Program-made: the position numbers and the translations under genes
Assembly (NCBI GenBank): GCA_946186375.1
Contig: CAMHMZ010000020.1
Span: 1-42,985, forward strand
Length of the DNA stretch: 42,985 bases
From: an uncultured Clostridia bacterium
Lineage (GTDB): Bacteria > Bacillota > Clostridia > Oscillospirales > Oscillospiraceae
Reading direction: 5' to 3'
Notes under the pieces: generated by a model
Seen by the model: the letters and a program-made list of their open reading frames with translations, nothing else
What the model was told of the DNA's origin: nothing
Databases searched by the model: none
Shown here: one piece after another, positions 1 to 42,985 of the stretch
How the letters are laid out: each line of letters starts with the position of its first letter
Numbering within the stretch: position 1 is the first letter of the stretch

Positions 1-55
1 ACCAGTGACCCCCTGCTTGTAAGGCAGGTGCTCTAACCAGCTGAGCTATGCTCCC
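1..55 (-). tRNA. tRNA-Val(UAC), 3' end cut off by window edge
   Basis: Read on the minus strand, the sequence opens with the acceptor strand GGGAGCA, followed by a D arm (GCTCAGCTGGTTAGAGC) and an anticodon stem-loop CCTGC-CTTACAA-GCAGG. The loop places the anticodon TAC, which reads valine GUA codons. The variable region and the start of the T arm (GTCACTGGT) are present. The T loop and 3' acceptor strand lie outside the window, so the gene is partial. A consensus promoter sits just upstream at 73-101. Confidence 0.93.
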
Positions 56-72
56 AAACCGAAAGCTTTGTT

Positions 73-101
73 ATAATACCAAAAGACTCCGACTTTGTCA
101 A
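73..101 (-). promoter_or_regulatory. Promoter of tRNA-Val
   Basis: On the minus strand TTGACA (101-96) and TATTAT (78-73) are separated by 17 bp, and the tRNA 5' end follows about 18 bp after the -10 box. The promoter begins about 10 bp past the hslO stop, so the tRNA probably has its own transcript. Confidence 0.8.
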
Positions 102-111
102 TATGCTATTT

Positions 112-1008
112 TTACTTTTCCGCTGTTTTTTCGTCGAGGAGCTTCCTCAGATCCGCGGGCGTGATCGTGTAGATCTTGTCGCAGAACTGGCAGCGCACCT
201 CGTGCTCGCGCCCCTCCGCGATCATCTCGCGCAGCTCCTCCTCGTCAATAACGGACAGCGCCTCGTCTACGCGCTCCCGGCTGCAGGCGCAGCGGTAGCC
301 CACCGGGGCCTCGGCGGCGACGTGCCAGTCAAAGCCCTTCAGTACCTGCCGGAAAAGCTCCTCCGGCCCGTCCTCGCCGAGGATCGTGGTGAGCTGATCC
401 ATGAGGAAGATGTTCTCCTCGAGCTTCGCGATCGTCTCCTCCGGCGCGCCGGGCATGAGCTGCACCAGAAAGCCGCCCGCGGCCTTGATGCTCCGGTCCG
501 CGTCCACCAGCACGCCCAGCCCGCAGGCCGAGGGCACCTGGTCGCTGGAGAGGAGATAGGCCGTGACGTCCTCGGCGATCTCGCCGCTGACAAGCTCCAC
601 CGAGCCGATATAGGGCTCGCGCAGGCCGATGTCGCGGCTCACTGTCAGAAGCCCGTCGCGCCCGACGGCGCCGCCCACGTCGAGCTTGCCGTCGCTTCGC
701 AGGGGCAGCTCCACCGTCGGATCGCCCACATAGCCGCGGGTGTAGCCCTCGTGGTCGGAGACCGCCACCACGCCGCCGATCGGGCCGCCGCCCTGGATGC
801 GGATGGTGAGGCTCGCATTTTCCTCCTTCATCGCTTCGCCCAGCAGGGAGGCCGCGCAGAGCGTGCGCCCGAGCGCCGCCGCGGCGACCGGGGAGCAGCC
901 GTGGATCTCTCGCGCGCGCTGCACCATGTCCCGCGCGGAAATGACCGCCATCTTGACGCTGCCTTCGCCGGCAGTCGCCCGTATGATCTTGTCTGTCATG
1001 TCACTCAT
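112..1008 (-). CDS. hslO: Hsp33 redox-regulated molecular chaperone
   Basis: This is a cytoplasmic holdase chaperone that is switched on by disulfide formation under oxidative stress. The protein is about 298 residues, the usual Hsp33 length. The N-terminal half carries the family core (CSPVAAAALGRT, then GGGPIGGVVAV and a GYVGDP segment). The C-terminal redox switch keeps the four zinc-binding cysteines as CAC and CQFC, 32 residues apart. Start: an ATG at 1008 (MSDMTDK) overlaps the end of the methyltransferase gene by 8 bases; a second ATG at 999 would avoid the overlap. A longer in-frame extension to 1080 lies wholly inside the upstream gene and is not believed. The overlap implies co-transcription with the methyltransferase and yerC. 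Confidence 0.93.
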   Translation of the reverse strand: MSDMTDKIIRATAGEGSVKMAVISARDMVQRAREIHGCSPVAAAALGRTLCAASLLGEAMKEENASLTIRIQGGGPIGGVVAVSDHEGYTRGYVGDPTVELPLRSDGKLDVGGAVGRDGLLTVSRDIGLREPYIGSVELVSGEIAEDVTAYLLSSDQVPSACGLGVLVDADRSIKAAGGFLVQLMPGAPEETIAKLEENIFLMDQLTTILGEDGPEELFRQVLKGFDWHVAAEAPVGYRCACSRERVDEALSVIDEEELREMIAEGREHEVRCQFCDKIYTITPADLRKLLDEKTAEK

Positions 1009-1729
1009 CCCGTTTCGCAATGATAAATAGCCGTCCGTCCTCACCCTGAGGGCCGTCCGTCCTCTGACGCTGCGCGGCAAAGCCCGCCTGCGTCAGCAGC
1101 GCCGAGAGCCTTTCCGGCTCGTGGGCGTATTCCACGTGCTCCTCGCTCTCCCTGCGCCAGAGCGCTCCCTCGCGCTCGAAGAGATCCATCCCGTAGACGA
1201 GCGCGCCGGCCTCCTCGTCGAAGTCCGCGCGCCAGAGGCACAGCAGATCCTCCGTCTCGTCCAGATAGATCTGCCCGTCGCGATTTTTCAGCCACTCCGG
1301 CGTGCGGATATCGAAGAGCAGCAGTCCGCCGGGCCGCACGAAGAGGTGCAGCCGCCGGAAGAGCTCCGGCAGGATCCCGGGCGGGAGATAATTGAGCGAG
1401 TCGAGCGAGCAGTAGGCCGCGTCGACCGTCCCGTAGAGGTCCAGCTCCTCCGCACTCTGGCAGAGAAAGAGGGGCGGCACAGGAAGCGCCGCCGCCTTTT
1501 CGCGCGCCTGCATCAGCATATCCACCGAGGCGTCGACCGCGATCAGCTCGTAGCCGCGCCGGGCCATGAGCGCCGTGAGTGTGCCCGTGCCGCAGCAGAG
1601 GTCGAGCAAAAGGCGGAATTCGCCGCCGTCACGCGCGAATTCCGCCTCATAGAGATCCGCAAAGCGCTCATAGGATACGTCGCCCGTCAGCGAGTCATAC
1701 CAGGCGGCGAGAGGGCCGTAGGCGTTCAC
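1001..1729 (-). CDS. Class I SAM-dependent methyltransferase
   Basis: The 242-residue protein has the class I Rossmann motif I (LLDLCCGTGTLTALMARRG) followed by the acidic end of strand 2 (LIAVDAS), and a YCSLDSLNYL segment where motif IV/post-I normally falls. It most resembles small-molecule methyltransferases annotated as YqeM/UbiE-like in Firmicutes; the substrate cannot be told. The start is GTG at 1729, which overlaps the yerC stop codon as GTGA, a translational-coupling arrangement. The upstream in-frame extension to 1936 is inside yerC and rejected. It sits second in a yerC-methyltransferase-hslO operon. Confidence 0.85.
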   Translation of the reverse strand: MNAYGPLAAWYDSLTGDVSYERFADLYEAEFARDGGEFRLLLDLCCGTGTLTALMARRGYELIAVDASVDMLMQAREKAAALPVPPLFLCQSAEELDLYGTVDAAYCSLDSLNYLPPGILPELFRRLHLFVRPGGLLLFDIRTPEWLKNRDGQIYLDETEDLLCLWRADFDEEAGALVYGMDLFEREGALWRRESEEHVEYAHEPERLSALLTQAGFAAQRQRTDGPQGEDGRLFIIAKRDE

Positions 1730-2034
1730 GCCTCCGCCTCCGGATTCTTGTCCTGCATGCGCTCGAACACGATGGCATAGCCGTCGTTGCCGTACTGCAG
1801 CGAACGGTTGACGCGGCTGATCGTGGCGCTGGAGGCGCCGGTCTCGGCCAGGATGTCGTTGTAGATCATGCCGTTGTTGAGACACACGGCCACCTGGAAG
1901 CGCTGCTCCATGGCCAGCAGCTCCGACACCGTGCACAGATCGTCAAAAAACTTCATGCACTCGTCCACGGTCTGCAGGGAGAGGATCGCCTCATACATCG
2001 CCTTGTTGCGCGGTTTTCTCGGGAGCTTGTTCAT
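1726..2034 (-). CDS. yerC: YerC/YecD family TrpR-related DNA-binding protein
   Basis: This 102-residue protein has the Trp-repressor-like fold of the YerC/YecD family, with the helix-turn-helix segment NGMIYNDILAETGASSATISRVNRSL at about residues 54-79. YerC-type proteins in Firmicutes are small cytoplasmic regulators, often near purine or replication genes; the ligand and targets are unknown. The ATG at 2034 is preceded by GGAGGT. It is the first gene of the minus-strand operon and ends overlapping the methyltransferase start. Confidence 0.88.
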   Translation of the reverse strand: MNKLPRKPRNKAMYEAILSLQTVDECMKFFDDLCTVSELLAMEQRFQVAVCLNNGMIYNDILAETGASSATISRVNRSLQYGNDGYAIVFERMQDKNPEAEA

Positions 2035-2072
2035 GCCGGTTCCGACCTCCGTTCTGTTTTATAGTTGGTAAT

Positions 2073-2101
2073 ATCATACACGAAACCTTTTGAAATGTAA
2101 A
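2073..2101 (-). promoter_or_regulatory. Promoter of the yerC operon
   Basis: On the minus strand TTTACA (2101-2096), a 17-bp spacer and TATGAT (2078-2073) precede the yerC start by about 40 bp. Confidence 0.65.
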
Positions 2102-2230
2102 GAACTAAAGTGTGAAAATTGTGGAAATAAATTCCTCACTGTATTCCTCCGAAACAGGGGAGATAAGCGGCGCTATTTTGCCCTGCGCGCGCTTGCGGAA
2201 AGGGCGGAGTCGGGTTATAGTGAGTATGAA

Positions 2231-2263
2231 AAGGAAAATCACGGGGCAAGGCCGATTTTCCTT
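2231..2263. promoter_or_regulatory. Inverted repeat overlapping the nfeD promoter
   Basis: AAGGAAAATC and GATTTTCCTT form a perfect 10-bp inverted repeat with a 13-base centre. Its right arm runs into the -35 box at 2262. There is no T-tract, so an operator is more likely than a terminator. The rest of 2102-2284 shows nothing else convincing. Confidence 0.45.
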
Positions 2264-2290
2264 GCGGAAAAGAAGAGGATAGAGTATAAT
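2262..2290 (+). promoter_or_regulatory. Promoter of nfeD-SPFH operon
   Basis: TTGCGG (2262-2267), 17-bp spacer, TATAAT (2285-2290). The nfeD start follows after about 33 bp with AGGAGAG as ribosome binding site. Confidence 0.8.
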
Positions 2291-2323
2291 TATTTCAGAA
2301 GTCCTTAGAAAGGAGAGATCATC

Positions 2324-2758
2324 ATGCAAATGCCCGTTGTTTGGCTGATCGCCATGGTCGTGCTGCTCATCATCGAGGCCGTCGTGCCCGGGCTCGTTTC
2401 GATCTGGTTTGCGCTCGGCGCGCTGGCGGCGCTTATCACGTCGCTGTTCCATGCGCCGCTGTGGTTCCAGCTCGTGTGGTTTTTCCTGGTGTCCATCCTG
2501 AGCCTTGTTCTGACAAGGCCGCTGGCCGCCAAGTACGTCAACTCCCGCACCCAGCCCACGAATGCCGACGTACTGATCGGCAGGGAATGCGTCGTCACGG
2601 AGGACATCGACAATGTGCTCGGCACCGGCGCCGTGACCGTCGGCGGCAAGGTCTGGACGGCCCGCGCGGCAGAGGAGGAGCTGCGTCTGAAAAAAGGCGG
2701 CAAGGCCCGCGTCCTGCGCATCGAGGGCGTCAAGCTCATCGTGGAGCAGATCGACTGA
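2324..2758 (+). CDS. NfeD-like membrane protein
   Basis: The 144-residue protein has two or three N-terminal transmembrane segments (about residues 5-65) followed by a soluble beta-rich domain with the typical short-NfeD OB-fold pattern: LIGRECVVTEDI, GAVTVGGKVWTARA and a closing V-x-G-V-x-L-x-V strand. NfeD proteins partner with SPFH/stomatin proteins, and here the next gene, 40 bp downstream, encodes exactly such a partner. The pair is thought to organise membrane microdomains or membrane quality control. The start ATG has AGGAGAG 8 bases upstream. Confidence 0.88.
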   Translation: MQMPVVWLIAMVVLLIIEAVVPGLVSIWFALGALAALITSLFHAPLWFQLVWFFLVSILSLVLTRPLAAKYVNSRTQPTNADVLIGRECVVTEDIDNVLGTGAVTVGGKVWTARAAEEELRLKKGGKARVLRIEGVKLIVEQID

Positions 2759-2798
2759 AGCTATAACATTTAAGCCAATATAAAAGGAGGAACACAAT

Positions 2799-3692
2799 AT
2801 GAACGGAGGAACCATCGCACTGATCGCGCTGATCGTGATCATCATCGTCATCCTCATCCGCAACATCCGCATCGTACAGCAGGCGAGAGCCTACGTGATC
2901 GAGCGCCTCGGCGCCTACAAGACCACCTGGAACGTCGGCATGCATCTGAAGGTGCCCTTCATCGAGCGCGTTGCCAAGGTCGTCTCCCTCAAGGAGCAGG
3001 TGGCCGACTTCCCGCCCCAGCCCGTCATCACCAAGGACAACGTCACCATGCAGATCGATACCGTGGTCTATTTCCAGATCACCGATCCGAAGCTCTACAC
3101 CTACGGCATCGAGCAGCCCATGATCGCCATCGAGAACCTCGCGGCCACCACGCTGCGTAACATCATCGGCGACCTGGAGCTCGACCAGTGCCTGACGAGC
3201 CGCGACATCATCAACACCAAGATGCGCGCCATCCTGGACGAGGCCACCGACCCCTGGGGCATCAAGGTCAACCGCGTCGAGCTCAAGAACATCCTGCCTC
3301 CCAAGGAGATCCAGAACGCCATGGAGAAGCAGATGAAGGCTGAGCGTGAACGCCGTGAAGCCATCCTGCGCGCCGAAGGCGAGAAGCGCGCCGCTATCCT
3401 TGAGGCCGAGGGCGAGAAGGAGTCCGCGATCCTGCGCGCCGACGCCAAGAAGCAGCAGCAGATCCTCGAGGCCGAAGGCGAGGCCGAGGCCATCCTCAAG
3501 GTCCAGACTGCCACGGCCGAGGGCATCAAGCTCATCAACCAGGCCGCCCCGACCGACGCCGTCATCCGCATCAAGGCCCTCGAGGCCTTCTCCGCCGCGG
3601 CCAACGGCCAGGCGACCAAGATCATCATCCCCAGCGAGATCCAGGGCCTTGCCGGTCTGGCCGAGGGCGTGATCGAAGCCACCAAGAAGTAA
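2799..3692 (+). CDS. SPFH/Band 7 (stomatin/slipin-like) membrane protein
   Basis: This 297-residue protein has one N-terminal membrane segment (about residues 4-22), then the Band 7 domain with AYVIERLGAY and VPFIERVAKVVSLKEQ, followed by DNVTMQIDTVVYFQI. A long charged coiled coil of AEGEK/AEGEA repeats runs from about 185 to 235, as in QmcA/HflK-type SPFH proteins that form oligomeric cages at the membrane. The AAGGAGG ribosome binding site is strong. With the preceding NfeD protein it forms a two-gene operon. Confidence 0.93.
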   Translation: MNGGTIALIALIVIIIVILIRNIRIVQQARAYVIERLGAYKTTWNVGMHLKVPFIERVAKVVSLKEQVADFPPQPVITKDNVTMQIDTVVYFQITDPKLYTYGIEQPMIAIENLAATTLRNIIGDLELDQCLTSRDIINTKMRAILDEATDPWGIKVNRVELKNILPPKEIQNAMEKQMKAERERREAILRAEGEKRAAILEAEGEKESAILRADAKKQQQILEAEGEAEAILKVQTATAEGIKLINQAAPTDAVIRIKALEAFSAAANGQATKIIIPSEIQGLAGLAEGVIEATKK

Positions 3693-3706
3693 AAAAACCA
3701 AACGGC

Positions 3707-3766
3707 TGACAGCAGCCGCCGTCGCCACAGCCGGGCTCCGTCCGGCTGTGGCGATCTGCGCTGTCA
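3707..3766 (+). terminator. Long nested hairpin after the SPFH gene
   Basis: The inner stem CGCCACAGCCGG / CCGGCTGTGGCG (3723-3734, 3742-3753) sits inside an outer arm pair TGACAGC / GCTGTCA (3707-3713, 3760-3766). No T-tract follows, so it may be a partial terminator or mRNA stabiliser between this operon and hexokinase. Confidence 0.45.
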
Positions 3767-3779
3767 AGAAAAGAATACG

Positions 3780-3800
3780 CCCGGCGGAGAAACCGCCGGG
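3780..3800 (+). other. Short hairpin just ahead of the hexokinase ribosome binding site
   Basis: CCCGGCGG-agaaa-CCGCCGGG, an 8-bp perfect GC-rich stem, ends about 7 bases before the GGAGGAAG ribosome binding site at 3808. It could shield or expose that site; no regulator is indicated. Confidence 0.4.
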
Positions 3801-3821
3801 AGCGTCGGAGGAAGAGATAGA

Positions 3822-5093
3822 ATGAGCGAGAGAGGCAGAGCTTTTCTGGAGCGCCACGGCATGCAGCCGGAGCGCATCGACCCGATCCCCTGCGCCGAGA
3901 AAATGTGCGAGAGCCTGCGCGAGGGCCTCAGCAGAGACGGGGCCACCGTGCCCATGATCCCCACCTGGCTGCGCGTCGACGGCGAGCTGCCGCACGGCAG
4001 CACCGCCATCGTGATCGACGCGGGCGGCACGAACTTCCGCTGCGCGCTGGCGCGCTTTACGCCGGAGGGCTGCCGCATCGAGCGCGTGAGCAAGCGAAAA
4101 ATGCCCGGGATCGAGCGGCCGGCGAGCTGGGAGGAATTCATCTCCTTCGTGGCCGACGCGGTGGAGCCCCTGGCCGCGGAGGCTGACGCGATCGGCTTCT
4201 GCTTCTCCTATTCGGCCGACATCACGCCCGAGGTGGACGGCCGCGTCATCCGCATCGACAAGGAGGTCACCATCACCGGCTGCGAGGGCAAGCTTGTCGG
4301 CGCCTCGCTATCGGCGGAGCTTAAGCGCCGCGGCCTCGGCGAAAAGCGCGTCGTCGTGCTCAACGATACGGCGGCCGTCCTGCTCGGCGGCTCGGCGACG
4401 CTTGACAAGAGCGCCTACGAGGGCTTCATCGGCCAGGTCAGCGGCACGGGTACCAACACCTGCTGCGTCCTGCCGCTCTCGCGCATCGGCAAGCTTGGGC
4501 GCGCGGAGGATACGCGCATCCTCGTCAATCTCGAGTCCGGCCTCTATGACGGGCTGCCGCGCGGCGACTTCGACCTCGAGCTCGACGCTGCAAGCGCCAA
4601 TCCCGGTCTGAAGGCGCTCGAGAAGCTGACGGCGGGCGTGTATCTGGGCGAGCTCATGCGGCACATGACCGCCGCAGCCTCCCGCGAGGGAGAGATCACC
4701 GCCGCGACGGAGGCGCGCATTTTGTCTCTCGGCCACTTCGACACGGCCACGGTGGACGCCTGGGCCTGCGGCGAGGGGCTGGAGGAGCTCTGCGAAAACG
4801 CGGACGAGGCCGCCTTCCTGACGGAGCTGAGCCTTGCGCTCTTTGAAAGATCTGCGCGCGCCATGTGCGTCAACCTCCTTGCCATCCTGCTTCTGACCGG
4901 CGAGGGGAAGAAAAAGCCCGTGTGCCTGTGCGCGGAGGGCTCGCTCGTGCAGAAGGGGCGGCGCTACCGCCCGCGGCTCGAGGCGCTGTTGAAGGAATAT
5001 GCCGGAGGCGTGCTGGGCCGCCGCGTGGAGCTGCGCGTCGGCGAGGAGACGACCCTCCCCGGTGCCGCCGCCGCGGCGCTGCTGAACGGCTGA
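3822..5093 (+). CDS. Hexokinase (eukaryotic-type family)
   Basis: This enzyme is predicted to phosphorylate glucose or another hexose with ATP in the cytoplasm. The 423-residue length and motifs fit the hexokinase family proper, not the shorter bacterial ROK or Glk kinases. The phosphate-1 motif AIVIDAGGTNFRCAL lies at about residues 61-76, the sugar-binding/catalytic LNDTAAVLLGG at about 178-190, GFIGQVSGTGTNTCCV at about 205-221, and the C-terminal adenosine motif CAEGSLVQKG near 370. GGAGGAAG precedes the ATG. No promoter is evident directly upstream, so transcription may read through from the NfeD-SPFH operon. It probably primes sugars released by the window's glycoside hydrolases. Confidence 0.88.
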   Translation: MSERGRAFLERHGMQPERIDPIPCAEKMCESLREGLSRDGATVPMIPTWLRVDGELPHGSTAIVIDAGGTNFRCALARFTPEGCRIERVSKRKMPGIERPASWEEFISFVADAVEPLAAEADAIGFCFSYSADITPEVDGRVIRIDKEVTITGCEGKLVGASLSAELKRRGLGEKRVVVLNDTAAVLLGGSATLDKSAYEGFIGQVSGTGTNTCCVLPLSRIGKLGRAEDTRILVNLESGLYDGLPRGDFDLELDAASANPGLKALEKLTAGVYLGELMRHMTAAASREGEITAATEARILSLGHFDTATVDAWACGEGLEELCENADEAAFLTELSLALFERSARAMCVNLLAILLLTGEGKKKPVCLCAEGSLVQKGRRYRPRLEALLKEYAGGVLGRRVELRVGEETTLPGAAAAALLNG

Positions 5094-5101
5094 GAACCCC
5101 C

Positions 5102-5139
5102 CCCCGGAACGGAAACGCAGTTTTCCGTTCCGGGGTTTT
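5102..5139 (+). terminator. Rho-independent-type terminator of hexokinase
   Basis: CCCCGGAACGGAAA, loop CGCAGT, TTTCCGTTCCGGGG, then TTTT. A 14-bp perfect stem with an A-tract/T-tract at the tip. Confidence 0.85.
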
Positions 5140-5141
5140 CA

Positions 5142-5364
5142 TTTTCAGAGGGGTAAACGGAAGTTTAGCGAGGAATTCGGAATTCGGAATGCGGAATTCG
5201 GAATACAGGGAAGACGAGGGATAGAACGAGGAAATTGACGTCCACGCCGTAGGGGCGGCTACCAGCCGCCCGCCAACTCTGTACCATGTCCGCGGGCGGC
5301 TGATAGCCGCCCCTACGACATCATTTCAAACTCCTCGCTAAACTCCGGTTTTCCTTTCTGAAAA
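5142..5364. repeat. Intergenic palindromic repeat, copy A
   Basis: The outer arms start TTTTCAG and end CTGAAAA. Inside the left arm are GTTTAGCGAGGAATT and a run of GGAATTC-type units; inside the right arm, read in reverse, are GTTTAGCGAGGAG and TTTGAAATGATGTCGTAGG. The core is a near-perfect inverted pair, GTAGGGGCGGCTACCAGCC against GGCTGATAGCCGCCCCTAC. Close relatives are at 8366, 14340, 31922 and 40791. No gene or promoter is seen inside. It fills most of the 446-base hexokinase-LRR gap. Confidence 0.85.
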
Positions 5365-5448
5365 CCAAAAACCAAATCTCCCGTTTCGCTTTGCTCCGGA
5401 TCCCGAACTCCGCCTTCCAAATTATATTGCTTTTCTCCCGCCCGGGTA

Positions 5449-5477
5449 TAGACAAGGACATGCAGATTGTATATAAT
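5449..5477 (+). promoter_or_regulatory. Promoter of the LRR protein gene
   Basis: TAGACA (5449-5454), 17-bp spacer, TATAAT (5472-5477). The leader is about 55 bases and ends with AGGAGGGG before the ATG. Confidence 0.7.
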
Positions 5478-5539
5478 TAAATAAACAAAAATTAGATCGA
5501 TTTTCAGCTTGGCGAAAAGATGACAGGAGGGGACCGAGA

Positions 5540-8314
5540 ATGAAACGCTTTTTAACGTGTCTGGTCTGTGTTCTGCTCTGCGCCTGCCTGCTGCCGGGCT
5601 TCTTTGCCGCCCGGGCCGCGGCGGAGAGGACCGAGGTTTGGGTCAGGTGGTGCGGGGAAACCGATGAAGGCAGCATCTACGGGCGGCTGTATTCCGACGG
5701 CGAGCTCGAGATCTTCTGCACGAACGGCAGCGGCCCGATGAACGATATGCGTCCGTCGGATAATCCCTGGGCCGACTCCCGCGATCAGATCCGCAAGATC
5801 ACGGTGAAAAGCGGCGTGACGTATATCGGGGATCAGGCCTTCCGGGACTGCCCGAATCTGAGCTCTGTGAGTCTCCCCGCCTCGGTCACGGGCATCGGGC
5901 ACTCCGCTTTTTACGGCTGCGGCAAGCTCAGTTCGATCAGCCTGCCCTCCTCGCTCACGATCCTCGAGGGCTATTCCTTCGCCAACTGCAGCTCGCTCGC
6001 CTCGATCACGATCCCGGCCTCGGTAACGTCGATCGAGTATAACTCCTTCCAGAACTGCACGGCGCTCAAGAGCATTACGCTGCCCTCCAGGCTGCAGAGT
6101 CTCGGCAACGAGGTTTTCCTCAACTGCACCTCGCTCAAGAGCATCAAGCTCCCGGCGAGCCTGAAGACCACCGGCTACAGCTCCGGCATGTTCAAGGGCT
6201 GCACGGGGCTTACGAGCGCGGGTCCGACCGGCGGCTCCTACGCCATCCAGTTCGCCTGGACGGACGCGATCCCAAGCTATATGTTCCGGGATTCGTCGAT
6301 CCAGACCCTGAAGCTCCCCGCCGGGCTCAAGAGCATCGGCACGCAGAGCTTCTTCAACTGCCGCTCGCTGACGAGCGTGGTCATCCCCGCGGGCGTGACC
6401 GAGATCGGCGACCAGGCCTTTTCCAACTGTGCGGTCCTGAGCAGCGCCAGGATCCCGTCGAGCGTGACGACGATGGGGAAGGGCGTGTTCAGCTACAGCC
6501 ACGGCCTGACGAGCGCGGGCCCGACCGGCGGCTCCTGCTCTCTCCAGTTCGGCTGGACGGACAAGATCCCGGCCAATGCCTTCGACGGCTGCAAGGATCT
6601 TGCCAGCGTCAAGCTGCCGGATGGGATCAAGTCCATCGGCAGCGAGGCCTTCCTGGCCTGCGAGGCGCTCAAGAGCGTCAAGCTCCCCGAGGGCGTGACC
6701 GAGATCGGCAAAAGAGCCTTCAAAAACTGCGACGCCCTGGCGGACGTGACGATCCCGGCGAGTGTGACGGCCATCGGGGAAGAGGCCTTCTACAGCTGCT
6801 CTGCGCTGAAGACGGTGCGGATCAGCGATCTGGACGCCTGGTGCTCCATCGTCTACGGCGGCAGCCCCGGCTTCGGCTACAGCACCCCCGGCCACCAGCT
6901 GCTTTTGAACGGCACCGCGGTCACCAAGCTCGTTTTCCCGGCGGGCAAGACGGTCAACGATCACTGCTTCTCCGGCTGCACCTCGCTGACGCAGGTCTAC
7001 ATCCCGAAGGGCGTCACGCGCATCGGCGAGCGCGCCTTCTCCACGTGCAGCTCGCTCGTCTCGGTCTCGATCCCGAGCGGGCTGAAAACGATCGGCACGC
7101 GGGCCTTCGTGGCCTGCAACGCGCTCAAGGACGTCTACTACCGCGGCACGTCGGAGCAGCTGGAGAAGGATCGGATCCTGATCGAGTACGACAACACGCC
7201 CTTCGAGGAGGCGACGCTCCACTGCGTCGTCAGTCAGCTCCCCGCGCCCGAGCTCACGGGCAAGCTCACCGGCAAGGGCAAGCCGAAGCTGAGCTGGGAC
7301 GCCGTCGAGGGCGCGGCGAAATACCAGGTCTGGCGCAGCGTCCCCGGCACGGACGGCAGCTTTGAGCTGGCCAAGACCCTGACGGGCACGAGCTGGACCG
7401 ACAGCGCGGCCGAGGCGGGCAAGACCTACAGCTACAAGGTCAACGCCCTGGACGAATTCGACGAGCAGGGCGCGAGCAGCGCGGTGGTCAAGCTCAAGGC
7501 CACGGCCGGCAAGCCCGCGGCCCCGTCGGTGAAGGGCTCGCTGAGCGCGAAGGGCAAGCCGATTCTGAGCTGGAAGGCCGTGACCGGCGCGGCAAAATAT
7601 CAGATCTGGCGCAGCACGACGGGCAAGAGCGGCTCCTTCAAGCTCGTGAAGACCACGACGGCGCTCAAGTATACGCACACGAAGGCCACGGCGGGCAAGA
7701 CCTATTCCTACAAGGTCAAGGCCGTGACGGAGGACGGTGTGAAGAGCGCGTTCAGCGATGCGCTTTCGCTCAAGTGCAAGCCCGCCGCTCCGACGGTGAA
7801 GGGCTCGCAGAACGAAAAGGGCAAGCCGGTGCTGAGCTGGAAGGCCGTTGACGGCGCGGAGAAATATCAGATCTGGCGCAGCACGACCGGCAAGAGCGGC
7901 ACCTACAAGCTCGTGAAGACCACGACGGCGCTCAAGTATACGCACACGAAGGCCACGGTGGGCAAGACCTATTACTACAAGGTCAAGGCCGTGACGGCGA
8001 ATGGAACGAAGAGCGCGTTCAGCTCTGTCGTGACGCTCACCTGCAAGCCCGCCGCGCCGACGGTGACGGGCTCGCTGAACGCGAAGGGCAAGCCGGTGCT
8101 GAGCTGGAAGGCCGTGACCGGCGCGGAGAAGTACCAGATCTGGCGCAGCACGGCGAAGGACGGCACCTATAAGCTTGTCAAAACCACGACGGCGCTCAAG
8201 TACACGAACACGAAGGCCGCGGCGGGCAAGACCTATTATTACAAGGTCAAGGCCGTGACCGCCGACGGGCTCAAGAGCGCCTACAGCTCCGTCGTCAAGC
8301 TGACAGCGAAATGA
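5540..8314 (+). CDS. Secreted BspA-like leucine-rich repeat protein with four fibronectin-III-like modules
   Basis: The 924-residue protein has a signal peptide (MKRFLTCLVCVLLCACLLPG, cleavage near AAA at 27-29). Residues about 85-560 are LRR_5/BspA-type repeats of roughly 23 residues (pattern IGDQAFxxCxxLxSVxLPxSVTxIG). Four C-terminal modules of 88-90 residues start near 569, 659, 749 and 837, each opening with GKxKPxLSWxAVxGAxKYQ and ending with a YKVKAVT strand, typical of fibronectin type III. No LPXTG motif, SLH domain or membrane anchor is present, so retention at the surface would need another mechanism. Such proteins are usually adhesins or host/matrix binders in gut bacteria. It is transcribed alone, between its own promoter and terminator. 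Confidence 0.88.
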   Translation: MKRFLTCLVCVLLCACLLPGFFAARAAAERTEVWVRWCGETDEGSIYGRLYSDGELEIFCTNGSGPMNDMRPSDNPWADSRDQIRKITVKSGVTYIGDQAFRDCPNLSSVSLPASVTGIGHSAFYGCGKLSSISLPSSLTILEGYSFANCSSLASITIPASVTSIEYNSFQNCTALKSITLPSRLQSLGNEVFLNCTSLKSIKLPASLKTTGYSSGMFKGCTGLTSAGPTGGSYAIQFAWTDAIPSYMFRDSSIQTLKLPAGLKSIGTQSFFNCRSLTSVVIPAGVTEIGDQAFSNCAVLSSARIPSSVTTMGKGVFSYSHGLTSAGPTGGSCSLQFGWTDKIPANAFDGCKDLASVKLPDGIKSIGSEAFLACEALKSVKLPEGVTEIGKRAFKNCDALADVTIPASVTAIGEEAFYSCSALKTVRISDLDAWCSIVYGGSPGFGYSTPGHQLLLNGTAVTKLVFPAGKTVNDHCFSGCTSLTQVYIPKGVTRIGERAFSTCSSLVSVSIPSGLKTIGTRAFVACNALKDVYYRGTSEQLEKDRILIEYDNTPFEEATLHCVVSQLPAPELTGKLTGKGKPKLSWDAVEGAAKYQVWRSVPGTDGSFELAKTLTGTSWTDSAAEAGKTYSYKVNALDEFDEQGASSAVVKLKATAGKPAAPSVKGSLSAKGKPILSWKAVTGAAKYQIWRSTTGKSGSFKLVKTTTALKYTHTKATAGKTYSYKVKAVTEDGVKSAFSDALSLKCKPAAPTVKGSQNEKGKPVLSWKAVDGAEKYQIWRSTTGKSGTYKLVKTTTALKYTHTKATVGKTYYYKVKAVTANGTKSAFSSVVTLTCKPAAPTVTGSLNAKGKPVLSWKAVTGAEKYQIWRSTAKDGTYKLVKTTTALKYTNTKAAAGKTYYYKVKAVTADGLKSAYSSVVKLTAK
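7514..8311 (+). repeat. Near-identical DNA repeats encoding fibronectin-III-like modules 2-4
   Basis: Three units of about 265-270 bp (from about 7514, 7783 and 8049) share long stretches such as the block encoding KLVKTTTALKYTHTKA. The first module (from about 7244) is more diverged, so modules 2-4 probably arose by later tandem duplication. Confidence 0.85.
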
Positions 8315-8321
8315 CGATATA

Positions 8322-8365
8322 CACAGGGAAAAAGTCCCGGGCTCGCCCGGGACTTTTTCCCTGTG
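8322..8365 (+). terminator. Terminator of the LRR gene
   Basis: A near-perfect hairpin: CACAGGGAAAAAGTCCCGGG and its complement around a TCG-containing tip. The T-tract lies inside the 3' arm of the stem. Confidence 0.75.
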
Positions 8366-8737
8366 AGTTTTCAGTTTTCAGAAAGAGAAACGGATGTTTA
8401 TCGCTGAGTTTGAAATGATGTCGTAGGGGCTGCCGCCCTCGGCAGCCCGGCAAAACAATCCGAAAACATACGGAAATCCCCGGCGAATTCGTAGAATGTT
8501 ACATTTTTGCCTTGGATTTGTTCAACTCTTTCGCCTGTACTGCACGGGCCGCCGAGGCGTCGGCCCCTACGACATGGACGTCATTTTTCGCGTTTTATTC
8601 CCCGTTCCCTTTCATTCCTCTCTCCTAACTCCTAATTCCTCATTGCTTTCAAACTCCAATTTATCGGTCTCCTAAAAACTTAAAACTTAAAACTAAAAAC
8701 TCTTTCGTCGTCCCTGAAAACTGACTTCTGAAAACTA
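8366..8737. repeat. Intergenic palindromic repeat, copy B (inverted orientation)
   Basis: It begins AGTTTTCAGTTTTCAG and continues GTTTATCGCTGAGTTTGAAA then TGATGTCGTAGGGGC, matching the right arm of copy A read backwards. The core holds ATCCCCGGCGAATTCGTAG, seen as half of a hairpin in copy G, and closes with GGCCCCTACGAC read forward as CGTCGGCCCCTACGAC. The far arm has lost the GGAATTC units and shows CCTAACTCCTAATTCC instead. It fills the space between two convergent genes; nothing else was seen in it. Confidence 0.82.
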
Positions 8738-8742
8738 AAGCA

Positions 8743-9336
8743 TCACCAGTACTTCTCCGGGTGGGCGCTGGAGCAGAAGTACATGACGCCCCATTCCTCA
8801 TCGCAGTAGCGCGCGTAGTCGCGGCTGCCAAGGGAGCAGCGGCTCTGACACACGACCCAGGGCGAGAGCCGCCGCTCGCCGCGCAGCAGGGCCAGCGCGG
8901 CGTTGACGCTCTCGCTGTCCGGGTCGAAGAGCGTGCGGAAGTCCTCGCTGTCCACGCCCGCGTAGACGCCCTCCTGAAACACGACCTCCTCGAGCGTATC
9001 GGGGTACTCCGGGGAGGCGACGCGGTTGAGCGCGACCTCGCCGATGCACATGCGCCAGTCAAGGCCGATCCGGTCGCTGTTGGCCACCCAGGCGATGAGC
9101 TTTGCGAGCAGCAGCAGCTCGTCAAAGTCGATGCGCGCGTCGAGCGAGTCGCGCGCGTCCAGCGCCTCGTTGCGGCAGATCGCCGCGGCGCGCCCGGCGT
9201 CATAGTCGCCGCATTCGGCCGCCTGCAGCATGATCGCCAGCCACTCCTGCGGCGAGCGCAGCTCCTCCTCGGCCGAGGCGCGGACAGGGGAGAGCAAAAG
9301 CAGCACGGCCAGGAGACAGGGAAGCAGTTTTTTCAT
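8743..9336 (-). CDS. Secreted SleB-like cell wall hydrolase, catalytic residue apparently lost
   Basis: The 197-residue protein has a signal peptide (MKKLLPCLLAVLLLLSPVRASA). Residues about 73-125 (LLLLAKLIAWVANSDRIG, then IGEVALNRVASPEYPDTLEEVV) align with the SleB/CwlJ lytic transglycosylase core, LLARxVYxEARGE...VAxVxLNRVxxPxFPxTxxxVI. The catalytic glutamate of the EARGE motif is replaced: the equivalent stretch reads WVANSD. The NRV and FP..T landmarks remain. It could be a non-catalytic peptidoglycan-binding relative. The stop is 6 bases from the edge of repeat copy B. The alignment is by eye. Confidence 0.65.
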   Translation of the reverse strand: MKKLLPCLLAVLLLLSPVRASAEEELRSPQEWLAIMLQAAECGDYDAGRAAAICRNEALDARDSLDARIDFDELLLLAKLIAWVANSDRIGLDWRMCIGEVALNRVASPEYPDTLEEVVFQEGVYAGVDSEDFRTLFDPDSESVNAALALLRGERRLSPWVVCQSRCSLGSRDYARYCDEEWGVMYFCSSAHPEKYW

Positions 9337-9454
9337 GGGGTTTCCGCCTTTCGCTTATGTTTGCCCCAGTATAAGCCCCCGGAAATGGGGAATGCTGTCG
9401 CAACGCGCCGGGAAATCCGGAAAATCAAGAGAGCGGGAAAAGCGCGGAAAGCGA

Positions 9455-9483
9455 TTGCGTCTGACGGCGTTTCGTGCTATAAT
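9455..9483 (+). promoter_or_regulatory. Promoter of mfd, predicting a leaderless mRNA
   Basis: TTGCGT (9455-9460), 17-bp spacer, TATAAT (9478-9483). Only nine bases separate the -10 box from the ATG at 9493, so transcription should start 0-4 bases before the start codon. No Shine-Dalgarno sequence is present. Confidence 0.72.
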
Positions 9484-9492
9484 CTCCGGCGT

Positions 9493-12400
9493 ATGAAGAT
9501 CCTTGCCAGAGAATTTTTTGCCAATAAGGAAGCTGCCGCCCTCCCGGGTCTGCTGGAGAGCGGAGGGCTTCCTGCGCTCGTTTCCGGGCTTTCGGCGGTA
9601 CACCGGGCTCATCTTGGCGCCGCGCTCCGCGTTTCCACGGAACGCCCGCTTTTCGTCATCAGCCCCGACGACACCGCCGCGGAGAGCCTTGCGGCCGATC
9701 TGCGCGCCCTTCTGGGCGAGGAGGTCGTCACCCTCGGGCTGCGCGACTTCCTGTTTTATCCGGCCGAGGCCGTGTCCCGCCAGGCCGAGCAGCGCCGTCT
9801 CGCCGCACTCTACGCCCTGCAGAGCGGGCGCGCGCAGCTCGCGGTGGCCTCGGTGTCAGGCCTGCTGCAGCGCACGATGCCGCCCGAGACGCTTGATAGC
9901 GCGGCCTTCACGCTCACCGACGGGACGGAGTGCTCCATCCTCGACGCGGAGGACGCGCTGCTGCGCTGCGGCTACGTGCGCGCCGACCAGGTGGAGGGCC
10001 CGGGGCAGTTTGCCCGCCGCGGCGGCATCCTCGACTTTTTCTCTCCGGCAGACCCCGAGCCGGTGCGCGTGGAGTTCTGGGGCGACGAGATCGACTCCAT
10101 GGGCCATTTCGACGTATCGACCCAGCGGCGCACGGAGCCGCTGGAGCGCTGTGTCATCCTGCCTGCGGCCGAGGCGCTGCCCGCGCTGACGGCCGGGGGC
10201 GCGGCCGCGCTGGGGCGGGAGATCGCCGCCTTTGCCGAGCGCTACGCCAAACGCCGCACGAGCGAGAACGCCGTCAAGCTCAGCCAGGCGCTGCGCTCCG
10301 ACGCCGACCGGCTCCTCAATGCGGGCTCGCTGCCGGAGGCCGACCGCTACCTGCCGATGCTCTATCCGATGGCCAGCGCCGCCGACTATATCCCGCCGGA
10401 CGCCGTGGTGCTGCTCGACCAGCCCGGCCGCTGCGCCGAGCGGGCGCGGGACTACGCCAAACAGCTCGGCGAGGACGTGCGCGAGCTCAACCGCAGGGGC
10501 CTTGCCGCCATGTCGCCGGACGGCTTTCTGCTGGGGTTTGACGAGCTGGTGCGTAAGCTCGGCGACTACCCGCTCTATATGGCCGACGCCTTCACTGTGG
10601 GCCGCGGGCCGATCGCCCCGCGCACGCTCACGAGCGTCCCGGCCAAGCAGCTGCCGAGCTACGCGGGCAGCGCGCAGACGGCCGCGGAGGACGTGCGGCT
10701 CTATCTCAGGCAGGACTACCGCGTGCTGGTGCTGGCCGGGGACGAGCGCCGCGCGGGCGTGCTGAAGGAGTTTTTTGAAAATAACGGCATCCCCGCCGCG
10801 CTGCAGACCGAGCTCAGCGCCCTGCCCGAGCCGGGCCGCTGCCTCATCAGCGTCGGCGCCGTGTCCGCGGGCATGGAGTACCCCGGCATGCGCCTGGCCG
10901 TGCTGACCGACGCGCAGCTGCTGCGCCGCTCGGAGAAGAAGCGGACGCGCCGCGCGCTCCCAGCGGGGCGGCAGCGGATCGAAAGCTATGCTGACCTCTC
11001 CGTCGGCGACTACGTCGTGCATGAAAACCACGGCATCGGCCGCTTTGCCGGCATCGTCAAGATGCAGGTGGACGGTCTGGAGAAGGACTATGTCAAGATC
11101 TGCTACGCGGGCACGGACAGCCTCTATGTGCCGGCCACGCAGCTCGATCTTGTGACCAAATACACCGGCGGCGGCGAGGACAAGGCCGTGCGCCTGTCGA
11201 AAATGGGCGGCGCCGAATGGGCGCGCACCCGCTCACGGGCCAAGAGCGCGGCCAAAGACATGGCCAAAAAGCTCATCGCCCTCTACGCTGAGCGCCAGCG
11301 CCTGCCCGGCCACGCCTTCGCACCGGACAGCGAGTGGCAGCGCGAGTTCGAGGACAACTTCGGCTACACGGAGACGGACGACCAGCTCCGCTGCGCGGCG
11401 GAGATCAAGCGCGACATGGAGTCGAGCGTGCCGATGGACCGGCTCCTCTGCGGTGACGTCGGCTTCGGCAAGACCGAGGTCGCGCTGCGCGCGGTGATGA
11501 AATGCGTGCTCGACGGCAAGCAGGCCGCGATCCTCGTGCCGACGACGGTCCTGGCCCAGCAGCACTATCAGACGGCGCTGCAGCGCTTTTTCGGCTTCCC
11601 CGTGACGGTGGAGGTGCTCAGCCGCTTCAAGACCGGCGGACAGTCCGCGCAGGTGATCGGAGACCTCGCCAGCGGCAAGTGCGACCTCGTGATCGGCACG
11701 CACCGGCTTTTGAGCAAGGACGTGAAGTTCAAAAACCTCGGGCTTCTGGTCGTGGACGAGGAGCAGCGCTTCGGCGTGACGCACAAGGAGCATATCAAGG
11801 AGCTCTCGCGCGGCGTCGACGTGCTCACGCTCTCGGCCACGCCCATCCCGCGCACGATGAACATGGCCATGTCCGGCATCCGCGACATGTCCACCATCGA
11901 GGAGCCGCCGGAGGACCGCCTGCCGGTGCAGACCTTCGTCATGGAGCATGACTGGGGCGTTCTGGCCGACGCCATCCGGCGCGAGCTGCAGCGCGGCGGG
12001 CAGGTCTACTATCTGCACAACCGCGTCGAGGACATCGAGCGCACCGCACGAAAGCTCTCCGATTTGCTCGAGGGCGTCAGCATCGGCGTGGCGCACGGCC
12101 AGATGGACAAGCGCATGCTCGCCTCCGTCATGGAAAACGTCGCCAACGGCTCGGTGCAGGTGCTCGTGTGCACCACGATCATCGAGACCGGCATCGACAT
12201 TCCCAACGTCAACACCCTCATCATCGAGGACGCCGACAGGCTGGGACTGGCGCAGCTGCACCAGATCCGCGGCCGCGTCGGCCGCTCCACGCGCCGGGCC
12301 TCGGCCTATCTGACCTTCCGGCGCGACAAGGTGCTCACAGAGATCGCCGAGAAGCGGCTCAACGCCATCCGGGACTTCGCCGCCTTCGGCTCGGGCTTCA

Positions 12401-13002
12401 AGATCGCCATGCGCGACCTCGAGATCCGCGGCGCGGGCAATCTCCTCGGCGCGGAGCAGTCCGGCCACATGGTGGACGTGGGCTACGACATGTACATGAA
12501 GCTCCTCAGCGAGGCGGTGCTCGAGGCGCGCGGCGTCGAGGTGCCGCAGCGGGCGGAATGCTCGGCGGATCTGGCGGTCGCGGCCAACATCCCCGACCGC
12601 TATGTCCCCTCCGCCGAGCAGCGCATGGATATCTACCGCCGCATCGCCCTCATCCGCAGCGAGGAGGAGGCCGACGACCTGACGGACGAATTGATCGACC
12701 GCTTCGGCGACCCGCCCCCGGGCGTCAACGCGCTCATCCACGTGGCGCTGCTGCGCGGCGAGGCGGGGAAGGCGGGCATCACCGATATCTCCCAGAAGTC
12801 CGGCGCGCTGCGCTTTATCGTGAAGGATTTCGACATGGAAAAGGTCTCGCGCCTGTACGCCACCCAGGAATACAAGGGGCGGCTGCGCGTCGAGGCCGGG
12901 AGCAAGCCCTGCCTGAGCCTGAAGATCCGCGCCAAGGGCCGCGTGATCGAGGAGGCGCGGCGCTTCGTGCGCGACTGGGCCGAGGATGGAAAGAATGTGT
13001 AA
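9493..13002 (+). CDS. mfd: Transcription-repair coupling factor Mfd
   Basis: This ATP-dependent translocase removes stalled RNA polymerase at DNA lesions and recruits UvrA. The 1169-residue length is typical. The N-terminal UvrB-like region (about 1-350) contains PGQFARRGGILDFFSP; the RNA polymerase-interacting CarD-like domain starts near 502 (SVGDYVVHENHGIGRF); Walker A is CGDVGFGKTEVA near 651; DEEQRFG lies near 752; helicase motif VI is QIRGRVGR; a C-terminal TRCF domain follows. The open frame runs back to 8761, antisense through the SleB-like gene, but the promoter and protein family place the start at the ATG at 9493. The parvulin gene follows at once, an order common in clostridia. 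Confidence 0.96.
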   Translation: MKILAREFFANKEAAALPGLLESGGLPALVSGLSAVHRAHLGAALRVSTERPLFVISPDDTAAESLAADLRALLGEEVVTLGLRDFLFYPAEAVSRQAEQRRLAALYALQSGRAQLAVASVSGLLQRTMPPETLDSAAFTLTDGTECSILDAEDALLRCGYVRADQVEGPGQFARRGGILDFFSPADPEPVRVEFWGDEIDSMGHFDVSTQRRTEPLERCVILPAAEALPALTAGGAAALGREIAAFAERYAKRRTSENAVKLSQALRSDADRLLNAGSLPEADRYLPMLYPMASAADYIPPDAVVLLDQPGRCAERARDYAKQLGEDVRELNRRGLAAMSPDGFLLGFDELVRKLGDYPLYMADAFTVGRGPIAPRTLTSVPAKQLPSYAGSAQTAAEDVRLYLRQDYRVLVLAGDERRAGVLKEFFENNGIPAALQTELSALPEPGRCLISVGAVSAGMEYPGMRLAVLTDAQLLRRSEKKRTRRALPAGRQRIESYADLSVGDYVVHENHGIGRFAGIVKMQVDGLEKDYVKICYAGTDSLYVPATQLDLVTKYTGGGEDKAVRLSKMGGAEWARTRSRAKSAAKDMAKKLIALYAERQRLPGHAFAPDSEWQREFEDNFGYTETDDQLRCAAEIKRDMESSVPMDRLLCGDVGFGKTEVALRAVMKCVLDGKQAAILVPTTVLAQQHYQTALQRFFGFPVTVEVLSRFKTGGQSAQVIGDLASGKCDLVIGTHRLLSKDVKFKNLGLLVVDEEQRFGVTHKEHIKELSRGVDVLTLSATPIPRTMNMAMSGIRDMSTIEEPPEDRLPVQTFVMEHDWGVLADAIRRELQRGGQVYYLHNRVEDIERTARKLSDLLEGVSIGVAHGQMDKRMLASVMENVANGSVQVLVCTTIIETGIDIPNVNTLIIEDADRLGLAQLHQIRGRVGRSTRRASAYLTFRRDKVLTEIAEKRLNAIRDFAAFGSGFKIAMRDLEIRGAGNLLGAEQSGHMVDVGYDMYMKLLSEAVLEARGVEVPQRAECSADLAVAANIPDRYVPSAEQRMDIYRRIALIRSEEEADDLTDELIDRFGDPPPGVNALIHVALLRGEAGKAGITDISQKSGALRFIVKDFDMEKVSRLYATQEYKGRLRVEAGSKPCLSLKIRAKGRVIEEARRFVRDWAEDGKNV

Positions 13003-13019
13003 ACATGCCCGGCGGGGGC

Positions 13020-13047
13020 TTGCAAAAGTCCGCGGGCGTGGTATGAT
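13020..13047 (+). promoter_or_regulatory. Promoter of the parvulin gene
   Basis: TTGCAA (13020-13025), 16-bp spacer, TATGAT (13042-13047), followed by AAAGGAG 12 bases before the start codon. Confidence 0.6.
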
Positions 13048-13079
13048 GGAACATAACCAATCAAAGGAGAAACAGAAGC

Positions 13080-14321
13080 ATGAAAAAACTGTTCGCTCTA
13101 CTCCTGGCCGTCCTGCTGGTCTTCACCGGCGCGGTCAGCTATTTCCTGCAGAGAGACAAGTCCGTCCCGGCGGACGAGCCCGAGACGCCCGCCCCTGTCG
13201 AACAGGCGGCGGAGGCGGAGACTGAGGCCGGGGCTGAGGACATCAGCATCACGTATCAGCGCCTTGACCTGGACGCGCTCTACGCCCTGCATGAGCCGGA
13301 CGAGATCGTCGCCACGGTCCGCGGGCGCGACGTCACCTGGGACGAGTATTTCTACTGGCTCGCGGCCGGGTCCGCCTCGGTGGAAAACTACATGGTGCAG
13401 ATGGCCATCTACGGCGGCGGCGTCAGCTGGGAAGACCCCTGGGGCGACGATCCGGACGAGGACTTTTTTGGCTACGTGCTCAACAGCGCGGAGGAGAACA
13501 TCAAGCCCTTCCTCGCCATTGAAGCGCTCGCAAGTGAAAACGGCGTGACGCTCAACGAGGAGGAGCAGGCCCAGGTGGCCGAGCGTATGGCCTCCTACCG
13601 TGCCGAGTCCGTGGGCGAGGACGCCAGCGACGAGGAGTTCGTCGCCTATCTGCGCGAGACCGAGCGCATGAGCCTTTCCACGCTCGAGCGGCTGATGACG
13701 GACTCCGCGCTTTACCAGGCCTGCTTCCGCGAGCTCTACGGCAAGGACGGCGAGAAGCTCAGCGACGAGGAGGTCATGGCGTATCTGGCCGAGCAGGGCT
13801 ACCTGCGCGCCAACCACATCCTGCGTCTGACGAAGGACATGGACACCGGCGAGGATCTGGACGAGGCGACGGTCGCCGAGAAGCAGGCCGAGGCCGCGGC
13901 CATCGCCGCGCAGCTGCAGGCCATCGAGGATCCCGAGGAGCTGCTCAAAAAGCTGCAGGAGCTCAAAACGGAGTGGGACGAGGACAGCGGCAAGGAGGCC
14001 TATCCCGACGGCTATGTGTTCGTCGAGGGGCAGATGGTGGACGAGTTTTACGAGGGCACGAAGGCGCTGGAGGAGTACCGCGTCTCCGACCCCGTGCAGT
14101 CGGAATACGGCTATCATGTCATTGTGCGCCTGCCGCTCGATCCGGACACGGTCCTCGGCACGAGCGCGGAGGGCACGCCTCTGACGGCGCGCGCCAGCTG
14201 CGCCAACGCCCGCTACGGCGAGCTGCTGGACGAGCGCCTGGCGGAGACGGCGTTTGTCTACGCCCCGGGCTTTGAAAAGCCGGAGCTCTCCGCCTTCCTG
14301 ATCGAGGACACCCTCGGCTGA
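13080..14321 (+). CDS. Membrane-anchored parvulin-type peptidylprolyl isomerase (PrsA/SurA-like)
   Basis: The 413-residue extracytoplasmic protein is predicted to assist folding of secreted proteins. It has an N-terminal hydrophobic segment (about 3-23) with no lipobox cysteine, so it is either anchored or cleaved by signal peptidase I. A linker rich in E, P and A leads to a SurA_N-like helical region (EIVATVRGRDVTWDEYFYWL onward, about 75-240). A rotamase domain follows: RANHILRLTKD near 241, then YPDGYVFVEGQMVDEF and SEYGYHVIVRL near 345. The rotamase domain is interrupted by a helical insertion (EKQAEAAAIAAQLQAIEDPEELL), as is usual in the family. It lies downstream of mfd with its own promoter. 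Confidence 0.85.
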   Translation: MKKLFALLLAVLLVFTGAVSYFLQRDKSVPADEPETPAPVEQAAEAETEAGAEDISITYQRLDLDALYALHEPDEIVATVRGRDVTWDEYFYWLAAGSASVENYMVQMAIYGGGVSWEDPWGDDPDEDFFGYVLNSAEENIKPFLAIEALASENGVTLNEEEQAQVAERMASYRAESVGEDASDEEFVAYLRETERMSLSTLERLMTDSALYQACFRELYGKDGEKLSDEEVMAYLAEQGYLRANHILRLTKDMDTGEDLDEATVAEKQAEAAAIAAQLQAIEDPEELLKKLQELKTEWDEDSGKEAYPDGYVFVEGQMVDEFYEGTKALEEYRVSDPVQSEYGYHVIVRLPLDPDTVLGTSAEGTPLTARASCANARYGELLDERLAETAFVYAPGFEKPELSAFLIEDTLG

Positions 14322-14339
14322 GGGGAGACAAAGGGCGGG

Positions 14340-14603
14340 TAGTTTTCAGTTTTCAGAATTCAGTTTTCAGGAGTATTCGGAAGGAAGAAAACGAAGGATT
14401 AACGCGAAAACTGGCGTCTGCGCCGTAGGGGGCGATGCCTTCATCGCCCCGCGCGGTACGATCAGAAAAAGAAACAGATCCCCGGCGAAAACGTGTCATG
14501 GTACGAATTCGCCGGGGATTATTGCACGATTTTCAAGCTTCTCCTGCCGGGCTGTCGGGGACGCCGGCCCCTGCGACAGGACTTCATACTCCTAGGTAAA
14601 CGC
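14340..14603. repeat. Intergenic palindromic repeat, copy C
   Basis: It begins TAGTTTTCAGTTTTCAG, then AAAACGAAGGATTAACGCGA and GCGCCGTAGGGGGCGATGCC, matching the left arm of copies F and G without the GGAATTC run. The core holds a hairpin of ATCCCCGGCGAA and TTCGCCGGGGAT (about 14482-14520). The right arm, GGCCCCTGCGACAGGACTTC then CTAGGTAAACG, is a diverged form of the common arm. No obvious terminator for the parvulin gene lies upstream. Confidence 0.78.
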
Positions 14604-14746
14604 TGATCAAATCGCCTGCGGCGCCTCCCGGAAAATTTGCGCCCTGATTTCGTCACTTTTTCTTGAAATACACAAAGTATTCCTGCAAAAAAGTGCCATC
14701 ATCAGAACACAAATTTTCTCGGGATCCGCTCTTGCCGATTTCATCA
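14604..14746. repeat. Second, unrelated palindromic element
   Basis: Its ends are imperfect inverted repeats: TGATCAAATCGCC...CCCGGAAAATTTG on the left and, read in reverse, TGATGAAATCGGC...CCCGAGAAAATTTG on the right. An inner inverted pair (CTGATTTCGTCACTTTTT against CTGATGATGGCACTTTTTT read in reverse) flanks a central ATACACAAAGTATT. The whole 143 bases could fold into one long hairpin. It abuts repeat copy C. Confidence 0.7.
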
Positions 14747-14815
14747 TCTTTTACCTCGCTATACTTCCGTTCCCTTTTCGGAAAACCGAAAAACTGAACT
14801 GCGGCCCGTAAGGGC

Positions 14816-14844
14816 TTGAACCTTTTGTCGCTTGGTGGTACAAT
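14816..14844 (+). promoter_or_regulatory. Promoter of rpiB
   Basis: TTGAAC (14816-14821), 17-bp spacer, TACAAT (14839-14844); the AGGAGG ribosome binding site follows at about 14875. Confidence 0.72.
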
Positions 14845-14888
14845 AAGCGGGAAACAGACTGAATACGACACAACAGGAGGAAACGATC

Positions 14889-15314
14889 ATGCTTGCTATC
14901 GGCAGCGATCACGGCGGCTTTGCTCTCAAACAGGAGGTCATGGCGCATCTTAAGGCCAGAGGCGTGGAATTCAAGGACTTCGGCACCTATACCGAGGCGT
15001 CCTGCGACTATCCCATCTACGCCAGGGCGGTCGCGCAGGCGGTCGCGTCCGGCGAATGCGAGCGCGGCATCCTCATCTGCGGCACCGGCATCGGCGTGTC
15101 CATCACGGCCAACAAGGTCCACGGCATCCGCGCGGCCCTCTGCGGCGACTGCTTCTCCGCCAAGGCCACGCGCGAGCATAACGACGCCAACGTCCTCTGC
15201 ATGGGCGCGCGCGTCGTCGGCGGCGGTCTCGCACTGCTGATCGTCGATACCTTCCTCGACACGGCCTTCTCCGGCGACGAGCGCCACGTTCGCCGCATCT
15301 CGCTGATCGAGTAA
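14889..15314 (+). CDS. rpiB: Ribose-5-phosphate isomerase B / RpiB-LacAB family isomerase
   Basis: This cytoplasmic isomerase interconverts ribose 5-phosphate and ribulose 5-phosphate in the pentose phosphate pathway. The 141-residue protein shows the family pattern MLAIGSDHGGFALKQ at the N terminus, DFGTYTEASCDYPIYA, the active-site CGTGIGVSITANK with its cysteine near residue 63, and the REHNDANVLCMGARV segment. LacA/LacB (galactose 6-phosphate) relatives share these motifs, so the substrate is not certain; the full RpiB motif set favours ribose. The AGGAGG is ideally placed. Confidence 0.9.
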   Translation: MLAIGSDHGGFALKQEVMAHLKARGVEFKDFGTYTEASCDYPIYARAVAQAVASGECERGILICGTGIGVSITANKVHGIRAALCGDCFSAKATREHNDANVLCMGARVVGGGLALLIVDTFLDTAFSGDERHVRRISLIE

Positions 15315-15332
15315 TACCCGGAGGGGATCTCT

Positions 15333-16466
15333 TTGGCAAGAAATTCGGAATTCTATAAGGGACAGAAAAAGCGCCGGAACCGTGTCCTGGTCCCGGCGGC
15401 TGTCGCGCTGGCGATCATCAGCTTCGCGGTGGTCCTGTTCTACGGCATCCAGAAATACGCCGTCATCACGCAGAACCGCGTCTCGGTGCGCCTGCCCTTC
15501 CTGACAGGCGAGGAGAGCCCGCTCTCCGCCTCCGACGACGAGACGGCGCTGGAGCTGGAGACGACGGACGTCTCCATCATCTACGACGCGCCGGACTACA
15601 GCTCGGTCGAGCAGAAGGTCAACGGACAGGTGCCGCCGCTGCGGGCGATCTTCATCGCCTCGGCGGACATCAGCCGCGACAAGATCGTCGAGTCCGCCGG
15701 GCGGCTCATCAAGGGCAACGCCCTTGTGCTGGAGATGAAGCCGGTCAGCGGCGCGCTCATCTGGGACTCCGCCGCTCCCGTCGCGCTCAGCTACGGCCTC
15801 TCGGGCGACCCGCTGCCGGAGGACGTCAGGGCCGCGCTCAGCGCGGTCAAGGAGCAGGGCGTGTATCTCGTCGCGCAGATCAGCGTCTGCCGGGACGAGC
15901 TCTTCGCCTCGCGCAGCACCATTGTGACGCTGCGCAACAAGGACACCGGCGGCAATTATACCGATGAGGGCGGTGCCTGGCTCGACGCCTACAGCATGGA
16001 GCTTCGCCGCTATACCGTGCAGCTCGTGGAGGAGCTCTACGCGATGGGCTTTGACGAGGTCGTGCTCGCCAACGTCCAGCATCCGATGCTGCCGGAGGGC
16101 GTCACGCTCAGCTATACCCGCGATATGTCCACGCCGCCGAGCGCCGTCAACGCCGTCTGCGGCTTTGCCGTCTCCGTGGCCGAGGAGCTCGCGGATCGGG
16201 ACGGCTACCTCTCCATCTACATCAACTCCGCCCCCTCGCTCGTGCGGGCGGACACGATCACGGGCCAGGACGCGCGGCTCTTCCTGAAGCTCTTCGACCG
16301 CGTCTATTACAACACGGACCGCTACGCTTATACCTTCAACCTAAACGACATCACGCCCGCCGTCACGGCCGGCAGCGCGACGGACCGCTTCGTGCCGGTC
16401 GTCATCAACTACCTGCCCGACAACAGCGAGCGCGTCTCCTGGGTCCTTATCGACCGCGAGGAGTAA
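15333..16466 (+). CDS. Membrane-anchored glycoside-hydrolase-like protein (DUF4015-like)
   Basis: The 377-residue protein has a positively charged N terminus (KGQKKRRNR) and one membrane segment at about 21-41, with the rest outside the cell. From about residue 100 it resembles the putative glycosidase family DUF4015: a VLEMKPVSGALIW strand, GVYLVAQISV, then WLDAYSMELRRYTVQLVEELYAMGFDEV. The family's usual DYIRFP-like strand is replaced by ANVQHP, so activity is uncertain. The start is TTG at 15333, chosen because GGAGGGG lies 7 bases upstream and no ATG is suitably placed. It follows rpiB by 18 bases, probably as one operon. Confidence 0.6.
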   Translation: MARNSEFYKGQKKRRNRVLVPAAVALAIISFAVVLFYGIQKYAVITQNRVSVRLPFLTGEESPLSASDDETALELETTDVSIIYDAPDYSSVEQKVNGQVPPLRAIFIASADISRDKIVESAGRLIKGNALVLEMKPVSGALIWDSAAPVALSYGLSGDPLPEDVRAALSAVKEQGVYLVAQISVCRDELFASRSTIVTLRNKDTGGNYTDEGGAWLDAYSMELRRYTVQLVEELYAMGFDEVVLANVQHPMLPEGVTLSYTRDMSTPPSAVNAVCGFAVSVAEELADRDGYLSIYINSAPSLVRADTITGQDARLFLKLFDRVYYNTDRYAYTFNLNDITPAVTAGSATDRFVPVVINYLPDNSERVSWVLIDREE

Positions 16467-16471
16467 AAACT

Positions 16472-16509
16472 GAGCAAAACCCCGAGCCATCCGCTCGGGG
16501 TTTTTGCTC
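16472..16509 (+). terminator. Terminator of the rpiB operon
   Basis: Stem CCCCGAGC / GCTCGGGG around CATCC, flanked by AAAA and TTTTT; the arms extend through GAGC / GCTC. Confidence 0.88.
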
Positions 16510-16560
16510 CGCTCGACAGGTTTACATAATGCATGCTGTGCGCTTTCGGGAAAGAAGGCC

Positions 16561-17106
16561 TCAGCTCCAGTCAAGGATCTCGCAGAAGACCGTCACACGC
16601 CCGTCGCTGATGAGCTCGGCCCGCTGCGGGACGAGTGCCTCGCTGAGCCAGACACAGACGCTCTGTCCGTCGTCGACTATGAGTTCCCAGACAGTCAGGC
16701 CGTCCTCCTCCCAGGCGCTCTCCAGATGCCCCTCGCGCAGCGCCTGCACAAGCCGCGCCGGAGCGCAGGCGGGGCTCAGCCCGTAGCGGTCGAGCGCGCC
16801 GGTGTCGAGAGTGATCGCGTCGTAGCCCAGCGCGCTCTCCGCGCCGTCGAGGTGCACGCTCACACCGCGGATCTCCTCGGGCTGCAGCACGGTCACGACC
16901 GAGCCGGGCGCGCTGTCCTCATAGCGCAGCGTAAAGGCGGCGCTGCGGTCGGGGTATTCGGCGCGCAGCGCCGCGGTAAAGCACAGATCGCTGCGCGCGG
17001 CGAGCGCCTCGGAAAAGGGCGCAAAGCGCGCGGCAGCGTCGTTTTGCCCGCAGCCGCCGAGCAGCAGACAGGGCAGAAGCAGCAACAGCAGAACCAGTCG
17101 TTTCAT
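16561..17106 (-). CDS. Putative lipoprotein of unknown function
   Basis: The 181-residue protein has a lipoprotein signal (MKRLVLLLLLLPCLLLGGC) with lipidated Cys near residue 19. The remainder is compact and beta-rich (alternating patterns such as AAFTLRYEDSAPGSVVTVL and GVSVHLDGAESALGYDAITLD), reminiscent of LolA/LppX-type lipoprotein folds, but no family can be named. GAGGTG lies 5 bases before the second of two adjacent ATGs, so the start is taken at 17106, not 17109. It is transcribed towards the rpiB terminator and away from the MATE gene; a promoter is not clear. Confidence 0.7.
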   Translation of the reverse strand: MKRLVLLLLLLPCLLLGGCGQNDAAARFAPFSEALAARSDLCFTAALRAEYPDRSAAFTLRYEDSAPGSVVTVLQPEEIRGVSVHLDGAESALGYDAITLDTGALDRYGLSPACAPARLVQALREGHLESAWEEDGLTVWELIVDDGQSVCVWLSEALVPQRAELISDGRVTVFCEILDWS

Positions 17107-17165
17107 CATTTCACCTCGTCCCATCCTATGCCCGGCCAGAACGTCCTATGCGCCGCGAAAAGCCG

Positions 17166-17194
17166 TTGACGCAGGACGAAAAACATCGTATACT
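17166..17194 (+). promoter_or_regulatory. Promoter of the MATE-PfkB operon
   Basis: TTGACG (17166-17171), 17-bp spacer, TATACT (17189-17194); GGAGG-type ribosome binding site at about 17218. Confidence 0.78.
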
Positions 17195-17232
17195 TTCAGA
17201 AGAACATGGAAAAAAGCGGAGGATAAGGAAAG

Positions 17233-18591
17233 ATGCATGCAAACAGCGCCAACAACCGTATGACGGAGGGGCCGATCGCCTCTCAGCTGGTGCGTTTCGC
17301 GCTGCCGCTTTTCATCGGCAACCTCTTCCAGCAGCTCTATAACACCGCCGACGCCCTCATTGTCGGCAACCTCATCGGCAGCGAGGCCCTCGCGGCTGTC
17401 AGCGCGACGGGGACGCTCGTGTTCCTCCTGGTCAGCTTCTTCGGCGGCATCGCCGCGGGCGCCGGCGTCGTCATCGCGCGCTATTTCGGCGCGCGCGAGC
17501 CGGGCAAGGTGCAGAGCGCGATCCACACGGTGCTGGCCTTCGACCTGACGACCGGCCTCATCCTCACGCTGCTGGGCACGACGCTCACGCCCTGGCTCCT
17601 GCGCCTGATGGGCACGCCCGCGGATGTGATGGCCCGCTCTGTCCTCTATATCCGCATCTTCTTTGCCGGAAGCCTCGGCCTCGTCCTCTACAACAGCTGC
17701 CGCGGCATCATGCAGGCGCTCGGCGACAGCGCGCATCCGCTGTATTATCTCATCTTTTCCTCCATGACGAATGTTGTGCTGGACGTCCTGTTCATCGCGG
17801 TCTTCCACATGGACGTCGACGGCGCGGCCCTCGCGACGATCCTCTCGCAGTTTCTCAGCGTGATCCTCTGCCTGCGCCGCCTCATGCGCGGGGACGAGGA
17901 GACGCGCGTGCGCCTGCGCAAGATCGGCTACGATTGGGAGATGATCAAGCTCATCGTGCGCTACGGCCTGCCCTCCGGGCTGCAGAATTCCGTCATCGCG
18001 CTGGCAAACGTCGTCGTACAGGCCAACATCAACGCCTTCGGCACCATGGCCGTCGCCGGCAACGGCGCCTACGCCAAGATCGAGGGCTTCGCCTTTCTGC
18101 CCATCACGGCCTTTACGATCGCGCTGACGACCTTCGTGGGACAGAACCTCGGCGCGCGGGAATTCGAGCGGGCCAAAAAGGGCGCGCGCTTCGGCGTCGG
18201 CAGCGCCATCGTGCTGGCCGAGCTCATCGGCGTGCTGATCTATCTTGGCGCGCCCTGGCTCATCCGGGCCTTCACGCCCGAGCCGGAGGCGATCGCCTAC
18301 GGCGTCATGAAGGCGCGCACCTGTGCGCTCTTCTACTGTCTGCTTGCGGCCAGCCACGGGCTTTCCTCCGTGCTGCGCGGCGCGGGCAAGGCGGTCATCC
18401 CCATGATCTCCATGCTGAGCTTCTGGTGCGTCGTGCGCGTGACGATCCTGCATTTTGCCGTGCCGGTGTATCAGAGCATCGCGGTGGTCAACTGGGTCTA
18501 TCCCATCACCTGGGCACTGAGCACGGTCTTCCTGTTCGTGTATTACGTCAGGGCCGACTGGCTGCACAGCTTTGAGAGAGAAAAAACCTGA
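17233..18591 (+). CDS. MATE family efflux transporter
   Basis: The 452-residue integral membrane protein has about 12 predicted membrane segments in two homologous halves. The MATE signature appears early (RFALPLFIGNLFQQLYNTADALIVG) and again in the second half (LPSGLQNSVIALANVVVQANINAFG). MATE proteins export drugs or metabolites in exchange for sodium ions or protons; the substrate is unknown. The ATG follows GGAGGATAAGGAAAG. The PfkB kinase starts 17 bases after its stop, so the two genes are co-transcribed. Confidence 0.92.
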   Translation: MHANSANNRMTEGPIASQLVRFALPLFIGNLFQQLYNTADALIVGNLIGSEALAAVSATGTLVFLLVSFFGGIAAGAGVVIARYFGAREPGKVQSAIHTVLAFDLTTGLILTLLGTTLTPWLLRLMGTPADVMARSVLYIRIFFAGSLGLVLYNSCRGIMQALGDSAHPLYYLIFSSMTNVVLDVLFIAVFHMDVDGAALATILSQFLSVILCLRRLMRGDEETRVRLRKIGYDWEMIKLIVRYGLPSGLQNSVIALANVVVQANINAFGTMAVAGNGAYAKIEGFAFLPITAFTIALTTFVGQNLGAREFERAKKGARFGVGSAIVLAELIGVLIYLGAPWLIRAFTPEPEAIAYGVMKARTCALFYCLLAASHGLSSVLRGAGKAVIPMISMLSFWCVVRVTILHFAVPVYQSIAVVNWVYPITWALSTVFLFVYYVRADWLHSFEREKT

Positions 18592-18608
18592 AGCGGGAGG
18601 GAGAAGCT

Positions 18609-19538
18609 ATGGCGATCGTAGTCATCGGTGCGGTATTTGTGGACATCAAGGGCTTTCCCGAGGACGTGTACAGTCCCACTGGCCGCAACGCGGGCCGGGT
18701 GGAGACGGTGCACGGCGGCGTGGGGCGCAATGTCGCGGAGGACATCGCCAATGTCGAGCTGCGCCCCCGCTTCGTCAGCATGGTGGACGACACCGGCTCC
18801 GGCGAGGAGGTCCTGCGCAAGCTGAGAAAGCACAAGGTCAACACGGACTATGTGCTCTCCGCGCCCGACGGGATGGGCGTATGGCTGGCCGTCTTCGACA
18901 ACACCGGGGATCTGGCCGGCTCCATCTCCAAGCGCCCGGACCTGAGCCCGCTGATCGCCCTTTTGGACGAGAAAGGGGACGAGATCTTCCGCGACGCCGA
19001 CAGCATCGTGGTCGAGATCGACATGGACAAGGAGATCATCAAGCGCGTCCTCTTCTATGCCAAAAAGTACGGGAAGAAAGTGTACGCCGTCGTGTCCAAC
19101 ATGGTCATCGCCTCCCAGCGGCGCGACTTTCTGCAGAGCATCGACTGCTTTGTCTGCAACCTGCAGGAGGCCGGTATCCTCTTTGTCGACGATTTCAGCG
19201 ACAAGGCGCCGGAGGAGCTGTGCGACATCCTGGCCGAGAAGGTCTCCAACGCGGAGATCCCCTCCATGGTGGTCACGATGGGCAGCCGCGGCGCGGTTTA
19301 TGCCGACAAGCACGGCGAGCGGGGCTATTTCCCGCCCGAGAGCGTGAAGGTGCGCGACACGAGCGGCGCGGGCGACGCCTTCTGCGCGGGCGTGGCCGTG
19401 GGTCTGACCTACGGCAAAACGATCCGCGAGGCCGTGGCGATCGGCACGCATCTGGCCGCCTCCGTTATCACCGTGTCCGAGAGCACCTGCCCGCGCTTCC
19501 TGCCGAAGGAGCTCGGCCTCGATATTGAGGTAGAGTGA
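18609..19538 (+). CDS. PfkB family carbohydrate/nucleoside kinase
   Basis: The 309-residue cytoplasmic kinase has the PfkB N-terminal pattern (VVIGAVFVDIKGFPEDVY then GGVGRNVAEDIANV near 38-51) and the C-terminal anion-hole signature DTSGAGDAFCAGVAVGL with its catalytic Asp near 257. The PfkB family includes ribokinase, fructokinase, adenosine and pseudouridine kinases; the substrate cannot be decided here. GGGAGGG lies 5-10 bases ahead of the start. It is the second gene of the MATE operon. Confidence 0.88.
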   Translation: MAIVVIGAVFVDIKGFPEDVYSPTGRNAGRVETVHGGVGRNVAEDIANVELRPRFVSMVDDTGSGEEVLRKLRKHKVNTDYVLSAPDGMGVWLAVFDNTGDLAGSISKRPDLSPLIALLDEKGDEIFRDADSIVVEIDMDKEIIKRVLFYAKKYGKKVYAVVSNMVIASQRRDFLQSIDCFVCNLQEAGILFVDDFSDKAPEELCDILAEKVSNAEIPSMVVTMGSRGAVYADKHGERGYFPPESVKVRDTSGAGDAFCAGVAVGLTYGKTIREAVAIGTHLAASVITVSESTCPRFLPKELGLDIEVE

Positions 19539-19544
19539 AGGAAA

Positions 19545-19578
19545 AGGGGATGTGAAAAAAGTCTTTTTCACATCCCCT
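19545..19578 (+). terminator. Terminator of the MATE-PfkB operon
   Basis: AGGGGATGTGAAAAA, short tip AGTC, TTTTTCACATCCCCT; a 15-bp perfect stem whose T-tract lies inside the 3' arm. Confidence 0.75.
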
Positions 19579-19579
19579 G

Positions 19580-19628
19580 AGTTTTCAGAAGTCAGTTTTC
19601 AGTTTTCAGAGAAGAAGACGAAAACTGA
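19580..19628. repeat. Short relative of the intergenic repeat arms, copy D
   Basis: AGTTTTCAGAAGTCAGTTTTCAGTTTTCAG-type units followed by GAAGACGAAAACTGA. It has neither the GTAGGGGC core nor the longer arms. It lies between the convergent pfkB and amylase terminators; the rest of 19629-19738 holds nothing recognised. Confidence 0.6.
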
Positions 19629-19738
19629 CCAAACAATTCCACCCTGCATAAGAAGGGCGAAGCGATACGATCGACGATCGATTTCAGTCTGACGCTTTTC
19701 TCATAGTAGCAATACAAATTCCAGATTTCTGTCTGAAA

Positions 19739-19779
19739 GCAGGGGCTGTGAAAAAACGAAGTTTTTTCACAGCCCCTGC
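19739..19779 (-). terminator. Terminator of the amylase gene
   Basis: GCAGGGGCTGTGAAAAAA, tip CGAAG, then TTTTTTCACAGCCCCTGC; the 18-bp perfect stem lies 5 bases past the amylase stop on the minus strand. Confidence 0.8.
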
Positions 19780-19784
19780 TTCTT

Positions 19785-21467
19785 TCAGCGCAGCACCACG
19801 CTGGTCTGGCCGTCGATGCTCAGGGTCGTGCCCTCGAGCGCCGCGCCGCCCATGCCGATCACAGCGCGAAGCTCGCTCACGCTCAGCCCGGCCTGCGCCA
19901 GGTCGACCGTGACGGCGCTGAGACTGGTGTTGTGCAGGACGCAGACGCTGCCGCCCTCCCATTCGGAGGTGAAGCCGCCCAGCTTGAGTCCCTCGAAGCT
20001 CACGGCGCGGTATTCGCCGCGGGCGATCTCGGGATTGGCGCGGCGGATCATCAGCAGGGTCTTGTAATAGTTATACAGGCTGTCGCCCCTGCCGCGCTGC
20101 ACGGCCGCGGTCTGATCGGTCTGCTTGGAGGCCTCGTAGCTCGTCCCGATCGGATCCCTTACCGTGTCGCCGTCGCCCCAGAGCATCGCCAGCCGCCGGT
20201 TGGCGTCGGTGTTCGCTCCGCCGCGCGAGCCGCGCATGCCCAGCTCCTCCCCATAGTAGATGAAGGGAGAGCCCGGGCCGAGCAGATAGAGGTTGGCCGC
20301 CATCTGCATCTGGCCGCTGCCCACGGTGAGATAGCCCGCGGCACGGTCGGTGTCGTGGTTGGCGATGAAGGGAAGGATCATCGCGTCGGCGCGCAGCGCC
20401 TTCACGCGCTGCAGATAGCTCTCCACGTAGGCGGCGTAGCGGCCCGCGTCGCCGGCCTTGGCCGTCTCCGCGATCAGACCGCCGGACTGCGAGACGGTGA
20501 AATCGAAGCAGTTGAGAGCGGGGTAGTAGAGATCGGTGATCCCGTCGGCGTCCCAGACCTCCGCCACGGTATAAAGCTCCGGCTTGACGGCGCGCAGCTC
20601 ATCCAGATACCACTGCCAGAAGCTCACGCTGTCGGGGTGATCGCCGTAATAGACGTATTTGGCCGCGTCGAAGCGGAAGCCGTCGACCCCCTTGTCCAGA
20701 TAGAACTTCGCCAGCTCCAGCAGGGTCTCGCGCACGAGCTCGTTGTCGAAGTTGAGCTCCGGCATATCGCCCGAGAAGTTGCACTCATACAGCTCGTCCG
20801 AGCCCGCGATCGGGGAAAAGCTCCGGCCGGAGGGACGGTTATCCTTCGTGCACCAGGTGTAAAAGTCATAGTAGGGGTCCGCCGCATCCCCCTTCTGATG
20901 GGCCAGCTTGAACTTGGAGAACCAGAGGTTCTGCGATCCGGTGTGATTGATCGGCAGATCGAGGATCAGCTTCACGCCGCGCTCGTGGCAGAGCGCACAC
21001 AGCTCCTCCAGATCCTCCATCGAGCCGAAGGCGGGATCGATCGTGTAGTAGTCCGTCACGTCGTATTTGTGATAGGAGGGGGAGAGGAAGATCGGCGTCA
21101 GCCAAAGGCCTTCCACGCCGAGACTCAGCCCGGAGTCGGGCTCGCCGTCGTTGAGGTAGTCCATGCGCTCTATGATGCCGCGCAGATCGCCGGTGCCGTC
21201 CCCGTCGGAGTCGGAGAAGGAGCCGACGAAGATCTCATAGAACACGCGTGCGTTGTCGTCGGGCTGCGGCGCGCTCTCCAGCCCCTCGAGCCGGACGATC
21301 GCCTCGCCGCTTTCGCTGAGCGGGAAGCGGCCGGTGCTGTCGAGCGGGGCGGCCGTGCTCTCCGAAGCGGGCTCGGCAGCCGGTGAGGCGGGCACATTCC
21401 CGCAGCCGGACAGGGAGATCGTCAGAAGCAGAGCGGCGCAGAGCAGAAGAGAGCTCATTTTTTTCAT
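19785..21467 (-). CDS. Alpha-amylase family (GH13) lipoprotein
   Basis: This cell-surface glycoside hydrolase is predicted to cut alpha-1,4-glucans into maltodextrins. The protein is about 560 residues with a lipobox (LLLTISLSGC). The GH13 regions are intact: ILDLPINHTG (region I), GFRFDAAKY with nucleophile Asp near residue 267, VAEVWD with acid/base Glu near 303, and ANHDTDR with Asp near 372. A small C-terminal beta domain follows. Start: ATG at 21467 preceded by GTGAGG; an upstream in-frame GTG at 21476 is possible. It faces away from the GH53-malEFG genes but likely supplies substrate for that importer. Confidence 0.92.
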   Translation of the reverse strand: MKKMSSLLLCAALLLTISLSGCGNVPASPAAEPASESTAAPLDSTGRFPLSESGEAIVRLEGLESAPQPDDNARVFYEIFVGSFSDSDGDGTGDLRGIIERMDYLNDGEPDSGLSLGVEGLWLTPIFLSPSYHKYDVTDYYTIDPAFGSMEDLEELCALCHERGVKLILDLPINHTGSQNLWFSKFKLAHQKGDAADPYYDFYTWCTKDNRPSGRSFSPIAGSDELYECNFSGDMPELNFDNELVRETLLELAKFYLDKGVDGFRFDAAKYVYYGDHPDSVSFWQWYLDELRAVKPELYTVAEVWDADGITDLYYPALNCFDFTVSQSGGLIAETAKAGDAGRYAAYVESYLQRVKALRADAMILPFIANHDTDRAAGYLTVGSGQMQMAANLYLLGPGSPFIYYGEELGMRGSRGGANTDANRRLAMLWGDGDTVRDPIGTSYEASKQTDQTAAVQRGRGDSLYNYYKTLLMIRRANPEIARGEYRAVSFEGLKLGGFTSEWEGGSVCVLHNTSLSAVTVDLAQAGLSVSELRAVIGMGGAALEGTTLSIDGQTSVVLR

Positions 21468-21490
21468 CAGCCTCACGTCCTTTCCGTTAG

Positions 21491-21527
21491 GTACTTAAAT
21501 AGTACAAAATGCGGAGAAGCTTGTCAA
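21491..21527 (-). promoter_or_regulatory. Promoter of the amylase gene with palindrome over the -10 box
   Basis: On the minus strand TTGACA (21527-21522), 17-bp spacer, TACTAT (21504-21499). The -10 box lies in the inverted repeat GTACT-taaat-AGTAC (read on the plus strand, 21491-21505), which could be an operator. Confidence 0.72.
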
Positions 21528-21562
21528 GCGCTCCCCGGCGGAAAAAAAGCGCGCGCCGGGCA

Positions 21563-21591
21563 TTGCGCGGCGCGGCGAAACTTGCTATAAT
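21563..21591 (+). promoter_or_regulatory. Promoter of the 21598 gene, predicting a leaderless mRNA
   Basis: TTGCGC (21563-21568), 17-bp spacer, TATAAT (21586-21591). Six bases separate the -10 box from the ATG at 21598, so transcription should begin at about the A of the start codon. Confidence 0.72.
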
Positions 21592-21597
21592 CTGCCT

Positions 21598-22083
21598 ATG
21601 GACGTAAGAACGGAGCTGTTCCCGGACGCCGAGCTGCGGCGTCTGGGAAAAAAGAAAAAACACGCGGAAGCCGCGGCAGCCCTGATCGGGGGGCTGGCGC
21701 TGCTTTGCTGCGTCCTGCTGTGCGTCTTTACGCGCACGGTAAACGCCGAGCGTATGGAGCTGAGTGCGATCGGCGTCTCCATCCTCGGCGGCTGGACAGT
21801 GATGAGCCTGCTGTTTTTCCCGGCAAGCTCCTCGCGGCACGAGCTGCGGCACGCACAGATGCTGCGCGGCGGGCCGGAGGAGACGGTCTGCGGCACGGGC
21901 GTGTATGAGCCCGGCGCGCTGCAGATCCGCGGGAGCATCCGCTTCCGCACGCTGCGCCTGCGCACGGCGGAGGGAGAAAAGCGCGTCAAGGTCTGCGCTT
22001 CGCGCGCCGCTGCGCTCCCAGAGGGGCGCGCGCTGCGCGTGTACACGGTCAACGGCTATGCCGCCGCCTTTGAAGAGCTATGA
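21598..22083 (+). CDS. Two-pass membrane protein of unknown function
   Basis: The 161-residue protein is not recognised. It has a basic stretch (RRLGKKKKHAEA) before a first membrane segment near 27-45, a second near 54-76, and a C-terminal soluble beta-rich domain of about 80 residues (ETVCGTGVYEPGALQIRG then TLRLRTAEGEKRVKVCAS) that may face the cytoplasm or cell exterior. No Shine-Dalgarno sequence precedes the ATG, which lies 6 bases after a perfect -10 box. The stop overlaps the next start as ATGA, so the two proteins are translationally coupled and probably work together. Confidence 0.7.
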   Translation: MDVRTELFPDAELRRLGKKKKHAEAAAALIGGLALLCCVLLCVFTRTVNAERMELSAIGVSILGGWTVMSLLFFPASSSRHELRHAQMLRGGPEETVCGTGVYEPGALQIRGSIRFRTLRLRTAEGEKRVKVCASRAAALPEGRALRVYTVNGYAAAFEEL

Positions 22084-22595
22084 GAGTTTTGAGAGCGATC
22101 TGGGCCAAGCTGCCCGCCTATGTGCTGTGGGCCCTCCTGTCGGCGATCCTCTGGGGCTGGATCTTCGGGCTTGTCACCGATGCGCCCGCGGAGAAAAAGG
22201 TCGTCGTCTATATCGACGCGCCCGGCTGCCGGGATACTGCGCTTGACGTGGAGCTGGAAAAGAGCATGCCGGAGGGGATCCGGCAGATCCGTGTCCATCT
22301 CTTCAGCTATGTGATGTTCGACGAGGCGCAGCTTGTCAACGCCGACCTCTACGTGGTCCCGGCATCGGCCTGCGCCGGCTACGTGGACTCCTTCCGGGCG
22401 CTGGAGAGCGCGGCGGGGGAGGGCTGCTGGGAATATGAGGGCCGGGCCTACGGGCTGCCGGTCGGCGGCGCGGCCTCGGCCTGGGTGGACTACGATCCCG
22501 GAGAGGAGTATTATCTCTTCTTCGGCGTCAATTCCGCCCACGCCGAAGACGGCGCGGCGCAGGCTGTGGCCGAGAGCTTCCTGCGCCTGCCCTGA
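22080..22595 (+). CDS. Membrane-anchored protein resembling a short solute-binding protein
   Basis: The 171-residue protein has one membrane segment near 12-33 and an external domain of about 135 residues. The middle (FDEAQLVNADLYVVPASACAGYVDSF, then YGLPVGGAASAWVDY) resembles the hinge region of extracellular solute-binding proteins, where a D-x-Y-V-x-P loop is followed by a G-x-P-x-G strand, but the two full lobes are missing. This likeness is weak. It starts on the ATGA overlap with the preceding gene and ends inside the AGTTTTCAG-type repeat edge. Its position beside GH53 and MalE genes hints at a link with sugar uptake, without proof. Confidence 0.62.
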   Translation: MRVLRAIWAKLPAYVLWALLSAILWGWIFGLVTDAPAEKKVVVYIDAPGCRDTALDVELEKSMPEGIRQIRVHLFSYVMFDEAQLVNADLYVVPASACAGYVDSFRALESAAGEGCWEYEGRAYGLPVGGAASAWVDYDPGEEYYLFFGVNSAHAEDGAAQAVAESFLRLP

Positions 22596-22622
22596 GTCAG
22601 TTTTCAGAATTCGTTTTTCAGA
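22596..22622. repeat. Short relative of the intergenic repeat arms
   Basis: GTCAGTTTTCAGAATTCG followed by TTTTTCAGAT directly after the stop of the 22080 gene. No core is present. Confidence 0.5.
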
Positions 22623-22653
22623 TTTATGAGTTGAGATAAAGGAGAAAACACGC

Positions 22654-24615
22654 ATGAAAAAGCTCTGTCTGCTTCTGACTCTGGCGCTGCCGGTGCTGCT
22701 GCTGTGCGGCTGCGGCGCGTCCTCGCAGGCTCCCGCCGAGGAACCCATCGACAGCACGCTCTATGTGAAGAGCGTCGACCTGCCGGAGGATTTTATCCTC
22801 GGTATGGATATCTCTTCGCTTCTCGCCGAGGAGGCGAGCGGGGTCAGATACTATAACTTCGACGGGCAGGAGCAGGATCTGCTGCAGATCCTCGCGGACA
22901 ACGGCCTGACCCATATCCGCGTGCGCGTCTGGAACCACCCCTATGACGCCGACGGCAACGGCTACGGCGGCGGCAACAACGATATCGAAAAAGCCGTGGA
23001 GATCGGCAGACGCGCCACGGCCGCGGGCTTGAAGCTCATCGTGGACTTCCACTATTCCGACTTCTGGGCCGACCCGGGCAAGCAGATGGTCCCGGCGGCC
23101 TGGGCCGGCATGGATCTGGAGAACAAGGCCCAGGCCGTCTATGACTTCACGGCCGACGGCCTTCAGAAGCTCACGGAGGCCGGTGTGGACGTCGCCATGG
23201 TGCAGATCGGCAATGAGACCAACGGCGCCATGTGCGGGGAAAAGCGTTGGGTCGACATCCAGGAGCTCATGAAGGCCGGCTCCCGCGCCGTGAGGGAGAC
23301 CTGCCCCGAGGCGCTCGTGACCATCCACTTCGCCAACCCCGAGAACGCGGAGAGCATGCTCAACTATGCCAGCAAGCTGGCGTATTACAGCGTCGACTAT
23401 GACGTGTTCGCCTCCTCGTATTATCCCTTCTGGCACGGCACGCTGGAGAACCTCGCTTCCGTACTCAGCACCGTGCAGGAGACCTACGGCAAGCGCGTCA
23501 TGGTCATGGAGACCTCCTATGCCTACACCGGCGCGGACACGGACTTCTCCGGCAACTCCGTCTCCGACGAGAGCGGCGGCATCACCAAGAACTATCCCTT
23601 CACCGTGCAGGGTCAGGCCAACGCCGTGCGCGACGTGATCGAGACCGTGGCCTCGCTGGACAGCGGCCTCGGCGTCTGCTACTGGGAGGGCGCCTGGATC
23701 ACGGTCGGCACGGAGAGCTGGGAGGCAAACCACGAGCTCTGGGAGAAATACGGCTCCGGCTGGGCCAGCAGCTATGCCGCGGCCTATGATCCCGACGACG
23801 CCGGCAAGTATTACGGCGGCAGCTCCTGGGACAACCAGGCCTTCTTCGACGCCGATGGCAGGCCGCTCGAGTCGCTGCGCCTCTTCCGGCTGCTGCGCAC
23901 GGGCAACGCCGTCGAGCCGACGCCCGACGCGATCCGGGACACCGTGCTGCGCGTGGACCTGGCGGACAGCATCGTGCTGCCCGAGACGGTGGACGCCGTC
24001 ATGACGGACGGCTCCCTGCGGAGCGTCCCCGTCGTCTGGGATCTGACGGAGCAGGAGATCGCCGACATGCAGAACGGAGGACCCGCCACCTATGCCATCA
24101 GCGGCACGGCCGGAGACATGGAGGCCCGCGGAACGCTCACGATGGCGGCCTTCAACTATCTGGAAAACCCCGGCTTTGAAAGCGGCGACCTGAGCGGCTG
24201 GACGGTGACGGATCTCGGCAGCACCGAGCAGCTCTGGGCCGAGGAAAAGCTGACGGACTCGCTGGAGGGCACCTGGCATTTCCACTTCTGGAGCCCCCAG
24301 CCCGGCAGCGTCGAATTCACGCTTGAGCAGAGCCTCGACACGCTCAAGACCGGAAACTACCGCTTTGCCGTCTCCATCATGGGCGGCGACTGCGGCGAGA
24401 CAGAGCTCTATGCCTACGTTAAGCTCGACGGCGAGACCGTGGCCACCGCGCCCCTGAAGATCACCTCCTACGGCGAGTGGGACACCGCCGAGCTGCGGGA
24501 TCTCCCTTATGAAGAGGGGCATACGCTCACCGTCGGCGTCTATGTGAAGTGCCAGGGCGAGAAGAGCGGCGCCTGGGGCAAGATCGACGGCGCGGAGCTG
24601 ACGGCCGAGGGCTGA
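22654..24615 (+). CDS. Arabinogalactan endo-beta-1,4-galactanase lipoprotein (GH53)
   Basis: This extracellular enzyme is predicted to cut beta-1,4-galactan side chains of pectin (type I arabinogalactan). The 653-residue protein has a lipobox (PVLLLCGC). The GH53 barrel occupies about residues 45-420 with FILGMDISSL, HIRVRVWNHPYD, the acid/base Glu in QIGNETNGAMCG near residue 188, and the nucleophile Glu in VMETSYAYTG near 286. A bacterial Ig-like (Big_4) module follows near 430-500, and a C-terminal galactan-binding-like beta sandwich (ENPGFESGDLSGWTVTD, as in CBM61) closes the protein. AAAGGAG precedes the ATG. It lies upstream of the malE-like gene, separated by a strong terminator and promoter. 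Confidence 0.92.
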   Translation: MKKLCLLLTLALPVLLLCGCGASSQAPAEEPIDSTLYVKSVDLPEDFILGMDISSLLAEEASGVRYYNFDGQEQDLLQILADNGLTHIRVRVWNHPYDADGNGYGGGNNDIEKAVEIGRRATAAGLKLIVDFHYSDFWADPGKQMVPAAWAGMDLENKAQAVYDFTADGLQKLTEAGVDVAMVQIGNETNGAMCGEKRWVDIQELMKAGSRAVRETCPEALVTIHFANPENAESMLNYASKLAYYSVDYDVFASSYYPFWHGTLENLASVLSTVQETYGKRVMVMETSYAYTGADTDFSGNSVSDESGGITKNYPFTVQGQANAVRDVIETVASLDSGLGVCYWEGAWITVGTESWEANHELWEKYGSGWASSYAAAYDPDDAGKYYGGSSWDNQAFFDADGRPLESLRLFRLLRTGNAVEPTPDAIRDTVLRVDLADSIVLPETVDAVMTDGSLRSVPVVWDLTEQEIADMQNGGPATYAISGTAGDMEARGTLTMAAFNYLENPGFESGDLSGWTVTDLGSTEQLWAEEKLTDSLEGTWHFHFWSPQPGSVEFTLEQSLDTLKTGNYRFAVSIMGGDCGETELYAYVKLDGETVATAPLKITSYGEWDTAELRDLPYEEGHTLTVGVYVKCQGEKSGAWGKIDGAELTAEG

Positions 24616-24619
24616 TGGT

Positions 24620-24703
24620 CCAGTTTTCAGTTTTAAGTTTTTAGTTTTTAGAAACAGTCGACAGAGCGCCTCTGAAAACTTAAAACTACAAACTAAAAAC
24701 CTG
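24620..24703. repeat. AT-rich palindromic repeat relative, copy E
   Basis: CAGTTTTCAGTTTTAAGT and TTTTAGTTTTTAG on the left pair with CTGAAAACTTAAAAC and AAACTAAAAACCTG on the right. Only the outer AT-rich arms of the repeat family are present, without a GTAGGGGC core. It sits between the GH53 stop and its terminator. Confidence 0.72.
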
Positions 24704-24747
24704 AAAAGAGACAGTGGCCAAACTGCGTTTTGGTCACTGTCTCTTTT
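24704..24747 (+). terminator. Terminator of the GH53 gene
   Basis: AAAAGAGACAGTGGCCAAA and TTTTGGTCACTGTCTCTTTT form a long stem with a small tip; read on the minus strand the tip is CGCAG between A- and T-runs. Likely bidirectional. Confidence 0.85.
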
Positions 24748-24835
24748 CGCGCCTGTAACATTCTCTTAACAATTTGCACAAAAAGCATGAGATTTTTTTG
24801 TGAAAAAAACACCCCGGAAATGGAAAGCTCCGTGG

Positions 24836-24864
24836 TGGACAAGAGAAACTTAAAATAGTATAAT
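24836..24864 (+). promoter_or_regulatory. Promoter of the malE operon
   Basis: TGGACA (24836-24841), 17-bp spacer, TATAAT (24859-24864). An imperfect palindrome (CACCCCGGA / TCCGTGGTG, about 24809-24837) ends at the -35 box and may bind a sugar-responsive regulator. Confidence 0.72.
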
Positions 24865-24871
24865 TATTTGC

Positions 24872-24959
24872 GAAAAAAGGCATGCCTTTTTTCCTTCCGC
24901 ATTCTGCGGAAGGATGGGTCTTCCACAAGCTGGAATTCATTGGCGTAAGCCACTGAATA
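24872..24959 (+). promoter_or_regulatory. Structured 5' leader of malE
   Basis: Directly after the expected transcription start lie a perfect palindrome AAAAAAGGCATGCCTTTTTT, then the hairpin CCTTCCGCA-ttc-TGCGGAAGG, then a possible competing pairing GGAAG...CTTCC, then a hairpin around TGGC-gtaa-GCCA with ATTCA/TGAAT outer arms. The AGGAGG for malE follows at about 24970. It matches no riboswitch class known to me. Confidence 0.55.
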
Positions 24960-24981
24960 TAGATTATTAGGAGGAACGAAA

Positions 24982-26565
24982 ATGAAAAAAGCACTTGCAA
25001 TGCTCCTGGCTCTGGCCATGGTCTTTGCTCTGGCTGCCTGCGGCGGTTCCACCGCTCCGGCCGAGCAGCCTGCTGCCGATAAGCCTGCCGAGCAGCCCGC
25101 TGAGCAGCCTGCCGCTTCCACCGGCGGCGAGCTGGCCGGCACCTACGACATCACCGTCTGGTGTGCCGACGCTATTGTCGATCTGACCAAGAAGCAGATC
25201 GAAGACTTCAACGCCTCTAACGAGGACGGCATCGTCTTCAACGCCACGGTCGAAGCCGTCGGCGAGGGCGACGCTGCCACGCAGATGATCACCGACGTCG
25301 AAGCCGGCGGCGACATCTTCTGCTTTGCCCAGGACCAGTTCGCCCGCCTCGTCCAGGCCGGCGCTCTGTCCAAGCTCGGCGTTCAGGCCTCTCAGACCGT
25401 CTCTGAGGCCAACGACGCCGGCGTCGTGGCTGCCGCCTCCATCGGCGGTGAGCTGTACGCCTACCCCCTGACCTCCGATAACGGCTACTTCATGTACTAC
25501 GACAAGTCCGTTATCCCCGAGGAAGACCTCGACTCCCTTGAGAAGCTGGTTGCCGACTGCGAAGCCGCCGGCAAGTACTTCGCCATGGAGACCGACACCT
25601 CCGCCTGGTACATCGCCTCTTTCTTCTTCGGCACCGGCTGCGTCTCCGAGTGGGAGACCGATGCTGACGGCGCTTTCGTCTCCGTGAAGGACACCTTCAA
25701 CAGCCCCGAGGGCCTCGTCGCTGTCAAGGGCATGAAGAAGCTCGTCGACTCCGACTACTACCTCAGCTCCTCCGACGGCGCCGGCTTTGACTCCGGCTGC
25801 GCCATCGTCGTCACCGGCACCTGGGCCTACGAGACCGTGAAGGGCATCCTGGGCGACAACCTGGGCGCCACGGATCTGCCCTCCTTCGAGGTCGACGGCA
25901 AAGAGTACCACATGGGCTCCTTCAACGGCTGCAAGCTGATGGGCGTCAAGCCCCAGACCGACGCCGTGAAGGCCGCCGCTCTGCACAGACTCGCTCAGTA
26001 CCTGAGCGGCGAGAAGGGCCAGATGGAGCGCTTCAACGCTGTTGCCTGGGGTCCCTCCAACCTGGTCGACCAGGCTGATCCCGCCGTGCAGGCCAACCCC
26101 GCGCTGGCCGCTCTCCTGCAGCAGAACCAGTACTCCGTGCCTCAGGGCCAGATCCACGGCTCCTGGTGGGATATCGCGAAGGTCATCGGCACCGACGTTG
26201 AGAACGCCACCGACGAGGCCGGCCTGCAGGCTGCTCTGGACAACTACTACGCCTCCATCTCCGCTCTGTTCAACATGAGCGAGGAAGAGAAGACCGCGTG
26301 GTCCGTCATCGGCGGCATCTGCGGCACCTCCTGGGATACCGACTTCCCGATGACCGCTGCCGGCGACAACGTCTTTGAGTCCGAAGTCCTCGAGCTCAAG
26401 GCCGGCGAAGAGCTGAAGGTCCGCCAGGGCGCTTCCTGGGACGTCAACTACGGCGCTGACGGCACCATCGGCGGCCCGAACGTGGTCGTCGACGCCGACG
26501 GCAGCTACATCGTGCGCCTCACCATCGACGGCGAGGTCGGTACGATCGAGCTGATCGCCCAGTAA
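24982..26565 (+). CDS. Maltodextrin-type ABC transporter substrate-binding lipoprotein with C-terminal starch-binding-like domain
   Basis: The 527-residue lipoprotein (LALAAC lipobox, Cys near 20) has a linker of AEQPA repeats and then an extracellular solute-binding family 1 domain (GTYDITVWCADAIVDLTKKQ onward, about 50-435). From about 438 to the end it carries an extra beta domain beginning WSVIGGICGTSWDTDFPMT and containing GASWDVNYGADG; this looks like the SusE/SusF or X25-type starch-binding modules, whose hallmark is WxVIG...WD.D.PM...SWD.NYG. MalE homologues usually end near 400 residues. Codon use is strongly biased (mostly C-ending with many GCT and TCC), suggesting high expression. 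Maltodextrin is inferred from malQ and amylase nearby. Confidence 0.85.
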   Translation: MKKALAMLLALAMVFALAACGGSTAPAEQPAADKPAEQPAEQPAASTGGELAGTYDITVWCADAIVDLTKKQIEDFNASNEDGIVFNATVEAVGEGDAATQMITDVEAGGDIFCFAQDQFARLVQAGALSKLGVQASQTVSEANDAGVVAAASIGGELYAYPLTSDNGYFMYYDKSVIPEEDLDSLEKLVADCEAAGKYFAMETDTSAWYIASFFFGTGCVSEWETDADGAFVSVKDTFNSPEGLVAVKGMKKLVDSDYYLSSSDGAGFDSGCAIVVTGTWAYETVKGILGDNLGATDLPSFEVDGKEYHMGSFNGCKLMGVKPQTDAVKAAALHRLAQYLSGEKGQMERFNAVAWGPSNLVDQADPAVQANPALAALLQQNQYSVPQGQIHGSWWDIAKVIGTDVENATDEAGLQAALDNYYASISALFNMSEEEKTAWSVIGGICGTSWDTDFPMTAAGDNVFESEVLELKAGEELKVRQGASWDVNYGADGTIGGPNVVVDADGSYIVRLTIDGEVGTIELIAQ

Positions 26566-26621
26566 TCTCTGCCATCCAAAGTTTGATTTTCATCACTTTG
26601 GCTGAACCTGTGTAATCAGAT

Positions 26622-26661
26622 TTGGGTGGAGCCAATCAACCGGCTCCACCCAAGTTTTTTT
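26622..26661 (+). terminator. Intra-operon terminator between malE and malF
   Basis: TTGGGTGGAGCC, loop AATCAACC, GGCTCCACCCAA, G, then seven T. A textbook terminator located 60 bases past malE and just before the malF ribosome binding site; partial read-through would give much more binding protein than permease. Confidence 0.88.
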
Positions 26662-26676
26662 AGAAGGGGCAATCTT

Positions 26677-28221
26677 ATGAAAAGATACAGCGACCTGGAA
26701 TTTCTGAAGCTGTCCAAGGGTCAGAAATTCCTTTATAAGCTTCAAAGCTTCTTCGCGGCGATCCCCCGCGCGATCGGCCGCTTCTTCCTTGCGATCGGCC
26801 GCTTGTTCAAGAATATCGGCCTCGGCATCGGCCGGGAATTTGCCGACATTTTCAACACCTTCAAAGAGGGCGACTGGAAGACCCGCGTCTCCTTCCTCGT
26901 GATGGGCTTCGGCAGCATGGCCCGCGGCCAGGTCCTGCGCGGACTGATGTTTTTGCTGTTTGAAGCGGTCTTTATTTTCTATATGGTCACCGCCGGCGGC
27001 TACTGGATGAGCATGCTGCCCTCCCTGGGCAAGATCGGCCCGCACCAGGAGTACAACGCCGTGCTGGACGCCTACACCACGGCCTACGGCGACAACTCCT
27101 TCAAGATCCTGCTTTACGGCGTGCTGACCATGTTCTTCATCGTCGCGTTCATCTACACCTGGCGGCTGAACGTCAAGCAGAACAAGATCGCCCAGGAGTA
27201 TCTCCGCTCCGGCCGCCGGCTCAAGTCCAGCGGCGACGACCTGCGTTCCCTGGTGGACGAGCAGTTCTACAAAACGCTGCTGGCCCTCCCGCTGACGGGC
27301 ATTCTGGTCTTCACGGTCATGCCGATCGTCTTTATGATCCTTGTCGCCTTCACGAACTATGACGGTTCGCACGACGGCTACAACAACGCGCTCTTCGGCT
27401 GGCAGGGGCTGGCCAACTTCCGCACCATGCTGACCTGGACGGGAGGCGGCGGCGTCAACTATTCCGCCACCTTCGGCGAGATCCTCACCTGGACGCTGAT
27501 CTGGGCCTTCTTTGCCACCTTTACGAACTACTTCCTCGGCATGTTCGTGGCCATGATGATCAACAAGAAGGGCATCCGCCTGAAGAAGCTCTGGCGTACC
27601 ATCCTGGTCCTGACCATCGCCATCCCGCAGTTCATCTCTCTGCTGTACGTGTCCAAGATGTTTGCCAAGAACGGCATCGTCAACGGCCTGCTGCTCAATC
27701 TCGGCTGGATCTCCAAGGCCATCGACTTCTGGGGCAGCACCGCGCACAACGGGCTGCTGCCGCGCGTCATGGTCATCGTCATCAACATCTGGATCGGCAT
27801 CCCGTATCTGATGCTGATCGCCACCGGCATCCTGATGAACATCCCGGCCGACCTCTACGAAAGCTCCCGCATCGACGGGGCCAACGCCTGGCAGCAGTAC
27901 ACCAAGATCACGCTGCCCTACATGCTCTTCATCACCGGCCCCTATCTGCTCACAAGCTTTACGGGCAACATGAACAACTTCAACGTCATCTACCTGCTCA
28001 CCGGCGGCGCGCCGACCAACGCGGCGGCCTCGGGCGCGGCGGGTTCGGTGGGCTATACCGACCTGTTGGTCACGTGGCTGTTCAAGATCACCACCGGCGC
28101 GGAGGCGCAGTATTATCTCGCCTCGGTCGTCGGCATCTTGGTCTTCCTGGTGGTCGCGGTCATTTCGCTGGTGGTCTACAATGTCCTGCCCTCTATCAAA
28201 AATGAGGAGGATTTTCAGTGA
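26677..28221 (+). CDS. MalF-like sugar ABC transporter permease
   Basis: The 514-residue protein is an inner permease subunit of the maltodextrin importer. It begins with a basic, amphipathic cytoplasmic stretch (AIPRAIGRFFLAIGRLFKNIG), followed by a first hydrophobic hairpin near 85-110, a second membrane pair near 145-165, and the conserved permease core near 210-510. The EAA loop that docks to the ATPase is YESSRIDGANAWQQYTKITLP near 395. The start is the ATG at 26677 behind AGAAGGGGC; an in-frame ATG at 26626 lies inside the terminator stem and is rejected. Its TGA shares a base with the next ATG. Confidence 0.92.
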   Translation: MKRYSDLEFLKLSKGQKFLYKLQSFFAAIPRAIGRFFLAIGRLFKNIGLGIGREFADIFNTFKEGDWKTRVSFLVMGFGSMARGQVLRGLMFLLFEAVFIFYMVTAGGYWMSMLPSLGKIGPHQEYNAVLDAYTTAYGDNSFKILLYGVLTMFFIVAFIYTWRLNVKQNKIAQEYLRSGRRLKSSGDDLRSLVDEQFYKTLLALPLTGILVFTVMPIVFMILVAFTNYDGSHDGYNNALFGWQGLANFRTMLTWTGGGGVNYSATFGEILTWTLIWAFFATFTNYFLGMFVAMMINKKGIRLKKLWRTILVLTIAIPQFISLLYVSKMFAKNGIVNGLLLNLGWISKAIDFWGSTAHNGLLPRVMVIVINIWIGIPYLMLIATGILMNIPADLYESSRIDGANAWQQYTKITLPYMLFITGPYLLTSFTGNMNNFNVIYLLTGGAPTNAAASGAAGSVGYTDLLVTWLFKITTGAEAQYYLASVVGILVFLVVAVISLVVYNVLPSIKNEEDFQ

Positions 28222-29090
28222 TGAACGAAACATTAGAAAAGCGGCACATGGGTCTGAAGGCCAGCCGCACCATTTCCAACACGCTCATTTATATCATTCT
28301 CATCGTGATGAGTGTCGTCTGGCTGATCCCCTTCATCTGCATCGTGCTCCAGTCCTTCCGCGTCGAGTCCACCTGGCAGGTCGGCTACGTCGTCCCGCAG
28401 CAGTGGGGCTGGGATAACTACAAAGCCCTCTGGAACAGTGACTTCAAGCGCTGGTATCTCAACACCTTCATCATCGCGCTCGTCGTGGCCGTGCTGCAGA
28501 CGGTCATCGTCCTGTGCATGAGCTACACGCTCTCCCGCTTCCGCTTCAAGCTGCGCGACGGGCTGATGCGCTTCATGCTGATCCTCGGCATGTTCCCCGG
28601 CATGCTCACCATGATCATCCTCTACCGCGTGCTGAAGGATCTGGGGCTGACCCAGGCCAACGCGGTGCCCGGTCTGATCCTGGTGTATGTGGCCTCCTCC
28701 GGCATGGGCTATTATGTGTCCAAGGGCTTCTTCGACACGATCCCCAAGTCGCTCGACGAGGCGGCGCGCATCGACGGCGCGACAAGGGCGCAGGTGCTCA
28801 CCAAGATCATCCTGCCGCTGGCAAAGCCCATCGTCATCTACACGATCCTGACCGCCTTCATGGGCCCCTGGGGCGACTTCGTGTTTGCTCGCTACGTCTC
28901 CTTCGGCACCTCCGCGGGCATGAACGTGGCCGTCGGTATGTACAGCTGGCTGCAGCTGGACCAGATCGGCCAGAAGTACACCATGTTCTGCGCGGGCGGC
29001 GTCATCGTCGCGATCCCCGTGACGATCCTGTTCATGTGCCTGCAGAAGTACTACGTCGAGGGCGTCACCGGCGGCGCCGTCAAGGGCTGA
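28221..29090 (+). CDS. MalG-like sugar ABC transporter permease
   Basis: The 289-residue partner permease has six predicted membrane segments and the EAA loop DEAARIDGATRAQVLTKIILP near 178. The ATG at 28221 overlaps the malF stop as TGATG; GGAGG ends 10 bases upstream. An alternative GTG at 28218 is in frame and closer to that site, so the start is uncertain by one codon. Together with MalF it forms the membrane channel of the importer. Confidence 0.92.
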   Translation: MNETLEKRHMGLKASRTISNTLIYIILIVMSVVWLIPFICIVLQSFRVESTWQVGYVVPQQWGWDNYKALWNSDFKRWYLNTFIIALVVAVLQTVIVLCMSYTLSRFRFKLRDGLMRFMLILGMFPGMLTMIILYRVLKDLGLTQANAVPGLILVYVASSGMGYYVSKGFFDTIPKSLDEAARIDGATRAQVLTKIILPLAKPIVIYTILTAFMGPWGDFVFARYVSFGTSAGMNVAVGMYSWLQLDQIGQKYTMFCAGGVIVAIPVTILFMCLQKYYVEGVTGGAVKG

Positions 29091-29121
29091 TAAGGCCACG
29101 ATGTGAAAAGGAGAAATCAGT

Positions 29122-30249
<1,128 letters not shown>

Positions 30250-30274
30250 GTCTGAGCCAGCCCAGCAAAGCAAT

Positions 30275-30303
30275 ACCGGGAAGCGCGCTGCGCTTCCCGG
30301 TTT
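30275..30303 (+). terminator. Terminator of the malEFG-msmX operon
   Basis: ACCGGGAAGCG, loop CGCTG, CGCTTCCCGGT, then TT. The T-tract is short. Confidence 0.7.
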
Positions 30304-30307
30304 ACGC

Positions 30308-30336
30308 TTGACAGGGCAAGAGGCCTCTGCTACAGT
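30308..30336 (+). promoter_or_regulatory. Promoter of malQ
   Basis: TTGACA (30308-30313), 17-bp spacer, TACAGT (30331-30336). A second -10-like TACTAT at 30343 lacks a matching -35 box. Confidence 0.6.
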
Positions 30337-30362
30337 AGAGGATACTATCTGCAAGAAAAGAG

Positions 30363-31865
30363 TTGGGTACTTTGGAAAAACTTCCCCGTAAAAGCGGCGT
30401 TCTGATGCCGATGAGCTCTCTGCCCTCTCCCTGCGGGATCGGCACCATGGGCAAAAGCGCCTATCATTTCGTCGATTTTCTCAAGGCGGCCGGGCAGAGC
30501 TACTGGCAGCTGCTGCCGCTCGCGCCCACGAGCTACGGCGACAGCCCCTATGCCGCCTTTTCCACCTTCGCCGGCAACCCCTATTTCATCGACCTGGAGC
30601 TCCTGATCGAGGGGGGCCTTCTCGCACGCGAAGAGGTCGAAGGGCGCGACTGGGGCGAAGATCAGCAGCGCGTGGATTACGGAAAGATCTATCTGAGCCG
30701 CTTTGCCGTGCTGCGCCTGGCCTTCGAGCGGGGCAGGACAGAGCTTGCCGGACCCTATGCGGCCTTCCGCGCGGAGAACGCCTCCTGGCTCGAGGACTAC
30801 GCCCTCTTCATGGCCTGCAAGGCGTATTTCGACATGAAGAGCTGGACCGAGTGGCCGGACGAGGGCATCCGCCTGCACCGAGCGGAGGCCGTGACCGCAT
30901 ACCGCGAAAAGCTCCGGGAGGACGTGGACTTTTACGCCTTCCTGCAGTTTCTCTTCTTCCGCCAGTGGACGGCGCTGCGCGACTACGCGCACGCGAAGGG
31001 CGTGCAGTTCATCGGCGATATCCCGATCTATGTCGCGCTCGACTCGGCCGACGTCTGGTGCGCGCCGCAGTTTTTCCAGCTCGACGCGCAGAACATCCCC
31101 ACCGAGGTCGCGGGCGTGCCGCCCGACGCCTTCACCGAGGACGGCCAGCTCTGGGGCAATCCGCTCTATGACTGGGACGCCATGAAGGCCGACGGCTACG
31201 GCTGGTGGATCCGCCGCGTCGAGGGCGCGCAGAAGCTTTTCGACATGCTGCGCGTGGACCACTTCCGCGGCTTCGAGAGCTACTGGGCCGTGCCCTACGG
31301 CAACAAGACCGCCAAGATCGGCCGCTGGCGCCCCGGCCCGGGGATGGATCTGATCGGCGTGCTGAAAAACTGGTTCCCCGGCCTGAGCTTCATCGCCGAG
31401 GATCTGGGCTACACGACGCCCGAGGTCGAGAAGCTCCTGGCCGATTCGGGTTTTCCCGGCATGAAGGTGCTGCACTTCGGCTTTGACCCGGACGGCGAGT
31501 CCGGCTACGCCCCGCATAACTGCCAGCCCAACAGCATCTGCTACATCGGTACTCACGACAACGAGACCGTCAAGGGCTGGGTCAAAGCGGGCAGGGGACA
31601 GCGCTTTCTGCGTTACGCCCGCGAGTACATGCACATCACCCGCGAGGAGGGCTGGTGCTGGGGCATGATCCGCACCGGTATGGCCACGCCCTCGCGCCTG
31701 TTCGTCGTGCAGATGCAGGATCTGCTGGAGCTCGGCCCCTGGGCGCGCATGAACACGCCCGGCCGCGCCGACGGCAACTGGCAGTGGCGCATGAAGCCCG
31801 GCGCAGACTCGAAGGAGCTTGCACGCCGGCTGAAGAAGCTCACGTCCATCTACCGCCGACTGTGA
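30363..31865 (+). CDS. malQ: 4-alpha-glucanotransferase (amylomaltase, GH77)
   Basis: This cytoplasmic enzyme transfers alpha-1,4-glucan segments between maltodextrins, releasing glucose. The 500-residue protein has the GH77 start RKSGVLMPMSSLPSPCGIG, SYWQLLPLAPTSYGDSPYA, and the catalytic regions MLRVDHFRGFESYW (nucleophile Asp), FIAEDLGYTTPEV (acid/base Glu) and YIGTHDNETVKGW. The start is unclear: TTG at 30363 or TTG at 30372, with only a weak AAGAAAAGAG upstream; no ATG fits before the conserved N terminus. It has its own promoter but belongs functionally to the adjacent importer. Confidence 0.92.
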   Translation: MGTLEKLPRKSGVLMPMSSLPSPCGIGTMGKSAYHFVDFLKAAGQSYWQLLPLAPTSYGDSPYAAFSTFAGNPYFIDLELLIEGGLLAREEVEGRDWGEDQQRVDYGKIYLSRFAVLRLAFERGRTELAGPYAAFRAENASWLEDYALFMACKAYFDMKSWTEWPDEGIRLHRAEAVTAYREKLREDVDFYAFLQFLFFRQWTALRDYAHAKGVQFIGDIPIYVALDSADVWCAPQFFQLDAQNIPTEVAGVPPDAFTEDGQLWGNPLYDWDAMKADGYGWWIRRVEGAQKLFDMLRVDHFRGFESYWAVPYGNKTAKIGRWRPGPGMDLIGVLKNWFPGLSFIAEDLGYTTPEVEKLLADSGFPGMKVLHFGFDPDGESGYAPHNCQPNSICYIGTHDNETVKGWVKAGRGQRFLRYAREYMHITREEGWCWGMIRTGMATPSRLFVVQMQDLLELGPWARMNTPGRADGNWQWRMKPGADSKELARRLKKLTSIYRRL

Positions 31866-31869
31866 ACAA

Positions 31870-31918
31870 AAGGGACCGGGGATGAGAAAAACGCAGTTTT
31901 TCTCATCCCCGGTCCCTT
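31870..31918 (+). terminator. Terminator of malQ
   Basis: AAGGGACCGGGGATGAGAAA and its complement enclose the tip AAAAACGCAGTTTTT; a perfect 22-bp stem ending CCCTTCTT. Confidence 0.82.
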
Positions 31919-31921
31919 CTT

Positions 31922-32192
31922 CAGTTTTTAGTTTTAAGTTTTTAGTTTTTAGGAGCGCGACAAATCAGAGTTTAGCGAAAAATTCGGAATGCGGAGTTCG
32001 GAATTCGGAATGAAGGGAAACGAAGGATAGAGCGAGGAAATTGACGTTCGCGTTGTAGGGGCGGCTATCAGCCGCCCGTCAAACCAGTACCGTGTCCGCG
32101 GGCGGCTGATAGCCGCCCCTACGGCATCATTTCAAACTCAGCGATAAACTGCCGTTTCTCTTTCTGAAAACTATAAACTATGAACTAAAAAC
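31922..32192. repeat. Intergenic palindromic repeat, copy F
   Basis: It runs from CAGTTTTTAGTTTTAAG to AACTAAAAACTCA. The left arm has GAGTTTAGCGAAAAATTCGG, GGAATTC units and AAACGAAGGATAGAGCGAGG; the core is TGTAGGGGCGGCTATCAGCC against GGCTGATAGCCGCCCCTACG; the right arm read in reverse is GCAGTTTATCGCTGAGTTTG then AAATGATGCCGTAGGGG. It is the closest relative of copy A. It occupies the 327-base convergent gap after malQ; no other feature was seen. Confidence 0.87.
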
Positions 32193-32432
32193 TCAATGCC
32201 TCAGGGGCAGCCACCAGGTGAAGCCGAAGGCGAGGCACTGGACGGCGCCCTCCGCGGCGCTGAGGCCTTTCTCCTCGGCGGTGCGGCGGCCGATGAGCAC
32301 ATACTCCGCCGCGTGCATGCCAAACAGCACCAGCAGCGGCAGGGGCTTCTTTTTGGCGCAGAGCCACGCGAAGGCCGCGTACAGCGCCACGCAGATCGGT
32401 TTTCCGAAGGCTTTGGTCAGCTTGAGAAACAT
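32193..32432 (-). CDS. Small membrane protein of unknown function
   Basis: The 79-residue protein has two or three hydrophobic segments (about 10-24, 30-46 and near 62-76) joined by a charged loop (GRRTAEEKGLSAAEG). No family is recognised. A near-perfect AAGGAGG lies 8 bases before the ATG, which supports it as a real gene. It follows the desulfhydrase by 40 bases on the same strand. Its stop codon (TGA) touches the AGTTTTTAG edge of repeat copy F. Confidence 0.68.
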   Translation of the reverse strand: MFLKLTKAFGKPICVALYAAFAWLCAKKKPLPLLVLFGMHAAEYVLIGRRTAEEKGLSAAEGAVQCLAFGFTWWLPLRH

Positions 32433-32472
32433 GGGGGATCCTCCTTATAAAAATGATGAAGTGTCGACAAAT

Positions 32473-33417
32473 TCAAGAGACCGCAAACAGGCCGCCCGCG
32501 CCGCCGGAGTGCAGAAACAGCACCTTGTCCTCCGGGCGGAAACGGCCCTCTTCGGCCATCTGGATGAGACCCGCAAAGGCCTTGCCGGTATAGACGGGGT
32601 CGAGGAAGAGCCCCTCGCGCGCGGCCAGCAGCGAGACGGCCGCGTTCCCCTCGGCGGAGGGAATGGCATAGCCGGGGCCGCAGAGATCGCGCAGCTCGAA
32701 GTCTGCGGCGCTGAGCGGCAGCTCCGTTTCCAGAAGCGCCGCCGCCTCCCGCATCAGCTCGAGCGTGATGCGCTCGAAGGGATCGGAGTCCACCATCATG
32801 CCGCAGACCCGCGTCCCGGGCAGAAAGAGCTTCGCGCCCAGCGCAAGGCCGGCCATGGTGCCGCCGCTGCCCTCGGCGCAGACGAGAAAGTCAAAGTGCT
32901 CGCCCTGCGCGGCGATCTCCCGCACGCAGTTTACATAACCAAGCGACCCCAGGGCGTTCGAGCCGCCGCAGGGGATCTTGTAGTAGGGAAGACCGGCCTC
33001 GGCGCCGATGCGGTCCATCTCCTCATAGATATCGGCATAGTCGTCGGTGTCCACAAAGCGCACATCCGTGCCCATCAGCTTTTCGAGCAGCTGATTGCCC
33101 ACGCAGTCGGTGACGCCGCGCTTTTTGAGCACGAGGATGCATTTAAGACCCAGCCGCGCCGAAGCCGCTGCCGTGAGCATGGCGTGGTTCGACTGCGCGC
33201 CGCCTGTCGTGAACACGAGCTGCGCGCCCTGTGCCTTCGCGTCGGCGAGCAGAAATTCCAGCTTGCGGGTCTTGTTCCCGCCGAGACCGAGCCCGGTCAG
33301 ATCGTCGCGCTTGACATAGACGTTCGTGCCCAGCAGGGCGCTGACATTGTCCAGCCGCTGGATGGGGGTGGGGAAGACCCCGAGGGAAACTCTCGGGAAG
33401 CTGTCGAGGCTTTTCAT
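32473..33417 (-). CDS. D-cysteine desulfhydrase / ACC deaminase family PLP enzyme
   Basis: This cytoplasmic PLP-dependent enzyme is expected to degrade D-cysteine to pyruvate, sulfide and ammonia, or act on a related beta-substituted D-amino acid. The 314-residue protein has the family start PTPIQRLDNVSALLGTNVYVKRDD, the PLP lysine in GLGGNKTRKLEF near residue 51, the substrate-binding TTGGAQSNHA near 70-80, IPCGGSNALGSLGYV near 163, and the phosphate-binding EGSGGTMAG near 200. AAGGAG precedes the ATG. ACC deaminase itself is hard to exclude by motifs alone. Confidence 0.87.
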   Translation of the reverse strand: MKSLDSFPRVSLGVFPTPIQRLDNVSALLGTNVYVKRDDLTGLGLGGNKTRKLEFLLADAKAQGAQLVFTTGGAQSNHAMLTAAASARLGLKCILVLKKRGVTDCVGNQLLEKLMGTDVRFVDTDDYADIYEEMDRIGAEAGLPYYKIPCGGSNALGSLGYVNCVREIAAQGEHFDFLVCAEGSGGTMAGLALGAKLFLPGTRVCGMMVDSDPFERITLELMREAAALLETELPLSAADFELRDLCGPGYAIPSAEGNAAVSLLAAREGLFLDPVYTGKAFAGLIQMAEEGRFRPEDKVLFLHSGGAGGLFAVS

Positions 33418-33448
33418 GGTCTGTCACTCCTTTTTTCTACATGGATTT

Positions 33449-33477
33449 ATGATAGCCCAAATCGCTCCCGCCGTCAA
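33449..33477 (-). promoter_or_regulatory. Promoter of the desulfhydrase operon
   Basis: On the minus strand TTGACG (33477-33472), 17-bp spacer, TATCAT (33454-33449). Confidence 0.75.
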
Positions 33478-33565
33478 TCGTTTTGACAAAGGCGAAGGCC
33501 GCTCTTGAAGAAAGCGCGCGGGTATGATAAAGTGAAGACAGACGAAACAGAGAGGGGAGAGGGCC

Positions 33566-33790
33566 ATGCGCCTGTTCGGAAGGAAAAAGGAGACCGCGCC
33601 GCTTCTCCCGCCCGGCGACTGGGAGCTCGTGCTGCGCAGCAGCATCTGCACCGGCGAGCGGACCGCCTGTCTGCGCGACAGGGAAACGGGGAAGCTTCGC
33701 GAGCTGCAGCTCGTGCGCACGCAGGAGGAGCTCGAGAGGCTCTGCCGGGAGTACGGCGTCTCCCCGGAGGCGCTCAGAACGATCTATTGA
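33566..33790 (+). CDS. Small conserved-looking protein of unknown function (74 aa)
   Basis: The protein is soluble and charged, with a basic N terminus (MRLFGRKKE), a two-stranded middle (WELVLRSSICTGERTACLRD) and an acidic helix at the end (EELERLCREYGVSPEALRTIY). No family is recognised. GAGGGGAGAGG lies 6-15 bases before the ATG. It is the first gene of a four-gene plus-strand unit; a weak TTGAAG-17 bp-TAAAGT promoter (33505-33533) may serve it. Confidence 0.65.
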   Translation: MRLFGRKKETAPLLPPGDWELVLRSSICTGERTACLRDRETGKLRELQLVRTQEELERLCREYGVSPEALRTIY

Positions 33791-33806
33791 AACGGAGGAA
33801 AACCTC

Positions 33807-34130
33807 ATGGCTGAACCGAAAAGCATGATCGCCGGCGCGAGCCTTGACGCGCCCGCGGAGGACTTCAAAAGCGCCGCGCGCGTGGAGCAGTACCGCCTGA
33901 GCGCCAAGGCCCTGTATATCCCGGCGGGCTTCCGCTGGAACTACATCCCCTTCACGGCCATCGAGACGGCGGAGGAGTCGCACCGCAGCATTACCGCCGG
34001 CAAATGCGTGGCGGTCACGGAAAAGCGGCCGACGCTGCTGCTGAAGACGACGGCCGGGGAGTTCAGCTTTCCGATGGAGAAGTCCGAGAGTCTGCGGAAA
34101 ATGCTTGCGGCCATCAAAGGGGAGGGCTGA
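33807..34130 (+). CDS. Small protein of unknown function (107 aa), possible PH-like fold
   Basis: The soluble 107-residue protein shows alternating strand patterns (ALYIPAGFRWNYIPFTAIETAEES, CVAVTEKRPTLLLKTTAGEFSFPM) followed by a final helix (SESLRKMLAAIKGEG), the order seen in pleckstrin-homology-like domains of bacterial proteins. This fold guess rests on pattern only. CGGAGG precedes the ATG, 16 bases after the previous gene, and the macro-like gene starts 3 bases after its stop. Confidence 0.65.
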   Translation: MAEPKSMIAGASLDAPAEDFKSAARVEQYRLSAKALYIPAGFRWNYIPFTAIETAEESHRSITAGKCVAVTEKRPTLLLKTTAGEFSFPMEKSESLRKMLAAIKGEG

Positions 34131-34133
34131 GAC

Positions 34134-34844
34134 ATGCCTGTGCATGTCACACAGGAGGATATCCTGTCCGTCAGGGCCGACGCCGCGGTGCTGGCCGTCG
34201 AGATCGCCTTCGACGCGGCCGAGGGTTCGAGCTGCCTGCGTCTGGAGGAGGCGGGCGGCGAGAGGCTTCGCGCCTCGATCCACCGCCGCCGCGTCATGCT
34301 GCCGGTGGGCTCTGCCGATCTGGCCGAGAGCGGGGCGCTGCCCTTCCGACACGTTCTCTATACGGCCGCGCCCCGCTGGCTGACGGGCAAGGCCAACGAA
34401 CTGCTGGTGCTGCACCGCTGCTATGAAAGCCTCTTTGCTCTGGCCTCCTCGCTCGGCTGCAAAAGCCTTGTCACGCCCTTCCTCTCTACCTGGTATTACC
34501 GTTTCCCGCTTGACGAAGCCGTGCGCATCGCTCTGGGCGAGGCGGAAAAATGGGAGGGGGAGACCGTCTTCGTCGCGGACACGCCCGAGCTTCTGGCGCT
34601 CAGCCAAAAGACCTGGCGCAAGCCGCGCATCACATCCTATATCGGCTATTACCGCGACCACGCGATCTTCGAGCTGGATAACGGCCTCTTCGCGCGCGTG
34701 GATCTGCGCCGCGAGAGAACTGCCGTCGACGTCATCCCCTATTTTGAGGCCTGCTTCCGCACCGGCACCGACCCAACGCAGCCGCCGCTGCCGGAAGAGG
34801 AGATCGCGAGACTGCGGCGCATCTATGAAGAAAACGACTGGTAG
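34134..34844 (+). CDS. Divergent macro-domain-like protein
   Basis: The 236-residue cytoplasmic protein follows the macro domain plan over about residues 1-150: VTQEDILSVRADAAVLAVE (usual ...GDIT...DAIVNAAN), GGERLRASIHRRRVMLPVGS, LPFRHVLYTAAPRW (usual ...VIHTVGP), the helix ELLVLHRCYESLFALASSLG and GCKSLVTPFLSTWYYRFPLDEAVRIAL. The ADP-ribose-contacting NAAN asparagine and the glycine-rich GGGV and GVYG loops are absent, so ADP-ribose binding is doubtful. The last 80 residues are an extra domain with YIGYYRDHAIFELDN. It sits between small unknown proteins and an isoaspartyl dipeptidase in a tight operon. Confidence 0.62.
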   Translation: MPVHVTQEDILSVRADAAVLAVEIAFDAAEGSSCLRLEEAGGERLRASIHRRRVMLPVGSADLAESGALPFRHVLYTAAPRWLTGKANELLVLHRCYESLFALASSLGCKSLVTPFLSTWYYRFPLDEAVRIALGEAEKWEGETVFVADTPELLALSQKTWRKPRITSYIGYYRDHAIFELDNGLFARVDLRRERTAVDVIPYFEACFRTGTDPTQPPLPEEEIARLRRIYEENDW

Positions 34845-34853
34845 GAGGTCGCC

Positions 34854-35990
34854 ATGTTTACGATGATCCGGGGCGCGGAGGTCTATGCGCCCGAAAAGCT
34901 CGGCAGGCGGGACATCCTCCTGTCCTTTGACAAAATCGTCTTTTTGCGGGAGAATTCCACCTTCCGCACCCGCGGTATGCGCGAGATCGACGGGACGGGG
35001 ATGCTCGCCGTGCCGGGCTTTCTCGACCAGCATGTGCACGTGACCGGCGGCGGCGGGGAGGACAGCTTCCGCAGCCGCATCCGGGAGATCAGTCTGGAGC
35101 AGCTTGTGCGCGGCGGCGTGACGACGGTGGTGGGCCTTCTGGGGACGGACGGGACGACGCGCAGCGTGGAAAACCTTGTCGCGAAGACGAAGGCTCTCAA
35201 CGAGGAGGGCGTCACGGCCTTCTGTCTCACCGGCTCTTACGCCTATCCTTCGCCGACGCTGACGGGCTCGGTGGAGAAGGACATCGTCTTCATCCAGGAA
35301 ATTTTAGGCTTGAAGCTCGCCATCTCCGACCACCGCGGCTCGCACATGACGGAGCAGGAGCTCATCCGCGCGGCCTCGGAGGTGCGGCGCGCTGCGCTTC
35401 TGAGCGGCAAGCCCGGCCTCGTCTGCCTGCACACCGGGCCGGGGAAGGACGGACTCAAAAAGCTTCTGCACATCGTGCAGACGAGCGACCTCCCCGTCGA
35501 GCTCCTGCGCCCGACGCACGTTGCGCGCGTTCTGGACGACGCGGTGGAATATGCAAAGCTCGGAGGCTGGATCGACTTTACCGCCGGGCAGAACAGCCGC
35601 CGGACGGCCGAGGCTCTGCGCAAGGCGCTCGAGGGCGCGCCGATTGAACGCATGACGCTCTCCTCCGACGGCAACGGCAGCTCGCCCCGCTGGGGCAGCG
35701 ACGGAAAGCCGGCCGGCATGGGCGTCGGCCAGGTGACGAGCCTCTGGAAAACCGTGCGCGCGCTCACGGAGCAGGAGGTGCTGCCGCTCGAGCAGGCGCT
35801 GCGCCTCATCACAGAAAACCCGGCGCGTGCGCTGGGGCTCTATCCGCGCAAGGGCTGCCTCAAAAGCGGGGCGGACGCCGATCTGCTGCTGATCCGGGAC
35901 GGGCAGATCGACACCGTGATCGCCAAAGGAGAAGTGATGATGCAGGGCGGGCAGCTCCTGCGGCACGGCTATTACCAGTACGACGAATGA
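34854..35990 (+). CDS. iadA: Isoaspartyl dipeptidase (IadA-like amidohydrolase)
   Basis: This zinc amidohydrolase is predicted to cleave beta-aspartyl dipeptides that arise from damaged proteins. The 378-residue protein has the metal-binding GFLDQHVHVTGGGGEDSF near 58-75, TTVVGLLGTDGTTRS, SDHRGSHMTEQEL near 160, CLHTGPGK near 190, PTHVAR near 222 and the catalytic LSSDGNGSSPRW near 268. GGAGG lies 5 bases ahead of the ATG, nine bases after the macro-like gene, so it is the last gene of that unit. Confidence 0.9.
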   Translation: MFTMIRGAEVYAPEKLGRRDILLSFDKIVFLRENSTFRTRGMREIDGTGMLAVPGFLDQHVHVTGGGGEDSFRSRIREISLEQLVRGGVTTVVGLLGTDGTTRSVENLVAKTKALNEEGVTAFCLTGSYAYPSPTLTGSVEKDIVFIQEILGLKLAISDHRGSHMTEQELIRAASEVRRAALLSGKPGLVCLHTGPGKDGLKKLLHIVQTSDLPVELLRPTHVARVLDDAVEYAKLGGWIDFTAGQNSRRTAEALRKALEGAPIERMTLSSDGNGSSPRWGSDGKPAGMGVGQVTSLWKTVRALTEQEVLPLEQALRLITENPARALGLYPRKGCLKSGADADLLLIRDGQIDTVIAKGEVMMQGGQLLRHGYYQYDE

Positions 35991-35992
35991 AA

Positions 35993-36031
35993 AAAGAACT
36001 GTGAGGTACGGGAGGTTCCTCACAGTTCTTT
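35993..36031. terminator. Bidirectional terminator between iadA and the FUSC gene
   Basis: AAAGAACTGTGAGG and CCTCACAGTTCTTT form a 14-bp stem, followed by GTTTTT on the plus strand. The right arm contains the last codons and stop of the FUSC-type gene on the minus strand. Confidence 0.85.
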
Positions 36032-37342
36032 GTTTTTGTTCCAGGGGAGAGCCACGGGCTCATAGAGATCGCCGAGGATGTGCAGCAGGTGCATGGCGTC
36101 GTGCTCGCTGTGGTAGCCGCCGGGGAGGAAGACCTCCACGGGGGAGAGCGCGGGCTCTGCCTGATGAAGCAGCGTCATCAGCCGCTCTTCGGCGCGCGGC
36201 CAGGTGGCCTGCACGGAGTAGAGATACAGCCCGTACACGCCCTTGACCGACTGCTCCCGCACGACGGCGCGCAGCCCGTGGGCGAGCAGATGCGGCTGCA
36301 GAGCGTCGTGCAGCGCCTCGATGCGCGCCTTGTCGCCGAGCACCTTGATGTAAACGATCTCCTCCGAGACACAGGTGTCCTCGTTGAGATAGCTGCGGTA
36401 GGGTGAGCGGCGCATCCGGTCGTAAATGACCTTCTCCTGGGGGCGGATCTCCCCCTGGTGGAAGATACAGGTCTTGTTTTTGTGCACGGTGTAAATGAAA
36501 TAGCTGATGCTGTGGGCGTCGAGCTGCCCGCGCAGCCAGGCGGAGGACGAGAGCGGCACAGTCTCGGTATACAGATAGACGTTCTCGCTGCCATCGTAGA
36601 TAGCGGCTCCGTCCATCACGATGAGCGGCACCGGGAAGGGCGCCTGCCCGAGCTGCAGACCCAGAAACGCGGGGGCGTGCTCGGACATGAGGCTGATCTT
36701 TGCCCCGTCGCCGAAGAGGTAATTGAGCTTGAAGAGAGCGGCGGAGGGAATGGAGGAGAAGCGGTCGGGCGCGAGATCCTTGATGCGCACGAAGAAGACG
36801 TAATCGCGGTTCTTGCGGCGCGGCAGCCGGAAGAGATTGACCGCCACGGCGATCAGCGTTCCCAGCAGCACGCCGAAGATGCGGTCGCCCGCCTGGCGCA
36901 GCGGCTCCTCGATCTCGGGGAAGGCGATCACGATGCAGATGAACACGATCGCGGCCAGGCCAGAGGTGTCGGGCTTGCGGATGACCACCGCCGTATAGAG
37001 CGAGGCCAGGATCCCCACGCCCATCAGCGCGTAGAGCAGCGGCATCACACGGCCGATGGAGGGAAAAGCCAGCACCAGCAGCAGAAAGAGAAAGCCCCAG
37101 AAGGTCCCGATCAGGGTGCCCTCAAAGCGGCTGATGGCGTAGTCGCGCGTATCGCGCACATAGGGCTGCATGCAGATGATGGCGGTGATGGCGGCCTCGG
37201 TGGGCATCTCCTGCCCGCGGTAGCCGCGCAGATAATAATAGAGCAGACACAGAAAGACCGCGAACGCCGTCTTGGTGATGCGCTGCCCGAGCGGGGGCAG
37301 GCGCTGCAGCAGCGCCGCGCGCCCGGAAGAGCTGAGTTTCAT
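36020..37342 (-). CDS. FUSC/aromatic-acid-exporter-like membrane protein with HAD-like C-terminal domain
   Basis: The 440-residue protein has an N-terminal half (about 1-185) with six predicted membrane segments and the FUSC/ArAE pattern (TKTAFAVFLCLLYYYLRG, FEGTLIGTFWGFLFLLLVL, AGDRIFGVLLGTLIAVAVN). Residues about 195-440 look like a Cof-type HAD domain: YVFFVRIKDLA sits where motif I (FFDxDGTL) belongs, LMSEHAPAF and PLIVMDGAAIYD match the Cof ...NGAxIYD block, and a cap-like region follows. Both catalytic Asp residues of motif I seem lost. The start is the ATG at 37342 behind AGGAGGCG; an in-frame extension to 37444 lacks support. Its stop lies in the terminator hairpin. Confidence 0.7.
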   Translation of the reverse strand: MKLSSSGRAALLQRLPPLGQRITKTAFAVFLCLLYYYLRGYRGQEMPTEAAITAIICMQPYVRDTRDYAISRFEGTLIGTFWGFLFLLLVLAFPSIGRVMPLLYALMGVGILASLYTAVVIRKPDTSGLAAIVFICIVIAFPEIEEPLRQAGDRIFGVLLGTLIAVAVNLFRLPRRKNRDYVFFVRIKDLAPDRFSSIPSAALFKLNYLFGDGAKISLMSEHAPAFLGLQLGQAPFPVPLIVMDGAAIYDGSENVYLYTETVPLSSSAWLRGQLDAHSISYFIYTVHKNKTCIFHQGEIRPQEKVIYDRMRRSPYRSYLNEDTCVSEEIVYIKVLGDKARIEALHDALQPHLLAHGLRAVVREQSVKGVYGLYLYSVQATWPRAEERLMTLLHQAEPALSPVEVFLPGGYHSEHDAMHLLHILGDLYEPVALPWNKNKEL

Positions 37343-37474
37343 AAAACGCCTCCTGTTTGGCGGGATTATATGCCATCCTCCCGCCGTTTGCAAGGGCTTT
37401 TTTCGCATTCTCCGATTTGCATGAAAAAGAGCGCGCTTTGGCAAAAACCAAGGCGCGCTCTTGTCAAAAACGTC

Positions 37475-38197
<723 letters not shown>

Positions 38198-38203
38198 CGT
38201 TTT

Positions 38204-39007
38204 TCACCTCACAAACAGGCTGCCCAGCAGCTGCGCCAGGTCGACAAAGCGCAGCAGCAGAAAGAGCGCGGCGCTCCCGACAAGATACGCGCCGTCGCGG
38301 GCCGTAAAGGGCTTGACGGGCGCATAGTGGAAATGCTCGTGATAGCCGCGCAGCAGCATGCTGGCATAGAGCTCCTGCGCCCGGTCCATGCTGCGCAGCA
38401 GCAGCTGCCCCAGAAACGAGCCCCAGGCGGACACGTGTATGCCCTTCTGTCCCGGCGCGCGCAGGTGATAGGCGTCGGTCATCACGGCCAGCTCCTCCGT
38501 CATCACACCGACGTAGCGGTAGGTCAGCAGCAGCAGCGTCACAAGCATCTTCGGCACATGCAGGCGCCGAAGCGAGGCACAGAGCGAGTCGATGGGCGTC
38601 GTCGCCATCAGTAAAAACGAGGCCATCAGGCACAAGACGCCCTTGAGCATGAGCGTCAGCATGCTTACGACGCCGCCGGACACAGCGACCGGGCCGAGCT
38701 GCAGCAGGGGAGCGCGGTCGAAGAAGGGGTTAAAAAGCCCCACCGCCATCACCAGCGGCAGCACGATGCGCAGCTTGTAAAAGCAGACGCGTACCGGGAT
38801 GCCGGAGACCTGGAACAGCAGCACCGGCCACAGCAGCAGCGGCACGAGCGCCGAGAGCGCGTATTTCGGAAAGGAGACGACCGTCACGATGTAGACGACG
38901 GTGCTCAGAAGCTTTGCCGTCGCGTTGAGCTCATGGATCGGGGAGGAGCGCGCGGCCAGCTCGTCCATTTCGCCGAGCTCGTGCAGCGCCTTTTCCATCT
39001 TGTTCAT
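38204..39007 (-). CDS. cbiQ: ECF-type transmembrane component CbiQ
   Basis: The 267-residue membrane protein has about six hydrophobic segments and the cytoplasmic ATPase-docking signature SMDRAQELYASMLLRGYHE near 215, together with an upstream LRAPGQKG segment. The N terminus is cytoplasmic (KALHELGEMDELAARSSPIHEL), with the SPIHELN motif common in cobalt CbiQ. The start ATG at 39007 follows AAAGGAAA; the open frame extends to 39040 without a better site. Confidence 0.9.
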   Translation of the reverse strand: MNKMEKALHELGEMDELAARSSPIHELNATAKLLSTVVYIVTVVSFPKYALSALVPLLLWPVLLFQVSGIPVRVCFYKLRIVLPLVMAVGLFNPFFDRAPLLQLGPVAVSGGVVSMLTLMLKGVLCLMASFLLMATTPIDSLCASLRRLHVPKMLVTLLLLTYRYVGVMTEELAVMTDAYHLRAPGQKGIHVSAWGSFLGQLLLRSMDRAQELYASMLLRGYHEHFHYAPVKPFTARDGAYLVGSAALFLLLRFVDLAQLLGSLFVR

Positions 39008-39117
39008 GCAAGCATTTTCCTTTACGTTAAAAACGCCCATAAGGGACGCCGAAATGGCGTCCCTTTGGGGAAGAAGAGGTGTATAGTGAGAGGGGAAAAC
39101 CAGAGTTTAAGCCGGGC

Positions 39118-40167
39118 TCAGCTCTTCTTTTTGCGGAAGAAGCCGCCCGCGAGGCAGATCCCCACGGCCACGAGCGCCACGAGCGCCGAGCCGACGACGC
39201 CGGACACGCTGGTGCCGACGGGGGTATCGTTGTCGGCAAAGGCGTAGTCGGGCAGGAAGGAGGTTGCCTCCTGGATGCTGCCGGCGGTCTCGGCGGCCTT
39301 GCTCTGCACGCCGAAGTCCTCCTCGTCCAGACCCATGTTCTCGCTGTAGCCGGCCTCGGCGTTGCCGAAGAGCGCCCACTCGAGCCCGTCTGGGTTGGAG
39401 CTGGCCAGCAGGCTCAGTCCGCCGCCCACCAGCAGGGCGACCGCTGCGAGCACGGCGATCACGGCCTTGAGAGAGCGCTTGGCGGGGAGAGGCTCGCCGC
39501 TCTCGTTCACGTCACGCAGAAGCTCTGGCCGCGACTCGAACACGAAGCTCAGCACCGCCGCAGTGATCAGACCTTCGATGAGGCCGATGGCAAGGTGGAT
39601 GGGCTGCATCAGCGCGAGGAAGGCGCCGAAGGGCAGCTCGGTGATGCCGGAAAGGCTCGTCTCCAGCACGACGGAGAAGGCGCCGAGCTGCAGCGTGACG
39701 ACGCAGCCGATCAGAGAGGCGGCGATCACGCGAGCGCGCAGGGCGGCCTTGCCGCTGCCGAACCAGTGGGAGCGAATAATGGGCCGCCAGATGAGATAAT
39801 AGCCCACAAAGCAGCCGTAAAAGGCCATGTTCCAGATGTTCGCCCCCAGCGCCATCAGGCCGCCGTCGGCGAAGAACAGACATTGTATCGCGAGGATCAC
39901 GATCATCGACAGAAAGCCCGCCTGCGGCCCGAGCAGCGCGGAGAGCAGCATGCCGCCGCACATGTGGCCGGAGGAGCCGGTGCCGGGAATGGTGTAGTTG
40001 ATCATCTGCCCGGCGAAGACCAGCGCGGCCGTGACCGCCATGGTGGGCAACTTCTGCGGCTCGTCGTCCTTGCGGAGCTTATGGATGGAAACGCCCGCGG
40101 CGGTGCCGGAGGCCACGTACATCGTGGCGGCTACGGCGGGAGCGAGCAGCGCGTCTGCCATATGCAT
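39118..40167 (-). CDS. cbiM: ECF-type cobalt/nickel-binding component CbiM fused to a CbiN-like tail
   Basis: This 349-residue membrane protein captures the metal ion. It begins MHMADALLAP, whose Met-His N terminus is the known metal-binding feature of CbiM/NikM, and keeps IPGTGSSGHMCGGMLL with the second conserved histidine near 70. Seven or so membrane segments fill residues 10-235. A C-terminal extension (about 245-349) has two membrane segments around an external acidic stretch (NPDGLEWALFGNAEAGYSEN then PDYAF), the layout of CbiN/PDGLE domains. The start is fixed by the essential N terminus and by GAGGTG upstream. Cobalt and nickel cannot be told apart from sequence. Confidence 0.9.
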   Translation of the reverse strand: MHMADALLAPAVAATMYVASGTAAGVSIHKLRKDDEPQKLPTMAVTAALVFAGQMINYTIPGTGSSGHMCGGMLLSALLGPQAGFLSMIVILAIQCLFFADGGLMALGANIWNMAFYGCFVGYYLIWRPIIRSHWFGSGKAALRARVIAASLIGCVVTLQLGAFSVVLETSLSGITELPFGAFLALMQPIHLAIGLIEGLITAAVLSFVFESRPELLRDVNESGEPLPAKRSLKAVIAVLAAVALLVGGGLSLLASSNPDGLEWALFGNAEAGYSENMGLDEEDFGVQSKAAETAGSIQEATSFLPDYAFADNDTPVGTSVSGVVGSALVALVAVGICLAGGFFRKKKS

Positions 40168-40209
40168 GGAAAAACACCTCGATCCAATATTCTCGATGCA
40201 TCTGGGCAA

Positions 40210-40251
40210 AGTATACGGCCTGAGCTCCGCCGCCGCAAGCCCCCCCGGGGG
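40210..40251 (-). promoter_or_regulatory. Promoter of the cbiMQO operon with C/G tract upstream
   Basis: On the minus strand TTGCGG (40238-40233), 17-bp spacer, TATACT (40215-40210). Immediately upstream of the -35 box lies a tract of seven C followed by five G on the plus strand (about 40240-40251), which could be a metal-repressor operator. No cobalamin or NiCo riboswitch was recognised in the 43-base leader. Confidence 0.75.
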
Positions 40252-40269
40252 ATAAATATGAAAGTTTTT

Positions 40270-40298
40270 TTGACAGAACCGCACGAAAGCCCTATACT
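40270..40298 (+). promoter_or_regulatory. Promoter of the Nudix gene
   Basis: TTGACA (40270-40275), 17-bp spacer, TATACT (40293-40298). GGGAGGGGAG lies just before the start codon. It diverges from the cbiM promoter. Confidence 0.82.
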
Positions 40299-40331
40299 AT
40301 TATAATAGAATACGAAACGGGAGGGGAGAGC

Positions 40332-40799
40332 ATGGGCTATATTGAAGAGCTGCGCGCGCTCGTGGGGCACCGGCGGCTGAACCTCTGCGGCGCGTCGGTC
40401 GTCGTGCAGAACGAAAAAGGGGAGCTGCTGCTGCAGCAGCGGCGCGAGCCGGAGGGACGCTGGTGCTTTCCCGGCGGGCTTATGGAGCTGGGCGAGGCAC
40501 TGGAGGACACGGCCCGGCGCGAGGTCTTTGAGGAGACGGCGCTGCACCTGGGCGAGCTGAGGCTCATCGGCGTCTATTCCGGGCCGGAGCAGCTCTGCCG
40601 GGCGGCAAACGGCGACGAGTGGTATGTGGTCAACGCCGCTTACGCCTGCAGCGACTATGAGGGCCGGGCGCAGGTCAACGACGGGGAGTCTCAGCGCCTC
40701 GGCTGGTTCAAGCCGGAGGACCTGCCCGAAAACCTCGCCGCCTCGCACCGCCGGATCCTCGCTGACTATCTGAGGCTTACTGAAGAAAAGAGTTTTTAG
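40332..40799 (+). CDS. Nudix hydrolase
   Basis: The 155-residue cytoplasmic hydrolase carries the Nudix box GGLMELGEALEDTARREVFEETAL near residues 49-72: the REVFEE metal-binding core is intact and the glycine usually after EET is alanine. The substrate (a nucleoside diphosphate derivative) cannot be told. The final codons AGT TTT TAG are part of the AGTTTTTAG unit that opens repeat copy G, so the native C terminus may have been changed by insertion of the repeat. Confidence 0.9.
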   Translation: MGYIEELRALVGHRRLNLCGASVVVQNEKGELLLQQRREPEGRWCFPGGLMELGEALEDTARREVFEETALHLGELRLIGVYSGPEQLCRAANGDEWYVVNAAYACSDYEGRAQVNDGESQRLGWFKPEDLPENLAASHRRILADYLRLTEEKSF

Positions 40800-41225
40800 T
40801 TTTAAGTTTTTAGTTTTTAGGAGAACGACAAATTTGAGTTTAGCGACGAATTCGGAATTCGGAATTCGGAATGAAGAGAAACGAAGGATAGAGCGAGAAA
40901 ATCGGCGTCTACGCCGTAGGGGCTGGCGCCCTCGACAGCCCGCGCGGTACGGGCGGAAAAGATGAATTAATCCCCGGCGAAAGCGTACCATTCTACGAAT
41001 TCGCCGGGGATTTTTGTATATATTTGAGGTGCTTCTGCCGGGCCGTCGGGGACGCCGGCCCCTACGAAAAGAGGCCGCGCCCCCCGTAGGGACGAGCATT
41101 GCTCGTCCGCCGAGCCTGCACCGTGTCCGCGCTCGCTCGTGAAGCGCCCCTACGACATCATTTCAAACTTCTCGCTAAACAACCGTTTACCATTCTAAAA
41201 ACTAAAAACTGAAAACTGAAAACTA
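40791..41225. repeat. Intergenic palindromic repeat, copy G (composite of two cores)
   Basis: The outer arms match copies A and F (GAGTTTAGCGACGAATTCGG on the left; GCGAGAAGTTTGAAATGATG read in reverse on the right). Between them lie two cores: first GCCGTAGGGGCTGGCGCC to GCCGGCCCCTACG (about 40914-41068), containing the hairpin ATCCCCGGCGAA / TTCGCCGGGGAT as in copy C; second CCGTAGGGACGAGC to GAAGCGCCCCTACG (about 41084-41153). It fills the whole 423-base convergent gap and includes the stop codons of both flanking genes. Confidence 0.87.
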
Positions 41226-41792
41226 TTTAAGAAGCGGTGCGCCGGAGTGCCAGGCCTTGCCGCAGATGTCGCCCACAGCGTAATAGTCGTGGCGCATCTG
41301 GTCGAAGAGGAAGGTGTCGAGCTTGCCGCAGTCGATCCTGCCCTTTTCGTCGAGGACCTTCTCGTCGGCCAGGACATTGACGATCTCACCCAGCACACGC
41401 AGGCCATAGGGCTGCTCCTGCGTCTCAACGACGCGGCACTCGAGCGTCAGCGGGTATTCGAGGATGACCGGCGCGTCCACGCGGCTGCTTTTTTCCGCGT
41501 GCAGCCCGGTGCGCGCGAACTTGTCGGCAAACTTGTTCGCGCTGGCAATGCCCATGTAATCCGAGACCACGAGCGTGTCCCGCCCGGGCACGGACAGCGT
41601 GAAAGCGCCGCGCGCCTTGAGATTGGCGACGGTCTTGTGATCCTCCTCAAGGTTCAGGGCGACCATGTTCTCCGCGCAGATCCCGCCCCAGGCCATCGGC
41701 ATGGAGTCGACGCTGCCGTCCTCGTTATAGGTACCGATCATGTACACGGGCATGGGGAAGAGGTAGGGCTGAACACCGAAATCCTTCATCAT
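41223..41792 (-). CDS. Flavin reductase family protein (FMN-binding split barrel)
   Basis: The 189-residue protein has the FMN-binding split-barrel pattern of the flavin reductase/DIM6-NTAB group: FPMPVYMIGTYNEDGSVDSM, AWGGICAENMVALNL, LKARGAFTLSVPGRD and GLHAEKSSRVDAPVILEYPLTLECRV. It probably reduces flavin or a small organic acceptor with NAD(P)H. GGAAGGAG precedes two adjacent ATGs (41792 and 41789). It diverges from an HxlR regulator, a common pairing for redox or electrophile defence. Its TAG stop is the first base triplet of the repeat edge TAGTTTTCAG. Confidence 0.87.
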   Translation of the reverse strand: MMKDFGVQPYLFPMPVYMIGTYNEDGSVDSMPMAWGGICAENMVALNLEEDHKTVANLKARGAFTLSVPGRDTLVVSDYMGIASANKFADKFARTGLHAEKSSRVDAPVILEYPLTLECRVVETQEQPYGLRVLGEIVNVLADEKVLDEKGRIDCGKLDTFLFDQMRHDYYAVGDICGKAWHSGAPLLK

Positions 41793-41842
41793 ATGCTGCT
41801 CCTTCCGGCCGCTGAGCGGCCTCTTGTATTTTGGTCGCTCTT

Positions 41843-41896
41843 ATGATAGCATGGTCACATCAAAAGAACAAGTACTGGCATATTTAACAGGTACTT
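41843..41896 (-). promoter_or_regulatory. Flavin reductase promoter and probable HxlR operator
   Basis: On the minus strand TTGTTC (41871-41866), 17-bp spacer, TATCAT (41848-41843). An inverted repeat AAGTAC...GTACTT (41870-41875 and 41891-41896, 15-bp centre) overlaps the -35 box and lies just before the HxlR ribosome binding site, suiting control of both genes by the HxlR protein. Confidence 0.7.
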
Positions 41897-41910
41897 ACCG
41901 GGAGGAAAGT

Positions 41911-42249
41911 ATGAACGACAAAAACATCGAGCAGGCCCGCTTTCAGGACACGGGCTACAGCTACACGCTCTCGCTCATCAGCGGCAAATACAAACCCGTC
42001 ATTCTCTATTGTCTGATGGAGTACGAGCCGGTGCGCTTCAAGCAGATGCAGCGCTATCTCGGCAAGGTGGCGGACAAGACGCTCAGCGCAAACCTCCGCG
42101 AGCTGGAGCGGGACGGGCTCATCCTGCGGCACATGTACCCGGAGATCCCGCCGCGCGTGGAGTACAGCCTCACCGAGCGCGGCCATTCTCTCGTCGAAGT
42201 ACTCGACAAGCTCTGCGACTGGGGCCTGACCAACCGCCCGCGCCCGTAG
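41911..42249 (+). CDS. HxlR family winged-helix transcriptional regulator
   Basis: The 112-residue regulator has the HxlR plan: TLSLISGKYKPVILYCLMEYEPVRFKQMQRYLGKVADKTLSANLRELERDGLILRHMY, with the wing PPRVEYSLTERGHSL. The usual N-terminal redox cysteine of YodB/HypR-like members is not in the expected position (the N terminus is MNDKNIEQARFQDTGYSY), so it may sense something other than thiol stress. GGAGG sits 5 bases before the ATG at 41911; an upstream in-frame ATG at 41824 has no such site. The TAG stop forms the edge of a repeat (TAGTTTTCAG). Confidence 0.9.
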   Translation: MNDKNIEQARFQDTGYSYTLSLISGKYKPVILYCLMEYEPVRFKQMQRYLGKVADKTLSANLRELERDGLILRHMYPEIPPRVEYSLTERGHSLVEVLDKLCDWGLTNRPRP

Positions 42250-42315
42250 TTTTCAGAAGTCAGTTTTCAGTTTTCAGGAGAGAGAGATAAACTCCCGTTT
42301 ACTTCTCTGAAAACT
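42247..42315. repeat. Minimal palindromic repeat relative, copy H
   Basis: TAGTTTTCAGAAGTCAG and CAGTTTTCAGGAG on the left, GAGATAAACTCCCGTTTACT at the centre and TCTCTGAAAACTCA on the right. Only the arms are present, meeting at GTAAACGGGAG read in reverse. The rest of the 42316-42458 gap is AT-rich with nothing recognised. Confidence 0.65.
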
Positions 42316-42458
42316 CAAAAATCACCTTTCCACATTTTTCCCGGATAATTGATTTGTTTATTGATTGTTTCGGCTGTATACTGAAGCTGTAAGATCGCGG
42401 CAAGGCCGGATCGCCGTCAAAAACTAGAAAAACTTGAAAAAATTATAGGAATAAAATG

Positions 42459-42487
42459 TTGACATAATGTGAACGGAACCTTATAAT
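42459..42487 (+). promoter_or_regulatory. Promoter of the acidic repeat protein gene
   Basis: TTGACA (42459-42464), 17-bp spacer, TATAAT (42482-42487), the best match to consensus in the window. The leader is about 140 bases, with a small inverted repeat GCAT-tatt-ATGC shortly after the expected start. Confidence 0.85.
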
Positions 42488-42634
42488 GATAGAAGCATTA
42501 TTATGCAAGCAGTATGTTTACATAAAACACCTGCGTTTTCCTGCTCCGCGGCGGTCGAGTCGCGGCGTGAACGGCTGTCTGCGGGCGGCTGTTCATGAAG
42601 AAGTCAAAAAACCTTGAAAGAGAGGGCCCGATAG

Positions 42635-42985
42635 ATGAAGAAAAGGATCCTGTCGCTTGTCCTGTGCGTGCTCATGCTGATCTCGCTTCTGCCTGCATCG
42701 GCATTGGCCAAGTGGGGCAGTGCGCCCACGCCGATCCCGGACGAGCAAATCTCCGAGACGGAACAGGTCACCGATGACGAGCAGCCCGCCGATGACGAGC
42801 AGCCCGCCGATGACGAGAAGTCCACGGAGGACGAGCAGCCCGCCGATGACGAGCAGCCCGCCGAGGACGAGCAGCCCGCCGAGGACGAGAAGTCCACGGA
42901 GGACGAGCAGCCCGCCGAGGACGAGCAGCTCGCCGAGGACGAGCAGCCCGCCGAGGACGAGCAGCCCGCCGAGGACGAGCAGCCC
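42635..42985 (+). CDS. Secreted protein with acidic hexapeptide repeats, 3' part outside window
   Basis: The open frame continues to the window edge (117 codons seen). It begins with a signal peptide MKKRILSLVLCVLMLISLLP ending near ASALA (20-25). After a short spacer (KWGSAPTPIPDEQISETEQVT) come at least eleven hexapeptides, mostly DEQPAE or DEQPAD with DEKSTE at the third and seventh positions. The repeat is likely an extended acidic spacer or wall-spanning stalk ahead of a functional domain beyond the window. GAGAGGG lies upstream of the ATG at 42635. The strong promoter suggests abundant expression. Confidence 0.8.
   Translation, partial: MKKRILSLVLCVLMLISLLPASALAKWGSAPTPIPDEQISETEQVTDDEQPADDEQPADDEKSTEDEQPADDEQPAEDEQPAEDEKSTEDEQPAEDEQLAEDEQPAEDEQPAEDEQP
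42776..42985 (+). repeat. 18-bp tandem repeat (reaches window edge)
   Basis: Units of GACGAGCAGCCCGCCGAG-type sequence repeat in frame about 11.7 times. Variant units (encoding DEKSTE) recur four units apart, so a 72-bp higher-order period is visible in the first half. Confidence 0.9.

Follow-up and report, generated by a model that had tools for sequence, protein, structure and literature searches.

The window analysed here is a stretch of 42,985 nucleotides that makes up the whole of contig C20 of an uncultured Clostridia genome (G000; 3.29 Mb assembled, 83.9% complete). An earlier note on this DNA had described five long copies of an intergenic palindromic repeat together with short relatives, and rereading the window located them at about the positions claimed. 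The best-preserved long copy (31923-32193, forward strand) is a composite that reads, from left to right, shell, arm B, REP dimer, arm A and shell. Its left 30-nt heptad block (AGTTTTTAGTTTTAAGTTTTTAGTTTTTAG; 31923-31952, forward strand) is mirrored on the right by an inverted block (32164-32193, reverse strand). Arm B, made of the heptads GGAATTC and GGAATGC, occupies 31981-32011 on the forward strand, and arm A, which includes CATTTCAAACTCAGCGATAAAC, lies beyond the core at 32123-32149 on the same strand. The core, CGTAGGGGC, consists of a REP formed by GTAG and the hairpin GGGCGGCTATCAGCCGCCC (REP 1; 32055-32077, forward strand) and of its reverse complement (REP 2; 32100-32122, reverse strand), the two lying head-to-head over 68 nt end to end.

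The AT-rich outer run that had been listed among the shared parts of the repeat is indeed present, but it is really a block of 7-nt units that is short, degenerate or missing in some copies. Among the five long copies, only those at 31923-32193 and 40791-41224 carry it complete on both sides. The composite at 5142-5377 (forward strand) has degenerate blocks at both ends and contains a GGAATTC array (5172-5204) and a REP dimer (5249-5316). At 8366-8737 the composite is inverted (reverse strand), with arm A at the left, a long REP dimer with an inner hairpin (8423-8570), a left block shortened to two motifs and two heptad blocks on the right. The copy at 14340-14603 (forward strand) is one-sided, its right block being absent, and its REP GTAGGGGGCGATGCCTTCATCGCCCC starts at 14425, whereas the composite at 40791-41225 (forward strand) holds two nested REP dimers (40916-41065 and 41086-41153). 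In the long cores the hairpin ATCCCCGGCGAA...TTCGCCGGGGAT sits between one REP and the other and adds another layer to the nest (8477-8500, where it is imperfect, 14478-14524 and 40970-41016). The short relatives, all on the forward strand, include two shells without nested REPs, one at 24622-24701 with about 20 nt and nothing nested inside, and one at 42248-42315 that supplies the TAG stop of the open reading frame at 41824-42249. There are also two single blocks, one of 30 nt directly after a terminator-like hairpin (19580-19609) and one that is degenerate (22596-22621). The end of the contig (42739-42985) carries an 18-nt tandem repeat that recurs, with variation, with a period of 72.

The repeat is not confined to the window. 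A search of the whole genome with the copy at 31923-32193 as query found at least 114 matching places at E ≤ 0.001 (overlapping and partial matches included; 40 of 194 candidates scored), and a pattern for the shell matched 151 times, its reversed control not once. In a collection of named genomes, from which the window's own genome was perhaps left out, one form of the shell block occurred in only two assemblies, an uncultured Oscillospiraceae bacterium from sheep and a Ruminococcaceae bacterium (RUG12356). The strong self-complementarity described earlier was borne out: folded as DNA, the query copy reached -66 kcal/mol, whereas its shuffles averaged -34 kcal/mol (z -9.3), and none of 200 shuffles did as well. 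The patterns for gaps, heptads and pairs were written after the first copies had been seen. The shell proper is a pair of inverted blocks of 7-nt units (AGTTTTCAG...), mostly 30 nt long; at 86 distinct ends in the genome, the block measured 30 nt in 56, 16 nt in 11 and 23 nt in 10, and was longer or irregular in nine. GAGA follows 20 of the 53 distinct full-pattern blocks and, as we read it, is similar to the ribosome-binding leader seen in the relatives' gene-carrying copies.

The comparison with REP families, already drawn in the earlier note, is right for the core, which consists of two head-to-head, GTAG-tagged REP hairpins. Copies are numerous, dispersed, extragenic and often head-to-head, and 46 distinct dimers were read in the genome; besides the 68-nt form these measure 69-92 nt or 148-150 nt, the latter with a further hairpin between the REPs. 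Eight of the 46 are 92 nt long (L014, L017, L022, L026, L027, L125, L128 and L138), and the first five of these, which were read, have a 24-nt insert, GACGCGAAGCTAGTCCTTTAGGGC, in the second REP. In a 438-kb sample made up of the window and 20 further stretches of the genome, searched on both strands, GTAG was the commonest tetramer before perfect hairpins that start with G (44 of 455), followed by AAAA (41), which we read as a mark of terminators. The base before GTAG was a pyrimidine in all 35 congener cases and all 50 own cases read, and GTAGGGR motifs fell outside predicted genes 73 times and inside them 29 times. The main REP type, GTAGGGGCGGCTANCAGCCGCCC, has 89 exact copies in the genome (reversed control, 0) and is found in 36 of 102 genomes of the genus, the window's own counted, with a single copy in G004, the closest relative by the searches of this analysis. 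A second type, GTAGGGGCGACCCTTGNGGTCGCCC, is absent from the window's genome and present in 26 of the 102.

The transposase-like genes that were found accompany the core. The model for REP-associated tyrosine transposases (RAYTs) matched in 67 of the 102 genus genomes, in seven of them above the curated cut-off, and at three places in the window's genome. The RAYT on contig C19 holds a matched inverted REP pair within its reading frame and that on C60 is bordered by REPs; near-identical versions of both stems, with one base different or missing, lie in the window. Among the RAYTs of this genome, whose assembly is 84% complete, none was found to carry the main REP stem of the window. That stem does lie inside RAYT reading frames of three congeners (G046, a third one, and G006, in which the stem of one of the two REPs is a variant), REP GGCTATCAGCC lies within the RAYT gene of a congener, and relatives carry the window's REP type without the shell, RAYT genes included. 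Judged by the GTAG foot, the dimers and the in-frame REPs rather than by a tree, these RAYTs probably belong to TnpAREP subclass 2.4. RAYT genes (L099, L103-L105, L107, L119, L144, L172 and L181) have an inverted REP pair in frame at two sites, of which one precedes the HuH motif and the other follows it; the two REPs of a pair are alike within a gene, and stems and even reading frames differ between genes. A 254-aa RAYT-like Y1 gene on contig C84 (L002/L145) was also considered as a mover of the GTAG REPs and was rejected because its immediate flanks are GGGACAGGGGAC repeats and not GTAG; a GTAG dimer is present on that contig at a distance of about 4 kb. The gene is bordered by GGGACAGGGGACGGTTCCCTGTCCC repeats, whose GGGGACAG part fits GGGGWSAS, a motif given for TIRYT elements in PMC3733652.

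The statement in the earlier note that arms are conserved and cores vary captures a genuine difference between the centres of the copies, but what it describes is a nest of separable families and not one family. Within 260 nt of the 46 REP dimers, a heptad motif was found on at least one side in 42 and on both sides in 24, many of these loci having been fetched by a shell-containing query. The arms at the 46 were A and B in 21, A and C in three and B and C in two, never two alike, with 20 not assignable; the core kept one orientation relative to arms A and B in 19 of 20 scorable A-B dimers. This nearly fixed order and orientation fits a composite amplified as a unit. Arm C is a palindrome, TCATTCTGAGGAGCG...GAAGAATC, that replaces an arm beside the REP dimer (L024, L028-L031). 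Among 17 paired shells in the 438-kb sample, 14 contain REP motifs and three do not. Across the 102 genus genomes, 15 carry both the shell and the REP type, 10 the shell only and 21 the REP only, a distribution (p 0.004) that shows the two not to be statistically independent. Congener loci fetched for the REP had a heptad motif in one of 30 cases, and none of the 12 paired elements read in other genomes contained a REP, so nesting was seen only in the window's own genome.

Several lines of evidence connect the shell with a small gene. At one congener locus (L205) a complete four-helix-bundle gene lies between the paired blocks, and a search for this family found such genes in 45 of the 102 genus genomes, with six in the window's own. 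One of the six, on contig C15 between dgt and dnaG (L261), sits in an element of 426 nt, gene included, that ends in AGTTTTCAGTTTTCAGAATTCAGTTTTCAG and, inverted, AGTTTTCAGAAGTCAGTTTTCAGTTTTCAG. The first end recurs without mismatch in the window as the left block of the one-sided copy (14341-14370, forward strand), and the second at 19580, as the single 30-nt block, and at 42248, as the left block of the REP-less shell; the remaining blocks in the window are variants. The encoded protein matches TIGR02436 (four-helix-bundle/S23; E 2.2e-35) and is related to the structures PDB 2gsc (XCC0516; E 2e-22) and 2rld. The earlier note had suggested looking for a full-length copy with a transposase; the gene-carrying copy encodes a four-helix-bundle/S23 protein rather than a recognised transposase. 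An IS200-like gene on contig C59, tried as a source of the shell, was rejected, as arrays with at least two heptad motifs are absent from its stretch (L146).

The repeat itself carries no gene: tblastn at E ≤ 1 found no remnant of the four-helix-bundle gene in the window or in 54 further loci of the genome, and for this reason we call the shell a gene-less derivative and not a member of the gene-carrying family. Four of the six own-genome genes are without heptad arrays on both sides, one of these four having an upstream array only. The GGAATTC heptads of the window's inner arm stand on both sides of genes of a second subfamily in G004, G023 and G030; in G062 a single side has them. Upstream of some genes of this subfamily (SGTSIGANI; L262-L264, L270, L272, L276 and L277) lie arrays of small hairpins whose units resemble TGATGT, TGATATT or TGAATTG. 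In the dgt-dnaG gap, among the best 30 of 94 genomes with a match and with classes assigned by eye, the gene element was found in 10, heptads without the gene in two (G021 and G026), a REP dimer of the window's type in one (G078) and none of these in 17, G004 included; one gap has therefore received both families separately.

These observations bear on an alternative in which the repeat is an ordinary GTAG REP or REPIN family and its AT-rich heptad flanks are hitchhiking target DNA. Its core does correspond to a REP, the genome has RAYT genes with GTAG REPs inside or beside them, and REP dimers inserted in longer palindromes are on record (PMC3733652). Nevertheless, shells occur without REPs both in the window and elsewhere, this REP type is missing from 10 of 25 shell-bearing genomes, and the shell has end blocks of its own, two of them identical to those of the gene-carrying element; we therefore consider this alternative unlikely.

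Heptad arrays also accompany such genes beyond this genome. In a high-scoring subfamily, inspection by eye showed 7-nt arrays flanking the gene left and right at 16 loci, their sequence being species-specific and the left array matching the right; a first reading covered 16 of 30 loci, and the 14 that the gene motif had missed were examined afterwards. A strict detector of period 7 was then applied within 260 nt of PF05635 genes. In the genus (50 of the 79 matches listed) it found arrays upstream of 23, downstream of 26, on both sides of 16 and on either side of 33, compared with one of 58 control stretches. In other families of the phylum (28 of 29 new loci, L295 being left out for a stop codon) the figures were 11 upstream, 10 downstream, six on both sides and 15 on either, with 3 of 56 controls, and for 18 plasmid and viral loci nine, six and five on both, with 3 of 35 controls. 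No array on either side was found by this setting at 17 of the 50 genus loci and 13 of the 28 phylum loci. The plasmid set comprised 14 of 32 matching records and the viral set four of nine loci, the other five sharing the match figures of a kept one (82-100% identical by position); when these five were tested afterwards, two had an upstream array and none had both. The heptad idea came from the same data, although the sets from other families of the phylum, from plasmids and from viruses, as well as the TAGTG pattern described below, were examined once it had been formed.

Other periods and other genes rarely showed such arrays. Periods of 5, 6, 8, 9 and 10 gave zero or one case each and period 11 gave 2, 1 and 1 in the phylum set. 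Of the control genes, malQ had arrays on neither side at 27 loci, another block had two of 28 on the left and none on the right, and RAYT one of 24 on the left and none on the right. At loci with both arrays, an inverted match between the two was found in 26 of 27, compared with 28 of 702 cross-locus pairs, and a direct match in three of 27. Outside the phylum, both-sided strict matches came from five cyanobacterial plasmid copies (Anabaena, Nostoc, Calothrix, Geminocystis and Pseudanabaena); an Azospirillum plasmid copy has 7-nt arrays on both sides at a looser setting, the arrays on either side of a Gemmatirosa plasmid copy (L312) have units of 8 nt and none of 7 nt, and a Riemerella copy had no array by the strict setting. 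On two cyanobacterial plasmids of different genera (L310 and L318), the gene and its arrays lie between cas6 and cas4 of a CRISPR operon.

Shells of the AGTTTTNAG form were present in 13 of 16 genus genomes with the high-scoring gene and in 12 of 86 without it (Fisher p 2e-7, shared ancestry ignored), and a PF05635 match was absent from seven of the 25 shell-bearing genomes, whose assemblies are incomplete. A second heptad type, TAGTG, was found in 12 of 102 genomes, overlapping matches being counted separately. Five of the 12 have the high-scoring gene with TAGTG-type heptads on at least one side, among them G039 (49 matches) and G036 (13); TAGTG arrays without a gene match occur in G047 (18) and G084 (7), and the matches in the window's own genome are all in the array of the high-scoring gene itself. 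Slippage offers another account, by which heptanucleotide repeats expand locally, do not move and lie near four-helix-bundle genes by accident. The tandem 7-nt units and the long arrays beside some genes (L318 and L266) would suit it, yet it would have to accommodate the 30-nt blocks at 56 of 86 ends, the matching of the two arrays as inverted copies at 26 of 27 loci, the rarity of such arrays beside other genes and at other periods, and the precise absence of the repeat from an orthologous gap described next, and we give it only a slim chance.

That gap provides one clean two-sided empty site, which supports the view of the repeat as dispersed and as having moved. Both flanks of one own-genome copy (L028) align to a single stretch of G004. 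In that stretch the stop codon upstream and the start codon that follows overlap; in the window's genome the shell starts with the T of this stop codon, and about 31 further bases past its right block are likewise absent from G004. The test covered 32 shells against 193 kb of G004 and a few further loci, with a flank found for seven shell rows (two of them one site) and both flanks for one. At malQ and at both ends of the block 8742-14308, G004 is also without the shell, but one flank only is orthologous. The same gaps in relatives hold other intergenic palindromes, of the TCATTGCGAGGAGGG... and GGGGAGGTGGC... types (L034 on G004:C27, and the dgt-dnaG gaps of G034, G047 and G084; L352, L350 and L341).

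Movement of the kind known for a MITE in the usual sense is not supported, since target duplications of at least 3 nt are absent from all 31 paired shells (two show a 2-nt duplication), whereas shuffled pairs gave a mean of 1.2 with at least 3 nt. Inverted ends are nonetheless present, and descent from a DDE transposon, as a MITE whose terminal inverted repeats measure 30 nt, would explain these ends, the small size, the dispersal and the empty site; against it stand the missing duplications and the gene found between such ends, which encodes a four-helix-bundle protein, and we judge this origin very improbable. Movement of the IS200/IS605 type is not known to leave a target duplication.

All 20 elements whose position was classified lie between or beside protein-coding frames, in tandem gaps (10), convergent gaps (seven), a divergent gap (one) or at sequence ends (two), and none of them sits in a 23S rRNA helix; the baseline of gaps of at least 40 nt was 106 tandem, 48 convergent and 43 divergent. 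At 16 of the 86 block ends the block supplies the stop codon of a long upstream frame, as TAG in 12 (with the block's first two bases) and TGA in four. The repeat might instead be a regulatory RNA or 3'-end stabiliser that is kept for its function and does not move. This proposal draws on the strong folding, on the 16 shared stop codons and on the location after stop codons and terminators, divergent gaps making up one of 18 classified against 43 of 197 in the baseline. It fits poorly with the tested gaps being unoccupied in the closest relative and with the neighbouring genes read in the window being mutually unrelated, and appears to us a remote prospect.

The reading that best accommodates the anatomy of the copies, their matching end blocks, the separability of shell and core, the empty site, the lack of target duplications and the heptads beside four-helix-bundle genes is that the long copies derive from four-helix-bundle elements, lack the gene and enclose nested REP dimers, a reading to which we assign a probability of roughly 0.7. 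The shell would descend from a small element in which a four-helix-bundle/S23 gene lies between inverted 7-nt tandem arrays. The two arrays are predicted to pair with each other in RNA or single-stranded DNA, and the paired stem may let RNase III excise the element from the transcript on the model of 23S rRNA intervening sequences; an intergenic insertion would then do little harm. New copies would land at or just after stop codons or terminators and leave no target duplication. The four-helix-bundle protein may help the shell to move; no catalytic activity of it is on record in the literature passages available, so the DNA may be cut by a different enzyme, perhaps one supplied in trans. The nested head-to-head GTAG dimer would belong to a different family, thought to be moved by RAYT (TnpAREP group 4/subclass 2.4), and the composite, its arm order nearly fixed, would then have multiplied as a unit in this genome. 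The nest would accordingly consist of two unrelated small mobile families stacked on each other, and the stacking would explain conserved arms and variable cores without a single shuffling mechanism.

Similar repeats flank four-helix-bundle genes in other bacteria, cyanobacteria included, and a broader proposal can be made, which we regard as evenly balanced between right and wrong. A widespread class of mobile elements would consist of a four-helix-bundle/S23 gene between inverted 7-nt (once 8-nt) arrays, sited at operon stop codons, with arrays whose two sides change in concert. The 23S rRNA intervening sequences would represent a single instance of this class, and many of the heptanucleotide repeats found between bacterial genes would be copies of it without the gene, serving here as frames for landing or carrying REP dimers. 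Neither the intergenic heptanucleotide repeats nor the four-helix-bundle/S23 genes, common as both are, have an explanation, and the link gives the former a candidate source element and the latter a candidate role.

How do these elements compare with known systems? According to Di Nocera 2013 (PMC3733652) and Quentin 2018 (PMC6006769), the GTAG REPs and REPINs of RAYT group 4, equivalent to TnpAREP subclass 2.4, have GTAG at the foot of a G-C-based hairpin, form head-to-head dimers and reach high copy numbers, as here, and the REPs in frame within and beside the RAYT genes described above agree with this group as well. REPs within subclass 2.4 genes are indeed already known (PMC6006769); the insertions reported there generally fall between HuH and Y, whereas one of the two in-frame sites found here precedes HuH. 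In contrast to known GTAG REPs and REPINs, the dimers of this genome sit in a second repeat family. The GTAG-15 dimers of A. variabilis likewise occupy the centre of a longer palindrome, but according to PMC3733652 no such palindrome was found without a REP, while here there are REP-less shells and a gene-carrying relative.

The protein also matches, weakly, Avd, the accessory protein of diversity-generating retroelements (NF033474; E 1.3e-6, 28.7 bits against a cut-off of 80). Among heptanucleotide repeats, the TAACTGA heptamers of Beggiatoaceae, Cyanobacteria and Bacteroidetes are also intergenic, 7 nt long and patchy across phyla (PMC4679880); unlike the arrays described here, they are described as direct repeats, and in one genome most of them directly precede a start codon. 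Searching the text of that paper for terms returned no mention of four-helix-bundle proteins, S23 or 23S rRNA intervening sequences.

A general link between the four-helix-bundle gene and inverted heptad arrays appears to be new; in the open literature, as far as its accessible text goes, only PMC4990558 comes near, with heptamers beside an S23 gene. That work describes an intervening sequence with tandem GACAGAT heptamers ahead of the S23 open reading frame and with variable copy number between strains. The 23S rRNA intervening sequences with this reading frame resemble the elements studied here in being short and in having inverted ends around a four-helix-bundle/S23 gene, and they have long been suspected of mobility (PMC4990558). 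The present elements differ in that they lie between protein genes, have inverted heptads on both sides and are accompanied by dispersed gene-less copies, and the suspected mobility of the intervening sequences thereby becomes testable at ordinary chromosomal sites.
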